Positions 1-64,000 of a stretch of DNA of 64,000 nucleotides are shown here, piece by piece. The notes under the pieces were generated by a model, which made no database searches, was not told where the DNA came from, and saw only the letters and a program-made list of their open reading frames with translations. This DNA is from an uncultured Desulfovibrionaceae bacterium. Lineage in GTDB: Bacteria; Desulfobacterota; Desulfovibrionia; Desulfovibrionales; Desulfovibrionaceae. The position numbers and the translations under genes were made by a program. Position 1 is the first letter of the stretch. Every line of letters begins with the position of its first letter. The DNA lies in NCBI GenBank assembly GCA_949741925.1, contig CATJOY010000054.1, forward strand, positions 1 to 64,000, read 5' to 3'.

Positions 1-273
1 AAGATCTACACCATTCCTGCCGGATCCTTCAAAGGACAGACCGAAGATGTGTATACCCATGGTTCTTTGCAACAATGGGCCGCTTCTACTGAAATGCCTG
101 AGGATGTTGCTTATAGATTTGTGAAAATGATCATCGACCACGCGGATAAGTTTAAGGATTACCACGCTGCCGGCGGTCTCATCACGCGCGAAGTCCTCAC
201 CTTCGGTGTTACGCCCGAAAACGTGCACCCAGGCGCCTACCGCGCCTTTAAGGAAGCCGGTCTCATGCAGTAA
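1..273 (+). CDS. TAXI-family TRAP transporter solute-binding protein, C-terminal part
   Basis: This is an open frame from base 1 to the TAA at 271-273; the 5' end lies outside the window. The visible 90 residues contain IYTIPAGSFKGQTEDV and a tail rich in VTPENVHPGA, which resembles the C-terminus of TAXI-type extracytoplasmic solute receptors. Such proteins bind carboxylates or amino acids in the periplasm and pass them to a DctM-type permease. The permease genes would lie upstream, outside the window. A hairpin follows the stop, so this is probably the last gene of its transcript. Its position next to a hydroxyacid/oxoacid catabolic cluster suggests, without proving, that it imports that substrate. 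Confidence 0.7.
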   Translation, partial: KIYTIPAGSFKGQTEDVYTHGSLQQWAASTEMPEDVAYRFVKMIIDHADKFKDYHAAGGLITREVLTFGVTPENVHPGAYRAFKEAGLMQ

Positions 274-277
274 ATGC

Positions 278-308
278 GAAAGAGCGGGGCTTTATGCCGC
301 GCTCTTTC
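278..308 (+). terminator. hairpin after the TAXI gene
   Basis: GAAAGAGCG (278-286) pairs perfectly with CGCTCTTTC (300-308). The stem ends in a T-rich arm but no long T-run follows. It separates the transporter gene from the dehydrogenase gene starting at 391. Confidence 0.5.
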
Positions 309-390
309 CTTGCCCTGCCTCAAGGCCCTCTCCGGAATCCTTGGCGGAAGCTCTGGAGATCTCACCTTCCCTCATCAAGGTCTTGTATTC

Positions 391-1803
391 ATGAATACGC
401 TCTTGTTGAAAGAACTCGAACAGGCCGCAGGAAAAAACTATGTTTTTACTTCCTCCATCGACAGGGAACTGTATTCCTATGATGCAACCAAGGAGCGCAG
501 GGTGCCCGAGGCCGTTGTGCGGGCGGTGGATGCCGGGCAGATCGCTCGGGTTTTGGCCCTCTGTTCCAGGCATGGCATCCCCGTTACTCCCCGCGGCGCC
601 GGCACGGGCTTATCAGGAGGCAGCCTGCCCATGTGCGGCGGCGTGGTCCTCGATTGTTCCGGGATGAACAAAATCCTTGAACTTTCCCCACAGCATATGG
701 TCGCCGTGGTGCAGCCCGGCGTTGTCAACGGAGCACTCCAGCAGGAAGCGGCCCGGTATGGGCTTTTCTTTCCCCCTGATCCGGCCAGCTTGGATATGAG
801 CACCTTGGGCGGCAATGTGGCCGAAAACGCCGGGGGTCCGCGCGCTGTGAAATACGGCGTCATGCGTGACTACGTGCTGGGGTTGAAAGTCGTTCTGGCC
901 GACGGCCGGATTATGGATACGGGCGGGCGGACCATCAAGAACGTGGCCGGGTACGATCTCACCCGGCTCTTTGTGGGCAGTGAAGGCACGTTGGGGGTTA
1001 TTGTAGAGGCTACACTCCGCCTTTTTCCCATCCCCGAACACAAGGCCGCCATCAATGGCTTTTTCTCTTCTGCTCGCGCTGCGGCTTTGGCTGTACAGCG
1101 TATTCTGACCAGCGGCATACGGCCTGCGGCTTTGGAATTCCTGGATAACAGCACGCTGAAGGCCGTATCTCGCATGGGGTTACATGTGCCCCAAGGAGCA
1201 CAGGCCTTCTTGCTTGTAGACGTTGACGGGCCTGAGGAAGTTACGATTCGGCATCTTGAGCGTATCCGTTCTTTGATGATGGATCATGAAGACAGAGCCC
1301 TTCAAACCCATGCCTCGGCCTCACCCGAGGAATACGAGGAAGTCTGGAAAATTCGCCGCTCCGTGGGACCGGCTGTTCACAGTCTTGGTTCCGGTTGCAT
1401 TGCTGAGGATATTGTGGTGCCCTTGGGTTCCATAGCCGCCATGGTGGAGCGTACCGCCGAAATAGCATCTACAAGCGGTTTGTATATCTGCTGCTACGGG
1501 CATTCCGGCGATGGCAATCTTCACGTCAATATCGTCTATGACAAGGAACGGCAGGATCAGGCCAAGCATGCTTGGGATACGGCAGCGATGATCTTTGATG
1601 CCGCCATTGCTCTCCAGGGCAGCATCAGTGGGGAACACGGCATCGGCATGATCAAGCTTGGCTTCCTGGCCCGGGGCATTGATCCGGTGGCTCTGGATGT
1701 TATGCAGCGCATCCGCCGCCTTCTCGACCCGGCCGGTATATTGAACCCCTGCAAAGCCCTTCCCGAGCCCGAAGCAGGCATGATTCCGGGAGATGCCCCA
1801 TGA
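391..1803 (+). CDS. glcD: FAD-linked 2-hydroxyacid dehydrogenase, GlcD-like
   Basis: Predicted FAD subunit that oxidises a 2-hydroxy acid (glycolate, D-lactate or an aryl-lactate) to the 2-oxo acid and passes electrons to the Fe-S protein encoded next. The PP-loop PRGAGTGLSGGS (about residues 67-78) is typical of FAD_binding_4. GHSGDGNLHVN (about 370) and SGEHGIG (about 413) are typical of the FAD-oxidase C-terminal domain. The frame is open back to 274, but ATG 391 gives the usual N-terminus (MNTLLLKELEQ), so I chose it; length 470 residues fits GlcD. The stop overlaps the next start as ATGA, indicating translational coupling. The exact substrate cannot be read from sequence. Confidence 0.85.
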   Translation: MNTLLLKELEQAAGKNYVFTSSIDRELYSYDATKERRVPEAVVRAVDAGQIARVLALCSRHGIPVTPRGAGTGLSGGSLPMCGGVVLDCSGMNKILELSPQHMVAVVQPGVVNGALQQEAARYGLFFPPDPASLDMSTLGGNVAENAGGPRAVKYGVMRDYVLGLKVVLADGRIMDTGGRTIKNVAGYDLTRLFVGSEGTLGVIVEATLRLFPIPEHKAAINGFFSSARAAALAVQRILTSGIRPAALEFLDNSTLKAVSRMGLHVPQGAQAFLLVDVDGPEEVTIRHLERIRSLMMDHEDRALQTHASASPEEYEEVWKIRRSVGPAVHSLGSGCIAEDIVVPLGSIAAMVERTAEIASTSGLYICCYGHSGDGNLHVNIVYDKERQDQAKHAWDTAAMIFDAAIALQGSISGEHGIGMIKLGFLARGIDPVALDVMQRIRRLLDPAGILNPCKALPEPEAGMIPGDAP

Positions 1804-3089
1804 ACCGCCCTCATCATAGCGCTTCCACAGACACAGAAAAGCGCTCCACGTTTGACCAGGAGGTTCTGGCCGCTTCCCACAGGTGCGCCCTCTGCGGTAC
1901 GTGTCAGAAGGAATGTCCTGTTTACGGCGCTCGGAGGAGGGAAGGTCTCTCGGCGCGAGGGCGTTTGCGCCTGCTCACGGCCCGTTTCGAGGGATATCTG
2001 GACAAGAATACGGAAAAAGCACTGGCTGAGGCTGCGGATCAGTGTATGCTCTGTGGGCGTTGCTCCAAAAACTGCCCTAACGATGTTCCCGGCATGGAGA
2101 CCTTCAAAGCTGCACGCGCCTTTTTCGCGGAAACAGGCGTTTCTGCGGGTATGCTTTCCCCACGCAGACTGCTGCTTGCCCGGATGCTTCCTTCTCCCCG
2201 GCTCTTCAGGGCGATGCTTGCCCTCTGCCGTAGCGGCAAACCGCTCCTGGATCAGCTCTTGACCCGCTTTTCCGGCCTTTCCATGCTCCTCCCCTTGCTG
2301 GCTGGGGCAGAGAAGCTTCCTCCGGTAGCCTCCCACGCCGCCCTTTTCGATGTGCCCGACGAAGTGGCCGGTCCGGCAGGAGCGCCCCGCGTCGCTCTGT
2401 TCAGCGGTTGTTTGGGAACATGGATGCGCCCGGGGCTGCTACGCGCAACGATCCGATCCCTCTCCCGCCGTTTTACCGTGAGTATCCCCAAGCTTCAGGG
2501 GTGCTGCGGTCTGCCTGCCCTCTCCGGCGGTTTTCCCCAGGCAGCCACTCTGCTTATGGAACGCAATATCGAAGCGCTTATGGCGGCTCGGGCCGATCTT
2601 ATCGTTACTCCGTGCGCCTCGTGCGCTCATACCCTGGCGCACGAGACGCCCGGCCGCGTCTCTCCGGCCATGGCGGAAAAAGCAGCTCTTCTCGCTCCCA
2701 AAGTGCGTGAACTTTCTCTGCTCATGGCGGAAGAACCCGGTCTGTGCCTTCCCGCCGGAAAAAACGGTAGCCCTGTTTTCGTCCACGTACCGTGTCATCT
2801 TTCAGTGAGTTTCGGCGTTTCCTGTGCCCCTGGCGATGTTCTGCGCCGTGCCGGTATCGATACCTTCACCGATGGCGGCGAGCAATGCTGCGGCGGTGGC
2901 GCGCTTGTCCCTCAACTCAACCCCGGTTTGTCTACGGATGTTTTTCAGCGTGCTCGGGCAGCTTTCAACAGATCCGGCGCCGCAATCGTGGCCACGGAAT
3001 GCAGCGGCTGCTTTATCCAGTGGACGCGCTGTTTGCCCACAGCCCGAGTGCTCCATCCCGTGGAACTCCTTTTTGCCGAGCGCTCCTGA
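1800..3089 (+). CDS. glcF: Fe-S electron-transfer subunit, GlcF-like
   Basis: Partner of the preceding FAD subunit. It has two ferredoxin-type CxxCxxCxxxCP clusters (Cys29/32/35/39 and Cys82/85/88/92) followed by two CCG domains with CCGLPALSGG (about 235) and CCGGG (about 363), as in GlcF, LutA and heterodisulfide reductase subunit D. It would carry electrons from the flavin to a quinone or a membrane acceptor. The start ATG lies inside the stop of the upstream gene (4-base ATGA overlap), so the pair is almost certainly co-translated. 429 residues is normal for GlcF. No membrane segment is evident. Confidence 0.85.
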   Translation: MNRPHHSASTDTEKRSTFDQEVLAASHRCALCGTCQKECPVYGARRREGLSARGRLRLLTARFEGYLDKNTEKALAEAADQCMLCGRCSKNCPNDVPGMETFKAARAFFAETGVSAGMLSPRRLLLARMLPSPRLFRAMLALCRSGKPLLDQLLTRFSGLSMLLPLLAGAEKLPPVASHAALFDVPDEVAGPAGAPRVALFSGCLGTWMRPGLLRATIRSLSRRFTVSIPKLQGCCGLPALSGGFPQAATLLMERNIEALMAARADLIVTPCASCAHTLAHETPGRVSPAMAEKAALLAPKVRELSLLMAEEPGLCLPAGKNGSPVFVHVPCHLSVSFGVSCAPGDVLRRAGIDTFTDGGEQCCGGGALVPQLNPGLSTDVFQRARAAFNRSGAAIVATECSGCFIQWTRCLPTARVLHPVELLFAERS

Positions 3090-3170
3090 AAGATCTCTCC
3101 ATCCTTGCAGACCATCCGGAGGAAGGCCTTAAAAAAGAAAAACGGCTTGGCTTCATCGGCGTGTCCTTGC

Positions 3171-3199
3171 TTGACTTCTCTCTATGAACCTTTTACTAT
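3171..3199 (+). promoter_or_regulatory. sigma70-type promoter before the acyl-CoA synthetase
   Basis: TTGACT (3171-3176) lies 17 bases before TACTAT (3194-3199), a good -35/-10 pair. The -10 overlaps the palindrome at 3195-3216, so binding there would block polymerase. This gives the synthetase/iorAB genes their own start point, separate from glcDF. Confidence 0.55.
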
Positions 3200-3216
3200 T
3201 TCATTATTCAAATAGT
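3195..3216. promoter_or_regulatory. operator-like inverted repeat
   Basis: ACTATTT (3195-3201) and AAATAGT (3210-3216) are perfect inverted arms around an 8-base AT-rich centre. The site sits on the predicted -10 element in a local AT-rich island. It is a candidate binding site for the IclR-type regulator encoded at 8003-8755, though no second identical copy was seen. Confidence 0.45.
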
Positions 3217-3273
3217 AGTCCATATTATGAATAAATGCTTGTGTTGGATATCCCGTACAACCAGGAGCGCCTT

Positions 3274-5457
3274 GTGAAACGATCTCGTTGGAAACTGGAT
3301 GCCTTTTTTACGCCCCGTTCCATCGCCGTGATAGGCGCTTCGCCCAATTCCGGCGCAGGAGCCATTTCCATCAACAACATGCATCGTATAGGCTATACGG
3401 GCAAAATCTACCCTGTGAACCCGAAATACAACGAGGTGCTTGGCCACACCTGCTTTCCTTCTCTCCACGATCTGCCCGAAGTACCTGATTGCGCCGCTGT
3501 ACTGCTGGGCAGCAGCTCCCTTTTGCCCATGCTGGAACAAGCGCAGGCCTTCGGGGTGAAGGGCGTGTGGGGCTTTGCCAGTGGATTTGCGGAAACAGGC
3601 GCGGAGGGCAAGATCATACAGGCCCGCATCCATGATTTCTGCCGCGAGACCGGCCTCATGTTTTGCGGTCCTAACTGTGTGGGCTATGCCAACATAGCGG
3701 ATCGGGTTTGCATGTACAGTGCCCCTTTGCCGCAAGAATTCAAGAAAGGCGGTATCGGCGTTATTGCGCAAAGCGGCGCGGTGCTGCTGGCTCTGGGGAA
3801 CTCTATCCGCAAGGCGGGCTTTTCTTATCTGATTTCCTCCGGCAATGAGGCTGCCCTCGGCCTGGCCGATTATATGGAATATCTTATTGATGATTCGCGG
3901 ACAGACGTCATCGCGCTCTTTATTGAAACGATCCGCGATCCTGAAGGCTTTGCCTCTGCCTGTACGCGCGCTTTTGCCTGCGGCAAACCGGTGATCGCGC
4001 TTAAAGTAGGCCGTTCCGAACTGGCCTGCCGCGTAGCGGCTACCCATACCGGGGCCCTTGCCGGCAGTGATGCGATTCTCGATGCGCTGTTTCGCAAGGT
4101 GCATGTCCTGCGAGTAAACACGCTGGACGAGCTGCTTGAGACTTCTGTGCTCTTCAGCGGATTAAAGGGGTTTAGGGTGACCTCTCCACGCGTGGGCATG
4201 ACCGCGGTCTCCGGGGGCGAGATGGGCATGCTGGCAGATATCTGCTCAGCGAGCGGGCTTATTTTTCCCCCGCTTTCCGCAAAGGGCAAGGAGAGCCTGC
4301 GCCATGTGCTGCCCCCGTATTCTCCTCTGGCCAATCCGTTGGATGCCTGGGGCAGTGGGGATCTGCGCGAGGCCTACCCTGCCAGCCTGGATATCCTTGC
4401 TGCTGAAGAAGATGTAGAAACCCTCATCGTTTCTCAGGATATACCCGGCAACATGGCTCCTGACCAGGTGGAGCAGTTCTCTGACGTGGCCCGTGCAGCC
4501 GTGGCTGTGCGCGCACGCTGTAGCAAACCCGTTGTTGTTGTTTCCAATATCTCCGGCGGCATTGCCCCGGCTATCCAGAAAATTCTGGATGAGGGCAATG
4601 TGCCTGTGGTCCAGGGCACGGGGACGGGCATTCCTGCCATTCGCCGTTGGATGGATTGGACGGCCGCTTCTATGGCGCGCCTTGGCGGAAGTGGGGAAGG
4701 GGAAGCGCTTCCCCGCTTGGAGCCCCTGCCCGAGAGCTTGCGTCAGGAACTCAAGACCTGTGAAGGAATTCTGCCCTATGCCCTGGCCGTGCGGCTGCTC
4801 AGACATTTCGGGATGCCGGTAGACCATGAACGGCTGGTCGCCACCCTTGCTCAAGCCAAGGAGGCCGCGCGCCACATTGGTTACCCCGTGGCCTTGAAAA
4901 CCATCTCCGCGGCTATCCCGCATAAGACCGAAACCGGGCTTGTAAAGCTCAACCTGCACAACGACGCCGAACTTGAAGCCGCTTGGAAGATCCTTGAAGA
5001 GAACCTTGCCGCCCACCACCCGGATACGGCCATTGAAGGCCTGCTCGTTCAGGCCATGGCCCGCGCGGACAAAGGCAGCAGCGACATTACGGAAACCATT
5101 GTCGGCGCTCACCGTGACCCACATTTTGGTGTTGCCGTCATGGTGGGCCTGGGCGGTATCTTCGTGGAATTGCTCCACGATGTTTCTTTGGAACTGGCTC
5201 CCCTCACTCCGGACCAGGCCCGCAGGATGCTCAGCGGCCTTCAGGCTTCTCAGCTCCTCTACGGTTTCCGCGGCAGGCCTGAAGCCGATACGGAAGCCCT
5301 TGAAGACGTTTTAGTCCGCCTTTCCGCCCTCTGTGAGGCCTTGGGCGAAAAATTAGTCTCCATTGATCTTAACCCCGTCATGGTCCTGCCCAAAGGGGAG
5401 GGGGTCCGTATTGTGGATATCGTCATACAGACGGCCCCCACACCCGCTCATGCATAA
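3274..5457 (+). CDS. ADP-forming acyl-CoA synthetase, alpha-beta fusion
   Basis: Predicted acyl-CoA + ADP + Pi = acid + CoA + ATP, the ATP-conserving last step of oxo-acid fermentation. Domains in order: CoA-binding Rossmann fold (IAVIGASPNSGAG near the N-terminus), succinyl-CoA-ligase-like domains with the ATHTGALAGSD segment that carries the expected phospho-His, then a C-terminal ATP-grasp domain (GYPVALKTISAAIPHKTE; VMVGLGGIFVELLHD). Length about 727 residues fits single-chain ACD enzymes; no GNAT domain is attached. I prefer GTG 3274 because AGGAG (3263-3267) is 6 bases upstream; ATG 3235 is in frame but lacks an SD. Neighbouring iorAB supports aryl- or branched-chain acyl-CoA as substrate. 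Confidence 0.85.
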   Translation: MKRSRWKLDAFFTPRSIAVIGASPNSGAGAISINNMHRIGYTGKIYPVNPKYNEVLGHTCFPSLHDLPEVPDCAAVLLGSSSLLPMLEQAQAFGVKGVWGFASGFAETGAEGKIIQARIHDFCRETGLMFCGPNCVGYANIADRVCMYSAPLPQEFKKGGIGVIAQSGAVLLALGNSIRKAGFSYLISSGNEAALGLADYMEYLIDDSRTDVIALFIETIRDPEGFASACTRAFACGKPVIALKVGRSELACRVAATHTGALAGSDAILDALFRKVHVLRVNTLDELLETSVLFSGLKGFRVTSPRVGMTAVSGGEMGMLADICSASGLIFPPLSAKGKESLRHVLPPYSPLANPLDAWGSGDLREAYPASLDILAAEEDVETLIVSQDIPGNMAPDQVEQFSDVARAAVAVRARCSKPVVVVSNISGGIAPAIQKILDEGNVPVVQGTGTGIPAIRRWMDWTAASMARLGGSGEGEALPRLEPLPESLRQELKTCEGILPYALAVRLLRHFGMPVDHERLVATLAQAKEAARHIGYPVALKTISAAIPHKTETGLVKLNLHNDAELEAAWKILEENLAAHHPDTAIEGLLVQAMARADKGSSDITETIVGAHRDPHFGVAVMVGLGGIFVELLHDVSLELAPLTPDQARRMLSGLQASQLLYGFRGRPEADTEALEDVLVRLSALCEALGEKLVSIDLNPVMVLPKGEGVRIVDIVIQTAPTPAHA

Positions 5458-5478
5458 CCCCTTTACGGAGAGAGCATT

Positions 5479-7248
5479 ATGAAAGAACTCCTGTCCGGCA
5501 ATGAAGCGCTCGCCCGCGGCGCTCTGGAAGCTGGTATCGAGATATCCTGCGGCTATCCCGGAACGCCTAGTTCTGAAATTCTTGAAAATGTCAGTAAATA
5601 CAAGGAAATATATTCTGAATGGTCCGTCAACGAAAAGGTGGCTATGGATGCCGCCGCCGGCGCCGCCTATTCCGGACGCCGCGCCCTGGTTACCACAAAG
5701 CAAGTGGGCATGAACGTCATGTCCGATTCCTTGTTTTATACGGCCTACACCGGTGCGGAAGCCGCTCTTGTGGTCATCACCGCCGATGATCCGGGCCTGT
5801 TTAGTTCGCAAAATGAGCAGGATAACCGTCATTACGCCAAACTCGGCAAATTCCCTATGCTGGAACCTGCCAACAGCCAGGAATGCAAGGATTTTATGCT
5901 TGAAGCCGTGGCCATGAGCGAAATGTTCGATACCCCTGTGGTTATTCGTACGACTATGCGCACCTCCCATTCTAAGTCTGTGGTTGAACTGGGAGAACCT
6001 GCCGTGTATGGCCGGGGCGTGTCCCCCTTTCCCCGCAATGTAGAAAAGTACAATTGCATGTGCACGTGGGCCCGCCAACGCCACTATATTCTTGAAGACC
6101 GCCTGCGTGCCCTTGCCGCATGGAGCAATACCTGGTCCGGCAACCGTATTGAATGGGGAACCCGCGCCTATGGCTTCATTGCCGGCGGCATCCTTTATGA
6201 ATATGTAAAACAAGTTTTCCCTGAAGCCTCCCTTCTCAAGCTCGGCATGTGCTATCCTTTGCCTGAAAAACTGATCCGCGAGTTTGCCGAGGGTGTGGAG
6301 AAGGTTATTGTGGTGGAAGAACTGGATCCGTTTATTGAAGAGCAGGTCCGCGCCATGGGCATTCATGCCCGCGGCAAGGATATTTTTTCCCTTTGCGGCG
6401 AACTGCTCCCTGAAGATATCGCCGCAAGCTGCCGCAAGGCGGGCATCCTTAAAGGCGAGGCCCCGGCGGTGAAAGACTATGCCGCCGGTCTGCCTCTTCG
6501 CAGCCCGCTGCTCTGTGCCGGCTGCCCCCACCGCTCCACCTTTTATACTCTCTCGCTCCTGGGGCTGCCTGTGGCCGGAGATATTGGCTGCTATAACCTC
6601 GGTACGCTGCCCCCCTTCAACGCACAGCACACCATGGGCGCTATGGGCGCCAGCGTAGGCGTACTGCACGGCATGGGCTTGTCAGGCCTACGCGAACACG
6701 CCGTTTGCACCATTGGCGATGGCACGTTTTTTCATTCCGGCGTGGCCCCTCTCCTGAATATGGTCCACAACAAAGGCAAGGGCACGGTCATCATCATGGA
6801 TAACCGCACCACCGCCATGACCGGCCATCAAGATAATCCAGGCATTGAAGCTACCCTCTCCCTTGGCAGGGTAACGCCTGTGGATATCCCCACCCTTTGC
6901 CGTGCCTGCGGCGTGGAGAAGGTCGTTTCCGTCAACGCCTTTAATCTGGCGGAGGTACGCCGCGGCCTGGAAGAATGCGTGGCCTATGGAGGCGTATCCG
7001 TGCTCATTACCCGCGGCGACTGCGTGTTCGTTTCGCGCAATCCCCAGCCCGCCTGCGCGGTCGATCACAGCAAGTGCATAGCCTGCGGCAAATGCATCCA
7101 AAGCGGCTGCCCCTCCGTGGTCCTTTCCGATGAAATCAACCCTAAGAACGGCAAGCGCAAAGCGCGCATCGATAGCGTGACCTGCGTGGGTTGCGGCATC
7201 TGCGCGCAGATTTGCCCCGCGCATGCCATTTCTGAGCCTGAAGCCTAG
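5479..7248 (+). CDS. iorA: indolepyruvate:ferredoxin oxidoreductase alpha subunit
   Basis: Oxidatively decarboxylates an aryl 2-oxo acid to the aryl-acyl-CoA and reduces ferredoxin. The N-terminal pyrimidine-type domain starts LLSGNEALARGALEAG with GYPGTPSSE. The TPP-binding domain contains GDIGCYNLG and IGDGTFFHSG. The last 60 residues hold two 4Fe-4S motifs, CIACGKCIQSGCP and CVGCGICAQICP. 589 residues is the usual IorA length. It lies 21 bases after the acyl-CoA synthetase with a GGAGAG SD, and 14 bases before iorB. The enzyme is oxygen-sensitive in known examples, consistent with an anaerobe. Confidence 0.92.
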   Translation: MKELLSGNEALARGALEAGIEISCGYPGTPSSEILENVSKYKEIYSEWSVNEKVAMDAAAGAAYSGRRALVTTKQVGMNVMSDSLFYTAYTGAEAALVVITADDPGLFSSQNEQDNRHYAKLGKFPMLEPANSQECKDFMLEAVAMSEMFDTPVVIRTTMRTSHSKSVVELGEPAVYGRGVSPFPRNVEKYNCMCTWARQRHYILEDRLRALAAWSNTWSGNRIEWGTRAYGFIAGGILYEYVKQVFPEASLLKLGMCYPLPEKLIREFAEGVEKVIVVEELDPFIEEQVRAMGIHARGKDIFSLCGELLPEDIAASCRKAGILKGEAPAVKDYAAGLPLRSPLLCAGCPHRSTFYTLSLLGLPVAGDIGCYNLGTLPPFNAQHTMGAMGASVGVLHGMGLSGLREHAVCTIGDGTFFHSGVAPLLNMVHNKGKGTVIIMDNRTTAMTGHQDNPGIEATLSLGRVTPVDIPTLCRACGVEKVVSVNAFNLAEVRRGLEECVAYGGVSVLITRGDCVFVSRNPQPACAVDHSKCIACGKCIQSGCPSVVLSDEINPKNGKRKARIDSVTCVGCGICAQICPAHAISEPEA

Positions 7249-7262
7249 TAAGGAGTCCGCCC

Positions 7263-7853
7263 ATGAAAACTGTTCGTTTCCTCATCACCGGCGTCGGAGG
7301 CCAGGGCACTATCCTTGCCAGCGACATCATCGCTGAAGTGGGGCTCCGGCTGGGGTATGACGCCAAAAAATCGGATATCCTCGGCCTTGCCGTGCGCGGC
7401 GGTTCTGTGGTCAGCCATGTCATCTGGGGCGAAAATGTCCGCGCGCCCATGATCGATAAAGGCACCGCCGATTGCTACCTTAGTTTTGAATGGCTCGAAG
7501 GCCTGCGCCACCTGGGCTATACCCATAAGAATACCCTTGTTTTCGCCAACGATTGGCGCATCGATCCTGTTTCGGTGAGTTCCGGAGCAGCCGTGTATCC
7601 CTCTGTGGATTCCATCCGCGCTGCCATGCGCGAACACTGTGCTTGTCTCCATGAGATCCCGGCCACGTCTTTGGCCGTATCCATGGGGAATTCCCGCGTC
7701 TTCAACAGTGTGATCATTGGCGGTCTGGCTCGCTTCGCCGGAGGTGATCCGGAGGTGTGGCGCTCCGTCGTTACCGACCGTGTTCCTGCCAAGGTCCGCG
7801 AAGTCAACGCACAGGCCTTTGATAAAGGGTTTCGGTACGCTTTCCCTGCGTAA
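7263..7853 (+). CDS. iorB: indolepyruvate:ferredoxin oxidoreductase beta subunit
   Basis: Gamma-type domain partner of IorA. The N-terminal FLITGVGGQGTILASDIIAE and the GLAVRGGSVVSHV segment are characteristic of the beta subunit of 2-oxoacid:ferredoxin oxidoreductases. 196 residues is normal. An AAGGAG SD (about 7249-7254) precedes the ATG, and the 14-base gap to iorA implies one transcript. With the upstream synthetase it would form a 2-oxo acid to ATP module. Confidence 0.92.
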   Translation: MKTVRFLITGVGGQGTILASDIIAEVGLRLGYDAKKSDILGLAVRGGSVVSHVIWGENVRAPMIDKGTADCYLSFEWLEGLRHLGYTHKNTLVFANDWRIDPVSVSSGAAVYPSVDSIRAAMREHCACLHEIPATSLAVSMGNSRVFNSVIIGGLARFAGGDPEVWRSVVTDRVPAKVREVNAQAFDKGFRYAFPA

Positions 7854-7894
7854 AGGGAGGAGAGATCATCGTCTTGCTCTGAGGAACCAGGGGC

Positions 7895-7924
7895 TTTACA
7901 AAGGCATCGAGCGCATTTTATAGA
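7895..7924 (+). promoter_or_regulatory. promoter candidate before the IclR gene
   Basis: TTTACA (7895-7900) and TATAGA (7919-7924) are spaced by 18 bases in an AT-rich stretch after iorB. Just downstream, CAATA-AA-TATTG (7942-7953) is a short perfect inverted repeat that could be an autoregulatory operator. Confidence 0.4.
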
Positions 7925-8002
7925 TTATGGCATAATTTGTGCAATAAATATTGTAATACGTTGCTACGAATCGTCTACAAGATGCCTCTGGAGAGAAAGA
8001 CC

Positions 8003-8755
8003 ATGATGACCTCTTCTCAAAAGATATTTAAAGTTCTTGAGTTCCTTTGCGCCAAAGGCCCCCATAAGGCCTTGGAGATCAGTAAAACCTTGGATCTTCA
8101 AAAAAGTTCTGTCCATCGATTTCTCAATAGCCTCATTGCTTTCGGCTATGTACGCAAGGATGAGCGCAGCGGCACCTTTTCAGCCACGCTTAAAGTGGCT
8201 CAGCTTGGGGCCATGGCCAGTCGGAGTTTCGATCTTGTTGAAACAGGCAGGCACTATATGCGCGATATCATAGCTCATTATAGTCAGGCATCTGTCAGTT
8301 TTGGAACGCTTATCGAGAAGCAAGTATTTGTCGTGCGCCGCGAAATCCCGGTGAGTACTGTTATCCATCTCGATATGAACCAGGAGATTCCCGCCTACTG
8401 CACGGGCATAGGCAAAGCGCTCCTCTCCACTCGAAGTGAGGAAGAAATCGACGAATACATCAGAACTGTGCCCCGCACGCCCTTTACCGCAAAAACCCTC
8501 GTGGACGGTCAAGAGCTGAAAGCTTCTCTCATGGAAGCCAAAATGAACGGGTATGCCCAGGATGAGGGTGAACTCTATGAGACGCTTCATTGCGTAGCCG
8601 TGCCTGTTATCACCGCCAACGGCGGGCCGTGGGCCCTCAGCCTTTCCGGTCATCACGCCATTATCTGTGAATACGGCGTGGAAAACATCATACAATATCT
8701 GAAGCAGACGGTCTGGAACATGACCTCGGGATGCGCCATCGATCCCCTAGCTTGA
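8003..8755 (+). CDS. IclR-family transcriptional regulator
   Basis: DNA-binding regulator, probably local. The N-terminal winged HTH contains SQKIFKVLEFLCAK and LDLQKSSVHRFLNSL (about residues 5-45); the rest is an IclR effector domain with YCTGIGKALLS and CVAVPVI. ATG 8003 is chosen because GGAGAG (7990-7995) is 7 bases away; the frame is open to 7937, but that region has no SD and overlaps promoter-like AT-rich sequence. 250 residues is the family norm. It sits between iorAB and the amidohydrolase, all on the same strand, so it probably senses the substrate or an intermediate of this island. Confidence 0.9.
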   Translation: MMTSSQKIFKVLEFLCAKGPHKALEISKTLDLQKSSVHRFLNSLIAFGYVRKDERSGTFSATLKVAQLGAMASRSFDLVETGRHYMRDIIAHYSQASVSFGTLIEKQVFVVRREIPVSTVIHLDMNQEIPAYCTGIGKALLSTRSEEEIDEYIRTVPRTPFTAKTLVDGQELKASLMEAKMNGYAQDEGELYETLHCVAVPVITANGGPWALSLSGHHAIICEYGVENIIQYLKQTVWNMTSGCAIDPLA

Positions 8756-8804
8756 CCTGTTCCCGAAACCATGCTCCCGCCGCTGCATACCACATGAGGC
8801 CAGC

Positions 8805-10169
8805 ATGAGCACTACGTGTATCAAAAATGGTATTGTGGCTGATTCGGGGGCTCTGCGCCCGCTGGATGTGCTTCTATCCGGAGATAAGGTAGAGGCCCTT
8901 CTACCCCACGGGAGCGAAATCGATGCCGCTGAAGTCATCGACGCCACAGGCCGGTATGTCTTGCCGGGGCTCATTGACGCGCACAACCATCCTGTTTACG
9001 CCGACCGTATCGACCGGCTTTCCCGGGCTGCTCTTGCCGCCGGCATCACCACCACCATTCCCTATATCGGTTCTGTTGCCGCTTGGGGTAAGCAGGGCGG
9101 CCTTGTTCAAGCTATAGACGACTTCATCCGGGAAGGCAGCGAGGGTTCCTGCATCGATTTTGGCGTTCACTGTACCCTGACCTCCAATGTCATGGAAGAA
9201 GTGGATATAGCCATCCCCGCTCTTGTTGAACGCGGCGTTGTTTCCTTTAAGGCCTTCACCTCCTACCGCAAGCGCGGCATGAAGCTCGAAGATGATCAAA
9301 TCATCCATCTTATGGATATCGTTGCCAGACAAAAAGGCTTGCTCGCCTTTCATGCTGAGAACGACGCCATGCTTGAATATCTCGAAGCCAAGGCCGTTGC
9401 CGCCGGCTGCAACCATCCGCGTTACTATCCGGCCACCCATCCCCCCATGTCTGAAGCCGAGGCCGTGTTCCGTATCCTCTCTCTGGCCACGGCCACAGGA
9501 TGCGCGGTCTATTTGCCCCATATCACCTGCGCGGAATCTCTGGATGTTATCCGTTTGTTCCGCAGATGGCAGAAGCTCGATACGCTTTATGTGGAGACCT
9601 GCCCCCATTACCTGGTACTCAACGATTCCGAACTCGAACGCCGCGGCAATCTGGCTAAGATGTCTCCGCCCCTCCGTAAAAGCAGTGATTGTGAAGCCCT
9701 TTGGGAAGCTCTTCGTGAACATGAGATCGATGTGATTGCTTCCGATGCTGCCGGACACGACACCAAGGAAAACGCTCCTCTTTTTGATCAGACTTTCCGC
9801 GCCCCTCACGGCACGCCCGGCATAGAGACCCTGTTTTGTATAACCTGGCAGGAAGGCGTCAATCAGGGGCGCATCAGCATCCCCGAGTTTGTGCGCCTTA
9901 TGAGTGAAAATCCTGCCAAGATTTTCGGACTTTATCCCCAGAAAGGCACGCTCCGCCCCGGCTCCGATGCGGATGTGGTCCTCATTGATCCCGGCAGCAC
10001 CCACACTGTTCCTTTTCAGAACCCTCATCTGGCCGTGGATTATAGCCTGTTTGAGGGCCGCGCCTGTCTGGGCTGCATCTCCCGCGTGCTGTTGCGCGGC
10101 GTCACCGTATACAAAGACGGCAAACTCATTCCGGGCCCCAAAGGACAATTCCTACCCGGTATAATCTAA
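8805..10169 (+). CDS. cyclic amidohydrolase (dihydropyrimidinase/dihydroorotase/allantoinase type)
   Basis: Hydrolyses a cyclic amide or ureide ring. The metal site appears intact: HxH in GLIDAHNHPVYA (about residue 60), candidate carboxylated Lys in VVSFKAFTSY (about 150), His in LAFHAEN and LPHITC, and Asp in IASDAAGHD (about 315). 454 residues fits hydantoinases and allantoinases. A near-identical role is impossible to fix: the pocket residues are not diagnostic to me. It follows the IclR gene by 49 bases and is followed by a hairpin, so it is probably the last gene of the island. No carbamoylase or transporter gene follows it. Confidence 0.8.
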   Translation: MSTTCIKNGIVADSGALRPLDVLLSGDKVEALLPHGSEIDAAEVIDATGRYVLPGLIDAHNHPVYADRIDRLSRAALAAGITTTIPYIGSVAAWGKQGGLVQAIDDFIREGSEGSCIDFGVHCTLTSNVMEEVDIAIPALVERGVVSFKAFTSYRKRGMKLEDDQIIHLMDIVARQKGLLAFHAENDAMLEYLEAKAVAAGCNHPRYYPATHPPMSEAEAVFRILSLATATGCAVYLPHITCAESLDVIRLFRRWQKLDTLYVETCPHYLVLNDSELERRGNLAKMSPPLRKSSDCEALWEALREHEIDVIASDAAGHDTKENAPLFDQTFRAPHGTPGIETLFCITWQEGVNQGRISIPEFVRLMSENPAKIFGLYPQKGTLRPGSDADVVLIDPGSTHTVPFQNPHLAVDYSLFEGRACLGCISRVLLRGVTVYKDGKLIPGPKGQFLPGII

Positions 10170-10176
10170 CGTGCTT

Positions 10177-10200
10177 ATCCCCGGCAGAAGCCGGGGATAT
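10177..10200 (+). terminator. hairpin after the amidohydrolase
   Basis: TATCCCCGGC (10177-10186) and GCCGGGGATA (10191-10200) form a perfect 10-bp stem with an AGAA tetraloop. No T-run follows, so it may be a weak terminator or an RNA-stabilising hairpin. Confidence 0.5.
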
Positions 10201-10396
10201 TCTCTCATGCTCTCCCTCCGGGAGCGAGCTTCCCCGTATGCTCGTTTTCTTTTCCCTGCCGCTTCCGGCTTCCGGGAAAAGCTTCGGCCGGGAAGAGTGC
10301 CGAGAAAACAGCCTTTTGCCCCGGGGCATTCCCTTTCTTTTGAGATCGCCGGCCCGCCCTTGATTTTGATTTTCTTTCCCGTTATTTACCTGGATT

Positions 10397-11812
10397 ATGC
10401 AGCATACTTTACGGCATCCACGCCCGCGCAAGCGCCGGGCGAGGAATATATTCGTTTTTTTTGTTTTTTTGGTCTTGTCCGTTGTGGCGTTCTCCCTTGT
10501 TTACCATGATCGGGATCAATCCGTTTCCGCCCCACCGGCATATCAGGCTTCAGAACAATCCGTTCCCCAGCAAGATTTCCCCGAAGAGATCGCCTCGGCT
10601 TCTTCTGACCAGTCCCCTACAATGCCGGAAATTTCGAGCGGGATAGAGAGCATTTCTCTTGATCTGCCGACAATCTACGGTCCGCAGATGCCTGATGGAC
10701 CATATACGGTCCAGCGGGTCGTCAATGCCGGAGATACGGCCGGAAGCATCCTCCGCGGTTGGTTGAGCCTCAGTGAAATTCAAGCCTTTTCCGATGCCTG
10801 CGAGGATGTTTTTACCATGCGTCGCTTGCGTCCCGGGCAACCTTATACGCTGACCATAGAGAAGGGCGTTCTCATCTCTTTTGAATATGAAATAGATCAG
10901 GAACGCAAACTGATTATCTCTCGGGATGAAGAAGGTTTGTTTATTGCTCGAGGGGAGGATATTTTTTATGATGTTCTGTTGGAACGGGTTGAGGGCGTTA
11001 TAACCTCCAATCTCTTCCAGACGGTGGCCGATGCCGGCGAAGGGCCCGCCCTGGCCATCGCCCTGGCAGATATTTACGCTTGGGAAATCAATTTCATCAG
11101 AGATATCCAACCCGGTGATTCCTTTGTTCTTGTTGTAGAAAAGCGCTTTCGCGACGGCGAGTTCAAGGGCTACGGGAAAATCCAAACAGCTCGCTTTATT
11201 AATAATAAAACCACCTTTGAGGCCTTTTTGTTTCAAGATCCCGAAGGCCGCCCCGAGTATTTCACCAGCAATGGAGAGAGCCTGAAGCGGGCTTTTCTCA
11301 AGGCGCCGCTTTCCTTTACCCGGATATCTTCAACGTTTACCAATGCCCGTTTGCATCCCATTCATAAGGTATGGCGAGCGCATCCCGGCATAGATTATGC
11401 CGCGCCTACCGGAACTCCGGTCAAAGCCGTGGGCAACGGAACCGTAACCTTTTCCGGCTGGGGCAAGGGAGCAGGTAACTATATCGCTGTACGCCACAAA
11501 AACGGCTACGAAACCATGTACCTGCATCTGTCGGCCTTTGCCAAAGGGCTTAAGAAAGGGCTGAACGTTCAGCAAGGCGATGTCATCGGCTATGTGGGCA
11601 GCACAGGCTATTCAACAGGCCCTCATTTGGATTTTAGAATGAAAAAAAACGGCGTGTATGTGAACCCGTTGCATGAACTGACGCCCCGCAGCGAACCTGT
11701 GGCCCAAAAAGATATGCCGGAATTCACCCGACGTGTCACTGTCTGGCGCGAATACATTAATGGGGGAAAGGACCCGCTTCTTTTCCCTCCGGAATTTGAA
11801 AAAGCCGCTTAA
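10397..11812 (+). CDS. membrane-anchored M23 peptidase (MepM-like)
   Basis: Predicted periplasmic peptidoglycan endopeptidase. An Arg-rich cytoplasmic start is followed by one membrane segment (FVFFVFLVLSVVAFSLV, about residues 17-37), then an OapA/LysM-like region with GDTAGSILRGWLS, a long linker domain, and a C-terminal LytM domain. HPGIDYAAP (about 330) gives the first His and Asp ligands, and YLHLS the catalytic His. The usual HxH near the end is GPHLDF here (about 408), so the last ligand position is Asp. A TGCCGG-type spacer and terminator hairpins flank the gene, so it is probably monocistronic. 471 residues resembles MepM/YebA. Confidence 0.85.
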   Translation: MQHTLRHPRPRKRRARNIFVFFVFLVLSVVAFSLVYHDRDQSVSAPPAYQASEQSVPQQDFPEEIASASSDQSPTMPEISSGIESISLDLPTIYGPQMPDGPYTVQRVVNAGDTAGSILRGWLSLSEIQAFSDACEDVFTMRRLRPGQPYTLTIEKGVLISFEYEIDQERKLIISRDEEGLFIARGEDIFYDVLLERVEGVITSNLFQTVADAGEGPALAIALADIYAWEINFIRDIQPGDSFVLVVEKRFRDGEFKGYGKIQTARFINNKTTFEAFLFQDPEGRPEYFTSNGESLKRAFLKAPLSFTRISSTFTNARLHPIHKVWRAHPGIDYAAPTGTPVKAVGNGTVTFSGWGKGAGNYIAVRHKNGYETMYLHLSAFAKGLKKGLNVQQGDVIGYVGSTGYSTGPHLDFRMKKNGVYVNPLHELTPRSEPVAQKDMPEFTRRVTVWREYINGGKDPLLFPPEFEKAA

Positions 11813-11863
11813 ATGCCTCTGGCGGCCGGGGAATTGCCCCGGGCCCCCGCCAGGGGAAAAAAC

Positions 11864-11889
11864 GGCTTTGGGAAAAGCCTTATTTTTTG
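11864..11889 (+). terminator. rho-independent terminator after the M23 gene
   Basis: GGCTTT (11864-11869) pairs with AAAGCC (11874-11879) across a GGGA loop, followed by TTATTTTTTG. A second GC-rich hairpin (CTGGCGG...CCGCCAG with an inner CCGGGG/CCCCGG) lies just upstream at about 11817-11855. Confidence 0.8.
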
Positions 11890-11919
11890 CTGAAACAGCA
11901 TAGTTTTTCGCCGTTTTTC

Positions 11920-11948
11920 TTGACCCGATCGATGAGTATCGATAGCTT
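11920..11948 (+). promoter_or_regulatory. promoter/operator candidate before the HTH gene
   Basis: TTGACC (11920-11925) is followed after 17 bases by a weak TAGCTT (11943-11948). Between them ATCGAT-GAGT-ATCGAT (11928-11943) is a perfect inverted repeat filling the spacer. ACAGCATAGT also occurs twice, at 11895-11904 and 11966-11975, 71 bases apart. Confidence 0.35.
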
Positions 11949-11989
11949 AATGTCTTTGTTTTGTTACAGCATAGTGTACCGGAGGATTC

Positions 11990-13069
11990 ATGCCGGAGCG
12001 GACGCTTACCCACAAAGATCTTGCGGCCAGGCTCAAGGTTTCTGAAACCACTATTAAAAGTTATCGCCGCAAATTTGCGGACTGCATACCTGTGGCCAGC
12101 CAGGGCAAGCCCATCCGGTTTACCCAGGAGGCAGGGAAAGTCTGCTTACGGATTCGCGATCTTTTTGCCGAAGGGATGAGCGTTCCCGAAGTTAGGGCGC
12201 GTTTGGCCGAGGAGTTTTCTTGGATTAGTCTCGTTACTCCCGAGCCCCAGGAGGAAGAGCCCGTTGCTGTGGCCTTGCCCGAAGAGTTTACGGTATCGGT
12301 CAGCAATCTGGCCCGGAGCATGGTCACCCTGACGCAGCAGCAAGGCGGTATTTTAAAGCGGTTGCAGCATCTTGAAGGAGCACCCGGTCCTTCCCAGGCT
12401 CCGGCAACAGTTTCTTTTGACGTGGCCTTGCTGGCTGAAAGCCTGGCGCCTTTGGAGCGGCTGGAGCAACTCGACGCGCTCAGGGAGGTGAGCTCCCTGG
12501 TTGCGGCGCTTCATCAGGCTACCGCGGCGCTGACAGACGCTGCCGAGGCCTTGCGCGAAGCTGCCGAAAAAATACCTGATCAGGCCTCCGGGGGAACCGC
12601 GGCCGAGGGCGGAGCCGCAACCCCTCGAGTTGTGCGTTTTCCTTCCCCGCGCAGTGCTGCTCCGGCAGCCTTGCCGGAGGAGAATCCCGCCGCTCAGGAA
12701 CAGCCTCCTCGGCATCTGCTTTCGTTGCCGTTGGTTATTCGGACTACGCAGGGCCAATATGTAGGAGCCGGGGGCCGGACCAGAGGGCGTTTTACGCTGA
12801 ACGATTTGAAAGCCTTGTTGGCCTACACTCGCGCGGATGCGGGGCAATACGCCATGCATTGGGAATTGACCGACGGCGCTTGGTGGTTGGTTCTTGATCA
12901 GCCCGAGGCGGAGGAACCGCGTTGTTTACGTCTTTCTCTGCGGGAGCTTTCCAGTCAGCGCGGTATGACCGTGGCTGAAATAGTGCAGCTTGTGGATGGG
13001 GAGCAAACCGTGCATCCGGCGGAGTTTTGTGGTTTTGTCGAACATCTTATGGCCGGAAATCAGGGCTAA
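11990..13069 (+). CDS. MerR-like HTH protein with an unrecognised C-terminal domain
   Basis: Residues 1-75 look like a MerR-type winged helix (LTHKDLAARLKVSETTIKSYRRKF, then FTQEAGKVCLRIRDLFAEG, quoted in parts). The middle (about 110-230) is predicted alpha-helical, Ala/Glu/Leu-rich and then proline-rich. The last 120 residues (from about LSLPLVIRTTQGQYVG, through YAMHWELTDGAWWLVLD) form a compact domain I do not recognise. GGAGG (11981-11985) is 5 bases before the ATG. It stands alone between a terminator and a convergent gene. It could be a sequence-specific regulator or a nucleoid or segregation accessory protein; function unknown. Confidence 0.7.
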   Translation: MPERTLTHKDLAARLKVSETTIKSYRRKFADCIPVASQGKPIRFTQEAGKVCLRIRDLFAEGMSVPEVRARLAEEFSWISLVTPEPQEEEPVAVALPEEFTVSVSNLARSMVTLTQQQGGILKRLQHLEGAPGPSQAPATVSFDVALLAESLAPLERLEQLDALREVSSLVAALHQATAALTDAAEALREAAEKIPDQASGGTAAEGGAATPRVVRFPSPRSAAPAALPEENPAAQEQPPRHLLSLPLVIRTTQGQYVGAGGRTRGRFTLNDLKALLAYTRADAGQYAMHWELTDGAWWLVLDQPEAEEPRCLRLSLRELSSQRGMTVAEIVQLVDGEQTVHPAEFCGFVEHLMAGNQG

Positions 13070-13485
13070 CCATCTTTTTTTAATGCCTTCTTCCAAGGCC
13101 TGCTGACAAAAAAATCTTTTTGTTCTGTTATGGCTGTGTCTGCTTTAGCGGCAGTTCTTGGCATACGCCTTACAAGGCTGCTTTCGCCGTAAAAAGTTTT
13201 TGTGGGTACGATAGGGGCGCCTGGCTCCACGCTTTTTTCCCAAGGTCCGGGAAGTGATGGCGCGGGGGCATCTCGCCGTTTGTTTTTGCCGTTGGAGGAA
13301 CGGTGTTTTCCCGTTCCCTTCCGCGAGAGAAGAACAGGTTTTCGGGCCGGAAAGGCAGGGGAATGATTAGCTCAGTCCCAACGGGGCACAGGAACAACGT
13401 TCCTGTGCCCCGTTGGGCTATCTTGTGAAGTGGCCCTCCTGGTTGGGCGGGGCGTTGCCCGGCCGCCTGAGGCAGGCAAAAGGAA
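13070..13485. other. gene-free spacer between convergent genes
   Basis: 416 bases between the HTH gene and the PFKFB-like gene, which converge. The first 130 bases are T-rich without a clear hairpin. The rest holds a composite palindromic repeat (see 13355-13480). No ORF with an SD or family resemblance was seen. Confidence 0.6.
13355..13480. repeat. composite palindromic intergenic repeat with a 19-bp perfect hairpin
   Basis: GCAGGGGAATGATT (13355-13368) is half of the AATSATT palindrome. It is followed by a 19-bp perfect stem, 13377-13395 with 13399-13417, loop AAC, containing GGGGCACAGGAAC and its complement. Then comes GGGGCGTTGCCCGGCCGCC (from 13449). The same three parts recur elsewhere in the window. 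Between convergent genes it could also end transcription from both sides. Confidence 0.75.
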
Positions 13486-14730
13486 CTAGATTTCGGGCCC
13501 CATAAAGCGGACCAGTTCAAAAAGTTTTTTGTGGTGTGTTGCGACGATATGATAGTATTTATCCTGGGGTACGTAGATATAAGGAACATCTACGGTTTGG
13601 CGGTATAAAAAGAAGGCCAGGATCATTCGGTTGACGGCCTGGTGCCCGATGATCAGGGTACCAGGGGCGGCTCCGGAGAGGAACAGCGCCTTGCGGAATC
13701 CCCGGCCGACCCGGTCGCGCATGCTGGCGTACCCTTCGCCTTCCGGATAGCAGTAATTATATTTATCTTTAGCCCTGGCTGCATAGACTTCCGGATATTT
13801 TTCCCTAATTTCGGCGTAGGTCATGCCGGAGCACAGGCCGCCGTCGATTTCATCCAGTTCGGGCATGGTCATGACAATGCTTTCCGGGTGATCCACCAGC
13901 AGGGGGAGGGCTGTTTGTTCAGAACGAAGCCTGCCGGAAGTGAATATATAGGGAATGGCCTTGTTCCGGAAATGGTCGGCCAGGGCTCTGGCTTGCGCTT
14001 GGCCTTTCAGGGTTAGGGGAGAATCGCCGCCGATGCGGCCTTCTTGATTGAAATATGTTTCGCCGTGCCGCACCAGGTAGAGATTGTTGACCCAGTCTGA
14101 AACCAGAATATCCCGAACTCGGACATAGTTAGGAATATCCCGACGCAGGTTTTCGGCCATGATCCTGTTCCAGAGGCTGTCCAGGCGGACGAAGTTATCT
14201 TCTTCTTCCAGGGGAACGTAAATTGAGCGGTAATACTCGATGCGCTGAGTAAAGCGTTTGGCCGCTTCATCCCGGGATATGCCCGCAAATTCCGGGAGTC
14301 TGGTCTTGCGTTGGATGCTTGCCGCCAGAAGATCGGGATCATCATTGATGCACTCGATATAGAGAATAGGCCTGCCTCCCATCTCGCGCTCCACCAGCCG
14401 ACGCCGTTCCCTGCTGGCATTGGTGGCATCCAGGATGGCTACGTTGCCTTCGCTATCCAGGTATTCTCTGGCAGCCCGCATGTTGAGCAGAGAAAGATGC
14501 TCGCGGACTCTGCACCCTTCGGCATTGTGGGGATCGTAAAACCAGGGCTCTGAGGATCGTTCGCCGTAATGGGTCCGCCGCAGATTGCCGTTATTGAATA
14601 TCCTGACGGCCAAGCCTTCGGCTTCCAGACCATCGCGGAGCCGCAAGGCAAGGGTTGATTTGCCTCTGGCCGGCAGCCCGACCAGGACAATGCATAACTG
14701 ATTACGAGGTGTTTCCTGAACCAAACTCAT
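13486..14730 (-). CDS. 6-phosphofructo-2-kinase/fructose-2,6-bisphosphatase-like bifunctional protein
   Basis: N-terminal P-loop kinase half: Walker A GLPARGKST (residues 18-26), then RIFNNGNLRR and ILDATNASRERR, closely resembling the 6PF2K domain. C-terminal histidine-phosphatase half: YLVRHGET (219-225), TSGRLRSEQTA, LDEIDGG, DKYNYCYPEGE and IGHQAVNR (361-368), the pattern of eukaryotic FBPase-2. 414 residues is close to the PFKFB catalytic core without the regulatory N-terminus. In eukaryotes it makes and removes fructose 2,6-bisphosphate; a bacterial role is unproven. It lies downstream of malQ on the same strand, 274 bases away, hinting at a link with glycogen/glucose use. Confidence 0.8.
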   Translation of the reverse strand: MSLVQETPRNQLCIVLVGLPARGKSTLALRLRDGLEAEGLAVRIFNNGNLRRTHYGERSSEPWFYDPHNAEGCRVREHLSLLNMRAAREYLDSEGNVAILDATNASRERRRLVEREMGGRPILYIECINDDPDLLAASIQRKTRLPEFAGISRDEAAKRFTQRIEYYRSIYVPLEEEDNFVRLDSLWNRIMAENLRRDIPNYVRVRDILVSDWVNNLYLVRHGETYFNQEGRIGGDSPLTLKGQAQARALADHFRNKAIPYIFTSGRLRSEQTALPLLVDHPESIVMTMPELDEIDGGLCSGMTYAEIREKYPEVYAARAKDKYNYCYPEGEGYASMRDRVGRGFRKALFLSGAAPGTLIIGHQAVNRMILAFFLYRQTVDVPYIYVPQDKYYHIVATHHKKLFELVRFMGPEI

Positions 14731-14879
14731 GAGGCGGCGGCTCCTGTCTCCTGTTTTGCAGTGGGTACGCTTGCTGTTTTTGACGGCCTTGTCACCTCAT
14801 CAATGTACACCCGGTACAACGCTGAGGCAACGCGTCACCCTTCATAGGGATAAAGGCATTGGGGGGCTGCTCGCTCCAA

Positions 14880-15004
14880 ATTCCCCGGCAGGGGAATGAT
14901 TCCCCTGCTTCCCCAATAGGCTGTTTATCGCTGCGGGCCGAGCCGTCGCTTGGAGGGGTTGGGGTATTATATCCCCAACAGGGCCTGGGGCAGGGCCCCA
15001 TATC
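14880..15004. repeat. palindromic intergenic repeat 3' of malQ
   Basis: GCAGGGGAAT-G-ATTCCCCTGC (14888-14908) is a perfect 21-base palindrome with a central G. Nearer the malQ stop are GTTGGGG...CCCCAAC (about 14959-14980) and a GGGCCTGGGGCAGGGCCCC block. On the minus strand this lies directly after malQ and probably serves as its transcript end. Confidence 0.65.
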
Positions 15005-16558
15005 TTATTTCCTGGAATGACGCCCGTAAAGATCCGCCCAGCGGGATAGTTCCTGAAAGCGTTCGGCCCGGGCCATATCTGCGGTTAGCCGCCACGTCCA
15101 GTTTCCGGCGGCCAGGGCAGGAGTGTTCATCCGGGCTTCGCTGCCGAGTCCTAACACATCTTGAGCGGGAATGATCGCAAGGCTGGCCTTGCTCTCAAAG
15201 GCGAGCCGGATCAAAATAGGGCAGACATTCTCCTCACTGACTTCCAAACCGGCGTAGGCGGTCAAATTTTCCCGTTCCTCCCGCCCGGCCGTGGCAAACC
15301 AGGCTTTGGTGGGGGCGTTATCATGGGTTCCTGTGTAGACTACGGAATTTTCAGTGTGGCGGAAGGGTATATCCGGGTTGTTGGCCGGATTTGTTCCGCC
15401 AAAAGCAAATTGCAAGACATGCATGCCCGGGAGATCAAAGGCTTTTTTCAGCTCTCTGACATCGGGGGTGATAACCCCCAAATCTTCGGCAATAAAGGGC
15501 AGTGAGGTAAATCTGCGGGACATAGCGCTGAAAAGTTCCATGCCCGGAGCTTCAACCCAGCGGCCGTTAACGGCTGTTTCTTCATTGGCCGGAATTTCCC
15601 AGTACCCGGCAAAACCGCGGAAGTGATCGATACGCACACGATCTACTAAAAGCAGATTATGGGCAATACGTTTTTGCCACCAGTAAAAGCCATCTTGTCG
15701 CAAGGCTTCCCAACGATAGACCGGGTTGCCCCAACGTTGGCCGGTAGCGCTGAAGTAATCGGGCGGCACGCCGGCTACGGTAATGGGGTTGCAATCGCCA
15801 TCCAGGTTGAAAAAGCCGGGATTAGCCCAAACATCAGCGCTGTCATGGGTAATATAGATGGGCATATCCCCGATTAATTGAATATCTTTGTGGTGGCAGG
15901 CCCGGCGGAGTTCATCCCACTGGGTGAAAAAGAGAAACTGAATAAATTTTTCCCGCAGGATGGCTTCCCGGCGGGTATGATCCCACATCCCCAGGGCTGC
16001 CGGTTCCCGGCGTTTTAATTCCTCCGGCCAGCGGGTCCACATAGCGCCGTTGTGCTCTTCTTTAATGGTTACAAAGCGGGCGTAATCATCTAACCAATAC
16101 CGGTGGACTTCGCAGAAATCTTTGAAGCGGGTATCATTATCCAGCTTGCCTCGGTTCCGCTCGTAGGCCAGCCGCAAGAGATGGGCGCGCTCTCGCTCCA
16201 CACGGCCGAAGGCGACATCACAATTCCCCGGAACCCCTGCGGGAATTCCGGCCGCCCGGCATTCCTGCTCGGCTTGTTCTCGAGATGCTTCCAGATCAGC
16301 ATCAACAATAAGACCATCGCGCATCAGCAATTCGGGGCTGATGAACAACTGGTTGCCGGCAAAGGCGGAAGGGCTGGAATAGGGAGAATTGTTCAGGCCG
16401 GAAGAGGTCGGATGCAGGGGCAGAACTTGCCATAGGCTTAGGCCGGCGCCCGAGAGAAGGCGGATAAAGGCATGCGCTTCCGGGCCCAAGTCGCCGATCC
16501 CGTAGTTGGAGGGCAGGGAAGAAATATGCAAAAGTATGCCGCTCATCCTGGTTTTCAT
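15005..16558 (-). CDS. malQ: 4-alpha-glucanotransferase
   Basis: Disproportionating enzyme that transfers glucan segments between maltodextrins or during glycogen breakdown; cytosolic. GH77 features: ILLHISSLPSNYGIGDLG at the N-terminus, VDRVRIDHFRGF with the nucleophile Asp (about residue 300), IAEDLGVIT with the acid/base Glu, and YTGTHDN. 517 residues is normal for the short bacterial type without extra N-terminal modules. GAGGA lies about 10 bases before the ATG. The next gene downstream on the same strand encodes the PFKFB-like protein. Confidence 0.93.
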   Translation of the reverse strand: MKTRMSGILLHISSLPSNYGIGDLGPEAHAFIRLLSGAGLSLWQVLPLHPTSSGLNNSPYSSPSAFAGNQLFISPELLMRDGLIVDADLEASREQAEQECRAAGIPAGVPGNCDVAFGRVERERAHLLRLAYERNRGKLDNDTRFKDFCEVHRYWLDDYARFVTIKEEHNGAMWTRWPEELKRREPAALGMWDHTRREAILREKFIQFLFFTQWDELRRACHHKDIQLIGDMPIYITHDSADVWANPGFFNLDGDCNPITVAGVPPDYFSATGQRWGNPVYRWEALRQDGFYWWQKRIAHNLLLVDRVRIDHFRGFAGYWEIPANEETAVNGRWVEAPGMELFSAMSRRFTSLPFIAEDLGVITPDVRELKKAFDLPGMHVLQFAFGGTNPANNPDIPFRHTENSVVYTGTHDNAPTKAWFATAGREERENLTAYAGLEVSEENVCPILIRLAFESKASLAIIPAQDVLGLGSEARMNTPALAAGNWTWRLTADMARAERFQELSRWADLYGRHSRK

Positions 16559-16910
16559 CGTAGCAAATCCTCGCTGGTATTCCCGGGTTCTCTTGCCGTC
16601 ATGACGGCGGCATTGAGGCGCGGGCGTGTTCCGACGGTTCCCGATCGCAATGGTGCGCTTGTGGCAAGAGGGTAACGCTCCGGCTGGGGAGAACCGCCAC
16701 CTGCCCCGCAGATAAAACCGCGCTATGCCGTGCCGTTACGGGGCGTCTTCACATCGTACTGGTTGATGACTCTATGCCGCTTGGAACTATGATCCCCCTC
16801 GTGAGGTTCGGGGCGGTGCCTTGGCCGCCGGGGCAAGCACGGGGGGATCTTTCAATACATTGCTGCTGCCCGGAGCTGTTTCACAGGCAAAATTTTTTGA
16901 GAACCAATCC
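16559..16910. other. gene-free spacer 3' of sppA
   Basis: 352 bases between sppA and malQ, both on the minus strand. About 16795-16850 carries a degenerate copy of the intergenic repeat: read on the minus strand, GCCCCGGCGGCCAAGG, a CCGCCCC element and GAGGGGGATCAT. A malQ promoter should lie here but none stands out. Confidence 0.5.
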
Positions 16911-17837
16911 CTAAAAATAGAATTGTATTTCCGGTGCGACTGCCTTGCGGGATAGTTCTTGTTCCACTTGTGCCCCAAGCAGGCTGAGAAAACCTTGCCA
17001 CCAGGGCTTTTCCGGAGCCGGAGCTTCCACTAGTTCGGAAGACCGGGGAATGCCGCAGCGTTCGGCAAGGCGGGCAATGGCTGCTTCTTCATCGCCGAGG
17101 GCGTCGATAAGCCCGTATTCCAGAGCCTGCCTGCCGGTATACGCCTTGCCGTTGGCCAACGACAATACTTTTTCTTCGGGCATTTTGCGGTTTTCAACAA
17201 TGACCGCGACAAACTGTTCCTGCATATCCCGGAGCAGACCTTCAAGATAGGCGCGCTGGTCTTCCGTCAGGCTTTCAAAGGGCGAACCGGCGTTTTTATA
17301 CGGGCCTGTAGCCAGGGTTAGGGAGGAAACGCCGATTTTTTCCGCAAGCCCCTGCACATTGGTTAGTTGCAGCTTCACTCCGATGCTGCCGGTCAAGGTT
17401 GCAGGGTTGGCGAAAAGTTCTTGTCCGGCTACGGCAATGTAGTAGCCGCCCGAGGCCGCGGCTGTTCCCATAGAAACCACCACCGGCTTGACCGCCGCAA
17501 GCCGTTTTACGGCTTCATAGATTTCCTGAGCCGGAGCCACAGCCCCGCCGGGAGAATCAATGCGTAAAAGCACGCCCGCTATGGTTTCATCCTGTTGCAG
17601 GCTTTCGGCCCAACGCCGCGCGTCTCGTGAATCGGCAATAAAACCTTCAACGCGGAGAACGCCCAGCCTGGGGCCGGAGAAAAGGCCCCGTTGATCAGCA
17701 TAGTCCAGAAATGCGCCGATGATCCGCCAGAGGATAAACAGCAGGAGGAGCAACAGCAGAATACAACTGAACGGCCGCCGTCGGTACAAGGGCAGGGGCC
17801 CGGAGGCGTATTGGTTAAGAGGATTGAATTGATTCAT
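16911..17837 (-). CDS. sppA: signal peptide peptidase SppA (S49)
   Basis: Membrane-bound Ser/Lys protease that degrades released signal peptides. One N-terminal membrane segment (ILLLLLLLFILWRII, about 26-40) anchors a single S49 domain. The nucleophile is Ser129 in GTAAASGGYY, and the likely general base is Lys181 in GPYKNAGSPF. LRIDSPGGAV and TGSIGVKLQL are also typical. 308 residues matches the short form found in Bacillus rather than the duplicated E. coli form. It starts 14 bases after the stop of the CNNM-type gene, so the two are likely co-transcribed. Confidence 0.92.
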   Translation of the reverse strand: MNQFNPLNQYASGPLPLYRRRPFSCILLLLLLLFILWRIIGAFLDYADQRGLFSGPRLGVLRVEGFIADSRDARRWAESLQQDETIAGVLLRIDSPGGAVAPAQEIYEAVKRLAAVKPVVVSMGTAAASGGYYIAVAGQELFANPATLTGSIGVKLQLTNVQGLAEKIGVSSLTLATGPYKNAGSPFESLTEDQRAYLEGLLRDMQEQFVAVIVENRKMPEEKVLSLANGKAYTGRQALEYGLIDALGDEEAAIARLAERCGIPRSSELVEAPAPEKPWWQGFLSLLGAQVEQELSRKAVAPEIQFYF

Positions 17838-17851
17838 GGATGGTCCCGGGT

Positions 17852-19186
<1,335 letters not shown>

Positions 19187-19434
19187 GGTTATACTCCGAG
19201 GATGGTCTCGTTATGGAATAAAGGGTATTCATACTCCTATTCTGCCGTAATATCCACTGAAATACTACTAAAATATTAAAATATGCAGTTCCTTTCCAAA
19301 GTGGGCTTCCGTTGAGGCATAGTGTCCAGCCCCACTTGGGGGCATACTGTCAGAAGCCCGGGCGTATTCCCTTACCACCAAGGAAGGGGCACCTCCCTTT
19401 ATAGTAGGTATACCTCCTCGCTAGGGAAGAATCT

Positions 19435-19450
19435 TGTTTCACGTGAAACA
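19435..19450. promoter_or_regulatory. parS: parS site 1
   Basis: TGTTTCACGTGAAACA is identical to the widely conserved chromosomal parS sequence bound by ParB; the palindrome extends two bases further each side (19433-19452). It lies 10 bases beyond the stop of the epimerase gene and about 4.9 kb from the second copy upstream of parA. Confidence 0.95.
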
Positions 19451-19460
19451 AGACCGTTGA

Positions 19461-20468
19461 CTATACCTTATAATATTCTCTGTACCAGGATACGAATTTG
19501 GGTATGCCTTCCTCTATGGGCATCGTGGGGGTAAACCCTACCGCTTGGTTTAGAGATGAAATATCGGCATAGGTAGCGTAAACATCGCCCGGCTGCATCG
19601 GGAGGTTATCGCGTATGGCTTTTTTCCCCAGGCTCTCTTCCAATACGGAAATGAAGTGATCCAGGCGAACTGGCTTATTATTGCCGATATTGTAAATGCG
19701 CCACGGGGCGGGGCTTTCTGCCGGGGAGAGAGGGAAGGCCTCTGCCTCGAATTTTTTTTCGGGGATATGCGGCATAACACGCAGCACACCCTCAACAATA
19801 TCGTCGATGTATGTAAAATCCCGTTCCATACGTCCATTGTTGAAAACCTTGATCGGCCGGCCTTCTAAAATAGCTTTGGTAAACAGAAATAAAGCCATGT
19901 CCGGCCGGCCCCAAGGACCGTAAACCGTGAAAAAGCGCAATCCCGTGCAGGGCAAGCCATAGAGATGGCTGTATGCGTGGGCCATCAGCTCATTACTTTT
20001 TTTCGTCGCGCCGTAAAGACTTACAGGATGATCAACAGGATCCTGTTCGGAAAAGGGCATTTTTGTATTTAAGCCATAAACTGAACTGGAAGAAGCATAG
20101 ATAAGATGGTCTACCTTGCTTTCACGGCATCCCTCCAGAACATTGAGGAAACCATTGAGATTGGATTTGCCGTAGGCGCGGGGGTGCTCGATACTATAGC
20201 GAACCCCCGCCTGGGCAGCCAGATGCACAACATGGCTGAAAGATTGCTTGGAAAACAGGTTTTCCATAGAAAGGTCATCGGCAAGATCAGTCAAAGAAAA
20301 AGTAAAGTTGGCGAAGCCTCGGAGTATTTCCAGACGGCTCTGTTTCAAGGAAACATCATAGTAATCATTAAGATTATCCAGCCCGACGACGCTATGCCCC
20401 TTCTCAAGAAGGCGTAGGGAAAGGTGAAAGCCAATGAATCCGGCGGCGCCGGTGACGAGAACATGCAT
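19461..20468 (-). CDS. NAD-dependent sugar-nucleotide epimerase (UDP-glucuronate 4-epimerase-like)
   Basis: Extended SDR enzyme, probably making UDP-galacturonate for surface polysaccharide. The NAD-binding TGAAGFIGFH (residues 6-15), LDNLNDYYD, catalytic Ser in YASSSSVYG and the YxxxK motif YGATKKSNE, and RFFTVYGPWGRPDMA are typical of the GalE/CapI-like glucuronate epimerases. 335 residues is normal. It stands apart from the other polysaccharide genes (manC, rfbB) in the window. parS lies immediately downstream of its stop. Confidence 0.88.
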   Translation of the reverse strand: MHVLVTGAAGFIGFHLSLRLLEKGHSVVGLDNLNDYYDVSLKQSRLEILRGFANFTFSLTDLADDLSMENLFSKQSFSHVVHLAAQAGVRYSIEHPRAYGKSNLNGFLNVLEGCRESKVDHLIYASSSSVYGLNTKMPFSEQDPVDHPVSLYGATKKSNELMAHAYSHLYGLPCTGLRFFTVYGPWGRPDMALFLFTKAILEGRPIKVFNNGRMERDFTYIDDIVEGVLRVMPHIPEKKFEAEAFPLSPAESPAPWRIYNIGNNKPVRLDHFISVLEESLGKKAIRDNLPMQPGDVYATYADISSLNQAVGFTPTMPIEEGIPKFVSWYREYYKV

Positions 20469-21196
20469 GAGAATTCCCGGTTTTTGGTTTAGGTTGTTAT
20501 GGGAATATTCCCCTGCCTCGCCGTGGCTTCGTTATAGTTCGAGGCGCCGAGAGCCCCTCGAAAACGGTTGCCAAGGATAAGAGACAGTATAGGCTTTAGG
20601 TTAACACTGTATGTATACCATAGTACCATAAGAGTTCTTCAAGGCAAAGCCCGCCTTCCCCGCCGTAGCCGAAAAGCTTTCTTTCAGCGAGAGGAGCGGA
20701 GCGCTTTTGGGTAATCTCGTTCCCCAGGTGTGATCGCGATTGCTCAACGTTGAAAAAAGATATGCCGGAGAGGAAGGAGCATTACCGTATTCCCTCACGT
20801 TTCTTATACGCATGTTGAGGTATGCTTCCTTGTTTTTTCATACTGCCCGGGGGGGCTGGGGAACAGAAAAACAACGGGGGAAAGTATTTTTTTATCCGAC
20901 AATGTCCCTATGGGCTGGGGCAAAACCGGCGTGCCGACAGAGGGCATTTGTAGGGGCATTTGTCTCTTTTGGCTTTTTTATGAAATGGGGAATTGTTTCC
21001 GCTATCCGCGACCTGCTTGCATGAGGGGGGGCTCTTGCTACCGAGCTATTTTTCCCGGAAGCCTTGGGTAGAAAGAGCAGAGCTCAGGGGGGGGACCATG
21101 AAGCCTTCGTCTGTTTTTAGCGTTGTTTTCTTTGCCAGGGGGAACTATGCGGCGCTGCGCGGACAGCGTGGTTTTCAAAACAGTTCTCGGAGGCCT
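20469..21196. other. gene-free spacer upstream of the epimerase
   Basis: 728 bases. GGGAATATTCCC (20501-20512) is a small palindrome resembling the intergenic repeat. Short ORFs here are poor (no SD, odd composition). No tRNA or recognisable ncRNA was found. Promoter for the epimerase (minus strand) should be near 20470-20560. Confidence 0.45.
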
Positions 21197-22009
21197 TTAT
21201 AGAAGGAAATCCAGAGAGGAGAGGAGGAACGAAATAGTTACCTGGCGCTGTTCCTGATCGGCTATCAGCGCTTCCAAGGATGGGATATGAAGAACGATCC
21301 GCCCCTGGGTAATATATTGTTGGAATAACGGTTGGAGCTGAAACCCCGCGTCGGTTATGCCTTGTTCACCGAGGAACAGGATTGCCCGTGGCCCTAAACG
21401 GTGTAGGCCTGCCTGGAAAACCTCGGGCAAGGGGGTTAGGGGCGAGTGACGTTCCGGCAGAGGAACGGCCGTTGGCCAAAATGTGCTGCTGCCGGAAGGC
21501 AGATGAAGCGCCGCAAGCAGCGAACGGAAAAAGTCGCCCCGCCCCGGGCTGCCTAAACCGGCCAGATCCAGGCCGAGTTCATGATACGTCCAGACCAACG
21601 GGGCCGGGCGGGTTTTGGCAAAGGCCTGCCGCCAGGGCGCGGGCCAAGTCTCGAAGGATGGCAGGGGAACAGGGGGTATTCCTGAGCGCTTTGGGGGGCG
21701 GGTAACGGCAGTTTCTCGAGGCGCCGTTTTTGCGGCTGTTCCTTTTGGCTCCAGGCCGGAACGGGCCGTGGGCGCAACTGGCGGCGCAGCAGGAGAGGAG
21801 GTTTGGTTTTCGCAATGGGGGGCAGAGTACCGCTCAGCCAAGAAAGAAGAGGGTGAAGCCGTTTCAGAAGCCGGGGCGCTGGGGGAGCCTGCCCCCAGCG
21901 CGGTGAGCAGGGTTGCGTTTGAAAGAGGCTCAGGCAACAGCAGCGCGGCTACCCCTGCATTGCGCCAGGGGCGGAGTTCTTCGCGTAAGGTTATAGTGCG
22001 CAGAGCCAT
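21197..22009 (-). CDS. unknown protein with a possible degenerate UDG-fold domain
   Basis: Not firmly recognised. The first 115 residues are Ala/Pro/Ser-rich and probably disordered. The remainder resembles family-4 uracil-DNA glycosylases in layout: LVWTYHELGLDLAG...GRGDFF (compare GEAPG...GRAG), then RSLLAALHLPSG, a strand FWPTAVPLP, HRLGPRAILFLGE (compare RPKVIVALG), and IPSLEAL (compare HPSYLL). The active-site GEAPG and the His are not conserved, so glycosylase activity is unlikely. It overlaps the coaBC stop by 19 bases, indicating coupling to that gene. Confidence 0.6.
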   Translation of the reverse strand: MALRTITLREELRPWRNAGVAALLLPEPLSNATLLTALGAGSPSAPASETASPSSFLAERYSAPHCENQTSSPAAPPVAPTARSGLEPKGTAAKTAPRETAVTRPPKRSGIPPVPLPSFETWPAPWRQAFAKTRPAPLVWTYHELGLDLAGLGSPGRGDFFRSLLAALHLPSGSSTFWPTAVPLPERHSPLTPLPEVFQAGLHRLGPRAILFLGEQGITDAGFQLQPLFQQYITQGRIVLHIPSLEALIADQEQRQVTISFLLSSLDFLL

Positions 22010-23220
22010 GTCAGTATTCTCCAGGCAAGATCCGGCTTGGATAGCTCGGGTAGGTAGTCGGATCGGCCTTGTGCATCGGCGATGAAAACGGAATTGGTTG
22101 CGGCGCCGAAACCGGAACCGGGTTCATTGACCAGATTGCCTACCAGCATATCAGCATGTTTTGCTGAAAGTTTGCGTCGAACTTCCTGTTCTAGGTTGCC
22201 TGTTTCAGCGGCGAACCCTACGACTTTTTGGTGTGGCTTTTTTGCCCTGCCCAGAGAGTGCAGGATATCAGGGTTGGGAGTCAACCTAAGTGTCAGGTTT
22301 TCGGCGCTTCCTTTTTTGAATTTATGCTCGCCGAGAGGTATGGGGGCAAAGTCGGCAACAGCCGCAGTGAATATGCCTGTATCCATGGTTGGCCAGAGAT
22401 CGTTGGCCATGCTGTACATTTCTTTGGCTGAAAGAACATCATGCCTGGCGATGCCTCGCGGCAGCCAGGGGGCTCCGGGGCCGCAAAGAGCATGCACTGT
22501 GGCCCCGCGTAAAAAGGCCGCCACCGCAAGAGATGCGCCCATGAGCCCGGTGGAGGGATTACTCCAGAACCGGACAGGGTCCCAAAATTCCCGCGTTGGT
22601 CCAAGGGTGACCATAACGTGGACCCCGGAAAAATCTTGCGGAGAAAGCGCTTTCAGTACCGCGGCATAGATTTCATGAGGTTTTGCAAGACGCCCTGCGC
22701 CTTCTTCTCGGCAGGCTACCCGTCCGGAATCAGGCTCCACCAGAATATGGCCGCGTTTTTGTAATATTTCCCAATTTTTACGGGTGGCAGGGTTGCTCCA
22801 CATGCGTGGATTCATGGCTGGCGCGATAACCAGCGGGCCTGGAAAGGCCAGGGCCTGGCAGGAAAGAATTTCATCAGCCAAACCGTGAGCCAACCGCGCC
22901 ATGGTTGAGGCGCTGGCAGCTACAATAACAAAGGCATCGGCGGAAGCGCCCGGAGAAAGGTGGGGAAAAATATCTCTATCCAGAGAATCGTTTTCCCCAC
23001 CCGCGTACAGGGTGGTATAAACGGGAGAAGCGCCAAGGGCCTCAAAGGCCAGCGGCGTTAAAAACTGCCTGGCGGCAGCAGTCATGGTTACGCCCGAGGT
23101 AATGCCCGCATCGCTCCAGCGCCTCAAGAGATCCAGCGCCTTGTAACTGGCAATGGAGCCGCACACGCCGATATGCAGACGCTTTCCTGAAAAAACAGTA
23201 AAACGCAGTTGCTCATCCAT
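21991..23220 (-). CDS. coaBC: bifunctional phosphopantothenoylcysteine decarboxylase/phosphopantothenate-cysteine ligase
   Basis: Two consecutive steps of coenzyme A synthesis in one cytosolic flavoprotein. CoaC half: GVCGSIASYKALDLLRRW at the N-terminus, ASASTMARLAHGLADE, and the PAMN substrate motif (APAMNPRMW). CoaB half: TLGPTREFWDPVRFWSN followed by PSTGLMG, and the conserved Lys region KFKKGSAENL. In the usual ASANT motif the Asn is Ser here; the fold is otherwise complete at 409 residues. The following gene overlaps its 3' end. It is divergent from parA across a long gene-free region. Confidence 0.93.
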   Translation of the reverse strand: MDEQLRFTVFSGKRLHIGVCGSIASYKALDLLRRWSDAGITSGVTMTAAARQFLTPLAFEALGASPVYTTLYAGGENDSLDRDIFPHLSPGASADAFVIVAASASTMARLAHGLADEILSCQALAFPGPLVIAPAMNPRMWSNPATRKNWEILQKRGHILVEPDSGRVACREEGAGRLAKPHEIYAAVLKALSPQDFSGVHVMVTLGPTREFWDPVRFWSNPSTGLMGASLAVAAFLRGATVHALCGPGAPWLPRGIARHDVLSAKEMYSMANDLWPTMDTGIFTAAVADFAPIPLGEHKFKKGSAENLTLRLTPNPDILHSLGRAKKPHQKVVGFAAETGNLEQEVRRKLSAKHADMLVGNLVNEPGSGFGAATNSVFIADAQGRSDYLPELSKPDLAWRILTWLCAL

Positions 23221-23549
23221 GGTATATCCTTGCCGGGAAGATAAGGCGTTTCGGCTGTATGAGAGGGCATACGGAGCCGGCCCCGCCGGAATCGGTTAAA
23301 CAGTATCATGCCGCGTTTGCTGTATGGCGTGCTTTCTTTGGTCTGTAGCCGAATAACTACCGTGGCATTGTTGGTTCCCGGTACGCAATGACTTTAGCAA
23401 AAAGCAAGACAATGCGCCAGCGCAAGAGGCATTGGGGTTGGGAGGGAGTCGAGAGATGGGGGGCGCCGTCCAACGACCGCCGGGGAGATGAAGGTATCCT
23501 CCCTCATTGCTGGTTTGCCCACAGCGCCGGACGTTCTTTCAAAAGGCTA

Positions 23550-23566
23550 GGGGGAATCATTCCCCC
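23550..23566. repeat. AATCATT-centred palindrome
   Basis: GGGGGAATCATTCCCCC is a perfect 17-base palindrome, one of the intergenic family. Here it lies between divergent genes, so it cannot simply be a terminator. Confidence 0.65.
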
Positions 23567-24324
23567 AGACGAGGGGAGGGCGAGTAGCCCCACACTGTTC
23601 CCCTTTCCTTATCAGCAGGCATTCTTTTTGGCGGATGCCCTATGCTTCCCTTGCTTCTCTCTTCCTTGCCAGAGAGACTATATGCTCTGCCGTAACGCCT
23701 GATAGGGAAGGCGCCTCAATATATTGCTGCAGCCAAGAGGCTTTCTTCTTCCCCTGGTAATGGTATTCGGAAAAAACAAAGAGGCGTATAGAAAATATAT
23801 CTTTTTTTGATGTTCTCTTTTTCTCAACTGGGGAAATATTTCAGTATGGCAACAAAATATATTGAAAAATTGTTCCCGGCCTTCACAAGGCGGAGAGATA
23901 AAAATTGTATTTGGCTGGAGCGGATATCGTTTTCGTGAGGGGAAGTGCCAGACATTTACTCTAAATATACTCTATACTCTGATTATATTATTTATAATGA
24001 TGCGCTCTGTAAAAGAATATTCTATAAAAGGATATCGTGTAAAGGTATGGTATGGAGTAGGAGGAATGAGCCACTCCGGAAGATGCTTCTTGAAACAAGG
24101 AGAGATGAGCAGCTTGGGAGAGGCAGGATTTCGAGTACCATGTATTGGACCTATAGAGTAAGGATAGAATAGAAGGGTAAGGATAAGGTTTTACCGGCAA
24201 GGCGAACCTATCGACAGACCGCGCAGGGTTTCATCCGGCGGAGAGAGAGGCAGAGCCCATGGCGAGGAGCGCCCACGTCTGGTTTTTTGGAACGCGTTCT
24301 TTTCAGTAGAAACAGGCTACCGTA

Positions 24325-24353
24325 TTGACGTGCAAAAAATAGTCACGTAGGTA
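24325..24353 (+). promoter_or_regulatory. possible parA promoter
   Basis: TTGACG (24325-24330), 17 bases, then TAGGTA (24348-24353), a weak -10. The spacer contains ACGTG...CACGT, an inverted pair of half-sites resembling the parS core. parS lies 21 bases downstream of the -10, so ParB binding could influence transcription. Confidence 0.35.
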
Positions 24354-24374
24354 ATCCTCATCAATCGGATGGAA

Positions 24375-24390
24375 TGTTTCACGTGAAACA
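24375..24390. promoter_or_regulatory. parS: parS site 2
   Basis: TGTTTCACGTGAAACA, identical to the copy at 19435-19450, 36 bases before the parA start codon. It marks this as the chromosomal ParABS locus and suggests parAB autoregulation. Confidence 0.95.
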
Positions 24391-24426
24391 TGCGGCTGTC
24401 ACTCTCAGGGACCAAGGGGGCACCTC

Positions 24427-25212
24427 GTGGCAAGAATTATTGCTATTGCGAATCAAAAAGGTGGAGTAGGCAAAACAACTACTTCGATTAACTTGGCAGC
24501 CTCGCTCTCGATCATGGAAAAAAAGGTATTGCTGGTAGATTGTGATCCTCAGGCTAACTCCACAAGTGGCTTTGGGGTAGAGTTGGATGGTTGCTCCAGC
24601 AATTTGTATACGGTGTTTTTTCACCCGGATTCTGTTCGCAATGCCCTGCGGGTAATCCATGATCCTTATCTCTCGCTGTTGCCGGCTTCTACTGATCTGG
24701 TAGCTGTGGAGTTGGAGCTTGTTGATAAAATAGGAAGAGAATATTTTCTGGGTGATTTGCTGAAGCCCTTGGAAGATGATTTTGATTATATTATTCTTGA
24801 TTGTCCGCCATCCCTCGGGCTCATTACGCTCAATGCCCTGTGCGCGGCGCGCGAGCTGCTTATCCCTTTGCAGTGCGAGTTCTTTGCTTTGGAAGGTATT
24901 GTAAAGCTGTTGCAGACCTTTGATCTAGTTAAAAAAAGACTTAATCTCGGCCTCTCGCTGCTGGGGGTTGTTCTCACTATGTACGACGTGCGTAATAAGA
25001 TTTCTCGGCAGGTTAAGAACGAGGTCCGCAAGTGTTTTCCGGACCATCTTTTTGAAACTGTTGTGCCGAGGAATGTGCGTCTTTCGGAAGCCCCAAGTCA
25101 CGGAAAATCGATTATCCATTACGATATCAAATCCAAGGGGGCAGAGGCCTATCTGGCGTTAGCCAAAGAAGTTGTTTTGCGGCGGCCGCGGAAAGAGGCC
25201 CATCCCGAATGA
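24427..25212 (+). CDS. parA: chromosome-partitioning ATPase ParA (Soj type)
   Basis: Walker-type ATPase that binds DNA nonspecifically and drives ParB-parS complexes apart. The deviant Walker A is NQKGGVGKTTT at the N-terminus; IILDCPPSLG carries Walker B and QCEFFALEG is also typical of Soj. 261 residues with no N-terminal HTH means a chromosomal type Ib-like rather than plasmid P1-type protein. The start is GTG with AAGGGGG 6 bases upstream. parB follows after a 168-base gap. Confidence 0.95.
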   Translation: MARIIAIANQKGGVGKTTTSINLAASLSIMEKKVLLVDCDPQANSTSGFGVELDGCSSNLYTVFFHPDSVRNALRVIHDPYLSLLPASTDLVAVELELVDKIGREYFLGDLLKPLEDDFDYIILDCPPSLGLITLNALCAARELLIPLQCEFFALEGIVKLLQTFDLVKKRLNLGLSLLGVVLTMYDVRNKISRQVKNEVRKCFPDHLFETVVPRNVRLSEAPSHGKSIIHYDIKSKGAEAYLALAKEVVLRRPRKEAHPE

Positions 25213-25380
25213 GCCCGGCAGATGCCGTGGCAGAGCTGATAGCCCGTATCATTCCGGCCTTGTGAAGCAGTGGCTTGCTAGGCCCGCGGGATATTCCTCC
25301 TCAGGAAATCCCGTTTCAGCCCTTATTGAGGGAACCATCACGCCCTGGAATGGTGGGGTTTGAACTGGAGGAAAAGCAGT

Positions 25381-26316
25381 ATGGCAACCGGACAGCGTGG
25401 CCTGGGAAGGGGGCTGGATGCCCTGATTAAAAGCGGCAGGGATGTGAGCAGCTCATCAACGGAAGTCCGTAAACTTCCCGTGGCTTCCTTAACCCCCAAT
25501 CCACACCAGCCGCGCCGCCATTTCGCGGATGTTCAGTTGGATGAGCTGGCGCAATCCATCAAAAGTCAAGGGGTGTTGCAGCCGATATTGGTGCGGCCCC
25601 TACCCGGAACAGAGGCTGAACAGTATGAAATTGTAGCCGGAGAACGCCGCTGGCGCGCGGCCCAAAAAGCCGGGTTGACCGAAGTGCCGGTTGTGGTGCG
25701 TGAGCTCAACGATCGGGAAACGCTGGTTCTGGCGCTCTTGGAAAACTTGCAGCGCGAGGATCTCAACCCCATGGAAGAAGCCCGAGGCATGGCCCGGCTC
25801 AAGGAAGAGTTCGGCATGAGTCAGGAGGATCTCGCGCAAAAGCTCTGCAAAAGCCGATCGGCCATCGCAAACACCATGCGTCTGCTTTCTTTGCCCTCCG
25901 AGGCTGCCGATGATCTGGCCGCGGGTCGTATTTCCGCGGGGCATGCCAGGGCCCTGTTGGCTGTTGCCGATCATGAGGCGCAGCAGGCTTTGCGGCTTCG
26001 CATCCTTCATGAGCATCTTTCGGTACGCGAAGCCGAGGCCCTGGCCGGAAGCTGGAAAGAGACGGGCGAATTGCCGGTTGCTTCGGAAGAGGCGCCTTCA
26101 GAATCCCGGGCCGCGAAGCATGATGCCGTGCCGGTTAAAGCGGCCGCCTCGGAATCGATGTTTCTTACCGATATCCAAAGCTTGCTCAGCAGCCGTCTGG
26201 AGGTGCCGGTCCGTATCAGCGGTAGGGAAACCAAGGGAAAAATAAGCTTCAGCTATAATTCCCGGCAGGAGCTTGATGCCCTTCTTGCCCGCATGGGAAT
26301 GGAGAGATGCTCATGA
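25381..26316 (+). CDS. parB: ParB partition protein (CTPase clamp)
   Basis: Binds the parS sites, loads and spreads on DNA as a CTP-dependent clamp. RGLGRGLDALI at the N-terminus is the ParA-stimulating motif. PNPHQPRRHF and GERRWRAAQ (about residues 88-96) belong to the CTP-binding ParB/Srx domain; the HTH contains MSQEDLAQKLCKSRSAIANTM (given in part); a short C-terminal dimer domain ends it. ATG 25381 is chosen over the in-frame ATG 25360 because GGAGG lies about 7 bases before it and the protein then begins MATGQRGLGRG. 311 residues is normal. Confidence 0.95.
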   Translation: MATGQRGLGRGLDALIKSGRDVSSSSTEVRKLPVASLTPNPHQPRRHFADVQLDELAQSIKSQGVLQPILVRPLPGTEAEQYEIVAGERRWRAAQKAGLTEVPVVVRELNDRETLVLALLENLQREDLNPMEEARGMARLKEEFGMSQEDLAQKLCKSRSAIANTMRLLSLPSEAADDLAAGRISAGHARALLAVADHEAQQALRLRILHEHLSVREAEALAGSWKETGELPVASEEAPSESRAAKHDAVPVKAAASESMFLTDIQSLLSSRLEVPVRISGRETKGKISFSYNSRQELDALLARMGMERCS

Positions 26317-27344
26317 AAGAGATAACCTATGCTTGGAATTTTCAGCGCATGCAGGATGCCGTAAGCCGTCTTAAGGATGCATCCGTGCTCATTCTCGGCG
26401 ATATTATGTTGGATGAGTACTTGTTCGGCGATGCCGACAGGATTTCTCCGGAAGCGCCTATCCCCGTGGTCCACGTTCAGGAAACCAAAACGCTGGTCGG
26501 GGGAGCGGGTAACGTTGCCCGCAACGTCCGTTCCCTGGGCGGGGCTGTTCGGCTCATCGGGCTCTGCGGTCGCGATGAAAAGGGGCTGCTGCTGGAATCG
26601 CTGATTAGGGAAGGGGGCATAGATGCCTGTCTGCATCGCTCCGAAGCCAGGCCGACAACGGTTAAAACCCGTATTCTGGCGCGCCAGCAACAAATGCTCC
26701 GAGTAGACCGGGAGACCTGCCAGCCGATCCGCGGCAAGGAGCTTGATCGTCTTCTTGAACTTTTGGCTGAGGCTTTGCCCGGACAGAGCGTTCTGATTGT
26801 TTCCGATTATAACAAGGGCCTTGTCAGCCACGAATTGATGGAGAAGCTCCGGCAGCTCTGCGCTAGACAGGCGCGGCCGCCTCGTATTCTTGTTGATCCC
26901 AAGGTGCCGAACTTTGCTTATTATAGCGGGGTGGATTTGCTTACCCCCAATGCTCTGGAAACCAGCCAGGGAGCAGGGCTCCCCGTCGGTACGCCGGAAG
27001 AAATTTTGAAAGCCGGTCGGGCCCTATTCCAGCGTCTGCACTGCCGTCATCTCCTGACAACCTTGGGGGCTCAGGGGATGGCGGTTTTCAGGTCGGCGGA
27101 GGAAATCTGGCATATCCCGACCTTTGCCCGTGAAGTATACGATGTTACCGGAGCCGGCGATACGGTTATAGCGGTTACGGCCTTGGCGCTGGCTGCGGGC
27201 TTGGATTTATTGGACGCCTGCTTGCTGGCTAATTATGCAGCCGGCATCGTTGTCGGCGAAGTCGGAGCCGCGACGGTGGAGCCGGATGCCCTGCGGGAGA
27301 GCATGCGCTCTCTGCCGAATCCGCAGGTTGTTCGCTGGGCCTAA
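26313..27344 (+). CDS. hldE: D-glycero-beta-D-manno-heptose-7-phosphate kinase (HldE domain I only)
   Basis: PfkB/ribokinase-type kinase making heptose 1,7-bisphosphate for ADP-heptose and the LPS core. ILGDIMLDEYLFGDADRISPEAP, split here as ILGDIMLDEYL and RISPEAP, with GGAGNVARN and VTGAGDTVIAV (catalytic Asp) identify it. There is no C-terminal nucleotidyltransferase, so the second activity must be a separate gene. ATG 26313 overlaps the parB stop (ATGA) with GGAGAG 6 bases upstream; ATG 26307 is a weaker alternative. gmhA, the preceding pathway enzyme, lies at 57949. Confidence 0.88.
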   Translation: MKEITYAWNFQRMQDAVSRLKDASVLILGDIMLDEYLFGDADRISPEAPIPVVHVQETKTLVGGAGNVARNVRSLGGAVRLIGLCGRDEKGLLLESLIREGGIDACLHRSEARPTTVKTRILARQQQMLRVDRETCQPIRGKELDRLLELLAEALPGQSVLIVSDYNKGLVSHELMEKLRQLCARQARPPRILVDPKVPNFAYYSGVDLLTPNALETSQGAGLPVGTPEEILKAGRALFQRLHCRHLLTTLGAQGMAVFRSAEEIWHIPTFAREVYDVTGAGDTVIAVTALALAAGLDLLDACLLANYAAGIVVGEVGAATVEPDALRESMRSLPNPQVVRWA

Positions 27345-27386
27345 CCGGCGCGGAACACAGACTGAAAAATTGCTGCGGGAACCACG

Positions 27387-28472
27387 ATGAAGCTCGCTGT
27401 TGCGGTGAGCGGGGGGACAGACAGTTTTTATGCCCTGGCTTCTCTTAAGGAACAGGGTAAAGATCTTCTGGCTCTACACGCCGTTTTTTTACCGGAGTAT
27501 TCCCGGCCGCCGGGCTACCCGGAGATGCTGGCCGCGCTGGAAAAAACCTGCGCTGCGCTTTCGGTGCCGCTGCAGGTCGTCGATCTTTCGGAGCGTTTCG
27601 CCTCCCGTATCATTGAGCCGTTTATCCGGGCCTACGCCGAAGGAAAAACCCCTAATCCCTGCGCGGCCTGCAATGCAGCGATGAAGTTCGGCTTGCTCCT
27701 GGATGCGGCGGAGGGCATGGGGGCGCAAGCCCTGGTCACCGGCCATTACGTCCGTCTGATCCACGACGCAGAGCAGAACTCTCCGGGGTTGTACAGCGGC
27801 CTGGATCCCCTTAAGGATCAAAGCTACTTTTTAGCGATGACGCCTCTGCAGCGGCTTTCCGGAGCCTGTTTTCCCCTGGGTGGGCTTTTGAAAAGCGAAA
27901 TACGGCAATGGCTCGCCCAACGTTCTTTGCAACCCCCTGCGCCTGGGGAAAGTCAGGAAGTTTGCTTTATTCCCGGCGATGATTATCGGGCCTTTCTTGC
28001 CGCTATGGCGGAACGGCTCGGGATTAGCTTGCCCGGGCCGGGAGAGGCCGTTCTTGAGGATGGCACACCTATCGGGCAGCACCAAGGGCTGTGGCGTTAT
28101 ACTGAAGGGCAGCGCCGGGGATTGGGGCTGCCCTGGAAAGAACCGCTGTATGTTCTGCGCAAGGAACGCGCGGGCAACCGGCTGGTTGTCGGTCCGGCGG
28201 AGCGTCTCGGCAGCCCCGGGTTTTGTTGCGCAACGTTGAATATCCTCGTGCCCCCTACTGCTTGGCCCGATGAACTGTTGGTCAGAACCCGCTACCGGCA
28301 GGCTCCCTGCCCTGTAGTTGTCCGTTTTGAGAAGGAGCGGGTTGTTTTTGAGCCGGTACACCCGGGCGGTCCTTATTCGCCCGGCCAGGTCGCTGCGCTA
28401 TACGGGCGAGAACACGGCAAAGACAGCCTGCGGGTTCTGGCCGGGGGGATTATTGTCTCTTCCTGGCCGTAA
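27387..28472 (+). CDS. mnmA: tRNA-uridine 2-sulfurtransferase
   Basis: Thiolates U34 of Lys, Glu and Gln tRNAs in the cytosol. PP-loop SGGTDSFYAL (residues 9-18, SGGVDSS in most homologues), catalytic Cys in KTPNPCAACN (about 92) and the second Cys in SQEVCFIP (about 193) are present, as are TGHYVRL and KDQSYFL. 361 residues is normal. It follows hldE by 42 bases and may be in the parAB-hldE transcript. A YtqB/MnmM-type methyltransferase acting on the same wobble base in other bacteria is encoded at 48328. Confidence 0.9.
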   Translation: MKLAVAVSGGTDSFYALASLKEQGKDLLALHAVFLPEYSRPPGYPEMLAALEKTCAALSVPLQVVDLSERFASRIIEPFIRAYAEGKTPNPCAACNAAMKFGLLLDAAEGMGAQALVTGHYVRLIHDAEQNSPGLYSGLDPLKDQSYFLAMTPLQRLSGACFPLGGLLKSEIRQWLAQRSLQPPAPGESQEVCFIPGDDYRAFLAAMAERLGISLPGPGEAVLEDGTPIGQHQGLWRYTEGQRRGLGLPWKEPLYVLRKERAGNRLVVGPAERLGSPGFCCATLNILVPPTAWPDELLVRTRYRQAPCPVVVRFEKERVVFEPVHPGGPYSPGQVAALYGREHGKDSLRVLAGGIIVSSWP

Positions 28473-28753
28473 GCGTGTTTTTCAGGGCTTGGGCTGCTTT
28501 GGTTGTTTGCTCTTATGCAGGGGAAAATGGTGTATTCCGGCTGCGGATTCTATGATTCCGCCCCTTTCATAAACAGTTTTTCCCCTGAGCTATGATCAGT
28601 AATGCTCCTCACGGCAACAGATCCTGAGAAATTTTTTCTCCCTCTGCCGGAATGCCTCCGGGCGCAAGAGGGGGCGGGCGGGGCTTTTTTCCCCTCGGCA
28701 GGACGCCGGAGGCCTGTTCACAGATGCCCTGAAAAGAGATATGCTCCTCTACC

Positions 28754-29467
28754 ATGATTAAAGCAACGCACCTGTCCTATACCTTCGGCTCCTACTGGGC
28801 CTTGAAGGATATTACTTTCACCCTGGGCAAGGGCGAATTCCTGTTCCTTTCCGGTCCCTCCGGCGCGGGCAAAAGCACGCTGCTGAAATTGCTCTATTCA
28901 GGCTTGCCGTTGCAGCGCGGGGATGTTTGGATCGCCGGCTTTTCCTTGAATTCCTTGAAAAATTCTCAAATTCCTCTGCTGCGCCGTCAGGTGAGCGTGG
29001 TTTTTCAAGATTTTAAGATCATGCCGAACCGGAGCGTGCGGGATAATATTGCCCTGCCGCTGGAGATCAGGGGGCTTGCGCCTCTCCATATCGAACGCCG
29101 GGTCAAGGCGGTGGCCAAGGCCCTGAAGATTGAGGAAAAATTAAAAAATTGTTGCGGTTCTCTTTCCGGCGGAGAGCAGCAGCGCGTTGCCGTGGCTCGT
29201 TCTTTTGTGGTGAACCCCCAAGTGCTGTTGGCCGATGAGCCTACAGGCAATCTTGATCCGGATCTTTCTCTTCGGCTTATGGATCTGTTTATGCAGTTTC
29301 AATCCTACGGCACAACGGTGATTTTCGCCACTCACAGCCATGAACTTTTGAAACGCCATCCATCCGCCCGGCTGATGCGGATAGAGCAGGGGATGGTTAC
29401 CTATGCCAGCTGGCCCGGCGCTTTGCTGTACCGGAGAGCTGATATGGATATGGGAGGCGTGACATGA
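28754..29467 (+). CDS. ftsE: cell-division ABC ATPase FtsE
   Basis: Cytosolic ATPase that with FtsX activates peptidoglycan hydrolysis at the septum. Walker A GPSGAGKST (about residues 35-43), Q-loop VVFQDFKIMPNRSV, signature LSGGEQQRVAVARS, Walker B VLLADEPTGNLD. 237 residues is normal with a short C-terminal extension. The SD is weak. It ends 25 bases before ftsX. Confidence 0.93.
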   Translation: MIKATHLSYTFGSYWALKDITFTLGKGEFLFLSGPSGAGKSTLLKLLYSGLPLQRGDVWIAGFSLNSLKNSQIPLLRRQVSVVFQDFKIMPNRSVRDNIALPLEIRGLAPLHIERRVKAVAKALKIEEKLKNCCGSLSGGEQQRVAVARSFVVNPQVLLADEPTGNLDPDLSLRLMDLFMQFQSYGTTVIFATHSHELLKRHPSARLMRIEQGMVTYASWPGALLYRRADMDMGGVT

Positions 29468-29492
29468 CCTGCGTCACCATAGGGAGGAACGC

Positions 29493-30377
29493 ATGGTCAG
29501 AGTGATTCTCCGGCTCATGGGGCAAGGCATCCGTGATCTCAGGTTGAACCCTTGGGCCCAGGTGCTGACCTTGGCGGCGGTTACCTTGGTGGCATTTTTG
29601 GCAGGGCTTTTTCTTATGGCCCTGGTCACATTGCACCACCAATTGGGAACCGTGCGAGGAGAAACGGTTTTCCAGGTCTACTGGCGGCCGGGAACAGATC
29701 TGAACGCCATCCATGAACAATGGAAAGAGGTACAGCACGCGCCGGGCTTTGAGCGGATTATTACCTATACTCCGGAACAGGCCCTGGAAGCCCTTGGAAA
29801 AGGGATGGGCAGGCGGAACATGGCCGATGAGTTTCCTTTTTTGAGTGAAGAAAGCCCGCTCCCAGCAACAGCCCTAATTACCTTTGCTCCAAAAGATACC
29901 GATATTGAAGCCTGGCTCGCCGAACTCTCCCGTTACCTCAAGGAACTCCCCGGCGTGGAGAGAATTGCCGCAACCCCGCTTAGGGATGAACTCGGTCAGG
30001 CGTGGCGAAAAGCCAGCCGTTATGTTATGTGGCCGACCATCGCCTTTCTCTGCCTTGTTTTGGCTCTGGTCGTCGGCAACACTGTCCGGCTTTCGCTCAT
30101 TGCCAGAACCCAAGAAGTGGAGATCCTTAAGCTGGTCGGCGCCTTCAATTGGTATATCCGTCTGCCGCTTCTTGTCGGCGGAGCCGTCATCGGGCTTTTG
30201 GGCGGGGGCTTCGCCTTGGTCATGCTGCATTTCATGCACATGCAGATCAGGAATATCCTGAATTTTCCGCCACTCTTAATGGAAATCCAATTCCTCCCCC
30301 TCGAGCTGGCCTGCCTGCTCCTTGCCGTGCCTGCCCTGATGGGCGTGATCGGCAGTTGGGTTGCTGTGCGTAAGTAA
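29493..30377 (+). CDS. ftsX: cell-division permease FtsX
   Basis: Inner-membrane partner of FtsE. A cytoplasmic start is followed by TM1 (LTLAAVTLVAFLAGLFLMAL), a periplasmic loop of about 120 residues that would contact a hydrolase activator, then three TM segments (IAFLCLVLALVVGN; LLVGGAVIGLLGGGFALVML; LACLLLAVPALMGVIG). 294 residues is normal. AGGGAGGAACGC places a strong SD before ATG 29493. The partner hydrolase is not obvious nearby. Confidence 0.92.
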   Translation: MVRVILRLMGQGIRDLRLNPWAQVLTLAAVTLVAFLAGLFLMALVTLHHQLGTVRGETVFQVYWRPGTDLNAIHEQWKEVQHAPGFERIITYTPEQALEALGKGMGRRNMADEFPFLSEESPLPATALITFAPKDTDIEAWLAELSRYLKELPGVERIAATPLRDELGQAWRKASRYVMWPTIAFLCLVLALVVGNTVRLSLIARTQEVEILKLVGAFNWYIRLPLLVGGAVIGLLGGGFALVMLHFMHMQIRNILNFPPLLMEIQFLPLELACLLLAVPALMGVIGSWVAVRK

Positions 30378-30390
30378 CCCCGCAATGCCT

Positions 30391-30526
30391 CCGGCCGGAG
30401 CGTTGCCCCGGATCCCACCATAGGGATGGATCATTTCGCAGGAGCGCGAAAGGGGATACAGGAACATCGTTCTTGTGCCCCGTAGGGGCGAGGCCCAGGA
30501 CGGCCCGAGTCAATGATTCCCCCTGG
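30391..30526. repeat. composite palindromic intergenic repeat
   Basis: Starts 14 bases after the ftsX stop with AATGCCTCCGGCCGGAGCG, continues GTTGCCCCGGATCCCACC, then ATGGATCATTTCGC, an imperfect GGGGATACAGGAAC-ATC-GTTCTTGTGCCCC stem (30452-30481, quoted in parts), and AATGATTCCCCCTGG (30512-30526). All three module types of the family occur in order. Confidence 0.7.
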
Positions 30527-30631
30527 CCCCCCCCACCACGGGAGACCTTTTGCTCGCCCGCGGCGTAGGATGGAAGAATACCCTTCCTGTTTTCCGTAGG
30601 GAGATCCGGCACAGCCCGCGTTACTTCTTTC

Positions 30632-30685
30632 CCCGGCCTCCCCTTCCGCGAGAGCGCAAACGCTCTCGCGGAAGGGGAGGCCGGG
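30632..30685. repeat. 25-bp perfect hairpin
   Basis: Arms 30632-30656 and 30661-30685 are exact reverse complements with a CAAA loop; the stem includes CCTTCCGCGAGAGCG. It lies between convergent genes and may stop transcription in both directions. No T-run follows either arm. Confidence 0.8.
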
Positions 30686-30934
30686 AGCTTCGTTCTCTGC
30701 CCTGTAAAGACGGGCGGCCCGGTCAACCATTTTCCCTAAGACGCTTCTTGGTAGAGGATTGTTTTTTCCCGTGGCATAAACACAGGAATATTGTTCCTCT
30801 GCTAAGGGAGGATCGAGCAATCATGTTTATGGATATCCATGGGGAAGGCGAAGAGTGGAACGCTCCGGCAAGCCGGGATGGCAGAAGCCTTTCCCGGCAG
30901 CCGGAGGGAGGAAATACGTTTTCAGGCTTTATGG

Positions 30935-31939
30935 TTAATTCGGGTTTTCCCTCTGGGAGGCCGCTAAAAGGCCCATTAAGATGGCCCCGGCTTGGGCGAC
31001 GCCGAGGGAATCAAAGGTTCCGGCCAAAGGAATGCGGAGAAGATGGCTGCAACGTTTGGCTATGCCGGGCCGCAGGCCGGATTCTTCACTCCCCAGCACC
31101 AGCACGGCAGGAAATTCAGGAGAGAAGGTAAAGGCATTGGTCGGGGGGAGGGCGTCTTCCTGCCGGGAGGATGCGCCGTAAATGGCAAACCCGGCTTCAC
31201 AGGCGGCATCAAGGGCCTGACCGAGATTGGCGGCTTTAACAATGGCGAGTTGCTCCAGCGCTCCGGCCGAAGCCTTGGCAGCAGCTCCCCCCAGATACAC
31301 GCCGTTGTGCCGGGGCAGGATAATGCCCGCCCCGCCAAGGGCGTACAGCGTCCGGGCCAGGGCTCCGGCATTGCCCGGGTCTTGCACCTGGTCCAGGGCA
31401 AGGAGCAGAGGCAGCGGCGCTGTTCGGGCCGCTGCCAGAGCGGAGGGCAGATCCGTAAACCCGGCAGGATACAGCCGCGCAATAACGCCCTGATGCCGTC
31501 CAGGCCAGAGACGATGCAAAAAATCCTCATCCACCAACGAGAAACGGATCCCCCCGGCCCGGCAGAGATCAAGGATGCGGTCTGTTTCCGCGCCTCGCCT
31601 GCTCTTACGGAGGAAAACCGCGTCAATGCGCGAAGGAGCGCGCTCCAGCAGTTCCAGCACCGGTTTGATGCCCGGTTGCAGGGCCACTTGATCCGAAGAG
31701 GCAGCAAGGGGATCAGCAGTATCTTGAACCGGAAGAGTTGCCTCAGGCGCAGAGGGGCGAAGTATTTTTTTCAGGTATTTTTTGGGGGCTCCGGGAGCGG
31801 CAAGAGAGGTCTCCTCAGGCTGGGGAGAAGGTTCCTTTGCGCTACTCTTTCTAGACTTTTTCTTGAAAATATCCGGGCCTTCGCCGCCGGGCTGCGCGGC
31901 TCTGGAAGGCGCGGGAGAGGGGAAACGTCGTTCATTCAT
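30935..31939 (-). CDS. TrmH/SpoU-family RNA 2'-O-methyltransferase
   Basis: SAM-dependent RNA ribose methyltransferase with the SPOUT knot. After a Lys/Pro-rich disordered N-terminus (about 95 residues), the substrate-binding part is followed by LALDQVQDPGNAGALARTLYALG (quoted for its DPGNAG motif), AGIILPRHNG, VLVLGSEESGLRP and IPLAGTFDSLGVAQAGAILM-type knot motifs. The frame is open to 31981, but ATG 31939 (MNERRFPSP) seems the more likely start; neither has a good SD. Target could be G2251 of 23S rRNA (RlmB-like) or a tRNA; I cannot tell which. Confidence 0.83.
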   Translation of the reverse strand: MNERRFPSPAPSRAAQPGGEGPDIFKKKSRKSSAKEPSPQPEETSLAAPGAPKKYLKKILRPSAPEATLPVQDTADPLAASSDQVALQPGIKPVLELLERAPSRIDAVFLRKSRRGAETDRILDLCRAGGIRFSLVDEDFLHRLWPGRHQGVIARLYPAGFTDLPSALAAARTAPLPLLLALDQVQDPGNAGALARTLYALGGAGIILPRHNGVYLGGAAAKASAGALEQLAIVKAANLGQALDAACEAGFAIYGASSRQEDALPPTNAFTFSPEFPAVLVLGSEESGLRPGIAKRCSHLLRIPLAGTFDSLGVAQAGAILMGLLAASQRENPN

Positions 31940-32152
31940 GGTCGTTCCGGCTTGCCTGGTAGGCAATGATAGGATATGCAAAAGAAACGTACGAGATAGT
32001 CACCCCCGCTTCAGAATGTGTTTCCGAAACGGGCCGCTTTACGCTCCCGTTGCTTTCCAGGGCTGGAAGAGTTCCGGGAGCGCCGTACTCGTGTACGCCC
32101 AAGTTCTTCCCAATGCAAGACCGGCGGATGCACATCCGTTTATGGAACCACC

Positions 32153-34075
32153 ATGTCCCGTATCCATCGAATATTTTCCATCAAGCGTTTGAGGCCCCGA
32201 TTACTGCTCCTTACACTTGCCGTATCGCTCCCGATTTTTATTGGAGGCTGCGGCAAAAATCCGCCCGGCCCGGAATCTCCGACCCTTGCGGCCGAGTACC
32301 CCACGGATGCCCCCGAAGAAACCGTGGATGAACCGTATCTTCCGCTGGATGACGGTATTCCCCTCTCTGCGGCGGAACTTGCGGCCTTTAACAGCACAGG
32401 CATATTGGATGCCAAGCTCACGGCCGCTGAAAAACGTCAGGTGGAGCTGCACTTCAAGCTGTATGTGCATACCAGCCGCCGGACCATGGAGCGCTTTTTG
32501 CTTCGCAGTGAACCGTATCTGCCCTATGTTGTTCATGTGCTGAAATCCCGTGGCCTGCCTGAGGAAATCGCCTATCTGGCCTTTGTTGAGAGCGGTTTCA
32601 ACCCCAACGCGGTTTCCCGCGCGGGAGCGGGCGGCATGTGGCAGTTCATGCCTTTTACCGGAAAAAAATACGGCCTGGCGCAAGACCGATGGATTGATGA
32701 GCGGCGGGATCCTTTTAAAGCTACCGAAGCCGCGGCCAGTTATCTTTTGGCGCTGCACGATATGTTTGATGATTGGCTTTTGGCCGTGGCCGCTTACAAC
32801 GCCGGGGAGGGCAAAATTGGTCGGGCCCTCAAGGGCACCCAAGCTACAAGCTTTTTCGAGATTTGCGATAAAAACCATCTGTTGGATGAAAAGGCGCAGC
32901 TTCGGGATGAAACACAGCAGTACGTGCCGCGCCTTCTGGCCTTTACCAAAATCATGCGCAATTTGGAACAACTCGGCTTTCAGCGGCCGGATCCGCGTAA
33001 GGCCTTGAGTTTTGCCACTGTGGATATGCCTGCCGGAGTGGATCTCCAAGATTTTTGCCGCAGCCTGGGTATCAACTGGGCTCGGTTCACCTCCTTGAAC
33101 CCGGCATACCGTCGCTTTATCAGCCCGCCCCACCGGGCCAGCCGGGCCTATGTACCCCTGGATAAAGAAAAAGAAGCCCTGGCTTGGCTCGCCCGGCCCG
33201 AGGCTTCCCTCTACGCGGGCTGGAAAGACTATAAAGTTCGCCGCGGGGAATCCATAAATTCTATCAGCAAGCGCCACGGCATTTCCGTAGCCTTACTGCG
33301 CCAGATTAACGGCAAGAAATCCAATTCCTTGAAAACCGGAGAGTTTATCTTAGTGCCGGGGTCTTCTCGCATCGCCAAGGCTACCCTGGCCAAACTGCCG
33401 CCCTCTAAGGCCAACCTTGCCGGGAGTGGCACGAACGAATACGGGAAAGGTGAAAAGCATATCATTGCCGGCGGGGACACCCTGTTTGAGTTAGCTTCTC
33501 GGTGGGGAACAAGCCTTGACGCCGTGTGTGAAGTTAACGGCATTGATCCTGCGGCAACCCTGCGCGTCGGGCAGGCGGTGTACCGTCCTGTTCTCAAAAA
33601 GCGGAATACTTCGGCTGTCGCTGCTGCCGAACCCGCTCGCGCGGTCAGTCTGGTTTCCGAGGCTCGAGCGAGCCAAAGCCGGGCTTCCCAAAGCGCTCCG
33701 CGCTCGAAACAGTCTGCGCGGCGGGCTTCCGGAACCGGCACAGTGGTAGTGCGTCAGGGAGATACCTTGTATTCCTTAGCTCGCGCTCATGATCTCAGCG
33801 TGGCGAATTTGCGGGCCTTCAATAATCTTGGGGCATCCACAACCCTGCGGGTGGGCCAGGTGCTTCGGTTAACCCCTCCCTCAGTCAGCGTTGCAGACGC
33901 GGGCAACGGACCTGTCAGTGATGCCGGCGGCGCTAAGGTGACGCGGGTAAAGCGTGGCGATACCCTCTATTCCTTGGCCCGGGCCCACAACACCACTGTG
34001 AACGTTCTTGCCAAACTGAACGGCATCAGCGCCAAGGCGGTGTTGCGGCCGGGCCAGAAGCTGCGGTTGCCTTGA
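32153..34075 (+). CDS. mltD: membrane-bound lytic transglycosylase D-like lipoprotein with four LysM repeats
   Basis: Cleaves peptidoglycan glycan strands from the periplasmic face of the outer membrane. A signal peptide (LLLLTLAVSLPIFIGGC) ends in a lipobox with Cys33. The SLT domain has catalytic Glu146 in AFVESGFNPNAVSRAGAGG (quoted in part) and MWQFMPFTG, followed by AVAAYNAGEGKIGRA. Four LysM repeats start near residues 358, 436, 529 and 596, the last three built on GDTLYSLARAH-like cores. The frame is open to 32018, but ATG 32153 gives the signal peptide. 640 residues is long for MltD because of the extra LysM units. Confidence 0.93.
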   Translation: MSRIHRIFSIKRLRPRLLLLTLAVSLPIFIGGCGKNPPGPESPTLAAEYPTDAPEETVDEPYLPLDDGIPLSAAELAAFNSTGILDAKLTAAEKRQVELHFKLYVHTSRRTMERFLLRSEPYLPYVVHVLKSRGLPEEIAYLAFVESGFNPNAVSRAGAGGMWQFMPFTGKKYGLAQDRWIDERRDPFKATEAAASYLLALHDMFDDWLLAVAAYNAGEGKIGRALKGTQATSFFEICDKNHLLDEKAQLRDETQQYVPRLLAFTKIMRNLEQLGFQRPDPRKALSFATVDMPAGVDLQDFCRSLGINWARFTSLNPAYRRFISPPHRASRAYVPLDKEKEALAWLARPEASLYAGWKDYKVRRGESINSISKRHGISVALLRQINGKKSNSLKTGEFILVPGSSRIAKATLAKLPPSKANLAGSGTNEYGKGEKHIIAGGDTLFELASRWGTSLDAVCEVNGIDPAATLRVGQAVYRPVLKKRNTSAVAAAEPARAVSLVSEARASQSRASQSAPRSKQSARRASGTGTVVVRQGDTLYSLARAHDLSVANLRAFNNLGASTTLRVGQVLRLTPPSVSVADAGNGPVSDAGGAKVTRVKRGDTLYSLARAHNTTVNVLAKLNGISAKAVLRPGQKLRLP

Positions 34076-34101
34076 GAGAATCGCGCTGATTCGCCTTGCG
34101 C

Positions 34102-34130
34102 GCGCCCGGGTTCCCCCGGGCGCTTTTTTT
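34102..34130 (+). terminator. rho-independent terminator after mltD
   Basis: GCGCCCGGG (34102-34110), loop TTCC, CCCGGGCGC (34115-34123), then seven T. A textbook terminator. Confidence 0.92.
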
Positions 34131-34645
34131 GCGGCTTTAGTCGGTTGAAGAGGATAGCGAGCGAAACAGAGAACCACCGGGGGACTGCTTCAGTTGGTCA
34201 GAAAGGGGATTCTTCCGCCTGCGCAAACGCCCCCGGACGGCCTCTTTCATCCCCCCGTACCTGCTTTTTTTGTTACGGATAGCGGTACATGCCGTAAGGG
34301 CAACGATTCAGTATCCATTGGTATGAAAAATATAGCTTCTTGTTCTTATCAGTGGCTTTCTACTCGGGGCAATGCTCTTTTTCAGAACTCAGAAATAAAA
34401 AATGAGCGTTCGGGGCTCCTTTGATTGCAAAATGGAGGAACGATATTCCTGTGTCTCAATTTCGCGGGAGAGGAAATAGCCCCTGCCCGGGGCTCTAGGG
34501 GGAATGATTGCCTCGGCCCCTCATGGCCTGCGCCTTTCCGGGACGCGGGAACTACGTCATATCACGAGAGAGCAAGAGAGGGGGCAGGGAAAATTATTCC
34601 CCCTAGTGGGGACCGGGGCGTTACCCCATCTGCCGGAAGCATTCA
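34131..34645. other. repeat-bearing spacer before the helicase gene
   Basis: 515 bases. The first half shows nothing recognisable apart from an AT-rich patch near 34320-34410. The second half carries the repeats listed at 34432-34645. No supported gene. Confidence 0.55.
34432..34645. repeat. two palindromic intergenic repeat units
   Basis: GGAGGAACGATATTCCTGTG (from 34434) is a decayed CACAGGAA hairpin, AGGGGGAATGATT (34497-34509) is a half palindrome, CAGGGAAAATTATTCCCCCT (34585-34604) a near-complete one, and ACCGGGGCGTTACCCC (34612-34627) plus GCCGGAAGCATT the third module, in reverse order relative to 30391-30526. The last module ends at the helicase ATG and supplies its GGAAG. Confidence 0.65.
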
Positions 34646-37600
34646 ATGGATACAGTTCCCTTTTGCCGGATGAAGGTGTATAGTACAGTTATGTCTCCGG
34701 TTTTCCCCCCCGATTCCGATCCGTTTTCACCTGTTGTTCCTCCGGACAAACGTGACGCGGCCATCGGCGGCGAGCCGCAATGTTTTGAGGGCGAATGCCC
34801 TTCGGCATATCCTGGGGAGCCTGTACAGGCCTCTTGCAAGAGCCTTCTTGGTTCCGGAATCTATTCCGCAACTACAGTTGCGGAATATGTTGAAGCGCTT
34901 CTGGCAACGCCGCGTTTTTGCAGGCAGGTTACGCACCATCGGGTTTTGGAGGCGGTCTCCCCTGAATACGGCGAGCCCGGGCGCCCCTGGAACGCTGCTA
35001 TGCGCACGGTGCTTGATGCCGCTTCCGTACGTTCTTTGTATGCGCATCAATCGCTTGCCGTTGATCTTGTACGGGCAGGCAAAGATATCGTCGTTGCTAC
35101 ACCTACGGCAAGCGGTAAATCTTTTACCTATAATTTACCGGTCATTGAACGATTTGTGGCAGATCCGGAGGCAACGGCTCTCTACATTTTCCCCTTAAAG
35201 GCCTTGGCCCAAGATCAGCTCAACGCCTTTCGTGCTCTCACGGCTCACTGGCCTCAGGATGCCCGCCCCAAAGCGGCAATTTATGATGGGGATACCACAG
35301 GCCATTTCCGGAAAAAGATCCGCAACGCGCCGCCCCAGGTGCTGATCACCAACCCCGAAATGCTGCATTTGGGCATTCTGCCGTTCCATGAAAAATGGGC
35401 TACTTTTTTGGCCTCGCTCAGCACGGTTGTTGTGGATGAGGTCCACACCTATAGAGGGATTCTTGGAGCCCATGTGGCCCAACTGTTCCGGCGTTTGGAA
35501 CGAATTGCGGCGCTCTATGGCGCGCGGCCCGGTTTTATTGCCTGTTCCGCCACCATCGGGAACCCGGCGGAGCTGGTAAACAACCTGACCGGCCGTAGAG
35601 CCGAACCCATTTTGCAAAGTGGTTCGCCTCAGGGCAGGCGGCATTTTGTTTTTATCAATCCCGAAGAGAGCCCGGCCACCACCGCCATTCATCTTTTGCG
35701 GGCCGCTTTGGCCAGAAATCTCCGAACCATCGTCTACGCCCAGTCACGGCGGATGACTGAACTAATCAGCATGTGGGCTGTTCAAAAGGCCGGGAAATAC
35801 GCTTCAAAAATCAGCGCCTACCGGGCCGGTTTTCTGCCTGAAGAACGGCGGGGCATCGAAGAGCGGATGGCTTCGGGAGATCTGCTGGCCGTCATCAGTA
35901 CCAGCGCCCTGGAACTCGGCATTGATATAGGCGGTCTGGATCTCTGCATTTTGGTGGGCTACCCCGGAACCATCATGTCTACCTTGCAGCGTGGCGGAAG
36001 AGTAGGCCGGTCGGGCAGGGAATCCGCCGTGCTTCTGATCGCCCAGGAGGATGCTCTGGATCAGTATATTGTCCGCCGACCGGAGGTTTTCTTTTCCAGC
36101 TCCGCGGAAAATGCCGTGCTTAATCCGGAAAATCCGGTCATCTTGGCCAGACATCTGGAGTGTGCCGCCGCTGAAATGCCCTTGCAGCCGGAGGGACGCG
36201 ATGCCTTCTGGTTACGCCCCGGCGGGGCCCGGAACGAGGCCGTGGCCGAAAGTATTGCCGCTTTGGAAGCAAAAGGGTTGTTGCTGCGCTCGGCTGAAGG
36301 AACAACCTGGCATGCTGCCCGGAAACGCCCTCAGCGTGATGTGGATCTGCGCGGTGCGGGCACAACGCTGCATATGGAGGATGACCAGGGCAATGCCATT
36401 GGTTCGGTGGATGGGCATCGGGCTCTGCACGAAGCCCATCCGGGCGCTGTCTATCTGCATCGGGGCAAAAGCTATATTGTTACAAACCTTGACCTGCCGG
36501 GCCGGACTGTTACCCTGACGCCGGGCAACCCGCCGTATTACACCCGCACACGGGGCCGTAAAACCACGGAAATTCTGGCGGAAGAAGCCCATTCCTTTGC
36601 CTGGGGCTGTCGGGTGGGTTTCGGCAGGCTCCGGGTCACCGAAGAGATCTCCGGCTATGAAAAGCGGGCTATCAAAGACGGTCGGCTCTTAGGCATCGTG
36701 CCCCTTGATCTGCCGCCGCTGGTTTTTGAAACCGAAGGCCTGTGGTTCGGTATTCCCGATGCTGCCCGCCTGGCAACGGAAGAAGCGTTGCTGCACTTCA
36801 TGGGGGCCATCCATGCCCTGGAACACGCCGCTATCGGTATTCTGCCGCTGTTGGTCATGGCTGATCGGAACGATTTGGGCGGCATCTCCACGCCCATGCA
36901 TGCCCAGTTGGGCGGCTCCGCGGTTTTTATTTATGATGGCCTCCCCGGCGGCGCGGGCTTGGCGCGCGAGGCCTTTAGCAAAGCAACGCTTCTTTTGGAA
37001 CGCACGGAAGAACTCATACGCCTCTGCCCCTGCGATACGGGCTGCCCCGCCTGCGTGCATTCGCCGAAATGTGGTTCAGGGAACAGGCCTATTGATAAGG
37101 CCGGCGCGCGTTTTCTGCTTGAGGCCATTCTCCGCCTGAAGCCTGATCCGGCAGCCTTTATTCCGCCCCGCCCGGCGGCGGAGGGAGAGGGGGGCAAGGA
37201 ATCGGCTTCTCGCCTGCGGAGCGAGGCCGAAGAATGCCCTCCGCCGCAGGCCTGCCCCAAAGCTGCCGCGGCTCCTGAGGAACGCCCCGGGCAGCTCCTG
37301 ACGGCAGGCGGCCCTTGGCCGGTCCTCCGGCCGGAGAGGGCTCCTTCCCCCTTGCCGCGATACGGCGTGCTGGATGTGGAAACCCGGTATTCGGCGGCTG
37401 AAGTCGGCGGCTGGCACAAAGCTTGGAAAATGGGCGTCAGTGTAGCGGTGCTTTATGATTCCAAAAGCGATGCCTTTACCTCGTTCAGTCAAGAGGAGAT
37501 TCCCGAACTGGCTCGGCGGCTGGCCGCCTTGGAGTTGGTGGTTGGCTTCAATATTCTTCGCTTTGATTACACGGTGCTCGGGCCGCACGCCGCGGGCGTG

Positions 37601-37888
37601 GATTTTCGCGCTTTTCCCACCCTGGATATGCTGGTTGCTATCCATGAGCGTCTTTCGTACCGACTTTCCTTGGATACCTTGGCCAAAGCCACCCTTGGCG
37701 TCCGAAAAAGCGCTGACGGCCTGGCCGCTTTGCGCTGGTGGAAGGAAGGGGCCGTGGATCGTATCGCCGCATACTGCCGCGACGATGTGGAACTGACCCG
37801 TGATTTATTTGTCTTCGGCCATGAAAACGGATATTTGCTGTTTCATAACAAAGCCGGCAGCGTTGTTCGTGTGCCGGTAAGCTGGTAA
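34646..37888 (+). CDS. MrfA-type SF2 helicase fused to an MrfB-type DEDD exonuclease
   Basis: Predicted DNA-repair helicase-nuclease. Helicase: ATPTASGKSF Walker A (about residue 150), DEVHTYRG (about 263), CSATIGNP, STSALELGIDIGGLD and QRGGRVGRSGR. Then a DUF1998-type domain ending in Cys4 CPCDTGCPACVHSPKCG (about 793-810), as in YprA/MrfA. A Pro/Ala-rich linker (about 830-900) leads to a RNase H-like domain: LDVET (about 908), VGFNILRFDY and YCRDDVELT (about 1043), giving the D, E, D, D and Tyr of a DEDDy exonuclease, as in YprB/MrfB. In Bacillus these are separate adjacent genes. ATG 34646 has GGAAG 6 bases upstream; ATG 34670 and 34691 are alternatives. Confidence 0.85.
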   Translation: MDTVPFCRMKVYSTVMSPVFPPDSDPFSPVVPPDKRDAAIGGEPQCFEGECPSAYPGEPVQASCKSLLGSGIYSATTVAEYVEALLATPRFCRQVTHHRVLEAVSPEYGEPGRPWNAAMRTVLDAASVRSLYAHQSLAVDLVRAGKDIVVATPTASGKSFTYNLPVIERFVADPEATALYIFPLKALAQDQLNAFRALTAHWPQDARPKAAIYDGDTTGHFRKKIRNAPPQVLITNPEMLHLGILPFHEKWATFLASLSTVVVDEVHTYRGILGAHVAQLFRRLERIAALYGARPGFIACSATIGNPAELVNNLTGRRAEPILQSGSPQGRRHFVFINPEESPATTAIHLLRAALARNLRTIVYAQSRRMTELISMWAVQKAGKYASKISAYRAGFLPEERRGIEERMASGDLLAVISTSALELGIDIGGLDLCILVGYPGTIMSTLQRGGRVGRSGRESAVLLIAQEDALDQYIVRRPEVFFSSSAENAVLNPENPVILARHLECAAAEMPLQPEGRDAFWLRPGGARNEAVAESIAALEAKGLLLRSAEGTTWHAARKRPQRDVDLRGAGTTLHMEDDQGNAIGSVDGHRALHEAHPGAVYLHRGKSYIVTNLDLPGRTVTLTPGNPPYYTRTRGRKTTEILAEEAHSFAWGCRVGFGRLRVTEEISGYEKRAIKDGRLLGIVPLDLPPLVFETEGLWFGIPDAARLATEEALLHFMGAIHALEHAAIGILPLLVMADRNDLGGISTPMHAQLGGSAVFIYDGLPGGAGLAREAFSKATLLLERTEELIRLCPCDTGCPACVHSPKCGSGNRPIDKAGARFLLEAILRLKPDPAAFIPPRPAAEGEGGKESASRLRSEAEECPPPQACPKAAAAPEERPGQLLTAGGPWPVLRPERAPSPLPRYGVLDVETRYSAAEVGGWHKAWKMGVSVAVLYDSKSDAFTSFSQEEIPELARRLAALELVVGFNILRFDYTVLGPHAAGVDFRAFPTLDMLVAIHERLSYRLSLDTLAKATLGVRKSADGLAALRWWKEGAVDRIAAYCRDDVELTRDLFVFGHENGYLLFHNKAGSVVRVPVSW

Positions 37889-37937
37889 CGACGGAACGGG
37901 ACGGGAAGCCCCGGACCGATCATATAAGGAGTTCCCC

Positions 37938-40772
37938 ATGCTGCCCAAGCCCTATACGACTTTCCACAAAGCCCTTACCGCCATTCTCCCCGCCGAGCGA
38001 ATCTACACCGACCCCTTGCGTCTTTTGGCCTACGGCACGGACGCCAGCTTTTACCGTCTGCTGCCCAAACTTGTAGTGGATGCAGTTTGCGAGGAGGAGG
38101 TTAGAGAAATCCTGGCCCTTGCCAACAAAAGCGGCATAGCCGTAACCTTTCGAGCAGCGGGCACCAGCCTTTCAGGGCAGTCCGTTTCTGATTCCGTGCT
38201 GCTTCGCCTGGGCCATGCCTGGCGGGGGTGCTCCGTCAGCCGAGATGCCTCCCGCATTCGGGTTCAGCCCGGCCTTATCGGCGCGGAAGCGAACCGCATC
38301 TTAGCTCCTTTGGGCCGGAAGATCGGGCCCGACCCCGCTTCCATCGACGCCTGTATGATCGGCGGCATCGTTGCCAACAATTCCAGCGGCATGTGCTGCG
38401 GCACCTCGGATAACAGCTACAAAACCCTCATTTCCGGGCGCTTTATCATGGGGGATGGAACCTTGCTGGATACCGGGGATGGAGCCAGTCGCGAGGCCTT
38501 TGCCCGCAGCCACAGTCATATTCTCGAAGGGCTTGTAGCCCTGCGCGATGAAGTCGCCGCGGATAAAGAGCTTTGCGAACGCATCCGCCGCAAATTCAAA
38601 ATCAAGAACACCATGGGCTATAGCATCAACGCCCTGGTAGACTTTGACGATCCCTTTGATATTCTCCAGCATCTGATGGTTGGTTCTGAAGGCACTCTCG
38701 GGTTCATTGCCGAAGTCACCTATAAAACCGTTACAGAGATGCCCTTTAAGGCTTCCTCTTTGATGCTCTTCCCTTCTGTTCCTGATGCCTGCGCCGCTTC
38801 GGCCGTCTTGGGCAGGCAGAAACCGCGCATGGTGGATGCGGTGGAACTGATGGACCGCGCTTCCCTCCGCTCCGTGCAGGGGCAAGAGGGGGTGCCCGAA
38901 TTCCTGGCCGAGCTGGGCGATACGGTCTGTTCCCTTCTGGTGGAGACCCGGGCGGCAAGTCCGGAAGAACTGAAAACCAGAATCGACCTGATTTTGGACT
39001 CACTGAAGGATGTTGCCACCGTACGGCCCATTGCCTTTACCGCTGATCCGCTGGAAGCGGCGAACCTTTGGCGGATTCGCAAAGGCATTTTGCCTTCGGT
39101 TGGGGCCATGCGGCCGAGCGGTTCGGCCAGCATTATCGAGGATGTGGCCGTGCCCTTGGAGAAACTGGCCGACGCGGCCTTGGATCTGCAGGGGATTTTC
39201 AAAAAGCACGTCTATGATGCGGTGCTCTTTGGCCATGCTCTGGATGGCAACCTGCATTTCTGTTTCGCTCAGGCCTTTGGCGATCCCGCCTCGGTGCGTC
39301 GCTATCAGGCCTTTATGGATGATATCTGCCGCCTGATTACGGAAAAGTATGATGGTTCCCTCAAGGCCGAGCACGGCACAGGCCGCAATATGGCTCCGTA
39401 TGTGGAAATGGAGTGGGGCAAAACTGCCTACGCTCTGATGCAGCGCATCAAAACGTTGTTTGACCCGCATAACCTGCTCAACCCCGGGGTGATCATCAAC
39501 CCCGACGCCGAAGCCCACCTCAAGGGCCTCAAGCCTCTGCGGCCGACGGATGCGCTGATTGACAAATGCACGGAATGCGGGTTCTGCGAGCCGATTTGCC
39601 CTTCTCGGCGGTTGACCCTGACCCCGCGCCAACGCATTGCCACGTGGCGGGAGATCCAGGGAACTGCTGATCCGGCGCGGCGGGACGCCCTGATGAAGGC
39701 CATGGCGAAAAGCTATACCTACCAGGGACGGGATACCTGCGCGGCAGATGGGCTTTGCGCCACGCGCTGCCCGGCGGGCATCAATACCGGGGCTTTTATC
39801 AAGCGGTTGCGCGGCCTTCAGGCGAGCAGACCGGCCAAAGCCCTGGCCAAGGGGATTCAAGAACACTTTGCCGGAACCTGCCGTTGCCTCTCCACCGCCC
39901 TGGATGCCGCCGACGCGGTGCGCTCCCTTGTGGGAGATCGTTTCATGCAGCGTGGTTCCGATATTCTGCGTGTGCTCAGCCTTAAAAAAAGCCCGGCTTG
40001 GAACAGGGCCATGCCCCGGGGCGGCGCGAAACTGCCGCATCTGCCCCAACGGCCGGACAATCCGCTCAAAGTTGTCTATTTTCCTAGCTGCATCAGCCGG
40101 AACATGGGGGCGGATCCGGCCGCCCCGGATGCCCGCTCCGAGCCGCAAATGGCCTTGGCCGTCCTGGCCAAGGCAGGCTATGACGTGCTTTTTCCCAAAA
40201 ACCTTGCCGCGCTCTGCTGCGGCATGGCCTTTGCCAGCAAGGGCTTTACGGCCGAAGCCGAGGCCAAGGCCCGGGAGCTTTCGGCGGCCCTCCTTGAAGC
40301 GAGCGACAACGGGCGTTACCCCGTGGTGACCGATACCAGCCCCTGCATGCAGCATATGATGGAAACCCTTGATCCGAGCCTCAAGCTATTTGAGCCGGTG
40401 TCTTTCGTCTTAGAGGAACTCCAAGATAAACTGGTTTTCACAAGGCTGCCTCGGCGCGTGGCCATCCACGTTACCTGTTCCACCCGTAAGATGGGGCTGG
40501 CCGGAAAGCTAGAAGAACTCGCCAGGCTGTGCGCCCGAGAGGTGGTTGTACCCGTGGGCACCGAATGCTGCGGTTTTGCCGGAGATCGGGGGTTCACCCA
40601 CCCGGAACTCAATCAAAGCGCGCTGCTGGATCTCAGAAAACAAGTCTGTACTTGCGAAGCAGGTTACTCCACCAGCCGCACCTGTGAGATTGGCCTTGCC
40701 CTGCATAGCGGCATACCCTATTACTCGATTCTGGCCCTGGTGGATGAGGCCACCACGCCCCCAGCCATGTAA
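37938..40772 (+). CDS. FAD- and Fe-S-containing D-lactate dehydrogenase (Dld-II/YdiJ type)
   Basis: Single chain equivalent of a GlcD plus GlcF. FAD half: RAAGTSLSGQSVSD (about residue 74), GPDPASIDACMIGGIVANN and SGMCCG around the flavin site, GHALDGNLHF and AEHGTGRN in the C-terminal FAD-oxidase domain. Fe-S half: CTECGFCEPICPSRR and CAADGLCATRCPAG, then CCG domains with CCGMAFASKG, CSTRKMG and CCGFAGDRG. It would oxidise D-lactate or 2-hydroxyglutarate to feed quinones. AAGGAG lies 8 bases before ATG 37938. 944 residues is normal. It stands alone on its strand after the helicase gene. Confidence 0.9.
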   Translation: MLPKPYTTFHKALTAILPAERIYTDPLRLLAYGTDASFYRLLPKLVVDAVCEEEVREILALANKSGIAVTFRAAGTSLSGQSVSDSVLLRLGHAWRGCSVSRDASRIRVQPGLIGAEANRILAPLGRKIGPDPASIDACMIGGIVANNSSGMCCGTSDNSYKTLISGRFIMGDGTLLDTGDGASREAFARSHSHILEGLVALRDEVAADKELCERIRRKFKIKNTMGYSINALVDFDDPFDILQHLMVGSEGTLGFIAEVTYKTVTEMPFKASSLMLFPSVPDACAASAVLGRQKPRMVDAVELMDRASLRSVQGQEGVPEFLAELGDTVCSLLVETRAASPEELKTRIDLILDSLKDVATVRPIAFTADPLEAANLWRIRKGILPSVGAMRPSGSASIIEDVAVPLEKLADAALDLQGIFKKHVYDAVLFGHALDGNLHFCFAQAFGDPASVRRYQAFMDDICRLITEKYDGSLKAEHGTGRNMAPYVEMEWGKTAYALMQRIKTLFDPHNLLNPGVIINPDAEAHLKGLKPLRPTDALIDKCTECGFCEPICPSRRLTLTPRQRIATWREIQGTADPARRDALMKAMAKSYTYQGRDTCAADGLCATRCPAGINTGAFIKRLRGLQASRPAKALAKGIQEHFAGTCRCLSTALDAADAVRSLVGDRFMQRGSDILRVLSLKKSPAWNRAMPRGGAKLPHLPQRPDNPLKVVYFPSCISRNMGADPAAPDARSEPQMALAVLAKAGYDVLFPKNLAALCCGMAFASKGFTAEAEAKARELSAALLEASDNGRYPVVTDTSPCMQHMMETLDPSLKLFEPVSFVLEELQDKLVFTRLPRRVAIHVTCSTRKMGLAGKLEELARLCAREVVVPVGTECCGFAGDRGFTHPELNQSALLDLRKQVCTCEAGYSTSRTCEIGLALHSGIPYYSILALVDEATTPPAM

Positions 40773-40784
40773 TATGTTCCCCTG

Positions 40785-40868
40785 GCGTCTGGGGCAACGC
40801 CCCGGACCCCGCCGGGGGATGGTCTCCTCCCCTCGGGAGGGGGGAGCACAGGAGGGACTCCTGTGCTC
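40785..40868. repeat. composite palindromic intergenic repeat
   Basis: Begins 13 bases after the dehydrogenase stop. TCTGGGGC-AAC-GCCCCGG (hairpin 40791-40803) is followed by ACCCCGCCGGGGGATGGTC, CCTCCCCTCGGGAGG (about 40826-40840), and GAGCACAGGAG-GGA-CTCCTGTGCTC (40844-40868), a perfect 11-bp stem with the CACAGGA core. Confidence 0.75.
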
Positions 40869-41042
40869 TTATGGGGCGAGGTTCGGGAGGCATTTATTTC
40901 GTCTGCGCACCGTATCCGGAAAGGGCCGCTGGATACCCCGGGCATATCTTTCCCTGGCTCTCCCGAGGGAAGAACATCAAATAGGGAAGCAGTACACAGT
41001 GCTCAACGTTGTTTTTGAAAACGATACCAGAGGAGCCTGACT

Positions 41043-41729
41043 ATGAGCGAGCAAAAGCCTTCCTGCGCCAAGTGCGAAATTCCTACTAAAGAACAGTATT
41101 GCAGAGGACCCAAGGGCAAGGCTCCGGCCTTTTGCTCCAGCGTCAAGTACAAGAAGTTGGGGGAAGAAGTTTTTCAGACCATGAGCCCCGAGGATAGGGA
41201 GTTCGCTCGCCAGGCAGCCATTCAGGAAGGGGCGGGGTATAATCTTTCCAGCGGCGATTACAGCTCGTTTCAGCCGGTCAAGCCGCGCATTGTGGAAATT
41301 GTGGAGTTCGCCCGACGGATGCATTATAAAAAAATCGGGCTGATCTTTTGCGGCGGCGTGCGCCGGGAAGCGGGCATTGTCGGGCAGATTCTGGAAACAA
41401 ACGGTTTTGAGGTGGTCTCCTTCATGTGCAAGGTCGGCCGGGTGCCCAAATCCGCCCTTGGCGTCAAGCCCGAAGAGCAACTGGAGGTGAACGAGTCGCA
41501 CGAGACCGTTTGCAATCCGCAGCTTCAAGCGGCTATGGCCAATGAGGAAAATGTTGATTTCGCGGTGATGATGGGCCTGTGCGTCGGGCATGATTCCCTG
41601 GTGATCAAATCTCTGAAGGCTCCGGTCACGGTGTTTGCGGTCAAGGATCGTCTCCTTGGCCATAATCCTATGGCGGCTATCTACTTATATGACAGCTATT
41701 ATCGGTATTTAAAACACCCGCTGCCCTAA
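41043..41729 (+). CDS. DUF1847 domain protein
   Basis: Function unknown. An N-terminal Cys pattern (CAKCEIPTKEQYC...AFC, residues 8-37) suggests a bound metal or Fe-S cluster. The remainder is a Rossmann-like alpha/beta domain: KKIGLIFCGGVRREAGI, VVSFMCKVGRVPKSALG, VDFAVMMGLCVGHDSL and FAVKDRLLGHNP, the conserved pieces of DUF1847. Several further Cys (about 100, 128, 178) could join a metal or redox site. 228 residues is the family size. A moderate SD (AGAGG) precedes the ATG. The preceding gene is separated by a repeat hairpin, so it is probably expressed on its own. Confidence 0.85.
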   Translation: MSEQKPSCAKCEIPTKEQYCRGPKGKAPAFCSSVKYKKLGEEVFQTMSPEDREFARQAAIQEGAGYNLSSGDYSSFQPVKPRIVEIVEFARRMHYKKIGLIFCGGVRREAGIVGQILETNGFEVVSFMCKVGRVPKSALGVKPEEQLEVNESHETVCNPQLQAAMANEENVDFAVMMGLCVGHDSLVIKSLKAPVTVFAVKDRLLGHNPMAAIYLYDSYYRYLKHPLP

Positions 41730-42286
41730 CCCCGCTGTATGGGAAGCGGCAAAAAAGGCACTGAGGGGGCTCTGCCCCCTCAGGCTCCCCCGGCGGGGAA
41801 ATGATTTCCCCTGCACCCCTCAATAGAGCGCGTCTCCCTTTTCATTGTACCCCCTTCACCCCAGAGGCCCGGAGCAAAACACCGCCGCTGATAAAGCGGC
41901 ATTCCTGCCGCGTACGCTCCTTATGGGGCACGGCACCGCGTGCCTATAGTTGGAAAGTGTTCCTTGGGGGAGCTACTGCACTATCCGAAAGAGCGGCAGC
42001 ATTGTCAGAAGGCCGGTACCTCTGGTTTCCGGCGCCGAGAGCGTATGCGCTGAAGAGAGGGAGCCGGAACACCGGGAGTTGCTGATGCCCTTCGGCTCCT
42101 CCGCTTCTTTGCTGTTATAGCGATGTGCTGAAGAGAGTCCCGTTGCAGCCATCCTGGCTGCTCGCCATCCAAAAGAAGGAGGGGGTTGATAAAAAGTTGT
42201 CCCGTGGGGATTCACTCTTCTGCAAAATAGGTTTCTGCCGGAGGATCACCTCGGGCTGTCCCGGCCGCCGGAGGTAGCTCTGGGGA
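41730..42286. other. spacer between convergent DUF1847 and manC genes
   Basis: 557 bases. 41761-41811 is a repeat unit with two hairpins. The remainder is GC-rich with no gene that I can support. Confidence 0.55.
41761..41811. repeat. palindromic intergenic repeat, two hairpins
   Basis: CTGAGGGGGC-TCT-GCCCCCTCAG (41761-41783) is a perfect 10-bp stem. GGGGAAAT-G-ATTTCCCC (41795-41811) is a perfect 17-base palindrome. It lies 31 bases after the DUF1847 stop, between convergent genes. Confidence 0.75.
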
Positions 42287-43732
42287 TCAGCGGCAGTCCT
42301 TACGGCCGTAGCTGTCTTCCAGGCGTACGATATCGTCTTCACCGAGGTAGCTGCCGGTTTGTACTTCGATAAGCTCCAGCGGGAGCTTGCCCGGGTTTTC
42401 CAAGCGGTGCCGAACGCCATGGGGAATGTAGGTGGATTGATCCTCGTGCAGCATAAATTCCCTATCGCCGTTCAGGATAGCCGCCGTACCGCGCACGACA
42501 ACCCAATGTTCGGCTCGATGGTGGTGGTATTGTAGGGAAAGGACGCCGCCGGGATTGACGATGATGCGTTTGACCTGGAAATTATCATGCCCGGCCAGCA
42601 CTTCGTAACTGCCCCAGGGGCGGAATACCTTGGGGTGGAGGGCGCTTTCTCTTCTGTTTTCTTGCTTTAAGCGGGCTAAGATTTCCCGCACCCCTTGGGT
42701 CTTGTGCCGATCCATAACCAACACCGCGTCAGCGGTCTCGATAACGGCCAGGTCTTTGATATCCATGGCCGCCAGGAGCCTGTGCTGGGCATGGAGGTAG
42801 GAGTTTTCGGCATTGCAGGTCAGAACATCGCCGATCACCGCGTTGCCGTGGGTATCCTTGGGGGATTCTTCATACAGCGAGGACCAGGAGCCCAGGTCGT
42901 TCCAATGGGCCCCTAAGGTAGCTACTGCCGCGCGCTCCGTGTGCTCCATGACCACATAATCTATGGAGCCTTGAGGAATACGGGTGAAGCGTTCTTCAGC
43001 AAAACGCAGAAAATCGCCGTCAGAAGAACGGCTTTCCCAGGCGGCGCGGCAGGCTTCGGCCATGGCCGGGGCGCAGCGAGTCAGTTCCTCCAGATAGACG
43101 GAGGCCTTAAAGAGAAAAATGCCGCTGTTCCAGAAGTATTCGCCGGATGCTACAAAGGCCGCGGCCGTGGCTGCATCGGGCTTTTCGGCAAACCGCCGGA
43201 CCCGGTAGATGGATTTCCCATCCCCGGAGGCCAGAATTTCCCCCCGGGCAATGTAGCCGTAGCCGGTTTCCGGTCTTTCGGGCGGCACACCGAAGGTCAG
43301 CAGCAACCCTTTTTCTGCTTCGTCGGCCGCCGCCATAACGGCAGCAGCAAAGGCCGTTTGCGGGTCGATGCGGTGATCTGAAGGCAGTACCAGCAGCAAC
43401 GGTTCCTCCTCGCCTGTGCCTTCCGTATCCTTCAAGGCACAGAGAGCGGCCAGGGCAATGGCCGGAGCCGTGTTGCGCGGCGCGGGCTCCAGCAGGATAG
43501 AACCACTGACGCCTTTCTCCCGGAGGATGGCCGAGGCGAAAAAGCGGTACTTTTCGTTGCAGACGATGAGAGGGCTTTGGGCGTTGGGCAGCCCCATCCC
43601 CCGGACAAGAGTTTTGCCGAACAGGGTATCCTCATCAAAGCTGATGAACTGTTTGGGATGCAGTTCCCTCGAGAGGGGCCAGAGCCGGGTGCCGCTACCG
43701 CCGCTTAAGATAACCGGGCGTATGCTGCTCAT
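42287..43732 (-). CDS. manC: mannose-1-phosphate guanylyltransferase/mannose-6-phosphate isomerase
   Basis: Type II bifunctional enzyme that makes GDP-mannose for surface polysaccharide. GMP half: PVILSGGSGTRLWPLSRE (residues 6-23) with PKQF, then VLPSDHRI and FAEKPD. C-terminal cupin PMI half: RPWGSYEVLAG, FQVKRIIVNPGG, LSLQYHHHRAEHW, and YIPHGVRHRLENPG. AAGGAGG lies 7 bases before ATG 43732; the frame is open to 43798 but that start has no support. 481 residues is typical. rfbB follows upstream on the same strand across a 145-base gap. Confidence 0.93.
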   Translation of the reverse strand: MSSIRPVILSGGSGTRLWPLSRELHPKQFISFDEDTLFGKTLVRGMGLPNAQSPLIVCNEKYRFFASAILREKGVSGSILLEPAPRNTAPAIALAALCALKDTEGTGEEEPLLLVLPSDHRIDPQTAFAAAVMAAADEAEKGLLLTFGVPPERPETGYGYIARGEILASGDGKSIYRVRRFAEKPDAATAAAFVASGEYFWNSGIFLFKASVYLEELTRCAPAMAEACRAAWESRSSDGDFLRFAEERFTRIPQGSIDYVVMEHTERAAVATLGAHWNDLGSWSSLYEESPKDTHGNAVIGDVLTCNAENSYLHAQHRLLAAMDIKDLAVIETADAVLVMDRHKTQGVREILARLKQENRRESALHPKVFRPWGSYEVLAGHDNFQVKRIIVNPGGVLSLQYHHHRAEHWVVVRGTAAILNGDREFMLHEDQSTYIPHGVRHRLENPGKLPLELIEVQTGSYLGEDDIVRLEDSYGRKDCR

Positions 43733-43877
43733 GCCGCGCCTCCTTAGAGCATAGTACGCTTGAGATTTTTGTTTTACGGCGGAAAAAGACCGCCTCAACT
43801 ACCCTGCGGGCCTTATGCAATGCGGTTTCACAAGGCCGAGCAGGGTACAGGCAAAGAAGAAGGGAACGATACGCTCT

Positions 43878-44972
43878 CTAGCGTTCCCTGTAATGTGTAT
43901 CCAACCATTGGCGGTACGCGCCGCTCTGAACCCGGCTGACCCACTCTTGATTGTTTAAATACCAATCCACCGTGCTTTCCAGGCCCGAGGCAAAATTGTG
44001 CCGGGCTCTCCAGCCGAGTTCCCGTTCGATTTTCGCGGGATCAATGGCATAGCGCAGGTCATGGCCGGGCCTGTCGGCCACATAGCTGATGAGATCAGCA
44101 TAGGCTCCCTTGGCTCGGGGGGCTTTGGCATCCAACAGGGAGCAGAGCTCTCGGACCACTTCGATGTTGGCCTTTTCTGATCGGCCGCCCACCGCGTAGG
44201 TTTGGCCGGGTCTGCCGTTTTCCAGAACCATGGTTATGGCCCGGCAGTGGTCTTCCACATGAAGCCAATCACGCACGTTCAGGCCCTTGCCGTAGATCGG
44301 CAGGGGCTCTCCGGCAAGGGCCTTGATGATGAGCAAGGGAATCAGCTTTTCCGGGAACTGTCTGGGGCCGTAGTTATTGGAGCAGTTGGTCAGCAGGGTG
44401 GGCAGACCATAGGTTTCGTGAAAGGCCCGTACCAGCATATCGCTGCCGGCCTTGCTGGCGGAATAGGGGCTATTGGGCGCGTAAGGGGTTGTTTCGCTAA
44501 ACGGCGCGTCATCCGGTCCGAGAGAGCCGAAGACTTCATCGGTAGAAACATGCAGAAACCTGAAGTTCTCCCGCCGCGGGCCATCCAGGCTTTGCCAGTA
44601 AGCAAGGCACGAACGCAACAGCGAGGAGGTTCCGAGCACGTTGGTGCGTACAAAGGCATCCGGATCATAGATAGAACGATCCACGTGGCTTTCCGCCGCA
44701 AAATTGACAACGCCTGCCGGAGCGTATTCCCGGAGCAAGTGGGCTACAAGCTCGCCGTTGCCGATATCCCCCCGGATAAAAATATGATCCGGATCGTCGG
44801 CAAGCGAGGCGAGGTTCTCTAGGTTTCCGGCGTAGCTGAGCAGATCAAGATTGATGATGCGGTAGGTGTTCTGGGCCCGAGCCAGCAATACAAAACAGGA
44901 ACCGATAAACCCCGCTCCACCGGTCACCAGCAGGCAGGCTTTGCCGTTATTGTTGTCATTGTGCGTGTTCAT
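43878..44972 (-). CDS. rfbB: dTDP-glucose 4,6-dehydratase
   Basis: Makes dTDP-4-keto-6-deoxyglucose, the precursor of rhamnose and other deoxysugars. TGGAGFIGS NAD motif near residue 17, FAAESHVDRSIYD, STDEVFGSLG with catalytic Thr-Asp-Glu, YSASKAGSD with Tyr/Lys, RCSNNYGP-like NCSNNYGPRQFPEKLIP and NVRDWLHVEDHC are all RfbB/RmlB signatures. ATG 44972 has AAGGGAG upstream and is preferred to 45011. 364 residues is normal. No rmlA, C or D gene is seen in the window. Confidence 0.93.
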   Translation of the reverse strand: MNTHNDNNNGKACLLVTGGAGFIGSCFVLLARAQNTYRIINLDLLSYAGNLENLASLADDPDHIFIRGDIGNGELVAHLLREYAPAGVVNFAAESHVDRSIYDPDAFVRTNVLGTSSLLRSCLAYWQSLDGPRRENFRFLHVSTDEVFGSLGPDDAPFSETTPYAPNSPYSASKAGSDMLVRAFHETYGLPTLLTNCSNNYGPRQFPEKLIPLLIIKALAGEPLPIYGKGLNVRDWLHVEDHCRAITMVLENGRPGQTYAVGGRSEKANIEVVRELCSLLDAKAPRAKGAYADLISYVADRPGHDLRYAIDPAKIERELGWRARHNFASGLESTVDWYLNNQEWVSRVQSGAYRQWLDTHYRER

Positions 44973-45224
44973 GGGGCTCCCTTGTAGTCGATCTCCCCTG
45001 CGGTATACCATAAAGAAGCGCTGGGCGAAAGGCTCGTATTCCGCTTGTTTTCAAGGCCTTCGGTATGGCGGGCTTGGAAAAAGCTACTGAGGGAGCGCGG
45101 ACCGCCGCGAGCAAGGGAGAACGGAGCATTGCTCATGAAAGGCAAGGAGCCTCAGGCGAAAGGGCAGGCTGTAAGAAGAAGCGCAAGAGGATGTAAGGCA
45201 GAGGGACGGGGCCCCGCATGATTC

Positions 45225-46211
45225 TCAATGTTCTCTTTTCAATGCTCTATGAACAGCAAAGGGCTCGGGCCAATCCGGTGGGGCAACGAATACCTGTTCC
45301 TCCTGACCGGGGCGGGCGGGGAGGCCTACCCGGAAGGCATGCAGCAGGAGGAGGGGAAACGGCCGACCGCCATATTTGCCGTCTCCGATGATCGGATGCC
45401 CGCGCCCGGCGAGCTGTACTCGGATCTGGTGGGAACGGCCTGTCTCCAGGGTAATGAGCAAGAGGCTCGCCGGAGCTTTCGGCGAGGTGGCGAGCTGGAG
45501 GGGCGTAACCCGGCAGAGGGCCTCTTTGCCCTTGCTCTCGGATTCGGAAGAGCCTGTCAGGCGCATTCGTTCCCGGCCGTCTTCTTCAGTTTCTTTAACC
45601 AGCATATCCCGCAGGGTGGTCGTTTTCTGTTTTGGCCAGATTCCCGAGCACCAGGCTAGGTATTCCTTGGTTGCTCCTTTGCCTCGATTCGGCCCGGATG
45701 CCAGGGCCTCGTGCAAAAAGCGCTGGGCTTCGTGGGTTCTTCCGGCCAGCACCAGGCCTGAGGTTGCTTTATCCAGGCGGTGGGCGGGCGCGGGTATAAA
45801 GGGCAGAGCGGCAAACCGCTCGCGCAAAAGCGAAACAACGCTCACCGTGTGGCCGGAGCCGGGTTGTGAGGGAAGCCCGGCGCTTTTTTCAAGCACCAAA
45901 ATATCGGGTGTCACTGCATGCACCCGCAAGAGGGGCGATAGGCGCTCTCCCCGGCGCGGAGCTGCTGCGGGAGGGTTTTCTGCGCGAGAAGAGCCCGGCG
46001 CTTCCGGAAGCGCAAAGGGGGGGATGCGGATACGATCTCCGGCCTCCAGGCGCGCAAAGGGTTGGGCGCGGCCGCCGTTGCGCCGCACTTGCCCGGTGCG
46101 AACCCAGCGGTGCAGCACAGCGGGGGAGACATCCGACCCGGCAAGATGTTTTTCCAGAAAACGCAGCAGCTTTGTGCCCGCTTCCGCCGGGTCTACGATC
46201 AAGGGTTCCAT
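45225..46211 (-). CDS. RluA-family pseudouridine synthase (RluC/RluD-like)
   Basis: Isomerises uridines in 23S rRNA. An N-terminal S4-like RNA-binding domain (VLHRWVRTGQVRRNGGRAQ, about 45-63) precedes the catalytic domain with the Asp in AHRLDKATSGLVL, then GRSHQIRVQLAGRGHPIIGDGKYG (quoted for its SHQIRVQLA motif). 328 residues is typical. ATG 46211 is chosen: the other in-frame ATG at 46247 lies inside the terminator hairpin of the upstream gene. RluC versus RluD cannot be decided here. Confidence 0.88.
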   Translation of the reverse strand: MEPLIVDPAEAGTKLLRFLEKHLAGSDVSPAVLHRWVRTGQVRRNGGRAQPFARLEAGDRIRIPPFALPEAPGSSRAENPPAAAPRRGERLSPLLRVHAVTPDILVLEKSAGLPSQPGSGHTVSVVSLLRERFAALPFIPAPAHRLDKATSGLVLAGRTHEAQRFLHEALASGPNRGKGATKEYLAWCSGIWPKQKTTTLRDMLVKETEEDGRERMRLTGSSESESKGKEALCRVTPLQLATSPKAPASLLLITLETGRSHQIRVQLAGRGHPIIGDGKYGGRPFPLLLLHAFRVGLPARPGQEEQVFVAPPDWPEPFAVHRALKREH

Positions 46212-46228
46212 GGGTTCACCATGGCATG

Positions 46229-46261
46229 AAAAAGCGCCTCTCCGCAAGGGCGGAGAGGCGC
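46229..46261 (-). terminator. rho-independent terminator after the VCBS gene
   Basis: GCGCCTCTCCGC (46234-46245) and GCGGAGAGGCGC (46250-46261) form a perfect 12-bp stem. On the minus strand it ends in TTTTT (46233-46229). It separates the VCBS gene from the pseudouridine synthase gene, whose start lies 18 bases further. Confidence 0.88.
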
Positions 46262-46282
46262 GGAATCAGGCCGAAAGGGAGA

Positions 46283-47959
46283 TCAAGGCCTTTCCGGATC
46301 TGCATCCTCATCATAGGATGGAGCGTTGGGATCCATCCGGCTGAGATCCAGGGGATAGAGCAGCACCATGGTCTTCCTGGCGTCAAAACCGAGGGCGCCG
46401 GGGTAGGTGTTAATGCAAACCACAAGATCTGTAATGCCGTCGTTATTGGCATCCTGAATGGCGTAATCCACAGTAGAGCCTTTAATGCGCCGGGTTTTCC
46501 AAAGCATGTTCAGGCCGACGCCGTCCCAATACACCGCATGAATTTCCGATTCAGGGAAGGAGCGGAAATCGGCAAAAATTCTGCCGGAAGTGGTGATGGG
46601 CTTGTTGACGATAACTTCATAGTTGCCGTCCGCGCCCAGGCTGACCACCGGCATGCGCATGGGGATGTAATATTTGGAGCCTTGTATGGTATCGTCTTTG
46701 CCCATGCCCAGCATGGCCTGGTTGACTTCTACCCCGATATGGTGGCCGGAATAGAGATCTTCGGATTGGGCCAGGCGGGCCCCTTTATCGGAATAGATGC
46801 GCAAATGCTCGTCATCAGAGAGCATGATGATTTTGCCCGAAGGGTCCGGCCCGGTGTTTGCCGGAGGAATATAGGAGAAGTTAAAAAGATTGAAGCCATC
46901 GGGCAGGTTCAGCTTGCCGCCCTGGGTTACCTTATTGCCGTTGACATGCATTTCATAAACGCCGCGGCGGAACACTCGGGGCGGCTGGCTCAACTGACCG
47001 ATCAACGTGGGCCGGTAGAAGGGCGGCAGGCTGACCACGTTGAGGAACCATTGGCGGGCTATTGCTTCTTCCTTAAATTCCCGACCATTAAAAGAAAAAA
47101 TCCGGGAAATGGGCTCTTCTTCACCGTCGTAAGCGGTAATTACCAGCTTGGGCCTGCCGTTGAGATCCAGATCAATAGAACGGATGATCAGGTTTTGCTG
47201 GGTCATAGACATCTGAAGCTCGCCGATGGGCTGGAGCCGGTAGTCTTCAAAGCGGTAGGCATAGAGCCTGTGGTCTGCCAGGATGAAGATTTCATTGCGG
47301 CCGTCGCCGTCGGCATCGCACACTTCCATGCCTACGGAAGAATAGGGCAGCGCTTGGGAGCGCAGACGGCTTTCATCGCCACGGTTGCCGGCGTAACGGA
47401 ATTGGGGGTTCAAATAGGGCTCTGCGCCGCCGGGCTGGTTGTGCATGAGTTCCGGGTTCATCTGGTTGGGGCGGGCCTGCGGGGCCGCTCCTGTGCGGGC
47501 AGCGCCGGCTCGGGGGCGTTTGAAGACATCGGCATTGACTGTATCGGCCAGACCTTGCAGGGAGGGGATCAAATTGTTAACCGTGGCCTGGGTGGAGCGG
47601 GGCCAGGTTTGGCCTGAGGCATCCTTGATGTTCATGTCAATGCTGCAATTTTCTCCGGCAATAGTCAGAGAACCCCAGATAACATAATCCGCGTTTACGG
47701 CCTGCCGGGCTTTTTCCGCCGCGTTTGCGTCGGCTACGGCTTTCTGTTTGCCGGGGCCGAGATCAACAGGCTCAAAATTGCCTTTCCAGTAAAGGCGGGA
47801 AGAAAACATTCCGGGGATGGAATCGCCGAGATATTTATAGCCCGAAGGGCCGTTCACCGTGAACGGCAGCACAGTATACGTCTTTGCCGCTAAGGCGCAC
47901 ACGGAGCCTGCCAGCAGGAACAAGCCCGCCAGCAGGCAAATTTGCAGAGATCGCTTCAT
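46283..47959 (-). CDS. exported VCBS/FG-GAP-repeat protein with a TolB-like N-terminal domain
   Basis: Secreted or periplasmic protein of unknown role. The signal peptide (LQICLLAGLFLLAGSVCALAA) is cleaved after about residue 25. Residues about 26-150 (YTVLPFTVNGPSGYKYLGDSI and ADYVIWGSLTIAG) resemble the FlgO/TolB-N-type domain that begins TolB-like proteins. The rest contains FG-GAP/VCBS-like blades: VCDADGDGRNEIFILADHR, DLDLNGRPKLVITAYDGE and DANNDGITDLVVCINTYP, each with a Ca-binding-like D-x-D/N-x-D-G. ATG 47959 has AAGGAG upstream; the frame is open to 48079. 558 residues. It may form a beta-propeller at the envelope. Confidence 0.8.
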   Translation of the reverse strand: MKRSLQICLLAGLFLLAGSVCALAAKTYTVLPFTVNGPSGYKYLGDSIPGMFSSRLYWKGNFEPVDLGPGKQKAVADANAAEKARQAVNADYVIWGSLTIAGENCSIDMNIKDASGQTWPRSTQATVNNLIPSLQGLADTVNADVFKRPRAGAARTGAAPQARPNQMNPELMHNQPGGAEPYLNPQFRYAGNRGDESRLRSQALPYSSVGMEVCDADGDGRNEIFILADHRLYAYRFEDYRLQPIGELQMSMTQQNLIIRSIDLDLNGRPKLVITAYDGEEEPISRIFSFNGREFKEEAIARQWFLNVVSLPPFYRPTLIGQLSQPPRVFRRGVYEMHVNGNKVTQGGKLNLPDGFNLFNFSYIPPANTGPDPSGKIIMLSDDEHLRIYSDKGARLAQSEDLYSGHHIGVEVNQAMLGMGKDDTIQGSKYYIPMRMPVVSLGADGNYEVIVNKPITTSGRIFADFRSFPESEIHAVYWDGVGLNMLWKTRRIKGSTVDYAIQDANNDGITDLVVCINTYPGALGFDARKTMVLLYPLDLSRMDPNAPSYDEDADPERP

Positions 47960-48327
47960 ACATTCTCCTTGACCGTAAAATGGGCCGGGTATTTGCATTT
48001 CATATCCTCTCTCGAGTCTCCTGGCAACCACCGGGTAGGGGCGCCGCCCTATGTTCTGCCGGCGGCAGATGCCCTCCAACCCACGGCTTGACCCACAGCG
48101 CTTACCAATCAGTTGAGGGGGGGAATCCTTCCCCTGCCGAGGGGGGTGGGGCGGGCAATCCCCAAGCCTTTATCCTGATGTGAGCTTTGCCCACGCCCTA
48201 CCGGGGGCATGATGCTCCCAGATCCCCCGGAGGGGGCGCGGCATGCGGCCTTGAGCGGCCTAGGGGACAGAGAAAACATTCTCCTGAAAGGCTTAGGGAC
48301 GAGCAGCCCGCGAGCCTTCAGCCTGAC
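47960..48327. other. repeat-bearing spacer 3' of the methyltransferase gene
   Basis: 368 bases between minus-strand genes. 48112-48240 holds decayed family members: GAGGGGGGGAATCCTTCCCC (about 48115-48134) and ACCGGGGGCATGATGCTCCC with CCCCCGGAGGGGG near 48200-48236. No gene is supported. Confidence 0.5.
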
Positions 48328-48927
48328 CTAGGCCCGCTTTCGGGCCAGGAACAATTCTTCCGGATTGTTGGGTTTATTGATGAAGCCATAGGAGGCCACG
48401 CGCCAGGAAGACCAAGCAAGGCCTTCAAACCAGCGACGCACGGCGGCGCGTTCTTCGGCTCCGCCGGGATGGCCGGCATAGCTGTGCACGCTGATAAGGC
48501 CTTCCGGAGCAAGCCAGGTTTGTAGCGTCTCCAAGGCTTTGAGAGTACTGGCGGCGCGCGTGATCTGGCGTTTGTCGCTGCCGGGAAGAAATCCCAAGTT
48601 GAATACGGCCGCCGTGATCTCGCCCTGTACCGCGGCAGGCAGCATTTCGGCTATGGCTTCATGCCCGGCGAGCAGAAAGGCAACCCTTTCCGCAACCCCT
48701 GCCGCGGCAACGCGTTCTCGGGCCTTGATCAGGGCCTCTTTTTGAATATCGAAGGCCCAGACACGGCAGGACGCGCCGCCTGCCTCGGCCAGAAAAAGGG
48801 TATCGTGGCCGTTGCCGGCGGTGCAATCCACAAGAACCGGCGCGGCGCCGCGCGCCGGATGGACCGATGCCAGGGCTGCCAGAACGGCTCGGCGGGACAT
48901 GCGGAGCAACTCGTCAACGCAGGGCAT
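48328..48927 (-). CDS. class I SAM-dependent methyltransferase, YtqB/MnmM family
   Basis: Small Rossmann methyltransferase. Motif I VDCTAGNGHDTLFLAE, then AFDIQKEAL, AVFNLGFLPGSDK and SVHSYAGHPGG match YtqB-like proteins, some of which (MnmM) methylate nm5(s2)U34 in tRNA in Firmicutes. The start is uncertain: ATG 48927 gives a normal N-terminus (MPCVDELLRMSRRAV) but has no SD and overlaps the upstream ABC gene by 14 bases; upstream ATGs are also poor. Coupling with the ABC gene is likely. About 199 residues. The role in this organism is inference from family. Confidence 0.75.
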   Translation of the reverse strand: MPCVDELLRMSRRAVLAALASVHPARGAAPVLVDCTAGNGHDTLFLAEAGGASCRVWAFDIQKEALIKARERVAAAGVAERVAFLLAGHEAIAEMLPAAVQGEITAAVFNLGFLPGSDKRQITRAASTLKALETLQTWLAPEGLISVHSYAGHPGGAEERAAVRRWFEGLAWSSWRVASYGFINKPNNPEELFLARKRA

Positions 48928-49957
48928 GATCAAGGGGAGAAGCGGCATTGCCGGAAGAAGAATACAGAAAGCAGCGGACCAGATGCCCCGGCCGTCCGGC
49001 GGGGGCAAGGAGCGGGCGGCAGCGGTAGCAACACGCCATGGCCGAAGGGCAGGCAGGGGCATAGAGGCAGCGGGAATCGCCGGTTTCTTCGCCGGAAGGG
49101 GGGGGCTCCTCCCTTGGTGCTGCTGCCGTTGCCCGAGCTAAGGGCATATTCTGGTCGAGGCTGCCGGGCCCATCCGGCACGGCGGAGAGCAGGGCCCGGG
49201 TATAGGGATGAAGCGGCTGCTCAAAAATATCCTTTGAATCTGCCTGCTCTACGATCAGGCCCTGATGCATGACCGCCGTGGTATCGCTCATGTGGCTGAC
49301 CACGGCAAGATCATGCGAGATAAAAAGATAGGCCAGGTCGAAAGTTTCCTGCATTTCCTTGAGCAGGCCCAACACCTGCGCCTGAACGGAAGCATCAAGC
49401 GAGGAAACGGGCTCATCGCAAACGACCAGTTCCGGCCGGGTAATCAGGGCTCTGGCAATGGCCAGACGCTGGCGCTGCCCGCCGGAAAATTCATGGGGAT
49501 ACCGTCCGGCATGAGCCGCATCAAGGCCTACCAGGCGCAGCATTTCCCCTACCCGTTTTTTGACCTCCGCCGCGGCCAATCCCTGGCAGATCAGGGCTTC
49601 TCCCACGCTGCCCCCCACGCTCAGGCGGGGATTGAACGAGGAATACGGGTCTTGAAACACCATTTGAATTCGTTCCGGGTGGAAGAGCCTGCCTTTGCCT
49701 CCCCGGGGAGCGAGCGCACGCCCTCCCATGAGGATTTCTCCGGAGTCGGGCTCAAGGAGCCCCACAGCCATACGGGCCAGCGTGGATTTACCGCATCCGG
49801 ATTCGCCTACAAGGCCCATGGTCCGGCCCCGTTCCAAACGCAGGGAGACGCCGCGCACCGCGTCTACCACGAAGGGTTCGGCAAAAAGCCCTTCCCGCCG
49901 GATAAAACGCCGTCGCACATTGTCAAAACAGAAGAATTCCCGGTCCGCCCGGTCCAT
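48914..49957 (-). CDS. oligopeptide/dipeptide-type ABC transporter ATP-binding protein (OppF/DppF-like)
   Basis: Cytosolic ATPase of a peptide or nickel importer. Walker A GLVGESGCGKSTLA (about residue 50), Q-loop MVFQDPYSSFNP, signature HEFSGGQRQRLAIAR, Walker B LVVCDEPVSSLD, and a C-terminal peptide-transporter extension with CPYAPACPSA-like Cys-rich end (LYAPACPSAMACC). ATG 49957 has GGAGGAATGCC directly upstream; the frame is open to 50287. No permease, substrate-binding protein or OppD partner is adjacent, so it is an orphan or works with genes elsewhere. 347 residues is normal. Confidence 0.85.
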   Translation of the reverse strand: MDRADREFFCFDNVRRRFIRREGLFAEPFVVDAVRGVSLRLERGRTMGLVGESGCGKSTLARMAVGLLEPDSGEILMGGRALAPRGGKGRLFHPERIQMVFQDPYSSFNPRLSVGGSVGEALICQGLAAAEVKKRVGEMLRLVGLDAAHAGRYPHEFSGGQRQRLAIARALITRPELVVCDEPVSSLDASVQAQVLGLLKEMQETFDLAYLFISHDLAVVSHMSDTTAVMHQGLIVEQADSKDIFEQPLHPYTRALLSAVPDGPGSLDQNMPLARATAAAPREEPPPSGEETGDSRCLYAPACPSAMACCYRCRPLLAPAGRPGHLVRCFLYSSSGNAASPLDHALR

Positions 49958-50381
49958 GGCATTCCTCCACTCCCCCAAACCGCAACGCGGTGAAAGGCAT
50001 TTGCCCACAAGCGCCAAGCGCCGTAACCGGTTTTTCCCGGCTGAGGCTGCCGGGAGGAAAAGGCGACGTGGCAAGCGGCACTGCCGTTGGAAATAACTCC
50101 TGGCCCCCCTCCAAGAGAAACAATCTGCAGTTGGAAAAGAGGGCACGCTACCGTGCAGACAGAAAAAAACTGTATTGGCCCGCTGTGCCGCTGAGCACAA
50201 GAGCCTTACGCGCCGCGCGCCCCAGCGTAGCAGAATCCCTCTCAAACAGCAAAGGCAAAGTCCGCTTTGCCGGCGTTCTGGAGGCAACCGGGCCTCCTGC
50301 TTCTAAAGTTTTTCCCGCCTGTGCCGAAAGAACAGATGGTTGCCACGGAAGGCGGCCTGAAAGCTCATGGAGAAAGAACGC
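49958..50381. other. spacer between divergent genes
   Basis: 424 bases between the OppF-like gene and the zinc/coiled-coil gene. The long minus-strand frame crossing it lacks motifs. No clear promoter or repeat was seen; promoters for both genes must lie here. Confidence 0.4.
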
Positions 50382-51005
50382 ATGCTCGAATATTACCGTT
50401 TTAAGGATGTCTACGATCTGTTCATCCAGGGCAAACCCGAGGAAGCCAAGAAGACCTTGCAGGAACTCCAGGCCCGGTATCTGACGATCTGCGATGAAAA
50501 TATTTCTCTGCGTTCCCAGGTACAAGGCTATGAAGATATTCTCTATCTGGCCCGCAACCTGGTGTTTGACGGAACCTTTTATTGGTTGATTACCGGGAGC
50601 ATCAAACAAGGGCCGTTTTGCCCCAATTGCTACAACCGTGACGGCCTGTTGCTGCGTTTGACTGACGAGGGTTCGAGCCGCCAGTGCATTACCTGCGGCG
50701 CGTATTTTGATCGCGTTGCGCCGCAAAGAGCAAAGGCGGCCCAGGAGGCCGGCGCGGGGCTTGGTCCGGATTCCCCGGGGCTTTCTTCCGCCGGAGGCGG
50801 CAAAGCGCCTACGCCGGGCAATATCGCGGCCTCGCTTCTTGAGGGCAGCCCGCTGCCCGGCCGCGCTCTCGGCATCATGGCGGGCTCGGGCTTTCCCAGC
50901 CTTGCCGCTGCCAACGGCTCGGCAGGACAGGAGAGCAGCTCCATCAGGCCGGACGGGCCAACCCATAAGGCTCGTAAGGCGGTTATTCTTCCCTTTGGCA
51001 AGTGA
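50382..51005 (+). CDS. unknown protein: coiled coil plus four-Cys zinc ribbon
   Basis: Not recognised by name. The first 60 residues are helical and charged (FIQGKPEEAKKTLQEL; ICDENISLRSQVQGYED), likely a coiled coil. Then TFYWLITGSIKQGPFCPNCYN and RQCITCGAYFD provide CPNC and CITC, a zinc-ribbon-like pair (about residues 80 and 104). The last 80 residues are Ala/Gly/Pro-rich and probably disordered. ATG 50382 has GGAGAAAG 5 bases upstream; ATG 50367 is an alternative start. The next gene begins 7 bases after the stop, so the two proteins probably work together. Confidence 0.7.
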   Translation: MLEYYRFKDVYDLFIQGKPEEAKKTLQELQARYLTICDENISLRSQVQGYEDILYLARNLVFDGTFYWLITGSIKQGPFCPNCYNRDGLLLRLTDEGSSRQCITCGAYFDRVAPQRAKAAQEAGAGLGPDSPGLSSAGGGKAPTPGNIAASLLEGSPLPGRALGIMAGSGFPSLAAANGSAGQESSSIRPDGPTHKARKAVILPFGK

Positions 51006-51012
51006 GGCGGCC

Positions 51013-52206
51013 ATGTACATTACCCGACGAAGCCTGCCTTCCGGCGTTTCTGTGTTTCTGCTGGGAGATAACGATGCTTCGGCCTCGCTGGATAGGCGCG
51101 CGCTGCGCGCCCTGGGTGCCGCTCAGGTACGCCGTTTCCTGGCCGGGAGGGATGCTTTGGCCGCGCTGGGCTACATGCTGCACGGCAAAGAAGAACCGGC
51201 AAGCATCGTCTGCCAGGAAACCCTGGCCGATATGAACTGCATTGAATTTCTTTGTCAGTTGCGCTCGTTGCCGGAGACGGCAACCTTGCCGGTGGTCACT
51301 ATCTGCTCCGCCTCCGGTCCCTTTGCCCGGGCCGCCCGGAAGAGCGCTTCGTGCGCCCTGATTTGCCGCCCCTACACTCAGGAGGATCTTGTAGAAGCCC
51401 TGGCGGCTGCGAACAGCGCCGCTTGTCTGCGCGCCCCTCTTCCTCTAGCTGAAACACTGCTTCCCCGGGAAAGCGGCCCTGCTCCGCGCGGCCCTCAAGC
51501 CGCCTCTCGGGAACAGGCCGGGCTCCAAAAAATCATGGCAGCCGGTGGCAAGAGCGCCCCTCGCCGGGCCGCTTCAGCCTCTCCCGCGGCCTTATTTCAG
51601 GCCGGGTTTGTTGCCCTGCGCTTTGGCGATGAAAAGAAGGCGGAACGCCTGCTGAGCCGTTGCCATGCCTTGGATCCATCCCATGCGGAATGCTGCCTGA
51701 CCCTTGCCCGACTGCATTGTGCAATAGGAGAGGAGGACGCGGGCGCTCTGTGGCTTTGCCGCGCAGGCATCGCCTTCTTGCGGCGCAATGAGCCCCTGAA
51801 AGCCTCTGAAGTGTTTGCCCGGATGCCCCGGCAGCGTGTGGCGGGAGAACAAGTTACCCCGTTGCTTTACGAAATTATCCCGCTGTTGCGCTCTGCCGAG
51901 TACAAGGCTGCTGCGCTGGCCTTTTTGGAAGGCTGCAAGCTTGATCCGGAAACGCCGCTGTATGCCATGATCAGTCGGGCCTGTCTCTTTACGTCTGCTC
52001 CGGAAACGGCTTTGCAGGGGTTGTATAAAGCCTTTGCCGCGTTGGGGTATGCCTCCACAGCCCAAAAGCTGCGCCTCAGGCTGTTCCTCCCTCCTGCTCC
52101 CGAGGCAGAGCCGGAACGTTCCGGTTTCCTGGAGCGTTTTCCGGTCCTTTACGAGATTTTCAGCGTGGCCTCACAGACCTACACGGCCTGGAAAAATGCC
52201 GTGTAA
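51013..52206 (+). CDS. pseudo-receiver and TPR protein
   Basis: Residues 1-130 follow the CheY/receiver pattern (SVFLLGDNDASASLDRRALRALG; EEPASIVCQETLADMNCIEF; LPVVTICSASGP; CALICRPYTQEDLVEAL), but the phospho-acceptor Asp is not present in SIVCQETLADM and the Lys is Arg in ICRPY. So it probably is not phosphorylated. Residues about 190-397 are TPR-like helices (RFGDEKKAERLLSRCHALDP; CCLTLARLHCAIGEEDAG), suggesting a scaffold. GAGGCGG is just before ATG 51013. It follows the zinc/coiled-coil gene by 7 bases and ends at a strong terminator, giving a two-gene unit. Confidence 0.7.
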   Translation: MYITRRSLPSGVSVFLLGDNDASASLDRRALRALGAAQVRRFLAGRDALAALGYMLHGKEEPASIVCQETLADMNCIEFLCQLRSLPETATLPVVTICSASGPFARAARKSASCALICRPYTQEDLVEALAAANSAACLRAPLPLAETLLPRESGPAPRGPQAASREQAGLQKIMAAGGKSAPRRAASASPAALFQAGFVALRFGDEKKAERLLSRCHALDPSHAECCLTLARLHCAIGEEDAGALWLCRAGIAFLRRNEPLKASEVFARMPRQRVAGEQVTPLLYEIIPLLRSAEYKAAALAFLEGCKLDPETPLYAMISRACLFTSAPETALQGLYKAFAALGYASTAQKLRLRLFLPPAPEAEPERSGFLERFPVLYEIFSVASQTYTAWKNAV

Positions 52207-52236
52207 CCGGGAATGCTTCGATTCCGTTTCGTTGTT

Positions 52237-52266
52237 CCGGGGAGGCTAGGCCTCCCCGGTTTTTTT
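52237..52266 (+). terminator. rho-independent terminator
   Basis: CCGGGGAGGC (52237-52246), loop TAG, GCCTCCCCGG (52250-52259), then seven T. Ends the zinc/pseudo-receiver unit. Confidence 0.95.
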
Positions 52267-52357
52267 CGGATATGGGGCGCCGCCCACATCCCGCTGGAGG
52301 GAGGGCTCCTCCAGTCTCCTGATTGCCTTCAGAGCACATGCTGTTCCTTCCTTTGGG

Positions 52358-52377
52358 GGCAGGGAATCTCCCCTGCC
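52358..52377. repeat. short palindrome of the intergenic family
   Basis: GGCAGGG-AATCTC-CCCTGCC, with CTGGAGG...CCTCCAG at about 52293-52317. A truncated copy upstream of thrC. Confidence 0.45.
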
Positions 52378-52552
52378 GCGCGCTTTGGGATAAGCAGCCC
52401 ACCGTTGTTCCACCGCCCGGAGCGCTTCCCTTGCTGCTTGACGGGTTTTTGGATACTTTGCAGAACTGGCGACAGGCGGACAAAAAGCCGATTCCTCGCG
52501 GATGCGGCGTATCGTTTCACCCCGGCCTTGTTCGGGGCTGCGGAGGATGCCT

Positions 52553-53785
52553 ATGCATGACGAGAAGATTTTGGGCCTACAGTGCAGAGATTGCGGCGCG
52601 CTTATCCCTGAAAAGGATTTTGCGCTTTCTTGCGGGAAATGCGGCGCGCCGTTGCGTCTGAAGTTTTCCCCTGACTACCTCAGACAGGAGCTTGCCAAGG
52701 GCTTTCCGGCTCCTGACAGCCGGTCGTTTTTGCGCGAGTGGGCCCGCTTTCTGCCGATAGATGATCCCGGCGTGATTGATACGATCAGCTTGGGCGAGGT
52801 GGAAACCCGTTTGCTGCCTTCCCTGCGCCTTGGCCGGTCACTGGACGTTCCGGCGCTCCATTTCAAGCTGGAAATAGGACCGACTTTGTCGTTGAAAGAT
52901 CGGGGCACGGCTCTTTGCGTGCTTAAGGCCGTGGAAATGGGGCGGAATACTCTCTGCCTCTCCTCCTCCGGCAACAACGCCGCCAGTATTGCGGCCTATG
53001 GCGCTCGTGCCGGATTGCGCTCGGTGGTTTTTGTACAGCGGGATGTTTCCCCTGCAAAGATGGCCAAATGTCAGGTCTACGGAGGCCATGTCGTTGTTGT
53101 TGATGGGGATATGGCCGCGGCCAGCGCCTTATGCGCGGAAATGGTTTCCTCCCGCGGCTGGTTCCAGTGTGGCGGTCCCAATCCCTACCGGGTGGCAGGC
53201 AAGCGTATGTTCGCTTACGGCATTGTGCGGCAGTTGGGGCGGGCCCCGGATACGGTGCTGATCCCTTGCGGCGGCGGAGCCGGTATGGTGGCCGCTTGGG
53301 ATGGGTTCTCAGAACTCTACGAGGCGGGCGTCATCAAAACTATGCCCCGTCTTGTGGGCGTGCAGCTCGAGGCCTGCAATCCCACAGCCACAGCCTTTGC
53401 CCAGGGCAAGGAAACCGTAACGCCCGTGGTGAAAAAGCCTTCTCTTTCTGATGCTATTATGAACAACAACCCCTGTTGGGGCACATACTGCCTTCAGGCG
53501 GTCCGTCAGACCGGCGGCACGTTCATTTCCGTCAGTGATGCCGAATTTATCAAGGCGATCAAGGATCTGGCAGCCATGGAAGGCATATACGCCGAACCCG
53601 CGGGGGCGGTGAGCGTGGCTGCACTGGCCAAGCTCAGGGCGGCAGGGTTTGGCGACCCGGGGCTGACAGTCTGCAATATTACCGGCCACGGGCTGAACTT
53701 CCCGCAGGCGACGGCCGGAGATTTTGCTATACCGGCTCCTATCCCCGCGACGGTAGAGGCCGTGGAGGCGTTTCTGGGCGCGTAG
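52553..53785 (+). CDS. thrC: threonine synthase
   Basis: PLP enzyme converting O-phosphohomoserine to threonine. A short N-terminal zinc-ribbon-like segment (CRDCG...CGKCG) precedes the fold-type II core: LHFKLEIGPTLSLKDRG with the PLP Lys (about residue 107), LSSSGNNAASIAAYGAR, QCGGPNPYRVAGKR, and PCGGGAGMVAAW. 410 residues fits the short archaeal/plant-like class. ATG 52553 has GGAGG 6 bases upstream; upstream in-frame ATGs at 52502 and 52547 have worse spacing. The gene stands alone between a terminator and a convergent gene. Confidence 0.88.
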   Translation: MHDEKILGLQCRDCGALIPEKDFALSCGKCGAPLRLKFSPDYLRQELAKGFPAPDSRSFLREWARFLPIDDPGVIDTISLGEVETRLLPSLRLGRSLDVPALHFKLEIGPTLSLKDRGTALCVLKAVEMGRNTLCLSSSGNNAASIAAYGARAGLRSVVFVQRDVSPAKMAKCQVYGGHVVVVDGDMAAASALCAEMVSSRGWFQCGGPNPYRVAGKRMFAYGIVRQLGRAPDTVLIPCGGGAGMVAAWDGFSELYEAGVIKTMPRLVGVQLEACNPTATAFAQGKETVTPVVKKPSLSDAIMNNNPCWGTYCLQAVRQTGGTFISVSDAEFIKAIKDLAAMEGIYAEPAGAVSVAALAKLRAAGFGDPGLTVCNITGHGLNFPQATAGDFAIPAPIPATVEAVEAFLGA

Positions 53786-54195
53786 CGGCCGGGGCGTCTC
53801 TCAATGCTTGATGTTTCAGGAGTGGCGCAGCCTTTACACGCCGGAAGAAACGTACGAATGTCATTATACGATATTCGAGGCTATCAAACCGGCGCTCCTG
53901 CCGCCATAGAACAGGCCTTTCGCAGTCATTACGCTGATGCCGGAAGCTGCCTGGCCGCATGTCTTGAGCGCCGAGCGGCCCGAAAAGAATCTGACCCGGG
54001 ATTCCCGCTTTTCCGCTGAGTTCGATTGCTTGTGCGGAGAGCGCCCAGATTTGTTCCCGCCGAGGGGCCGGGAACGCATCCCCCAGACCTTTTCGGAGCC
54101 GTATCCTTCAGGGGCACAGGAATACCCTTCCTGTGCCCCTGTTGTGAGTCCCTGGAAGACGTTGCCGGGGTTGTTTTGCACAACATGAGTACCCG
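53786..54195. other. spacer between convergent thrC and cobB
   Basis: 410 bases. Contains the CACAGGAA hairpin at 54109-54141. Short ORFs have no supporting signals. Confidence 0.5.
54109..54141. repeat. CACAGGAA hairpin
   Basis: CAGGGGCACAGGAA (54109-54122) and TTCCTGTGCCCCTG (54128-54141) form a perfect 14-bp stem, loop TACCC. It shares GGGGCACAGGAA with 13381-13394 and lies between convergent genes. Confidence 0.8.
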
Positions 54196-54894
54196 CTAGC
54201 GCTTCTCCAGGATTTCAGCCACCCAGGCCGGAACAACCTGCGTGGCCGGGCCGTAGCGTCCTTCATGAAAGCCCGAGGCGTTGAGCGAGGGTTCGAGATT
54301 GAGTTCCAGGGTCTGCGCGCCGCTGCTTCTGGCCCTGGCGGCAAAACCGGCGGCGGGGTAGACGTTGCCCGAGGTGCCGATGGAAACGAACAGGCGGCAG
54401 GTTGTGAGAGCCTCGTCAATAGTATCCATGTACAGGGGCATTTCCTCAAACCAGACGATATGCGGGCGGAGTTTTCCGATCTTGCCGCAAGCGGGGCAGA
54501 GGCTTTTTTCATCCATATCCTCTTCCCAGGCAGAAACCTTGCCGCAGGCGGTGCAGCGGGCTTTGAGCAGCTCGCCGTGCATGTGCAGGAGCGAGCGGCT
54601 TCCGGCCTGTTCGTGCAGGTTATCTACGTTTTGAGTAACCACCAGCACGCTTTCGCCGCACGCTTGTTCCAACCGCGCCAACGCCAGATGGGCGGCGTTG
54701 GGCTTGATGGAACCTGCGGTTATTTCTCGCCGCCGGGCATTGTAAAAGGCAAAGACTTTGCCGGGGTTGCGGGCAAAGCCTCCGGGCGTGGCCACATCTT
54801 CAATGCGTTCGTTTTCCCAAAGCCCGCCCGCGTCGCGAAAGGTGGCAATGCCGCTTTCGCGGCTGATTCCCGCACCGGTGAGAATAACAATCAT
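54196..54894 (-). CDS. cobB: NAD-dependent protein deacylase (Sir2/CobB)
   Basis: Removes acyl groups from lysines using NAD, regulating acyl-CoA synthetases and other enzymes. GAGISRESGIATFRD at the N-terminus, TQNVDNLHEQAG, catalytic His in HMHGEL, two zinc CxxC pairs (CTACG and CPACG), and LRPHIVWFEEMP are all present. YNARRR (about residue 52) contains the Tyr and Arg that mark SIRT5-like desuccinylases. 232 residues is the short bacterial type. It is convergent with thrC and has the CobD-like gene upstream, but 549 bases separate them. Confidence 0.92.
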   Translation of the reverse strand: MIVILTGAGISRESGIATFRDAGGLWENERIEDVATPGGFARNPGKVFAFYNARRREITAGSIKPNAAHLALARLEQACGESVLVVTQNVDNLHEQAGSRSLLHMHGELLKARCTACGKVSAWEEDMDEKSLCPACGKIGKLRPHIVWFEEMPLYMDTIDEALTTCRLFVSIGTSGNVYPAAGFAARARSSGAQTLELNLEPSLNASGFHEGRYGPATQVVPAWVAEILEKR

Positions 54895-55443
54895 GTTGTG
54901 CCTCCGTAAGAAAAATTCTGGCAGAAGCCGCTATCCCGCTTATGTGCCGCAGAGGAGGATACATAGAACGCCTGCCGGTGTGAATTTTTTTCTCCGTGGC
55001 AGCGAAAAGCGACTGTCCCCTTTTTGCTTTTTTGTGAAATGGTCCGCCTGGTGGGGGGCACGAGGCAACGCCCTGGCTGCCGAAAACAGCAGCATATTCC
55101 TGGTCATGGTGAAAGCGGCTTGGTCCGGAAGGTTGACCATCGCTATACCGGCCGTCAGTGCGGCGAGCGCGGGAGCGCAACGCGGGATATGCACGGAAGG
55201 GGTCGCTTGCGGGGTGCGGTAGAGCCTTTATTTGCTTTCGAGGGGTTTGGCGCCTCCTCCGGGCCAGAGGAACGATAATCTCAGGCTTCCTGAAGACATG
55301 CTCATCCTCCGATTGGGGGGTCCAGGGGGAATCATTTCCCCTGGTGGGGTCCGGGGCAACGCCCCGGCCGCCGGAGGCATTCCGCCTATATCGATCCTGA
55401 CACAGCGGCCGAGAAAGCAACGCCCCGGCCGCCGGAGGCATTC
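54895..55443. other. repeat-bearing spacer upstream of cobB
   Basis: 549 bases. The 55322-55444 part is a repeat cluster 3' of the CobD-like gene. The rest holds no supported gene; the cobB promoter should lie near 54900-55000. Confidence 0.5.
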
Positions 55444-55444
55444 C
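55322..55444. repeat. repeat cluster with a 28-base direct repeat
   Basis: CCAGGGGGAATCATTTCCCC with TGG (55322-55344) is a near-perfect palindrome, followed by CCGGGGC-AAC-GCCCCGG (55351-55367). The block beginning GCAACGCCCCGGCCGCCGG occurs twice exactly over 28 bases, at 55356-55383 and 55417-55444. The second copy touches the stop codon of the CobD-like gene. Confidence 0.85.
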
Positions 55445-56583
55445 TAGTTGCGCCAACCTCTTTCTTCATACCAAAAAAGGGCTTTGAGCAGGGCCTCGGT
55501 ATCTTCGGCCGGTCTGGCCTGGAAGCGTAAAAATCCCAGGGGCATGCCGGGGATTGTATCGCAATTGCGTATAATCAGGCCTTGAGTGAGGAGTTTTTCG
55601 CGGATGGTCTCCGCCGAAAGCCGTGGCCGAAGGTTTGGGGAGATCGCCGCTGTGACGAAGCTGGGGCCTTCAAATACGTGCTCCGCAGCAAAGGAATCCA
55701 TGCGCCGCAAGCTGAAGGCAAGCGAGGCGAGTTGTGTGCCGAGGGGAGCAAGGCGTTCCCGATAGGCATCAATATGGTTCAGAAAAGCAACGCCCATATC
55801 TTGAGCAAAAGAGGAGACGCTCCAGGGCGGCCTGAGGCGGGAAAAGCGCCGGAGCTGCACTGCATCGGCCAGGAGATACCCCAAGCGCACGCCGGGAGCC
55901 GCAAAAAACTTGGTAAAGCTGTTTAAACAGAAGAGGGTCACGCCCGGGCGCAGCATTGATCGGTAGGATTGCCAGTTGTTTTCGCGGTAGCTTTCCCGGC
56001 CCCAAAGAAACTCTTTGTAGGTGCCGTCCACAAGCAGGCGGGGCACGCGCAGCACGCCGAGCATTTCGGCGATGTTCGGGTAGGTGACGGCGGCGGGGTT
56101 GTTGGGCGTGCAGATGATCGCCAGATCCGCTTCACTATCCCAGATCCGCCGGAGTTCCGCCGGACCGCAGATAAACTCTTGCTCTGCCGGGGGCGTTATA
56201 ATCTCGAAGGGGATATCAAAGGCAAGGCAGGCGCGCACATATTCGGAAAATATGGGGCCGATGAGCAGGACTTTGCGCGGGGCAAGGGCTGTCATGGTCA
56301 ACCAGATGAGGTCGGCAGAGCCGTTTCCCGGCAGGACGAGGGCGGGCTCCAGGCCTTCATGGGCGGCCAGGGCGGCGCGTAGGGCCGTGCATTCGGTATC
56401 GGGGTAGACGGCAAATTCTACCGGCGTGGTCGCCGCCAGGGCAGCGGTAATATCTCCGGCAAAGGCATGCGTATTGCTGGAGAAATCTATAAAGGCGTTT
56501 TCTTCGCGCCGCAACCGGCGCGAAAGTTCATGGATATTTCCGCCGTGAGCGGTCAAAGAGGCATCGGAAAAGGCTGGGCCCAT
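55444..56583 (-). CDS. class I/II PLP aminotransferase, CobD/HisC-like
   Basis: Fold-type I PLP enzyme. HGGNIHELSRRL, FIDFSSNTHAF, LPGNGSADLIWLTMTAL, ICTPNNPAA and the PLP Lys in LNSFTKFFAAPGVRLGYL make it resemble CobD (L-threonine-O-3-phosphate decarboxylase) and histidinol-phosphate aminotransferase. HGGNI is typical of CobD-like enzymes, which make the aminopropanol linker of cobalamin. No other cobalamin genes are near, so an aminotransferase role is equally possible. ATG 56583 has GGAGAAACACT directly upstream. 379 residues is normal. Confidence 0.8.
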   Translation of the reverse strand: MGPAFSDASLTAHGGNIHELSRRLRREENAFIDFSSNTHAFAGDITAALAATTPVEFAVYPDTECTALRAALAAHEGLEPALVLPGNGSADLIWLTMTALAPRKVLLIGPIFSEYVRACLAFDIPFEIITPPAEQEFICGPAELRRIWDSEADLAIICTPNNPAAVTYPNIAEMLGVLRVPRLLVDGTYKEFLWGRESYRENNWQSYRSMLRPGVTLFCLNSFTKFFAAPGVRLGYLLADAVQLRRFSRLRPPWSVSSFAQDMGVAFLNHIDAYRERLAPLGTQLASLAFSLRRMDSFAAEHVFEGPSFVTAAISPNLRPRLSAETIREKLLTQGLIIRNCDTIPGMPLGFLRFQARPAEDTEALLKALFWYEERGWRN

Positions 56584-56881
56584 AGTGTTTCTCCAATATT
56601 TTGTCGGAACGACGGGCAGGCGCAGAGAACTCCTACCATCAGCGGGCGGTTCAGGTAAAGCGCCGCCGTAAGCGCCCGGGCATCAGGCAAGGCCCGGGCT
56701 GCCGGCGGCCTGCGCCTCCTCTTGATAATCAGACGCGTGCGGGATATAGGCGCAGAAACGATAGCCCGGAATCGCGGGATCTTGCCCGGTTTGCGCTGCA
56801 TCCGTTCCGGCTGTTGGTTTTGCCGGAACCGGGAACGCTGTCTCCGGCCTCTATACCCTCCATCCTTTAAAGGAAGACGCT

Positions 56882-57727
56882 ATGTTTCAGTTGTTCAGCC
56901 GCGCGTACAAGGCGGCAAGCTTGCGTATAGTCGTTCTGCTGCTGTGCCTCTGCGGCCTGAGCGGTTTGTTTGCCACGCCCGGTTTTGCCGCCGCGTCGTT
57001 GCTGGATGATATATTTCTGGCCCTGCGCCTTGATGCCGGCCCGGATGAGCAGCAACTCTCTTTGGGAGCGACCGCGGGGATTTCCAATTCACCGTACCGG
57101 GAATATGGAACGCGCTGGTCGCTGTTTCCGCTGATCAGCTACGAAGGCCCTAAGCTCTTTGTGCGGGGCACCACCGCGGGCTTTAAAATCGTCAATCGCG
57201 AGAACTTCGAGTTTGCGGCGTATGGTTCGTACAACGGCTTGGAATATGACGACAGCGAATCAGACAACGAACGTATGCGCCGCCTGGATGACCGCCACGC
57301 CAGCATGCTTGGCGGCCTTTCCGCGCGGCTTTCCACGCCGCTCGGCCAGTTCCATGCTTCCGCCGGGGTGGATATGGTTGGCAACAGCGGCGGCCTGGCC
57401 GGAGACCTGGGATGGATTTTCGCCTTGGATACGGGCGTTGTAAAGATTTTGCCCGAGGCGGGCATTTACTGGCAGAGCAAGGAGTATACAGACTACTACT
57501 TTGGGGTTTCCTCCCGTGAATCCCGGAAAAGCGGTCTGGAGCGCTATGAGGCGGGCGGGGCTGTTTCACCCTACCTCGGGCTCTCCCTGAACGTTTCCTT
57601 GACCCGCCACTGGGGTCTTTTCTGTAAAGGCGAGTTGCTATTCTATGATCGCGAGATCCGCAAAAGCCCTATGGTTGATAAGGCCGTCTACCAGGGGCTG
57701 AACATGGGGGTTCTCTACACCTTTTAA
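56882..57727 (+). CDS. MipA/OmpV-family outer-membrane protein
   Basis: Outer-membrane beta-barrel. A signal peptide (IVVLLLCLCGLSGLFATPGFAAA, cut as VLLLCLCGLSGLFATPG) is cleaved near residue 38. The mature part has alternating hydrophobic strands, GATAGISNSPYREYGTRWSL, FPLISYEG, LFVRGTTAGFKI, and ends with the aromatic LYTF typical of barrel C-termini. MipA scaffolds peptidoglycan enzymes in E. coli; many homologues have other or unknown roles. 281 residues is normal. AAGGAAG precedes ATG 56882. It is divergent from the CobD-like gene across 298 bases. Confidence 0.83.
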   Translation: MFQLFSRAYKAASLRIVVLLLCLCGLSGLFATPGFAAASLLDDIFLALRLDAGPDEQQLSLGATAGISNSPYREYGTRWSLFPLISYEGPKLFVRGTTAGFKIVNRENFEFAAYGSYNGLEYDDSESDNERMRRLDDRHASMLGGLSARLSTPLGQFHASAGVDMVGNSGGLAGDLGWIFALDTGVVKILPEAGIYWQSKEYTDYYFGVSSRESRKSGLERYEAGGAVSPYLGLSLNVSLTRHWGLFCKGELLFYDREIRKSPMVDKAVYQGLNMGVLYTF

Positions 57728-57948
57728 AGCCCTGCTGTTGTCCCTGGATTCCCGCCCCAGAGGCGTTCTTATGGCTGATGATTGTCATATCCGGGGCTTT
57801 GGGGTAGGGTGCCCGGCGGATGCTTTTCCCGGGAATTACGTCTGTTTTTTCCGTTATCGTTGCCAAGGAGATCCCTTTGGCTTTTCACAGACGCAATGAC
57901 GTAAGAAACACCCCCCTCGAGAACGCCTGTAGACAACAAGGAGGCGCC

Positions 57949-58563
57949 ATGCACAGTGAAGCGTTACTGCGGATTCGGGAGCACGCGGAAACCGGACTCC
58001 AGGTCAGACGGGAATTTTTTGAACGCCATGCGGAATTGGTGCTGGAGGCGGGGCGGCATATCGCCCTGGTTCTTGCGCGAGGCGGCAAGATTTTGCTCTG
58101 CGGCAACGGGGGCAGCGCGGCGGATGCGCAGCATCTCGCGGCGGAATTCGTCAACCGGTACAAGCTGAACCGTCCTCCCTTGGCCGCTGTTGCCCTGAGC
58201 ACAGATACCTCTATCCTGACTGCTATCGGCAACGATTTCAGCTTTGAGGAGGTCTTTTCCAAGCAGGTAGAAGCGTTGGGACGGCCCGGCGACCTGCTGC
58301 TGGGCATTTCGACCTCGGGAAACAGCGCAAACGTTGTGCTCGCTTTGGAGGCGGCCCGCCGGAAGGGGCTGAAAACACTTGGCTTCTCCGGAAGGGGCGG
58401 CGGACGGATGAACGGGCTTTGCGATCTGCTCATTACCGTGGATACGGCTCTGACCCCGTTGGTCCAAGAGGTTCATATTGCTGTAGGTCATTTACTTTGT
58501 GAGCTTGCGGATTACTATTTGTTTGAAAACGCCTCGGCGCTGGAACCCTATCTCGCCGAGTAA
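57949..58563 (+). CDS. gmhA: phosphoheptose isomerase
   Basis: SIS-domain enzyme converting sedoheptulose 7-phosphate to heptose 7-phosphate, the first step of ADP-heptose for LPS. ILLCGNGGSAADAQHLAAEF (about residues 48-67), ALSTDTSILTAIGND, LLGISTSGNSANV and ALTPLVQEVHI are typical, with likely metal ligands His and Glu in AAEF and VQEVH. ATG 57949 has AAGGAGG upstream; the frame is open to 57820 but without SD. 204 residues is normal. It supplies the substrate of the HldE kinase encoded at 26313. A second small zinc protein gene follows 39 bases later. Confidence 0.93.
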   Translation: MHSEALLRIREHAETGLQVRREFFERHAELVLEAGRHIALVLARGGKILLCGNGGSAADAQHLAAEFVNRYKLNRPPLAAVALSTDTSILTAIGNDFSFEEVFSKQVEALGRPGDLLLGISTSGNSANVVLALEAARRKGLKTLGFSGRGGGRMNGLCDLLITVDTALTPLVQEVHIAVGHLLCELADYYLFENASALEPYLAE

Positions 58564-58602
58564 GCGCTGTGGCGTACGCGCGCGCTACGGAGGAGCGGAT
58601 AC

Positions 58603-58839
58603 ATGCCCATTTATGAATATCGTTGTGAACGTTGCGATACGGAATTTGAAGAGATCGTTGCTTCATCGGATGAGAACCCGGTCTGCCCCGCCTGCGGTTG
58701 CTCCGACACCCGAAAGCTCATGAGCTGCTGTTGTCATGGCGGCGGCGGTTCCGACGGGGAATCCGGCGCAGGCTATTCCGGCGGCGGGGGCGGCGGCTGC
58801 GCGGGCTGTTCCGGCGGCAACTGCGCCTCGTGCCATTAG
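58603..58839 (+). CDS. FmdB-type zinc ribbon protein
   Basis: Small cytosolic protein of unclear role, possibly regulatory. PIYEYRCERCDTEFE and PVCPACGCSDTRKLM give the CxxC...CxxC zinc ribbon of the FmdB/PF09723 family (about residues 9-38). After residue 42 the protein becomes a Gly/Ser/Cys-rich tail with CCCHGGGG, CAGCSGG and the final CASCH, adding many potential metal ligands. 78 residues is normal. GGAGGAGCGG lies before the ATG. It follows gmhA closely and precedes uvrC by 170 bases. Confidence 0.88.
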   Translation: MPIYEYRCERCDTEFEEIVASSDENPVCPACGCSDTRKLMSCCCHGGGGSDGESGAGYSGGGGGGCAGCSGGNCASCH

Positions 58840-59009
58840 AGCGCGGGGATACGCAGCCTTTTTGCCCCGCCTGCCGCGGCAGATTGTATCTGCTTTTTTC
58901 GGTTGCGGGCTAAAAGAGGATACTCCCTCAAAGCAGGCTATCTTCCTTGCGGGCAAACAAAAATTCTATAGTGTTGCCAGGCCCTGGTTGACTGCGGCAA
59001 AGGAGGGGG

Positions 59010-60989
59010 ATGGATAAGCCGGATACCAAAGATATTCCCGTAAGCCCGGGGGTATATCTCTATAAGGACGCGCAGTCGCGCATTATTTACGTAGGCAAGG
59101 CCAAGAACCTGCGCAAGCGTGTCCTTTCATATTTCAGGCCCGAACAGACGCTTTCCGCAAAAACGCGGGCCATGCTGGCCCATGCCGTAAGTCTGGAAAC
59201 ATTGACCACGGCCACGGAGAAAGAAGCTTTTTTGCTGGAAGCGAGCCTGATCAAAAAACATCGCCCCCGCTATAATATCGTGCTGCGTGATGATAAGGAG
59301 TATATACTCTTCAGGCTCAAAACCGCGGAGGTTTACCCGCGTCTGGAAATCGTGCGCCGGGCGCGGCCCGGCAAGGGAGGCAAGGGCGTTCTCCTTTTCG
59401 GCCCGTATTCTTCGGCCGGATCGGCTCGGGAAACCTGGCAGGCCATTCACCATACCTTTCCCCTGCGTCGTTGCCCGGATCGCTCGTTTGCCAACAGGGT
59501 TCGGCCCTGCCTGTACTATCATATGGGGCGTTGCCTCGGCCCTTGCGTGATGGATGTGCAGCCAACGGCGTATGCCGCCATGGTCGGCCAGGTAGCCCAG
59601 CTTTTGAGTGGACGTTCCCGGGATCTGATCGCCTCGCTGAAGGAGGAGATGCTCGAGGCTTCGGAATCCCTTGATTTTGAGCGGGCGGCCATGCTCAGGG
59701 ATAGGATTGCCGCCGTGGAGCGGACCTTGGAGAGCCAGGTTGTGGTTCTGGATACGGCCCATGATCTGGATGTGCTCGGCATTGCCGCCCTGGATGAAGG
59801 CCTGGGCCTGTGCGTGTTGTTCGTCCGCCAGGGCGTGCTTTTGGATAAGCGCGTTTTTTTCTGGCCCGGCCTCTTGCTTGATGATGCGCCCGAGCTTTTA
59901 GAAAGTTTTTTGCTGCAATTCTATCGACGGGGTTTTCCTGTGCCTCCGCGGATAGTGACGCCCTGGCTCGATAAAAACGTGGAACGATTGGCCCGGGAAG
60001 ACCTCACCAACGCCGCGGAACCCGATGCCGGTGCGCTGCTGCCGGATTTTTCGCAATCTCCCGCGGATCTGCCTGCGGAACCCGACGCCGAGGGAGGGGC
60101 CCCGGCCGATCTTGCGCCTGTGCCCCGGGATGCCATTACCGTTTTCGAGGCCTTGCTGGCGGAAGAGCGGGGCGGACCGGTGCGCCTTGGCGGGCCGCGT
60201 AGCGAGAGTGAAGATCGGCTGGTCAGCCTGGCTACGGATAATGCCCGGGAAGGCATTCGGGCCAAAGATCGGGAACCTCTGGCCCAATCCCTGGCCAGGG
60301 CCCTCCATGCCCCGCGTGCCCTGGATCGCATTGAGGCCGTTGATGTTTCCCACACCGGCGGCCGGGCAACCCGGGTGGGTATGGTTGTGTTTCAGGGCGG
60401 GCAGCCGTTAAAAAACGCCTACCGCGCTTATGCCGTAGAGGCCGGCGGCGATGATTACGCGGCCTTAGGGCAGTGGGCCGAACGGCGGATTGCCTCTGGT
60501 CCGCCCTGGCCGGATCTGTTGCTCATCGATGGCGGCAAGGGCCAACTCGCCGCCGTGTTTCGAGTCTTTCGTGAGGCCGGGCTGGAAGAGACCGTGACTC
60601 TGGCCGCTATTGCCAAGGCCAGAGATGATGAAGGCCGTCCGGATCGGCGCTCCGCCGCGGTTGAAGATAGAATTTTTCTGCCGGGCCGGAGCAATCCTCT
60701 CCCTCTGCCCGCCGGGTCTCCGGAATTGTTCTTTCTCCAACAGGTCCGTGACAGCGTGCATGATTTTGCCCTGGGACGCCACCGCAGGGCCCGGAGCGGC
60801 CAGGCCTTTGCCGGAGAACTGTTGCGGATTCCCGGCATCGGACCTAAAACCGCCCGTCTGCTTTGGGAGCGTTTTGGTTCTCTTGCCGCCATGGCTGAGG
60901 CGACTAGGGAAGATCTGGCCGCCATGCCAGGAATAGGCAAAGAAAAAGCCCGTTTGCTCCATGAGCGTTTGCGCAGGCTGGCGCGCTGA
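59010..60989 (+). CDS. uvrC: excinuclease ABC subunit C
   Basis: Makes both incisions around bulky DNA lesions. The N-terminal GIY-YIG nuclease (GVYLYKDAQSRIIYVGKAKNLRKR, key GVYLY and YVGKAK), a UVR domain (DFERAAMLRDRIAAVER, about 220), the C-terminal RNase H-like nuclease (IEAVDVSHTGGR; LLIDGGKGQL; LPGRSNPL), and a double HhH (RIPGIGPKTARLL; AMPGIGKEKARLL) are all visible. 659 residues is normal with a longer middle insert (about 345-380). AAAGGAGGGGG directly precedes ATG 59010. Confidence 0.95.
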   Translation: MDKPDTKDIPVSPGVYLYKDAQSRIIYVGKAKNLRKRVLSYFRPEQTLSAKTRAMLAHAVSLETLTTATEKEAFLLEASLIKKHRPRYNIVLRDDKEYILFRLKTAEVYPRLEIVRRARPGKGGKGVLLFGPYSSAGSARETWQAIHHTFPLRRCPDRSFANRVRPCLYYHMGRCLGPCVMDVQPTAYAAMVGQVAQLLSGRSRDLIASLKEEMLEASESLDFERAAMLRDRIAAVERTLESQVVVLDTAHDLDVLGIAALDEGLGLCVLFVRQGVLLDKRVFFWPGLLLDDAPELLESFLLQFYRRGFPVPPRIVTPWLDKNVERLAREDLTNAAEPDAGALLPDFSQSPADLPAEPDAEGGAPADLAPVPRDAITVFEALLAEERGGPVRLGGPRSESEDRLVSLATDNAREGIRAKDREPLAQSLARALHAPRALDRIEAVDVSHTGGRATRVGMVVFQGGQPLKNAYRAYAVEAGGDDYAALGQWAERRIASGPPWPDLLLIDGGKGQLAAVFRVFREAGLEETVTLAAIAKARDDEGRPDRRSAAVEDRIFLPGRSNPLPLPAGSPELFFLQQVRDSVHDFALGRHRRARSGQAFAGELLRIPGIGPKTARLLWERFGSLAAMAEATREDLAAMPGIGKEKARLLHERLRRLAR

Positions 60990-61243
60990 AGAGTGAGCAG
61001 GGGCGCGGTCTGACGCGGGCAGGCCGATGGGCGGCGTTTTTTGCACGAGTACACAGATCCGCAAGAGAACACCGGCGGGTTCACGGCTTCCCTGATGTTC
61101 AGGGGCAGAGCAGCCGATTGCGCCTTTTCAGGCTCTCCGCAGGCCGCAGCCCCCGGGCTCGCAGCGCTGCCACCAAACAGAGGCGCTTCTGTCGTTTCGC
61201 CTGCGGCGAAGGGATAGCAAGGCTCGAGAAGGATTCCCCGGTT

Positions 61244-61267
61244 GCAGGGAAATCATTTCTTCCTTGC
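61244..61267. repeat. decayed AATCATT palindrome
   Basis: GCAGGGAAATCATTTCTTCC followed by TTGC is a degraded copy of the family palindrome, in the 292-base spacer between convergent uvrC and the YbaK-type gene. Confidence 0.45.
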
Positions 61268-61281
61268 GCGCCGTGAAACGT

Positions 61282-61815
61282 TCAGATCATGAGGGGCCGA
61301 CCGGCACAATCCCCCCAGCGTCCGGCCAGAAGGTTGAGAGCATCCGGAGCCGTTACGGCCACAACGCCGCGCGCCCCGGCGTTGAAGGCGATTGCCTCTA
61401 GCTTGCGAAGGCTTTCTTGGATGCAGATCAGGCAGTGGCCGGGGAGACCAAAGGGGGAAATACCGCCGGTTTTGTATCCGGTCATGGCCTCGGCTTCTTG
61501 CGGTGAACAGGGCCGCAAATGCCTGATTCCGGCCAGGCGTTCCAGCTTGCGCAGAGCTACCTTCGAGTCGCCGTGCATCAGCGCAATAACCGGCGTGCCC
61601 GGTTCGCTATCCTCAGGAGCAACGGAACCCGGGGTAAAGACCAGCGTTTTGATAATGGTTCGCGCGGGCAAGTCCAATTGTCCGGCCGCATCGCGGATGC
61701 CCCCGGCGGGATGATACCTATACTCCAGACGGCGAGCCGGTATCCCGGCCGCGCGCAGGATGCGAAAGGCCGGGGCCTCCTCCTGCTCCGGGTCGCTGTG
61801 CTCCGGCGGGTTCAT
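61282..61815 (-). CDS. YbaK/EbsC-family aminoacyl-tRNA deacylase
   Basis: Hydrolyses misacylated tRNAs such as Cys-tRNAPro. TIIKTLVFTPG, VIALMHGDSKVALRKLERLAG (key HGDSKVALRKL), EAMTGYKTGGISPFG and NAGARGVVAVTAPD match the YbaK/ProX fold. 177 residues is slightly long because of an N-terminal extension. Its start overlaps the MFS gene stop by 4 bases, so both are translated from one message. Confidence 0.9.
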   Translation of the reverse strand: MNPPEHSDPEQEEAPAFRILRAAGIPARRLEYRYHPAGGIRDAAGQLDLPARTIIKTLVFTPGSVAPEDSEPGTPVIALMHGDSKVALRKLERLAGIRHLRPCSPQEAEAMTGYKTGGISPFGLPGHCLICIQESLRKLEAIAFNAGARGVVAVTAPDALNLLAGRWGDCAGRPLMI

Positions 61816-62975
61816 GCCGCTGCCTCCTCGGCAACGGCGTCATAGCGGATGAGCTGGGTCATGCCTAAGGCGATCAGGGCAATACCGATGCCCATGATAA
61901 AGGGAATCCGGTAGTCGATCATCCAGAGCATGCCGCCGACAATGGGCAGGATAACGGCGGAGACATGGTTGATGGTCTGCCCCATGGCCATGCTTGGCGC
62001 AATGTCGCGGGGGTCGCCGATTTTTTGGAAGAAAGTGCGGATGGCCATGCTGAAATTGGTGAATAACTGCTCAATAACATAGAGTGCCGCCACCAACGTT
62101 GTGCTCTCCGTTACGCAGTACAGCAGGAAGATCAAGGCCAGCACCGAATATTTGCAGGAGAGCAACAGCCGTTCGCCGACACTGTTAATGGCCTTGCCGA
62201 TGATTGGGTTGAGAAACCAGTTGATGGTATTGTTGAGAATGAACAGAATCAGCATCTGTTGCACGGAAAAGCCGAAGTGGCTGACCAGCAGGAAGATGGA
62301 AAAGGTTGAAAAGATGTGCCGCCGCGCTCCGGAAAGAAGGGTCAGCACGTAAAAAAGCCAGTATTTTTTCCGAAAGACCATCTTTTTACGCTGCAGGGGG
62401 ATGGCGGCAGACGCAGGCTTCTGAAAGAACCCCCAGATGCCCCCAGCCATAGCGATGGCTCCGGCCGTGATAAAGAGCCAATGGTAGGAAAGCACGGTAG
62501 AAAGCAAGAAGACCAGAATGCCGATAAAGAGGCTCCCGGCCGCCGTGGCCGCGCGTAGTTTGCCCATGACAAGCGGAGCTTGGCGCGTGTCGAAGTATTG
62601 TAAGGTCAGGGATTGGTTGATAGCCTCATAGTAATGAAAGCCGAAGGACATGATGACCGCCGTTACCAGAACACCGTGGAAGCTGGGGAAAAAGCCGGTC
62701 AGCAACGTGCCCGTTCCGGCAAGGATAACCGAAAAGGTCAGCAGGGTGTGCTCTTTCAGCACCAGGAGTAGCAGGATAACGCCAATGGAAAGAAGCCCCG
62801 GCACTTCCCGCAGGGAGTGGATGATGCCGGTTTGCTCTCCGGTCACGTTCACTACCTCTACAGCGTAGTTGGTGTACATGGAAGTCCAGCCCTGCTGGGC
62901 CACCGAGGCGGCAAAGGTTAAGACCAGCAAAAAGCGGAACATAGGGTTTTTGGCGATATCCGTGCAGTGGCTCAT
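61812..62975 (-). CDS. MFS transporter
   Basis: Inner-membrane secondary transporter with about 12 membrane segments (for example FRFLLVLTFAASVAQQG, SIGVILLLLVLK, GSLFIGILVFLLSTVL, VLALIFLLYCVTES). The substrate cannot be deduced; the family includes many drug and metabolite exporters. 387 residues is typical for a compact MFS protein. The four-base overlap with the YbaK-type gene is the only contextual clue. Confidence 0.85.
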   Translation of the reverse strand: MSHCTDIAKNPMFRFLLVLTFAASVAQQGWTSMYTNYAVEVVNVTGEQTGIIHSLREVPGLLSIGVILLLLVLKEHTLLTFSVILAGTGTLLTGFFPSFHGVLVTAVIMSFGFHYYEAINQSLTLQYFDTRQAPLVMGKLRAATAAGSLFIGILVFLLSTVLSYHWLFITAGAIAMAGGIWGFFQKPASAAIPLQRKKMVFRKKYWLFYVLTLLSGARRHIFSTFSIFLLVSHFGFSVQQMLILFILNNTINWFLNPIIGKAINSVGERLLLSCKYSVLALIFLLYCVTESTTLVAALYVIEQLFTNFSMAIRTFFQKIGDPRDIAPSMAMGQTINHVSAVILPIVGGMLWMIDYRIPFIMGIGIALIALGMTQLIRYDAVAEEAAA

Positions 62976-63312
62976 AACTGACCTCGCGGCGGTTCAGGGC
63001 GGGATATGCTTTCGGTGTAGGTACGAGGAAACAGCATGGCTATACGCCCTGACTCCGCCGCAGTCCAGTTTTTGTCGTCCTTCCGGCTGCCGGGCGGGCA
63101 CAATGCGGGTTGGCCTTTGGCCTCCTATGCCGTGCCCTTTCTTGCGGAAGTATGTCTTTATCCGGGCCGGGTTGTTTTCTGAAATCAGGCCGGGCGGTGC
63201 GCGTTGTTCCCAAAGCGCCGGTGTGGCGTGGCCGTTCTGCTGTTCTTGTCTCTTTGCCGGGCGGCTTGTATAGGGAGGATGCGGAGAGGATGGAACCGGA
63301 ATAAGGCGGATT
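62976..63312. other. spacer between divergent MFS and murJ genes
   Basis: 337 bases. Nothing recognisable except a four-codon ORF, ATG GAA CCG GAA TAA (63289-63303), preceded by GGAGAGG just before the murJ start. Promoters must lie here but none stands out. Confidence 0.4.
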
Positions 63313-64000
63313 GTGGCAAGTAAAAGCGCAGGCGGTATAGATGTGGCCGGGCGGGCCTTTCACTTGGGCTGGGGGACGCTGGTTTCCCGGCTGTTGGGTC
63401 TGGCTCGGGATATGCTGCTGGCCGCGTTTCTCGGAACTGGCGCTGTTGCCGATTCGTTTTTGTTGGCCTTTCGTCTGGCCAATATGGTCCGCCGCCTGCT
63501 GGCAGAAGGCAGCCTCAGCCAGGCCTTTGTGCCCGCCTATACCGGGTTGCGTCGGACTGAGGGCAGGACGCGGGCCGATTGCTTTGCCCGATCCTGCCTT
63601 CTGCTTCTGCCGCTTCTCTGCGCCGGGCTTGCGGGTATCGGCATCCTTTGCGCCAAGCCCCTGGCTTTGCTGCTTGGCCCGGGGCTCCTCCAAAAGGGGG
63701 AGCTTGAGCAGACGGCATTTTTCCTGGCCGCCTGTATGCCGTACCTCCCGCTGGCCGCCGGAGCCGCCGTCAGTTCCGGCATCCTGCTGGCGCGAGGATC
63801 TTTTCTGGCCCCGGCTCTCAACCCGGCCTTGCTCAATATTTTTCTGATCGGAGGCGCTGGAGGCGCTTTATGGTTCGGGCCCGGATCGGGGGCGCTGCTT
63901 CTTTGCGCCGCCCTGGTTCTTGGCGGGGCTGTTCAGTGGCTGGCGCAACTTCCGGCGCTGCGTCGCCTCGGGTTTGCGGCGGTCGGGCCCTGTTCGCTGC
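63313..64000 (+). CDS. murJ: lipid II flippase MurJ, N-terminal part
   Basis: Membrane flippase for the peptidoglycan precursor lipid II. AGRAFHLGWGTLVSRLLGLARDMLLAAFLG (key TLVSRLLGLARD), ADSFLLAFRLANMVRRLLAEGSLSQAFVP (key FRLANMVRRLLAEG) and several further membrane segments (LLLLPLLCAGLAGIGILCA; FLAACMPYLPLAAGAAVSSG) are typical of MurJ/MviN. The gene runs off the window. No ATG start exists in frame; GTG 63313 with AAGGCGG about 5 bases upstream is likely, and GTG 63343 is an alternative. The N-terminus thus differs from automated calls that need ATG. Confidence 0.9.
   Translation, partial: MASKSAGGIDVAGRAFHLGWGTLVSRLLGLARDMLLAAFLGTGAVADSFLLAFRLANMVRRLLAEGSLSQAFVPAYTGLRRTEGRTRADCFARSCLLLLPLLCAGLAGIGILCAKPLALLLGPGLLQKGELEQTAFFLAACMPYLPLAAGAAVSSGILLARGSFLAPALNPALLNIFLIGGAGGALWFGPGSGALLLCAALVLGGAVQWLAQLPALRRLGFAAVGPCSL

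Follow-up and report, generated by a model that had tools for sequence, protein, structure and literature searches.

The closest described system is the MrfA (YprA, 6ZNP) and MrfB (YprB, 8UN9) pair of Bacillus subtilis, two interacting proteins, epistatic to each other in mitomycin C repair, whose joint action is the authors' speculation from two-hybrid data and modelling (PMC11194089). That pair combines a YprA-family SF2 helicase carrying an MZB Cys4 domain with a PF13482-type DEDD exonuclease; the proteins are encoded by two genes, and the studied MrfB is a DEDDh enzyme (PMC11194089) with an N-terminal insertion and TPR. A 2025 survey mentions, in one phrase of its main text, DNA-repair YprA helicases that may be fused to MrfB/YprB homologues (PMC12458937), and YprA helicases joined to MrfB-like nucleases are in that respect already in print. 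RNase H-like cluster F.14 (PMC3985635, 2014) holds PF13482 members of DEAD/DEAH helicases together with T7 polymerase, apart from COG3359/YprB (F.10). Staphylococcus aureus DinG (PMC12345164) also carries an SF2 helicase and a DEDD exonuclease in one chain, but it is a 5'-3' helicase with an N-terminal DEDDh domain, built from different families; its resemblance to the gene described here is convergent architecture, and the link to mitomycin C resistance belongs to DinG.

The gene lies in a window of 64,000 nucleotides (positions 1 to 64,000 of contig CATJOY010000054.1, assembly GCA_949741925.1) from an uncultured Desulfovibrionaceae bacterium. No internal stop codons were seen in ORF 34646-37888, and its features were as follows:

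34646..37888, forward strand: complete fused gene, 1080 aa, a single ORF with an ATG start; homologous one-ORF fusions occur across the phylum
34646..34867, forward strand: N-terminal extension (residues 1-74), predicted disordered (pLDDT <50); few homologues align
35042..35566, forward strand: RecA1 (DEAD, residues 133-307), PF00270, 97 bits; Walker A lysine K158
35699..36016, forward strand: RecA2 (Helicase_C, residues 352-457), PF00271
36122..36358, forward strand: winged-helix domain (WHD_HRQ1, residues 493-571), PF22982
36818..37057, forward strand: MZB/DUF1998 zinc domain (residues 725-804) with C794, C796, C800 and C803, PF09369, 74 bits
37136..37354, forward strand: linker (about residues 831-903), unconserved, with 847-896 predicted disordered (AlphaFold2 and homologue alignment)
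37355..37885, forward strand: DEDDy exonuclease domain (residues 904-1080), from a PF13482 match, invariant residues and the AlphaFold2 fold
37373, 37379, 37565, 37772 and 37784, forward strand: catalytic codons of D910, E912, D974, Y1043 and D1047, respectively

These domain boundaries agree with those drawn in the first-pass annotation of the window. The start codon (M1, M9 or M16) is uncertain because residues 1-74 are unconserved and predicted to be disordered. The full-length AlphaFold2 model had a mean pLDDT of 84.4 and a pTM of 0.84, with residues 1-74 and 847-896 predicted to be disordered.

A search with the C-terminal domain found the fused-type nuclease domain in 127 of 150 genomes of the order and 86 of 297 of the phylum, and in both surveys its carriers were nearly always single ORFs of about 950 codons or more. 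The fusion is very common in sulfate-reducing bacteria. A scan of named genomes returned at least 547 matches; among the closest 80 of these, 70 loci held a complete one-ORF fusion, eight were truncated at contig ends, and two (L109 and L125), both in metagenome assemblies, were apparently broken. L109 contains a frameshift and L125 an internal deletion, and both resemble damaged forms of the fusion. A frameshift or assembly join in the window itself was ruled out by single-ORF homologues in many independent genomes. Homologues joined only by a frameshift, which the first-pass annotation had named as grounds for giving up its interpretation, were looked for, and with 70 of those closest 80 loci intact this explanation was rejected; the fusion is therefore real, a widely conserved natural union of a YprA-family helicase with a DEDDy exonuclease whose catalytic residues had been rightly named.

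Analysis of the nuclease domain revealed that D910, E912, D974, Y1043 and D1047 were invariant in 71/71 full-length homologues. The motifs singled out beforehand map onto these residues, with LDVET supplying D910 and E912, the central Asp being D974, and YCRDD supplying Y1043 and D1047. In Pfam, RNase_H_2 (PF13482) matched residues 954-1054, scoring 29.4 bits when the domain was scanned by itself (cut-off 22), and all 30 fused domains scanned matched the same family. AlphaFold2 modelling of the C-terminal domain alone gave a pLDDT of 96.2 and a pTM of 0.91, so that the nuclease fold on which the initial interpretation depended is present in the model. The best fold match was 5MDN, a family B polymerase from an archaeon (Z 15.2 over 162 residues, rmsd 3.6), and among solved structures the nearest folds were the proofreading exonucleases found in DNA polymerases of family B and of T7. 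The score above the Pfam cut-off, the fold match at Z 15.2 and the four invariant acidic residues place the domain among the PF13482/DnaQ-like DEDD exonucleases. The profile of fused domains had T7 polymerase as its best, weak match in the PDB (E=0.023), and PF01612 (the RNase D / PolA exonuclease family) was a weak second match in 29/30 fused domains. This last match would agree with a domain acting mainly on RNA or R-loops, like some DEDDy enzymes (RNase D, NrnC), but its nearest folds are those of DNA-polymerase proofreading domains, and the YprA-family helicases treated in the main text of PMC12458937 act on DNA; we regard such a role as extremely unlikely.

The description of this nuclease as MrfB-type was not borne out. 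The fourth position before the last Asp was occupied by Tyr, not His, in 71/71 fused homologues, which sets them outside the DEDDh group, and by His in 8/8 operonic MrfB proteins of the phylum. A C-terminal TPR is absent from the fusion, the chain ending with the exonuclease domain and a terminal beta hairpin. With a profile of 30 fused domains, MrfB 8UN9 was not listed in the PDB at E<=10; its absence among the 50 structure matches listed carries no weight, as polymerase entries filled that list. A profile of phylum MrfB (seven proteins encoded downstream of the helicase plus the upstream L200) found 8UN9 at 1e-56 and then TPR proteins, and a profile of the L004 family, a separate DEDDy protein, found MrfB first (4.6e-10). 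When profiles were compared with each other, stand-alone DEDDy and MrfB scored 98.8% (E=1e-16), the fused domain and MrfB 43% (E=2e-4), and the fused and stand-alone DEDDy domains 86% (89.6% with a smaller alignment).

L004 is the second PF13482 protein of the same genome, a COG3359-like stand-alone protein of 275 aa matching at 122.7 bits, versus 29.1 for the fused domain. It shares PF13482 and the DEDDy signature with the fused domain, but it is unfused and has an extra N-terminal region, and its family, compared with the fused domain, is the nearer to MrfB. By reading, its gene (L004:1246-2070, forward strand) lies directly downstream of a FliI/YscN-like ATPase gene.

By these profile comparisons, the fused nuclease is a remote DEDDy relative belonging to a different PF13482 subfamily from MrfB. 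Cluster F.14, as a helicase-linked PF13482 group near the T7 polymerase exonuclease, is likely the same family, and its separation from COG3359 agrees with the distance found here between the fused domain and MrfB; the account of F.14 in PMC3985635 gives no anatomy, distribution or function. The fused homologues mentioned in PMC12458937 probably include the present architecture (DNA-repair branch, fused nuclease), but the main-text phrase names the nuclease an MrfB/YprB homologue and sets apart no DEDDy subfamily. Such fused domains should not be annotated as MrfB.

The helicase portion showed the RecA1-RecA2 pair, winged helix and MZB Cys4 of the YprA/MrfA family. Residues 119-806 matched the solved B. 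subtilis YprA/MrfA structure 6ZNP at E=9e-138, with 37% identity between the two helicases, and the zinc-binding C794, C796, C800 and C803 were invariant in 71/71 full-length homologues. The earlier label of an MrfA-type helicase thus held for the YprA family and its DUF1998 Cys4, but not for MrfA itself: in a maximum-likelihood tree of 41 helicases, the fused group was split at 100/100 from the clade of B. subtilis MrfA and the mrfAB helicases. Identity to B. subtilis MrfA was 36-40% for the fused helicases in the set compared versus 46-53% for helicases of mrfAB operons. The fused helicases formed one group with moderate support (80/62), adjoined by unfused helicases of families f63, f48 and f91 (joint group 100/100). 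The next branch was the pair L200 and L201, in which a DEDDh gene lies upstream. On this phylogeny, MrfA and the fused helicase fall in sister clades.

True mrfAB operons were found in other Desulfobacterota, with a DEDDh nuclease carrying a TPR-like C-terminal region encoded directly downstream of a YprA helicase at seven loci. At L200:2528-3643 (reverse strand) and L201:2-397 (forward strand), an MrfB-like DEDDh gene adjoins the YprA helicase gene upstream, in the order reverse to mrfAB. The unfused close helicase L199:1747-4848 (forward strand, G383) has a 1034 aa frame with ~320 unmatched residues before the helicase, which may be a chance open frame.

An mrfA-mrfB operon fused in frame, with the C-terminal domain an MrfB orthologue, would likewise bring together a YprA-family helicase and a PF13482 DEDD exonuclease; it would also suit the PF13482 match in 30/30 fused domains scanned and the wording of the main-text phrase in PMC12458937, where helicases are described as 'fused to' homologues of MrfB/YprB. 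We consider this origin quite improbable, given the profile scores, which join the stand-alone DEDDy proteins rather than the fused domain to MrfB, the DEDDy rather than DEDDh active site, the missing TPR, the helicase clade apart from MrfA at 100/100, and the presence of true mrfAB elsewhere in the phylum.

No second MrfA was found in fused genomes (0/40), the MrfA query finding only the fused helicase, and no DEDDh MrfB either (0/40), the sole match of the true-MrfB profile being L004, the separate DEDDy protein from the window's genome. This 0/40 co-occurrence fits functional replacement, as a pattern that follows lineages, may partly reflect ancestry and is not statistical proof. Given this absence, the fusion probably arose independently as a counterpart of MrfAB. 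The analysis adds three points: MrfB is not the nuclease found in the fusion, MrfA and the fused helicase are sisters, and the fusion and mrfAB never occur together in the genomes tested. We give even chances to the broader proposition that YprA helicases have been coupled to DEDD exonucleases in at least three separate ways (the downstream DEDDh-TPR gene of mrfAB, the upstream DEDDh gene of L200/L201 and the C-terminal DEDDy fusion) and that the fusion is a one-chain, non-orthologous replacement of MrfAB, each genome with the one excluding the other.

The genes adjoining the fusion encode a lytic transglycosylase, an FAD oxidase and an rRNA methylase, all housekeeping functions. Only 4/80 loci (the closest 80 of at least 547 matches) had the FAD-oxidase gene, which here lies downstream, in the vicinity of the fusion, and no operon partner is therefore indicated. 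There was no match in annotated phage or plasmid records, and viral contigs gave matches at 24-40% only. Membership of the YprA defence branch (Druantia/ARMADA/DISARM-like), as an anti-phage helicase, would agree with the shared helicase superfamily, and the PADLOC models for BREX, Druantia and Dpd helicases do match the motor core. These matches fall mainly on the generic RecA core, however, and the match to MrfA (6ZNP) is much stronger; no defence genes were present among the adjacent genes checked, which thus lack the neighbourhood of YprA-based systems (Druantia, ARMADA, DISARM, Dpd). The order-wide spread is housekeeping-like, near-universal in the order, unlike defence islands, and a defence function appears very unlikely.

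The region from K818 to D910 was 46-163 aa long in homologues, without conserved sequence. Because the linker is predicted to be disordered and varies over this range, the nuclease is modelled as flexibly tethered, and the predicted linker offers no sign of a fixed interface. G103 (1.7 Mb; L174:4922-5521, reverse strand) and G370 (2.0 Mb; L171:5013-5669, reverse strand) encode a stand-alone DEDDy domain of 200-219 aa with all catalytic residues, and no YprA helicase was detected in either genome; the domain can therefore persist without the motor, and coupling is not obligatory. The first-pass annotation had taken the single chain as a strong sign that helicase and nuclease act as one complex, which the disordered 46-163 aa linker and the two genomes with the nuclease alone reduce to a weak implication.

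The gene in G370 comes after an HD-domain phosphohydrolase gene. In G249, which also has the fusion, a second, stand-alone DEDDy copy (L172:4867-5430, forward strand) lies beside a NERD-helicase gene.

The linker, the stand-alone nucleases of G103 and G370, the extra copy in G249 and the unfused close helicases of f63, f48 and f91 would all suit two domains that lie on one chain yet function mostly on their own, with the fusion mainly fixing co-expression or co-localisation. Against this stand the retention of the fusion in many families of the phylum and in the greater part of the order, and the finding that most checked genomes without the nuclease domain also lack the helicase, and we judge this arrangement rather unlikely.

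We consider it fairly probable that the gene encodes a chromosomal DNA-repair helicase-nuclease that is not a joined MrfAB pair and replaces mrfAB in its genomes. The analysis establishes its architecture, active-site conservation, predicted fold, phylogeny and the absence of mrfAB from the fused genomes tested; we infer its polarity, coupling and lesion. By homology, the YprA-family motor would translocate 3'-5' on single-stranded DNA and open the damaged duplex, the tethered DEDDy domain would use two-metal hydrolysis to cut back the exposed 3' end, and the gap would then be filled by polymerase and ligase; similar steps are what the authors of PMC11194089 suppose for the Bacillus proteins. 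Motor and nuclease would in this way clear DNA that is adducted or flapped, like the MrfA-MrfB pair of Bacillus, an action proposed because MrfA is a 3'-5' helicase and the nuclease a DEDD exonuclease; removal of DNA adducts by the fusion is thus suggested by analogy. No activity or phenotype of any fused member was found in the literature. As a naturally occurring single chain with another kind of nuclease, the fusion would be a ready system for studying helicase-nuclease coupling in UvrABC-independent adduct repair, and it would suggest that selection keeps the pairing itself rather than a particular nuclease.

ORFs of 970-1190 aa with strong RNase_H_2 matches (101-111 bits) were also observed at G017:C28, G050:C198, G025:C137 and G035:C44; these have another architecture and are perhaps COG2251/TM0106-like.
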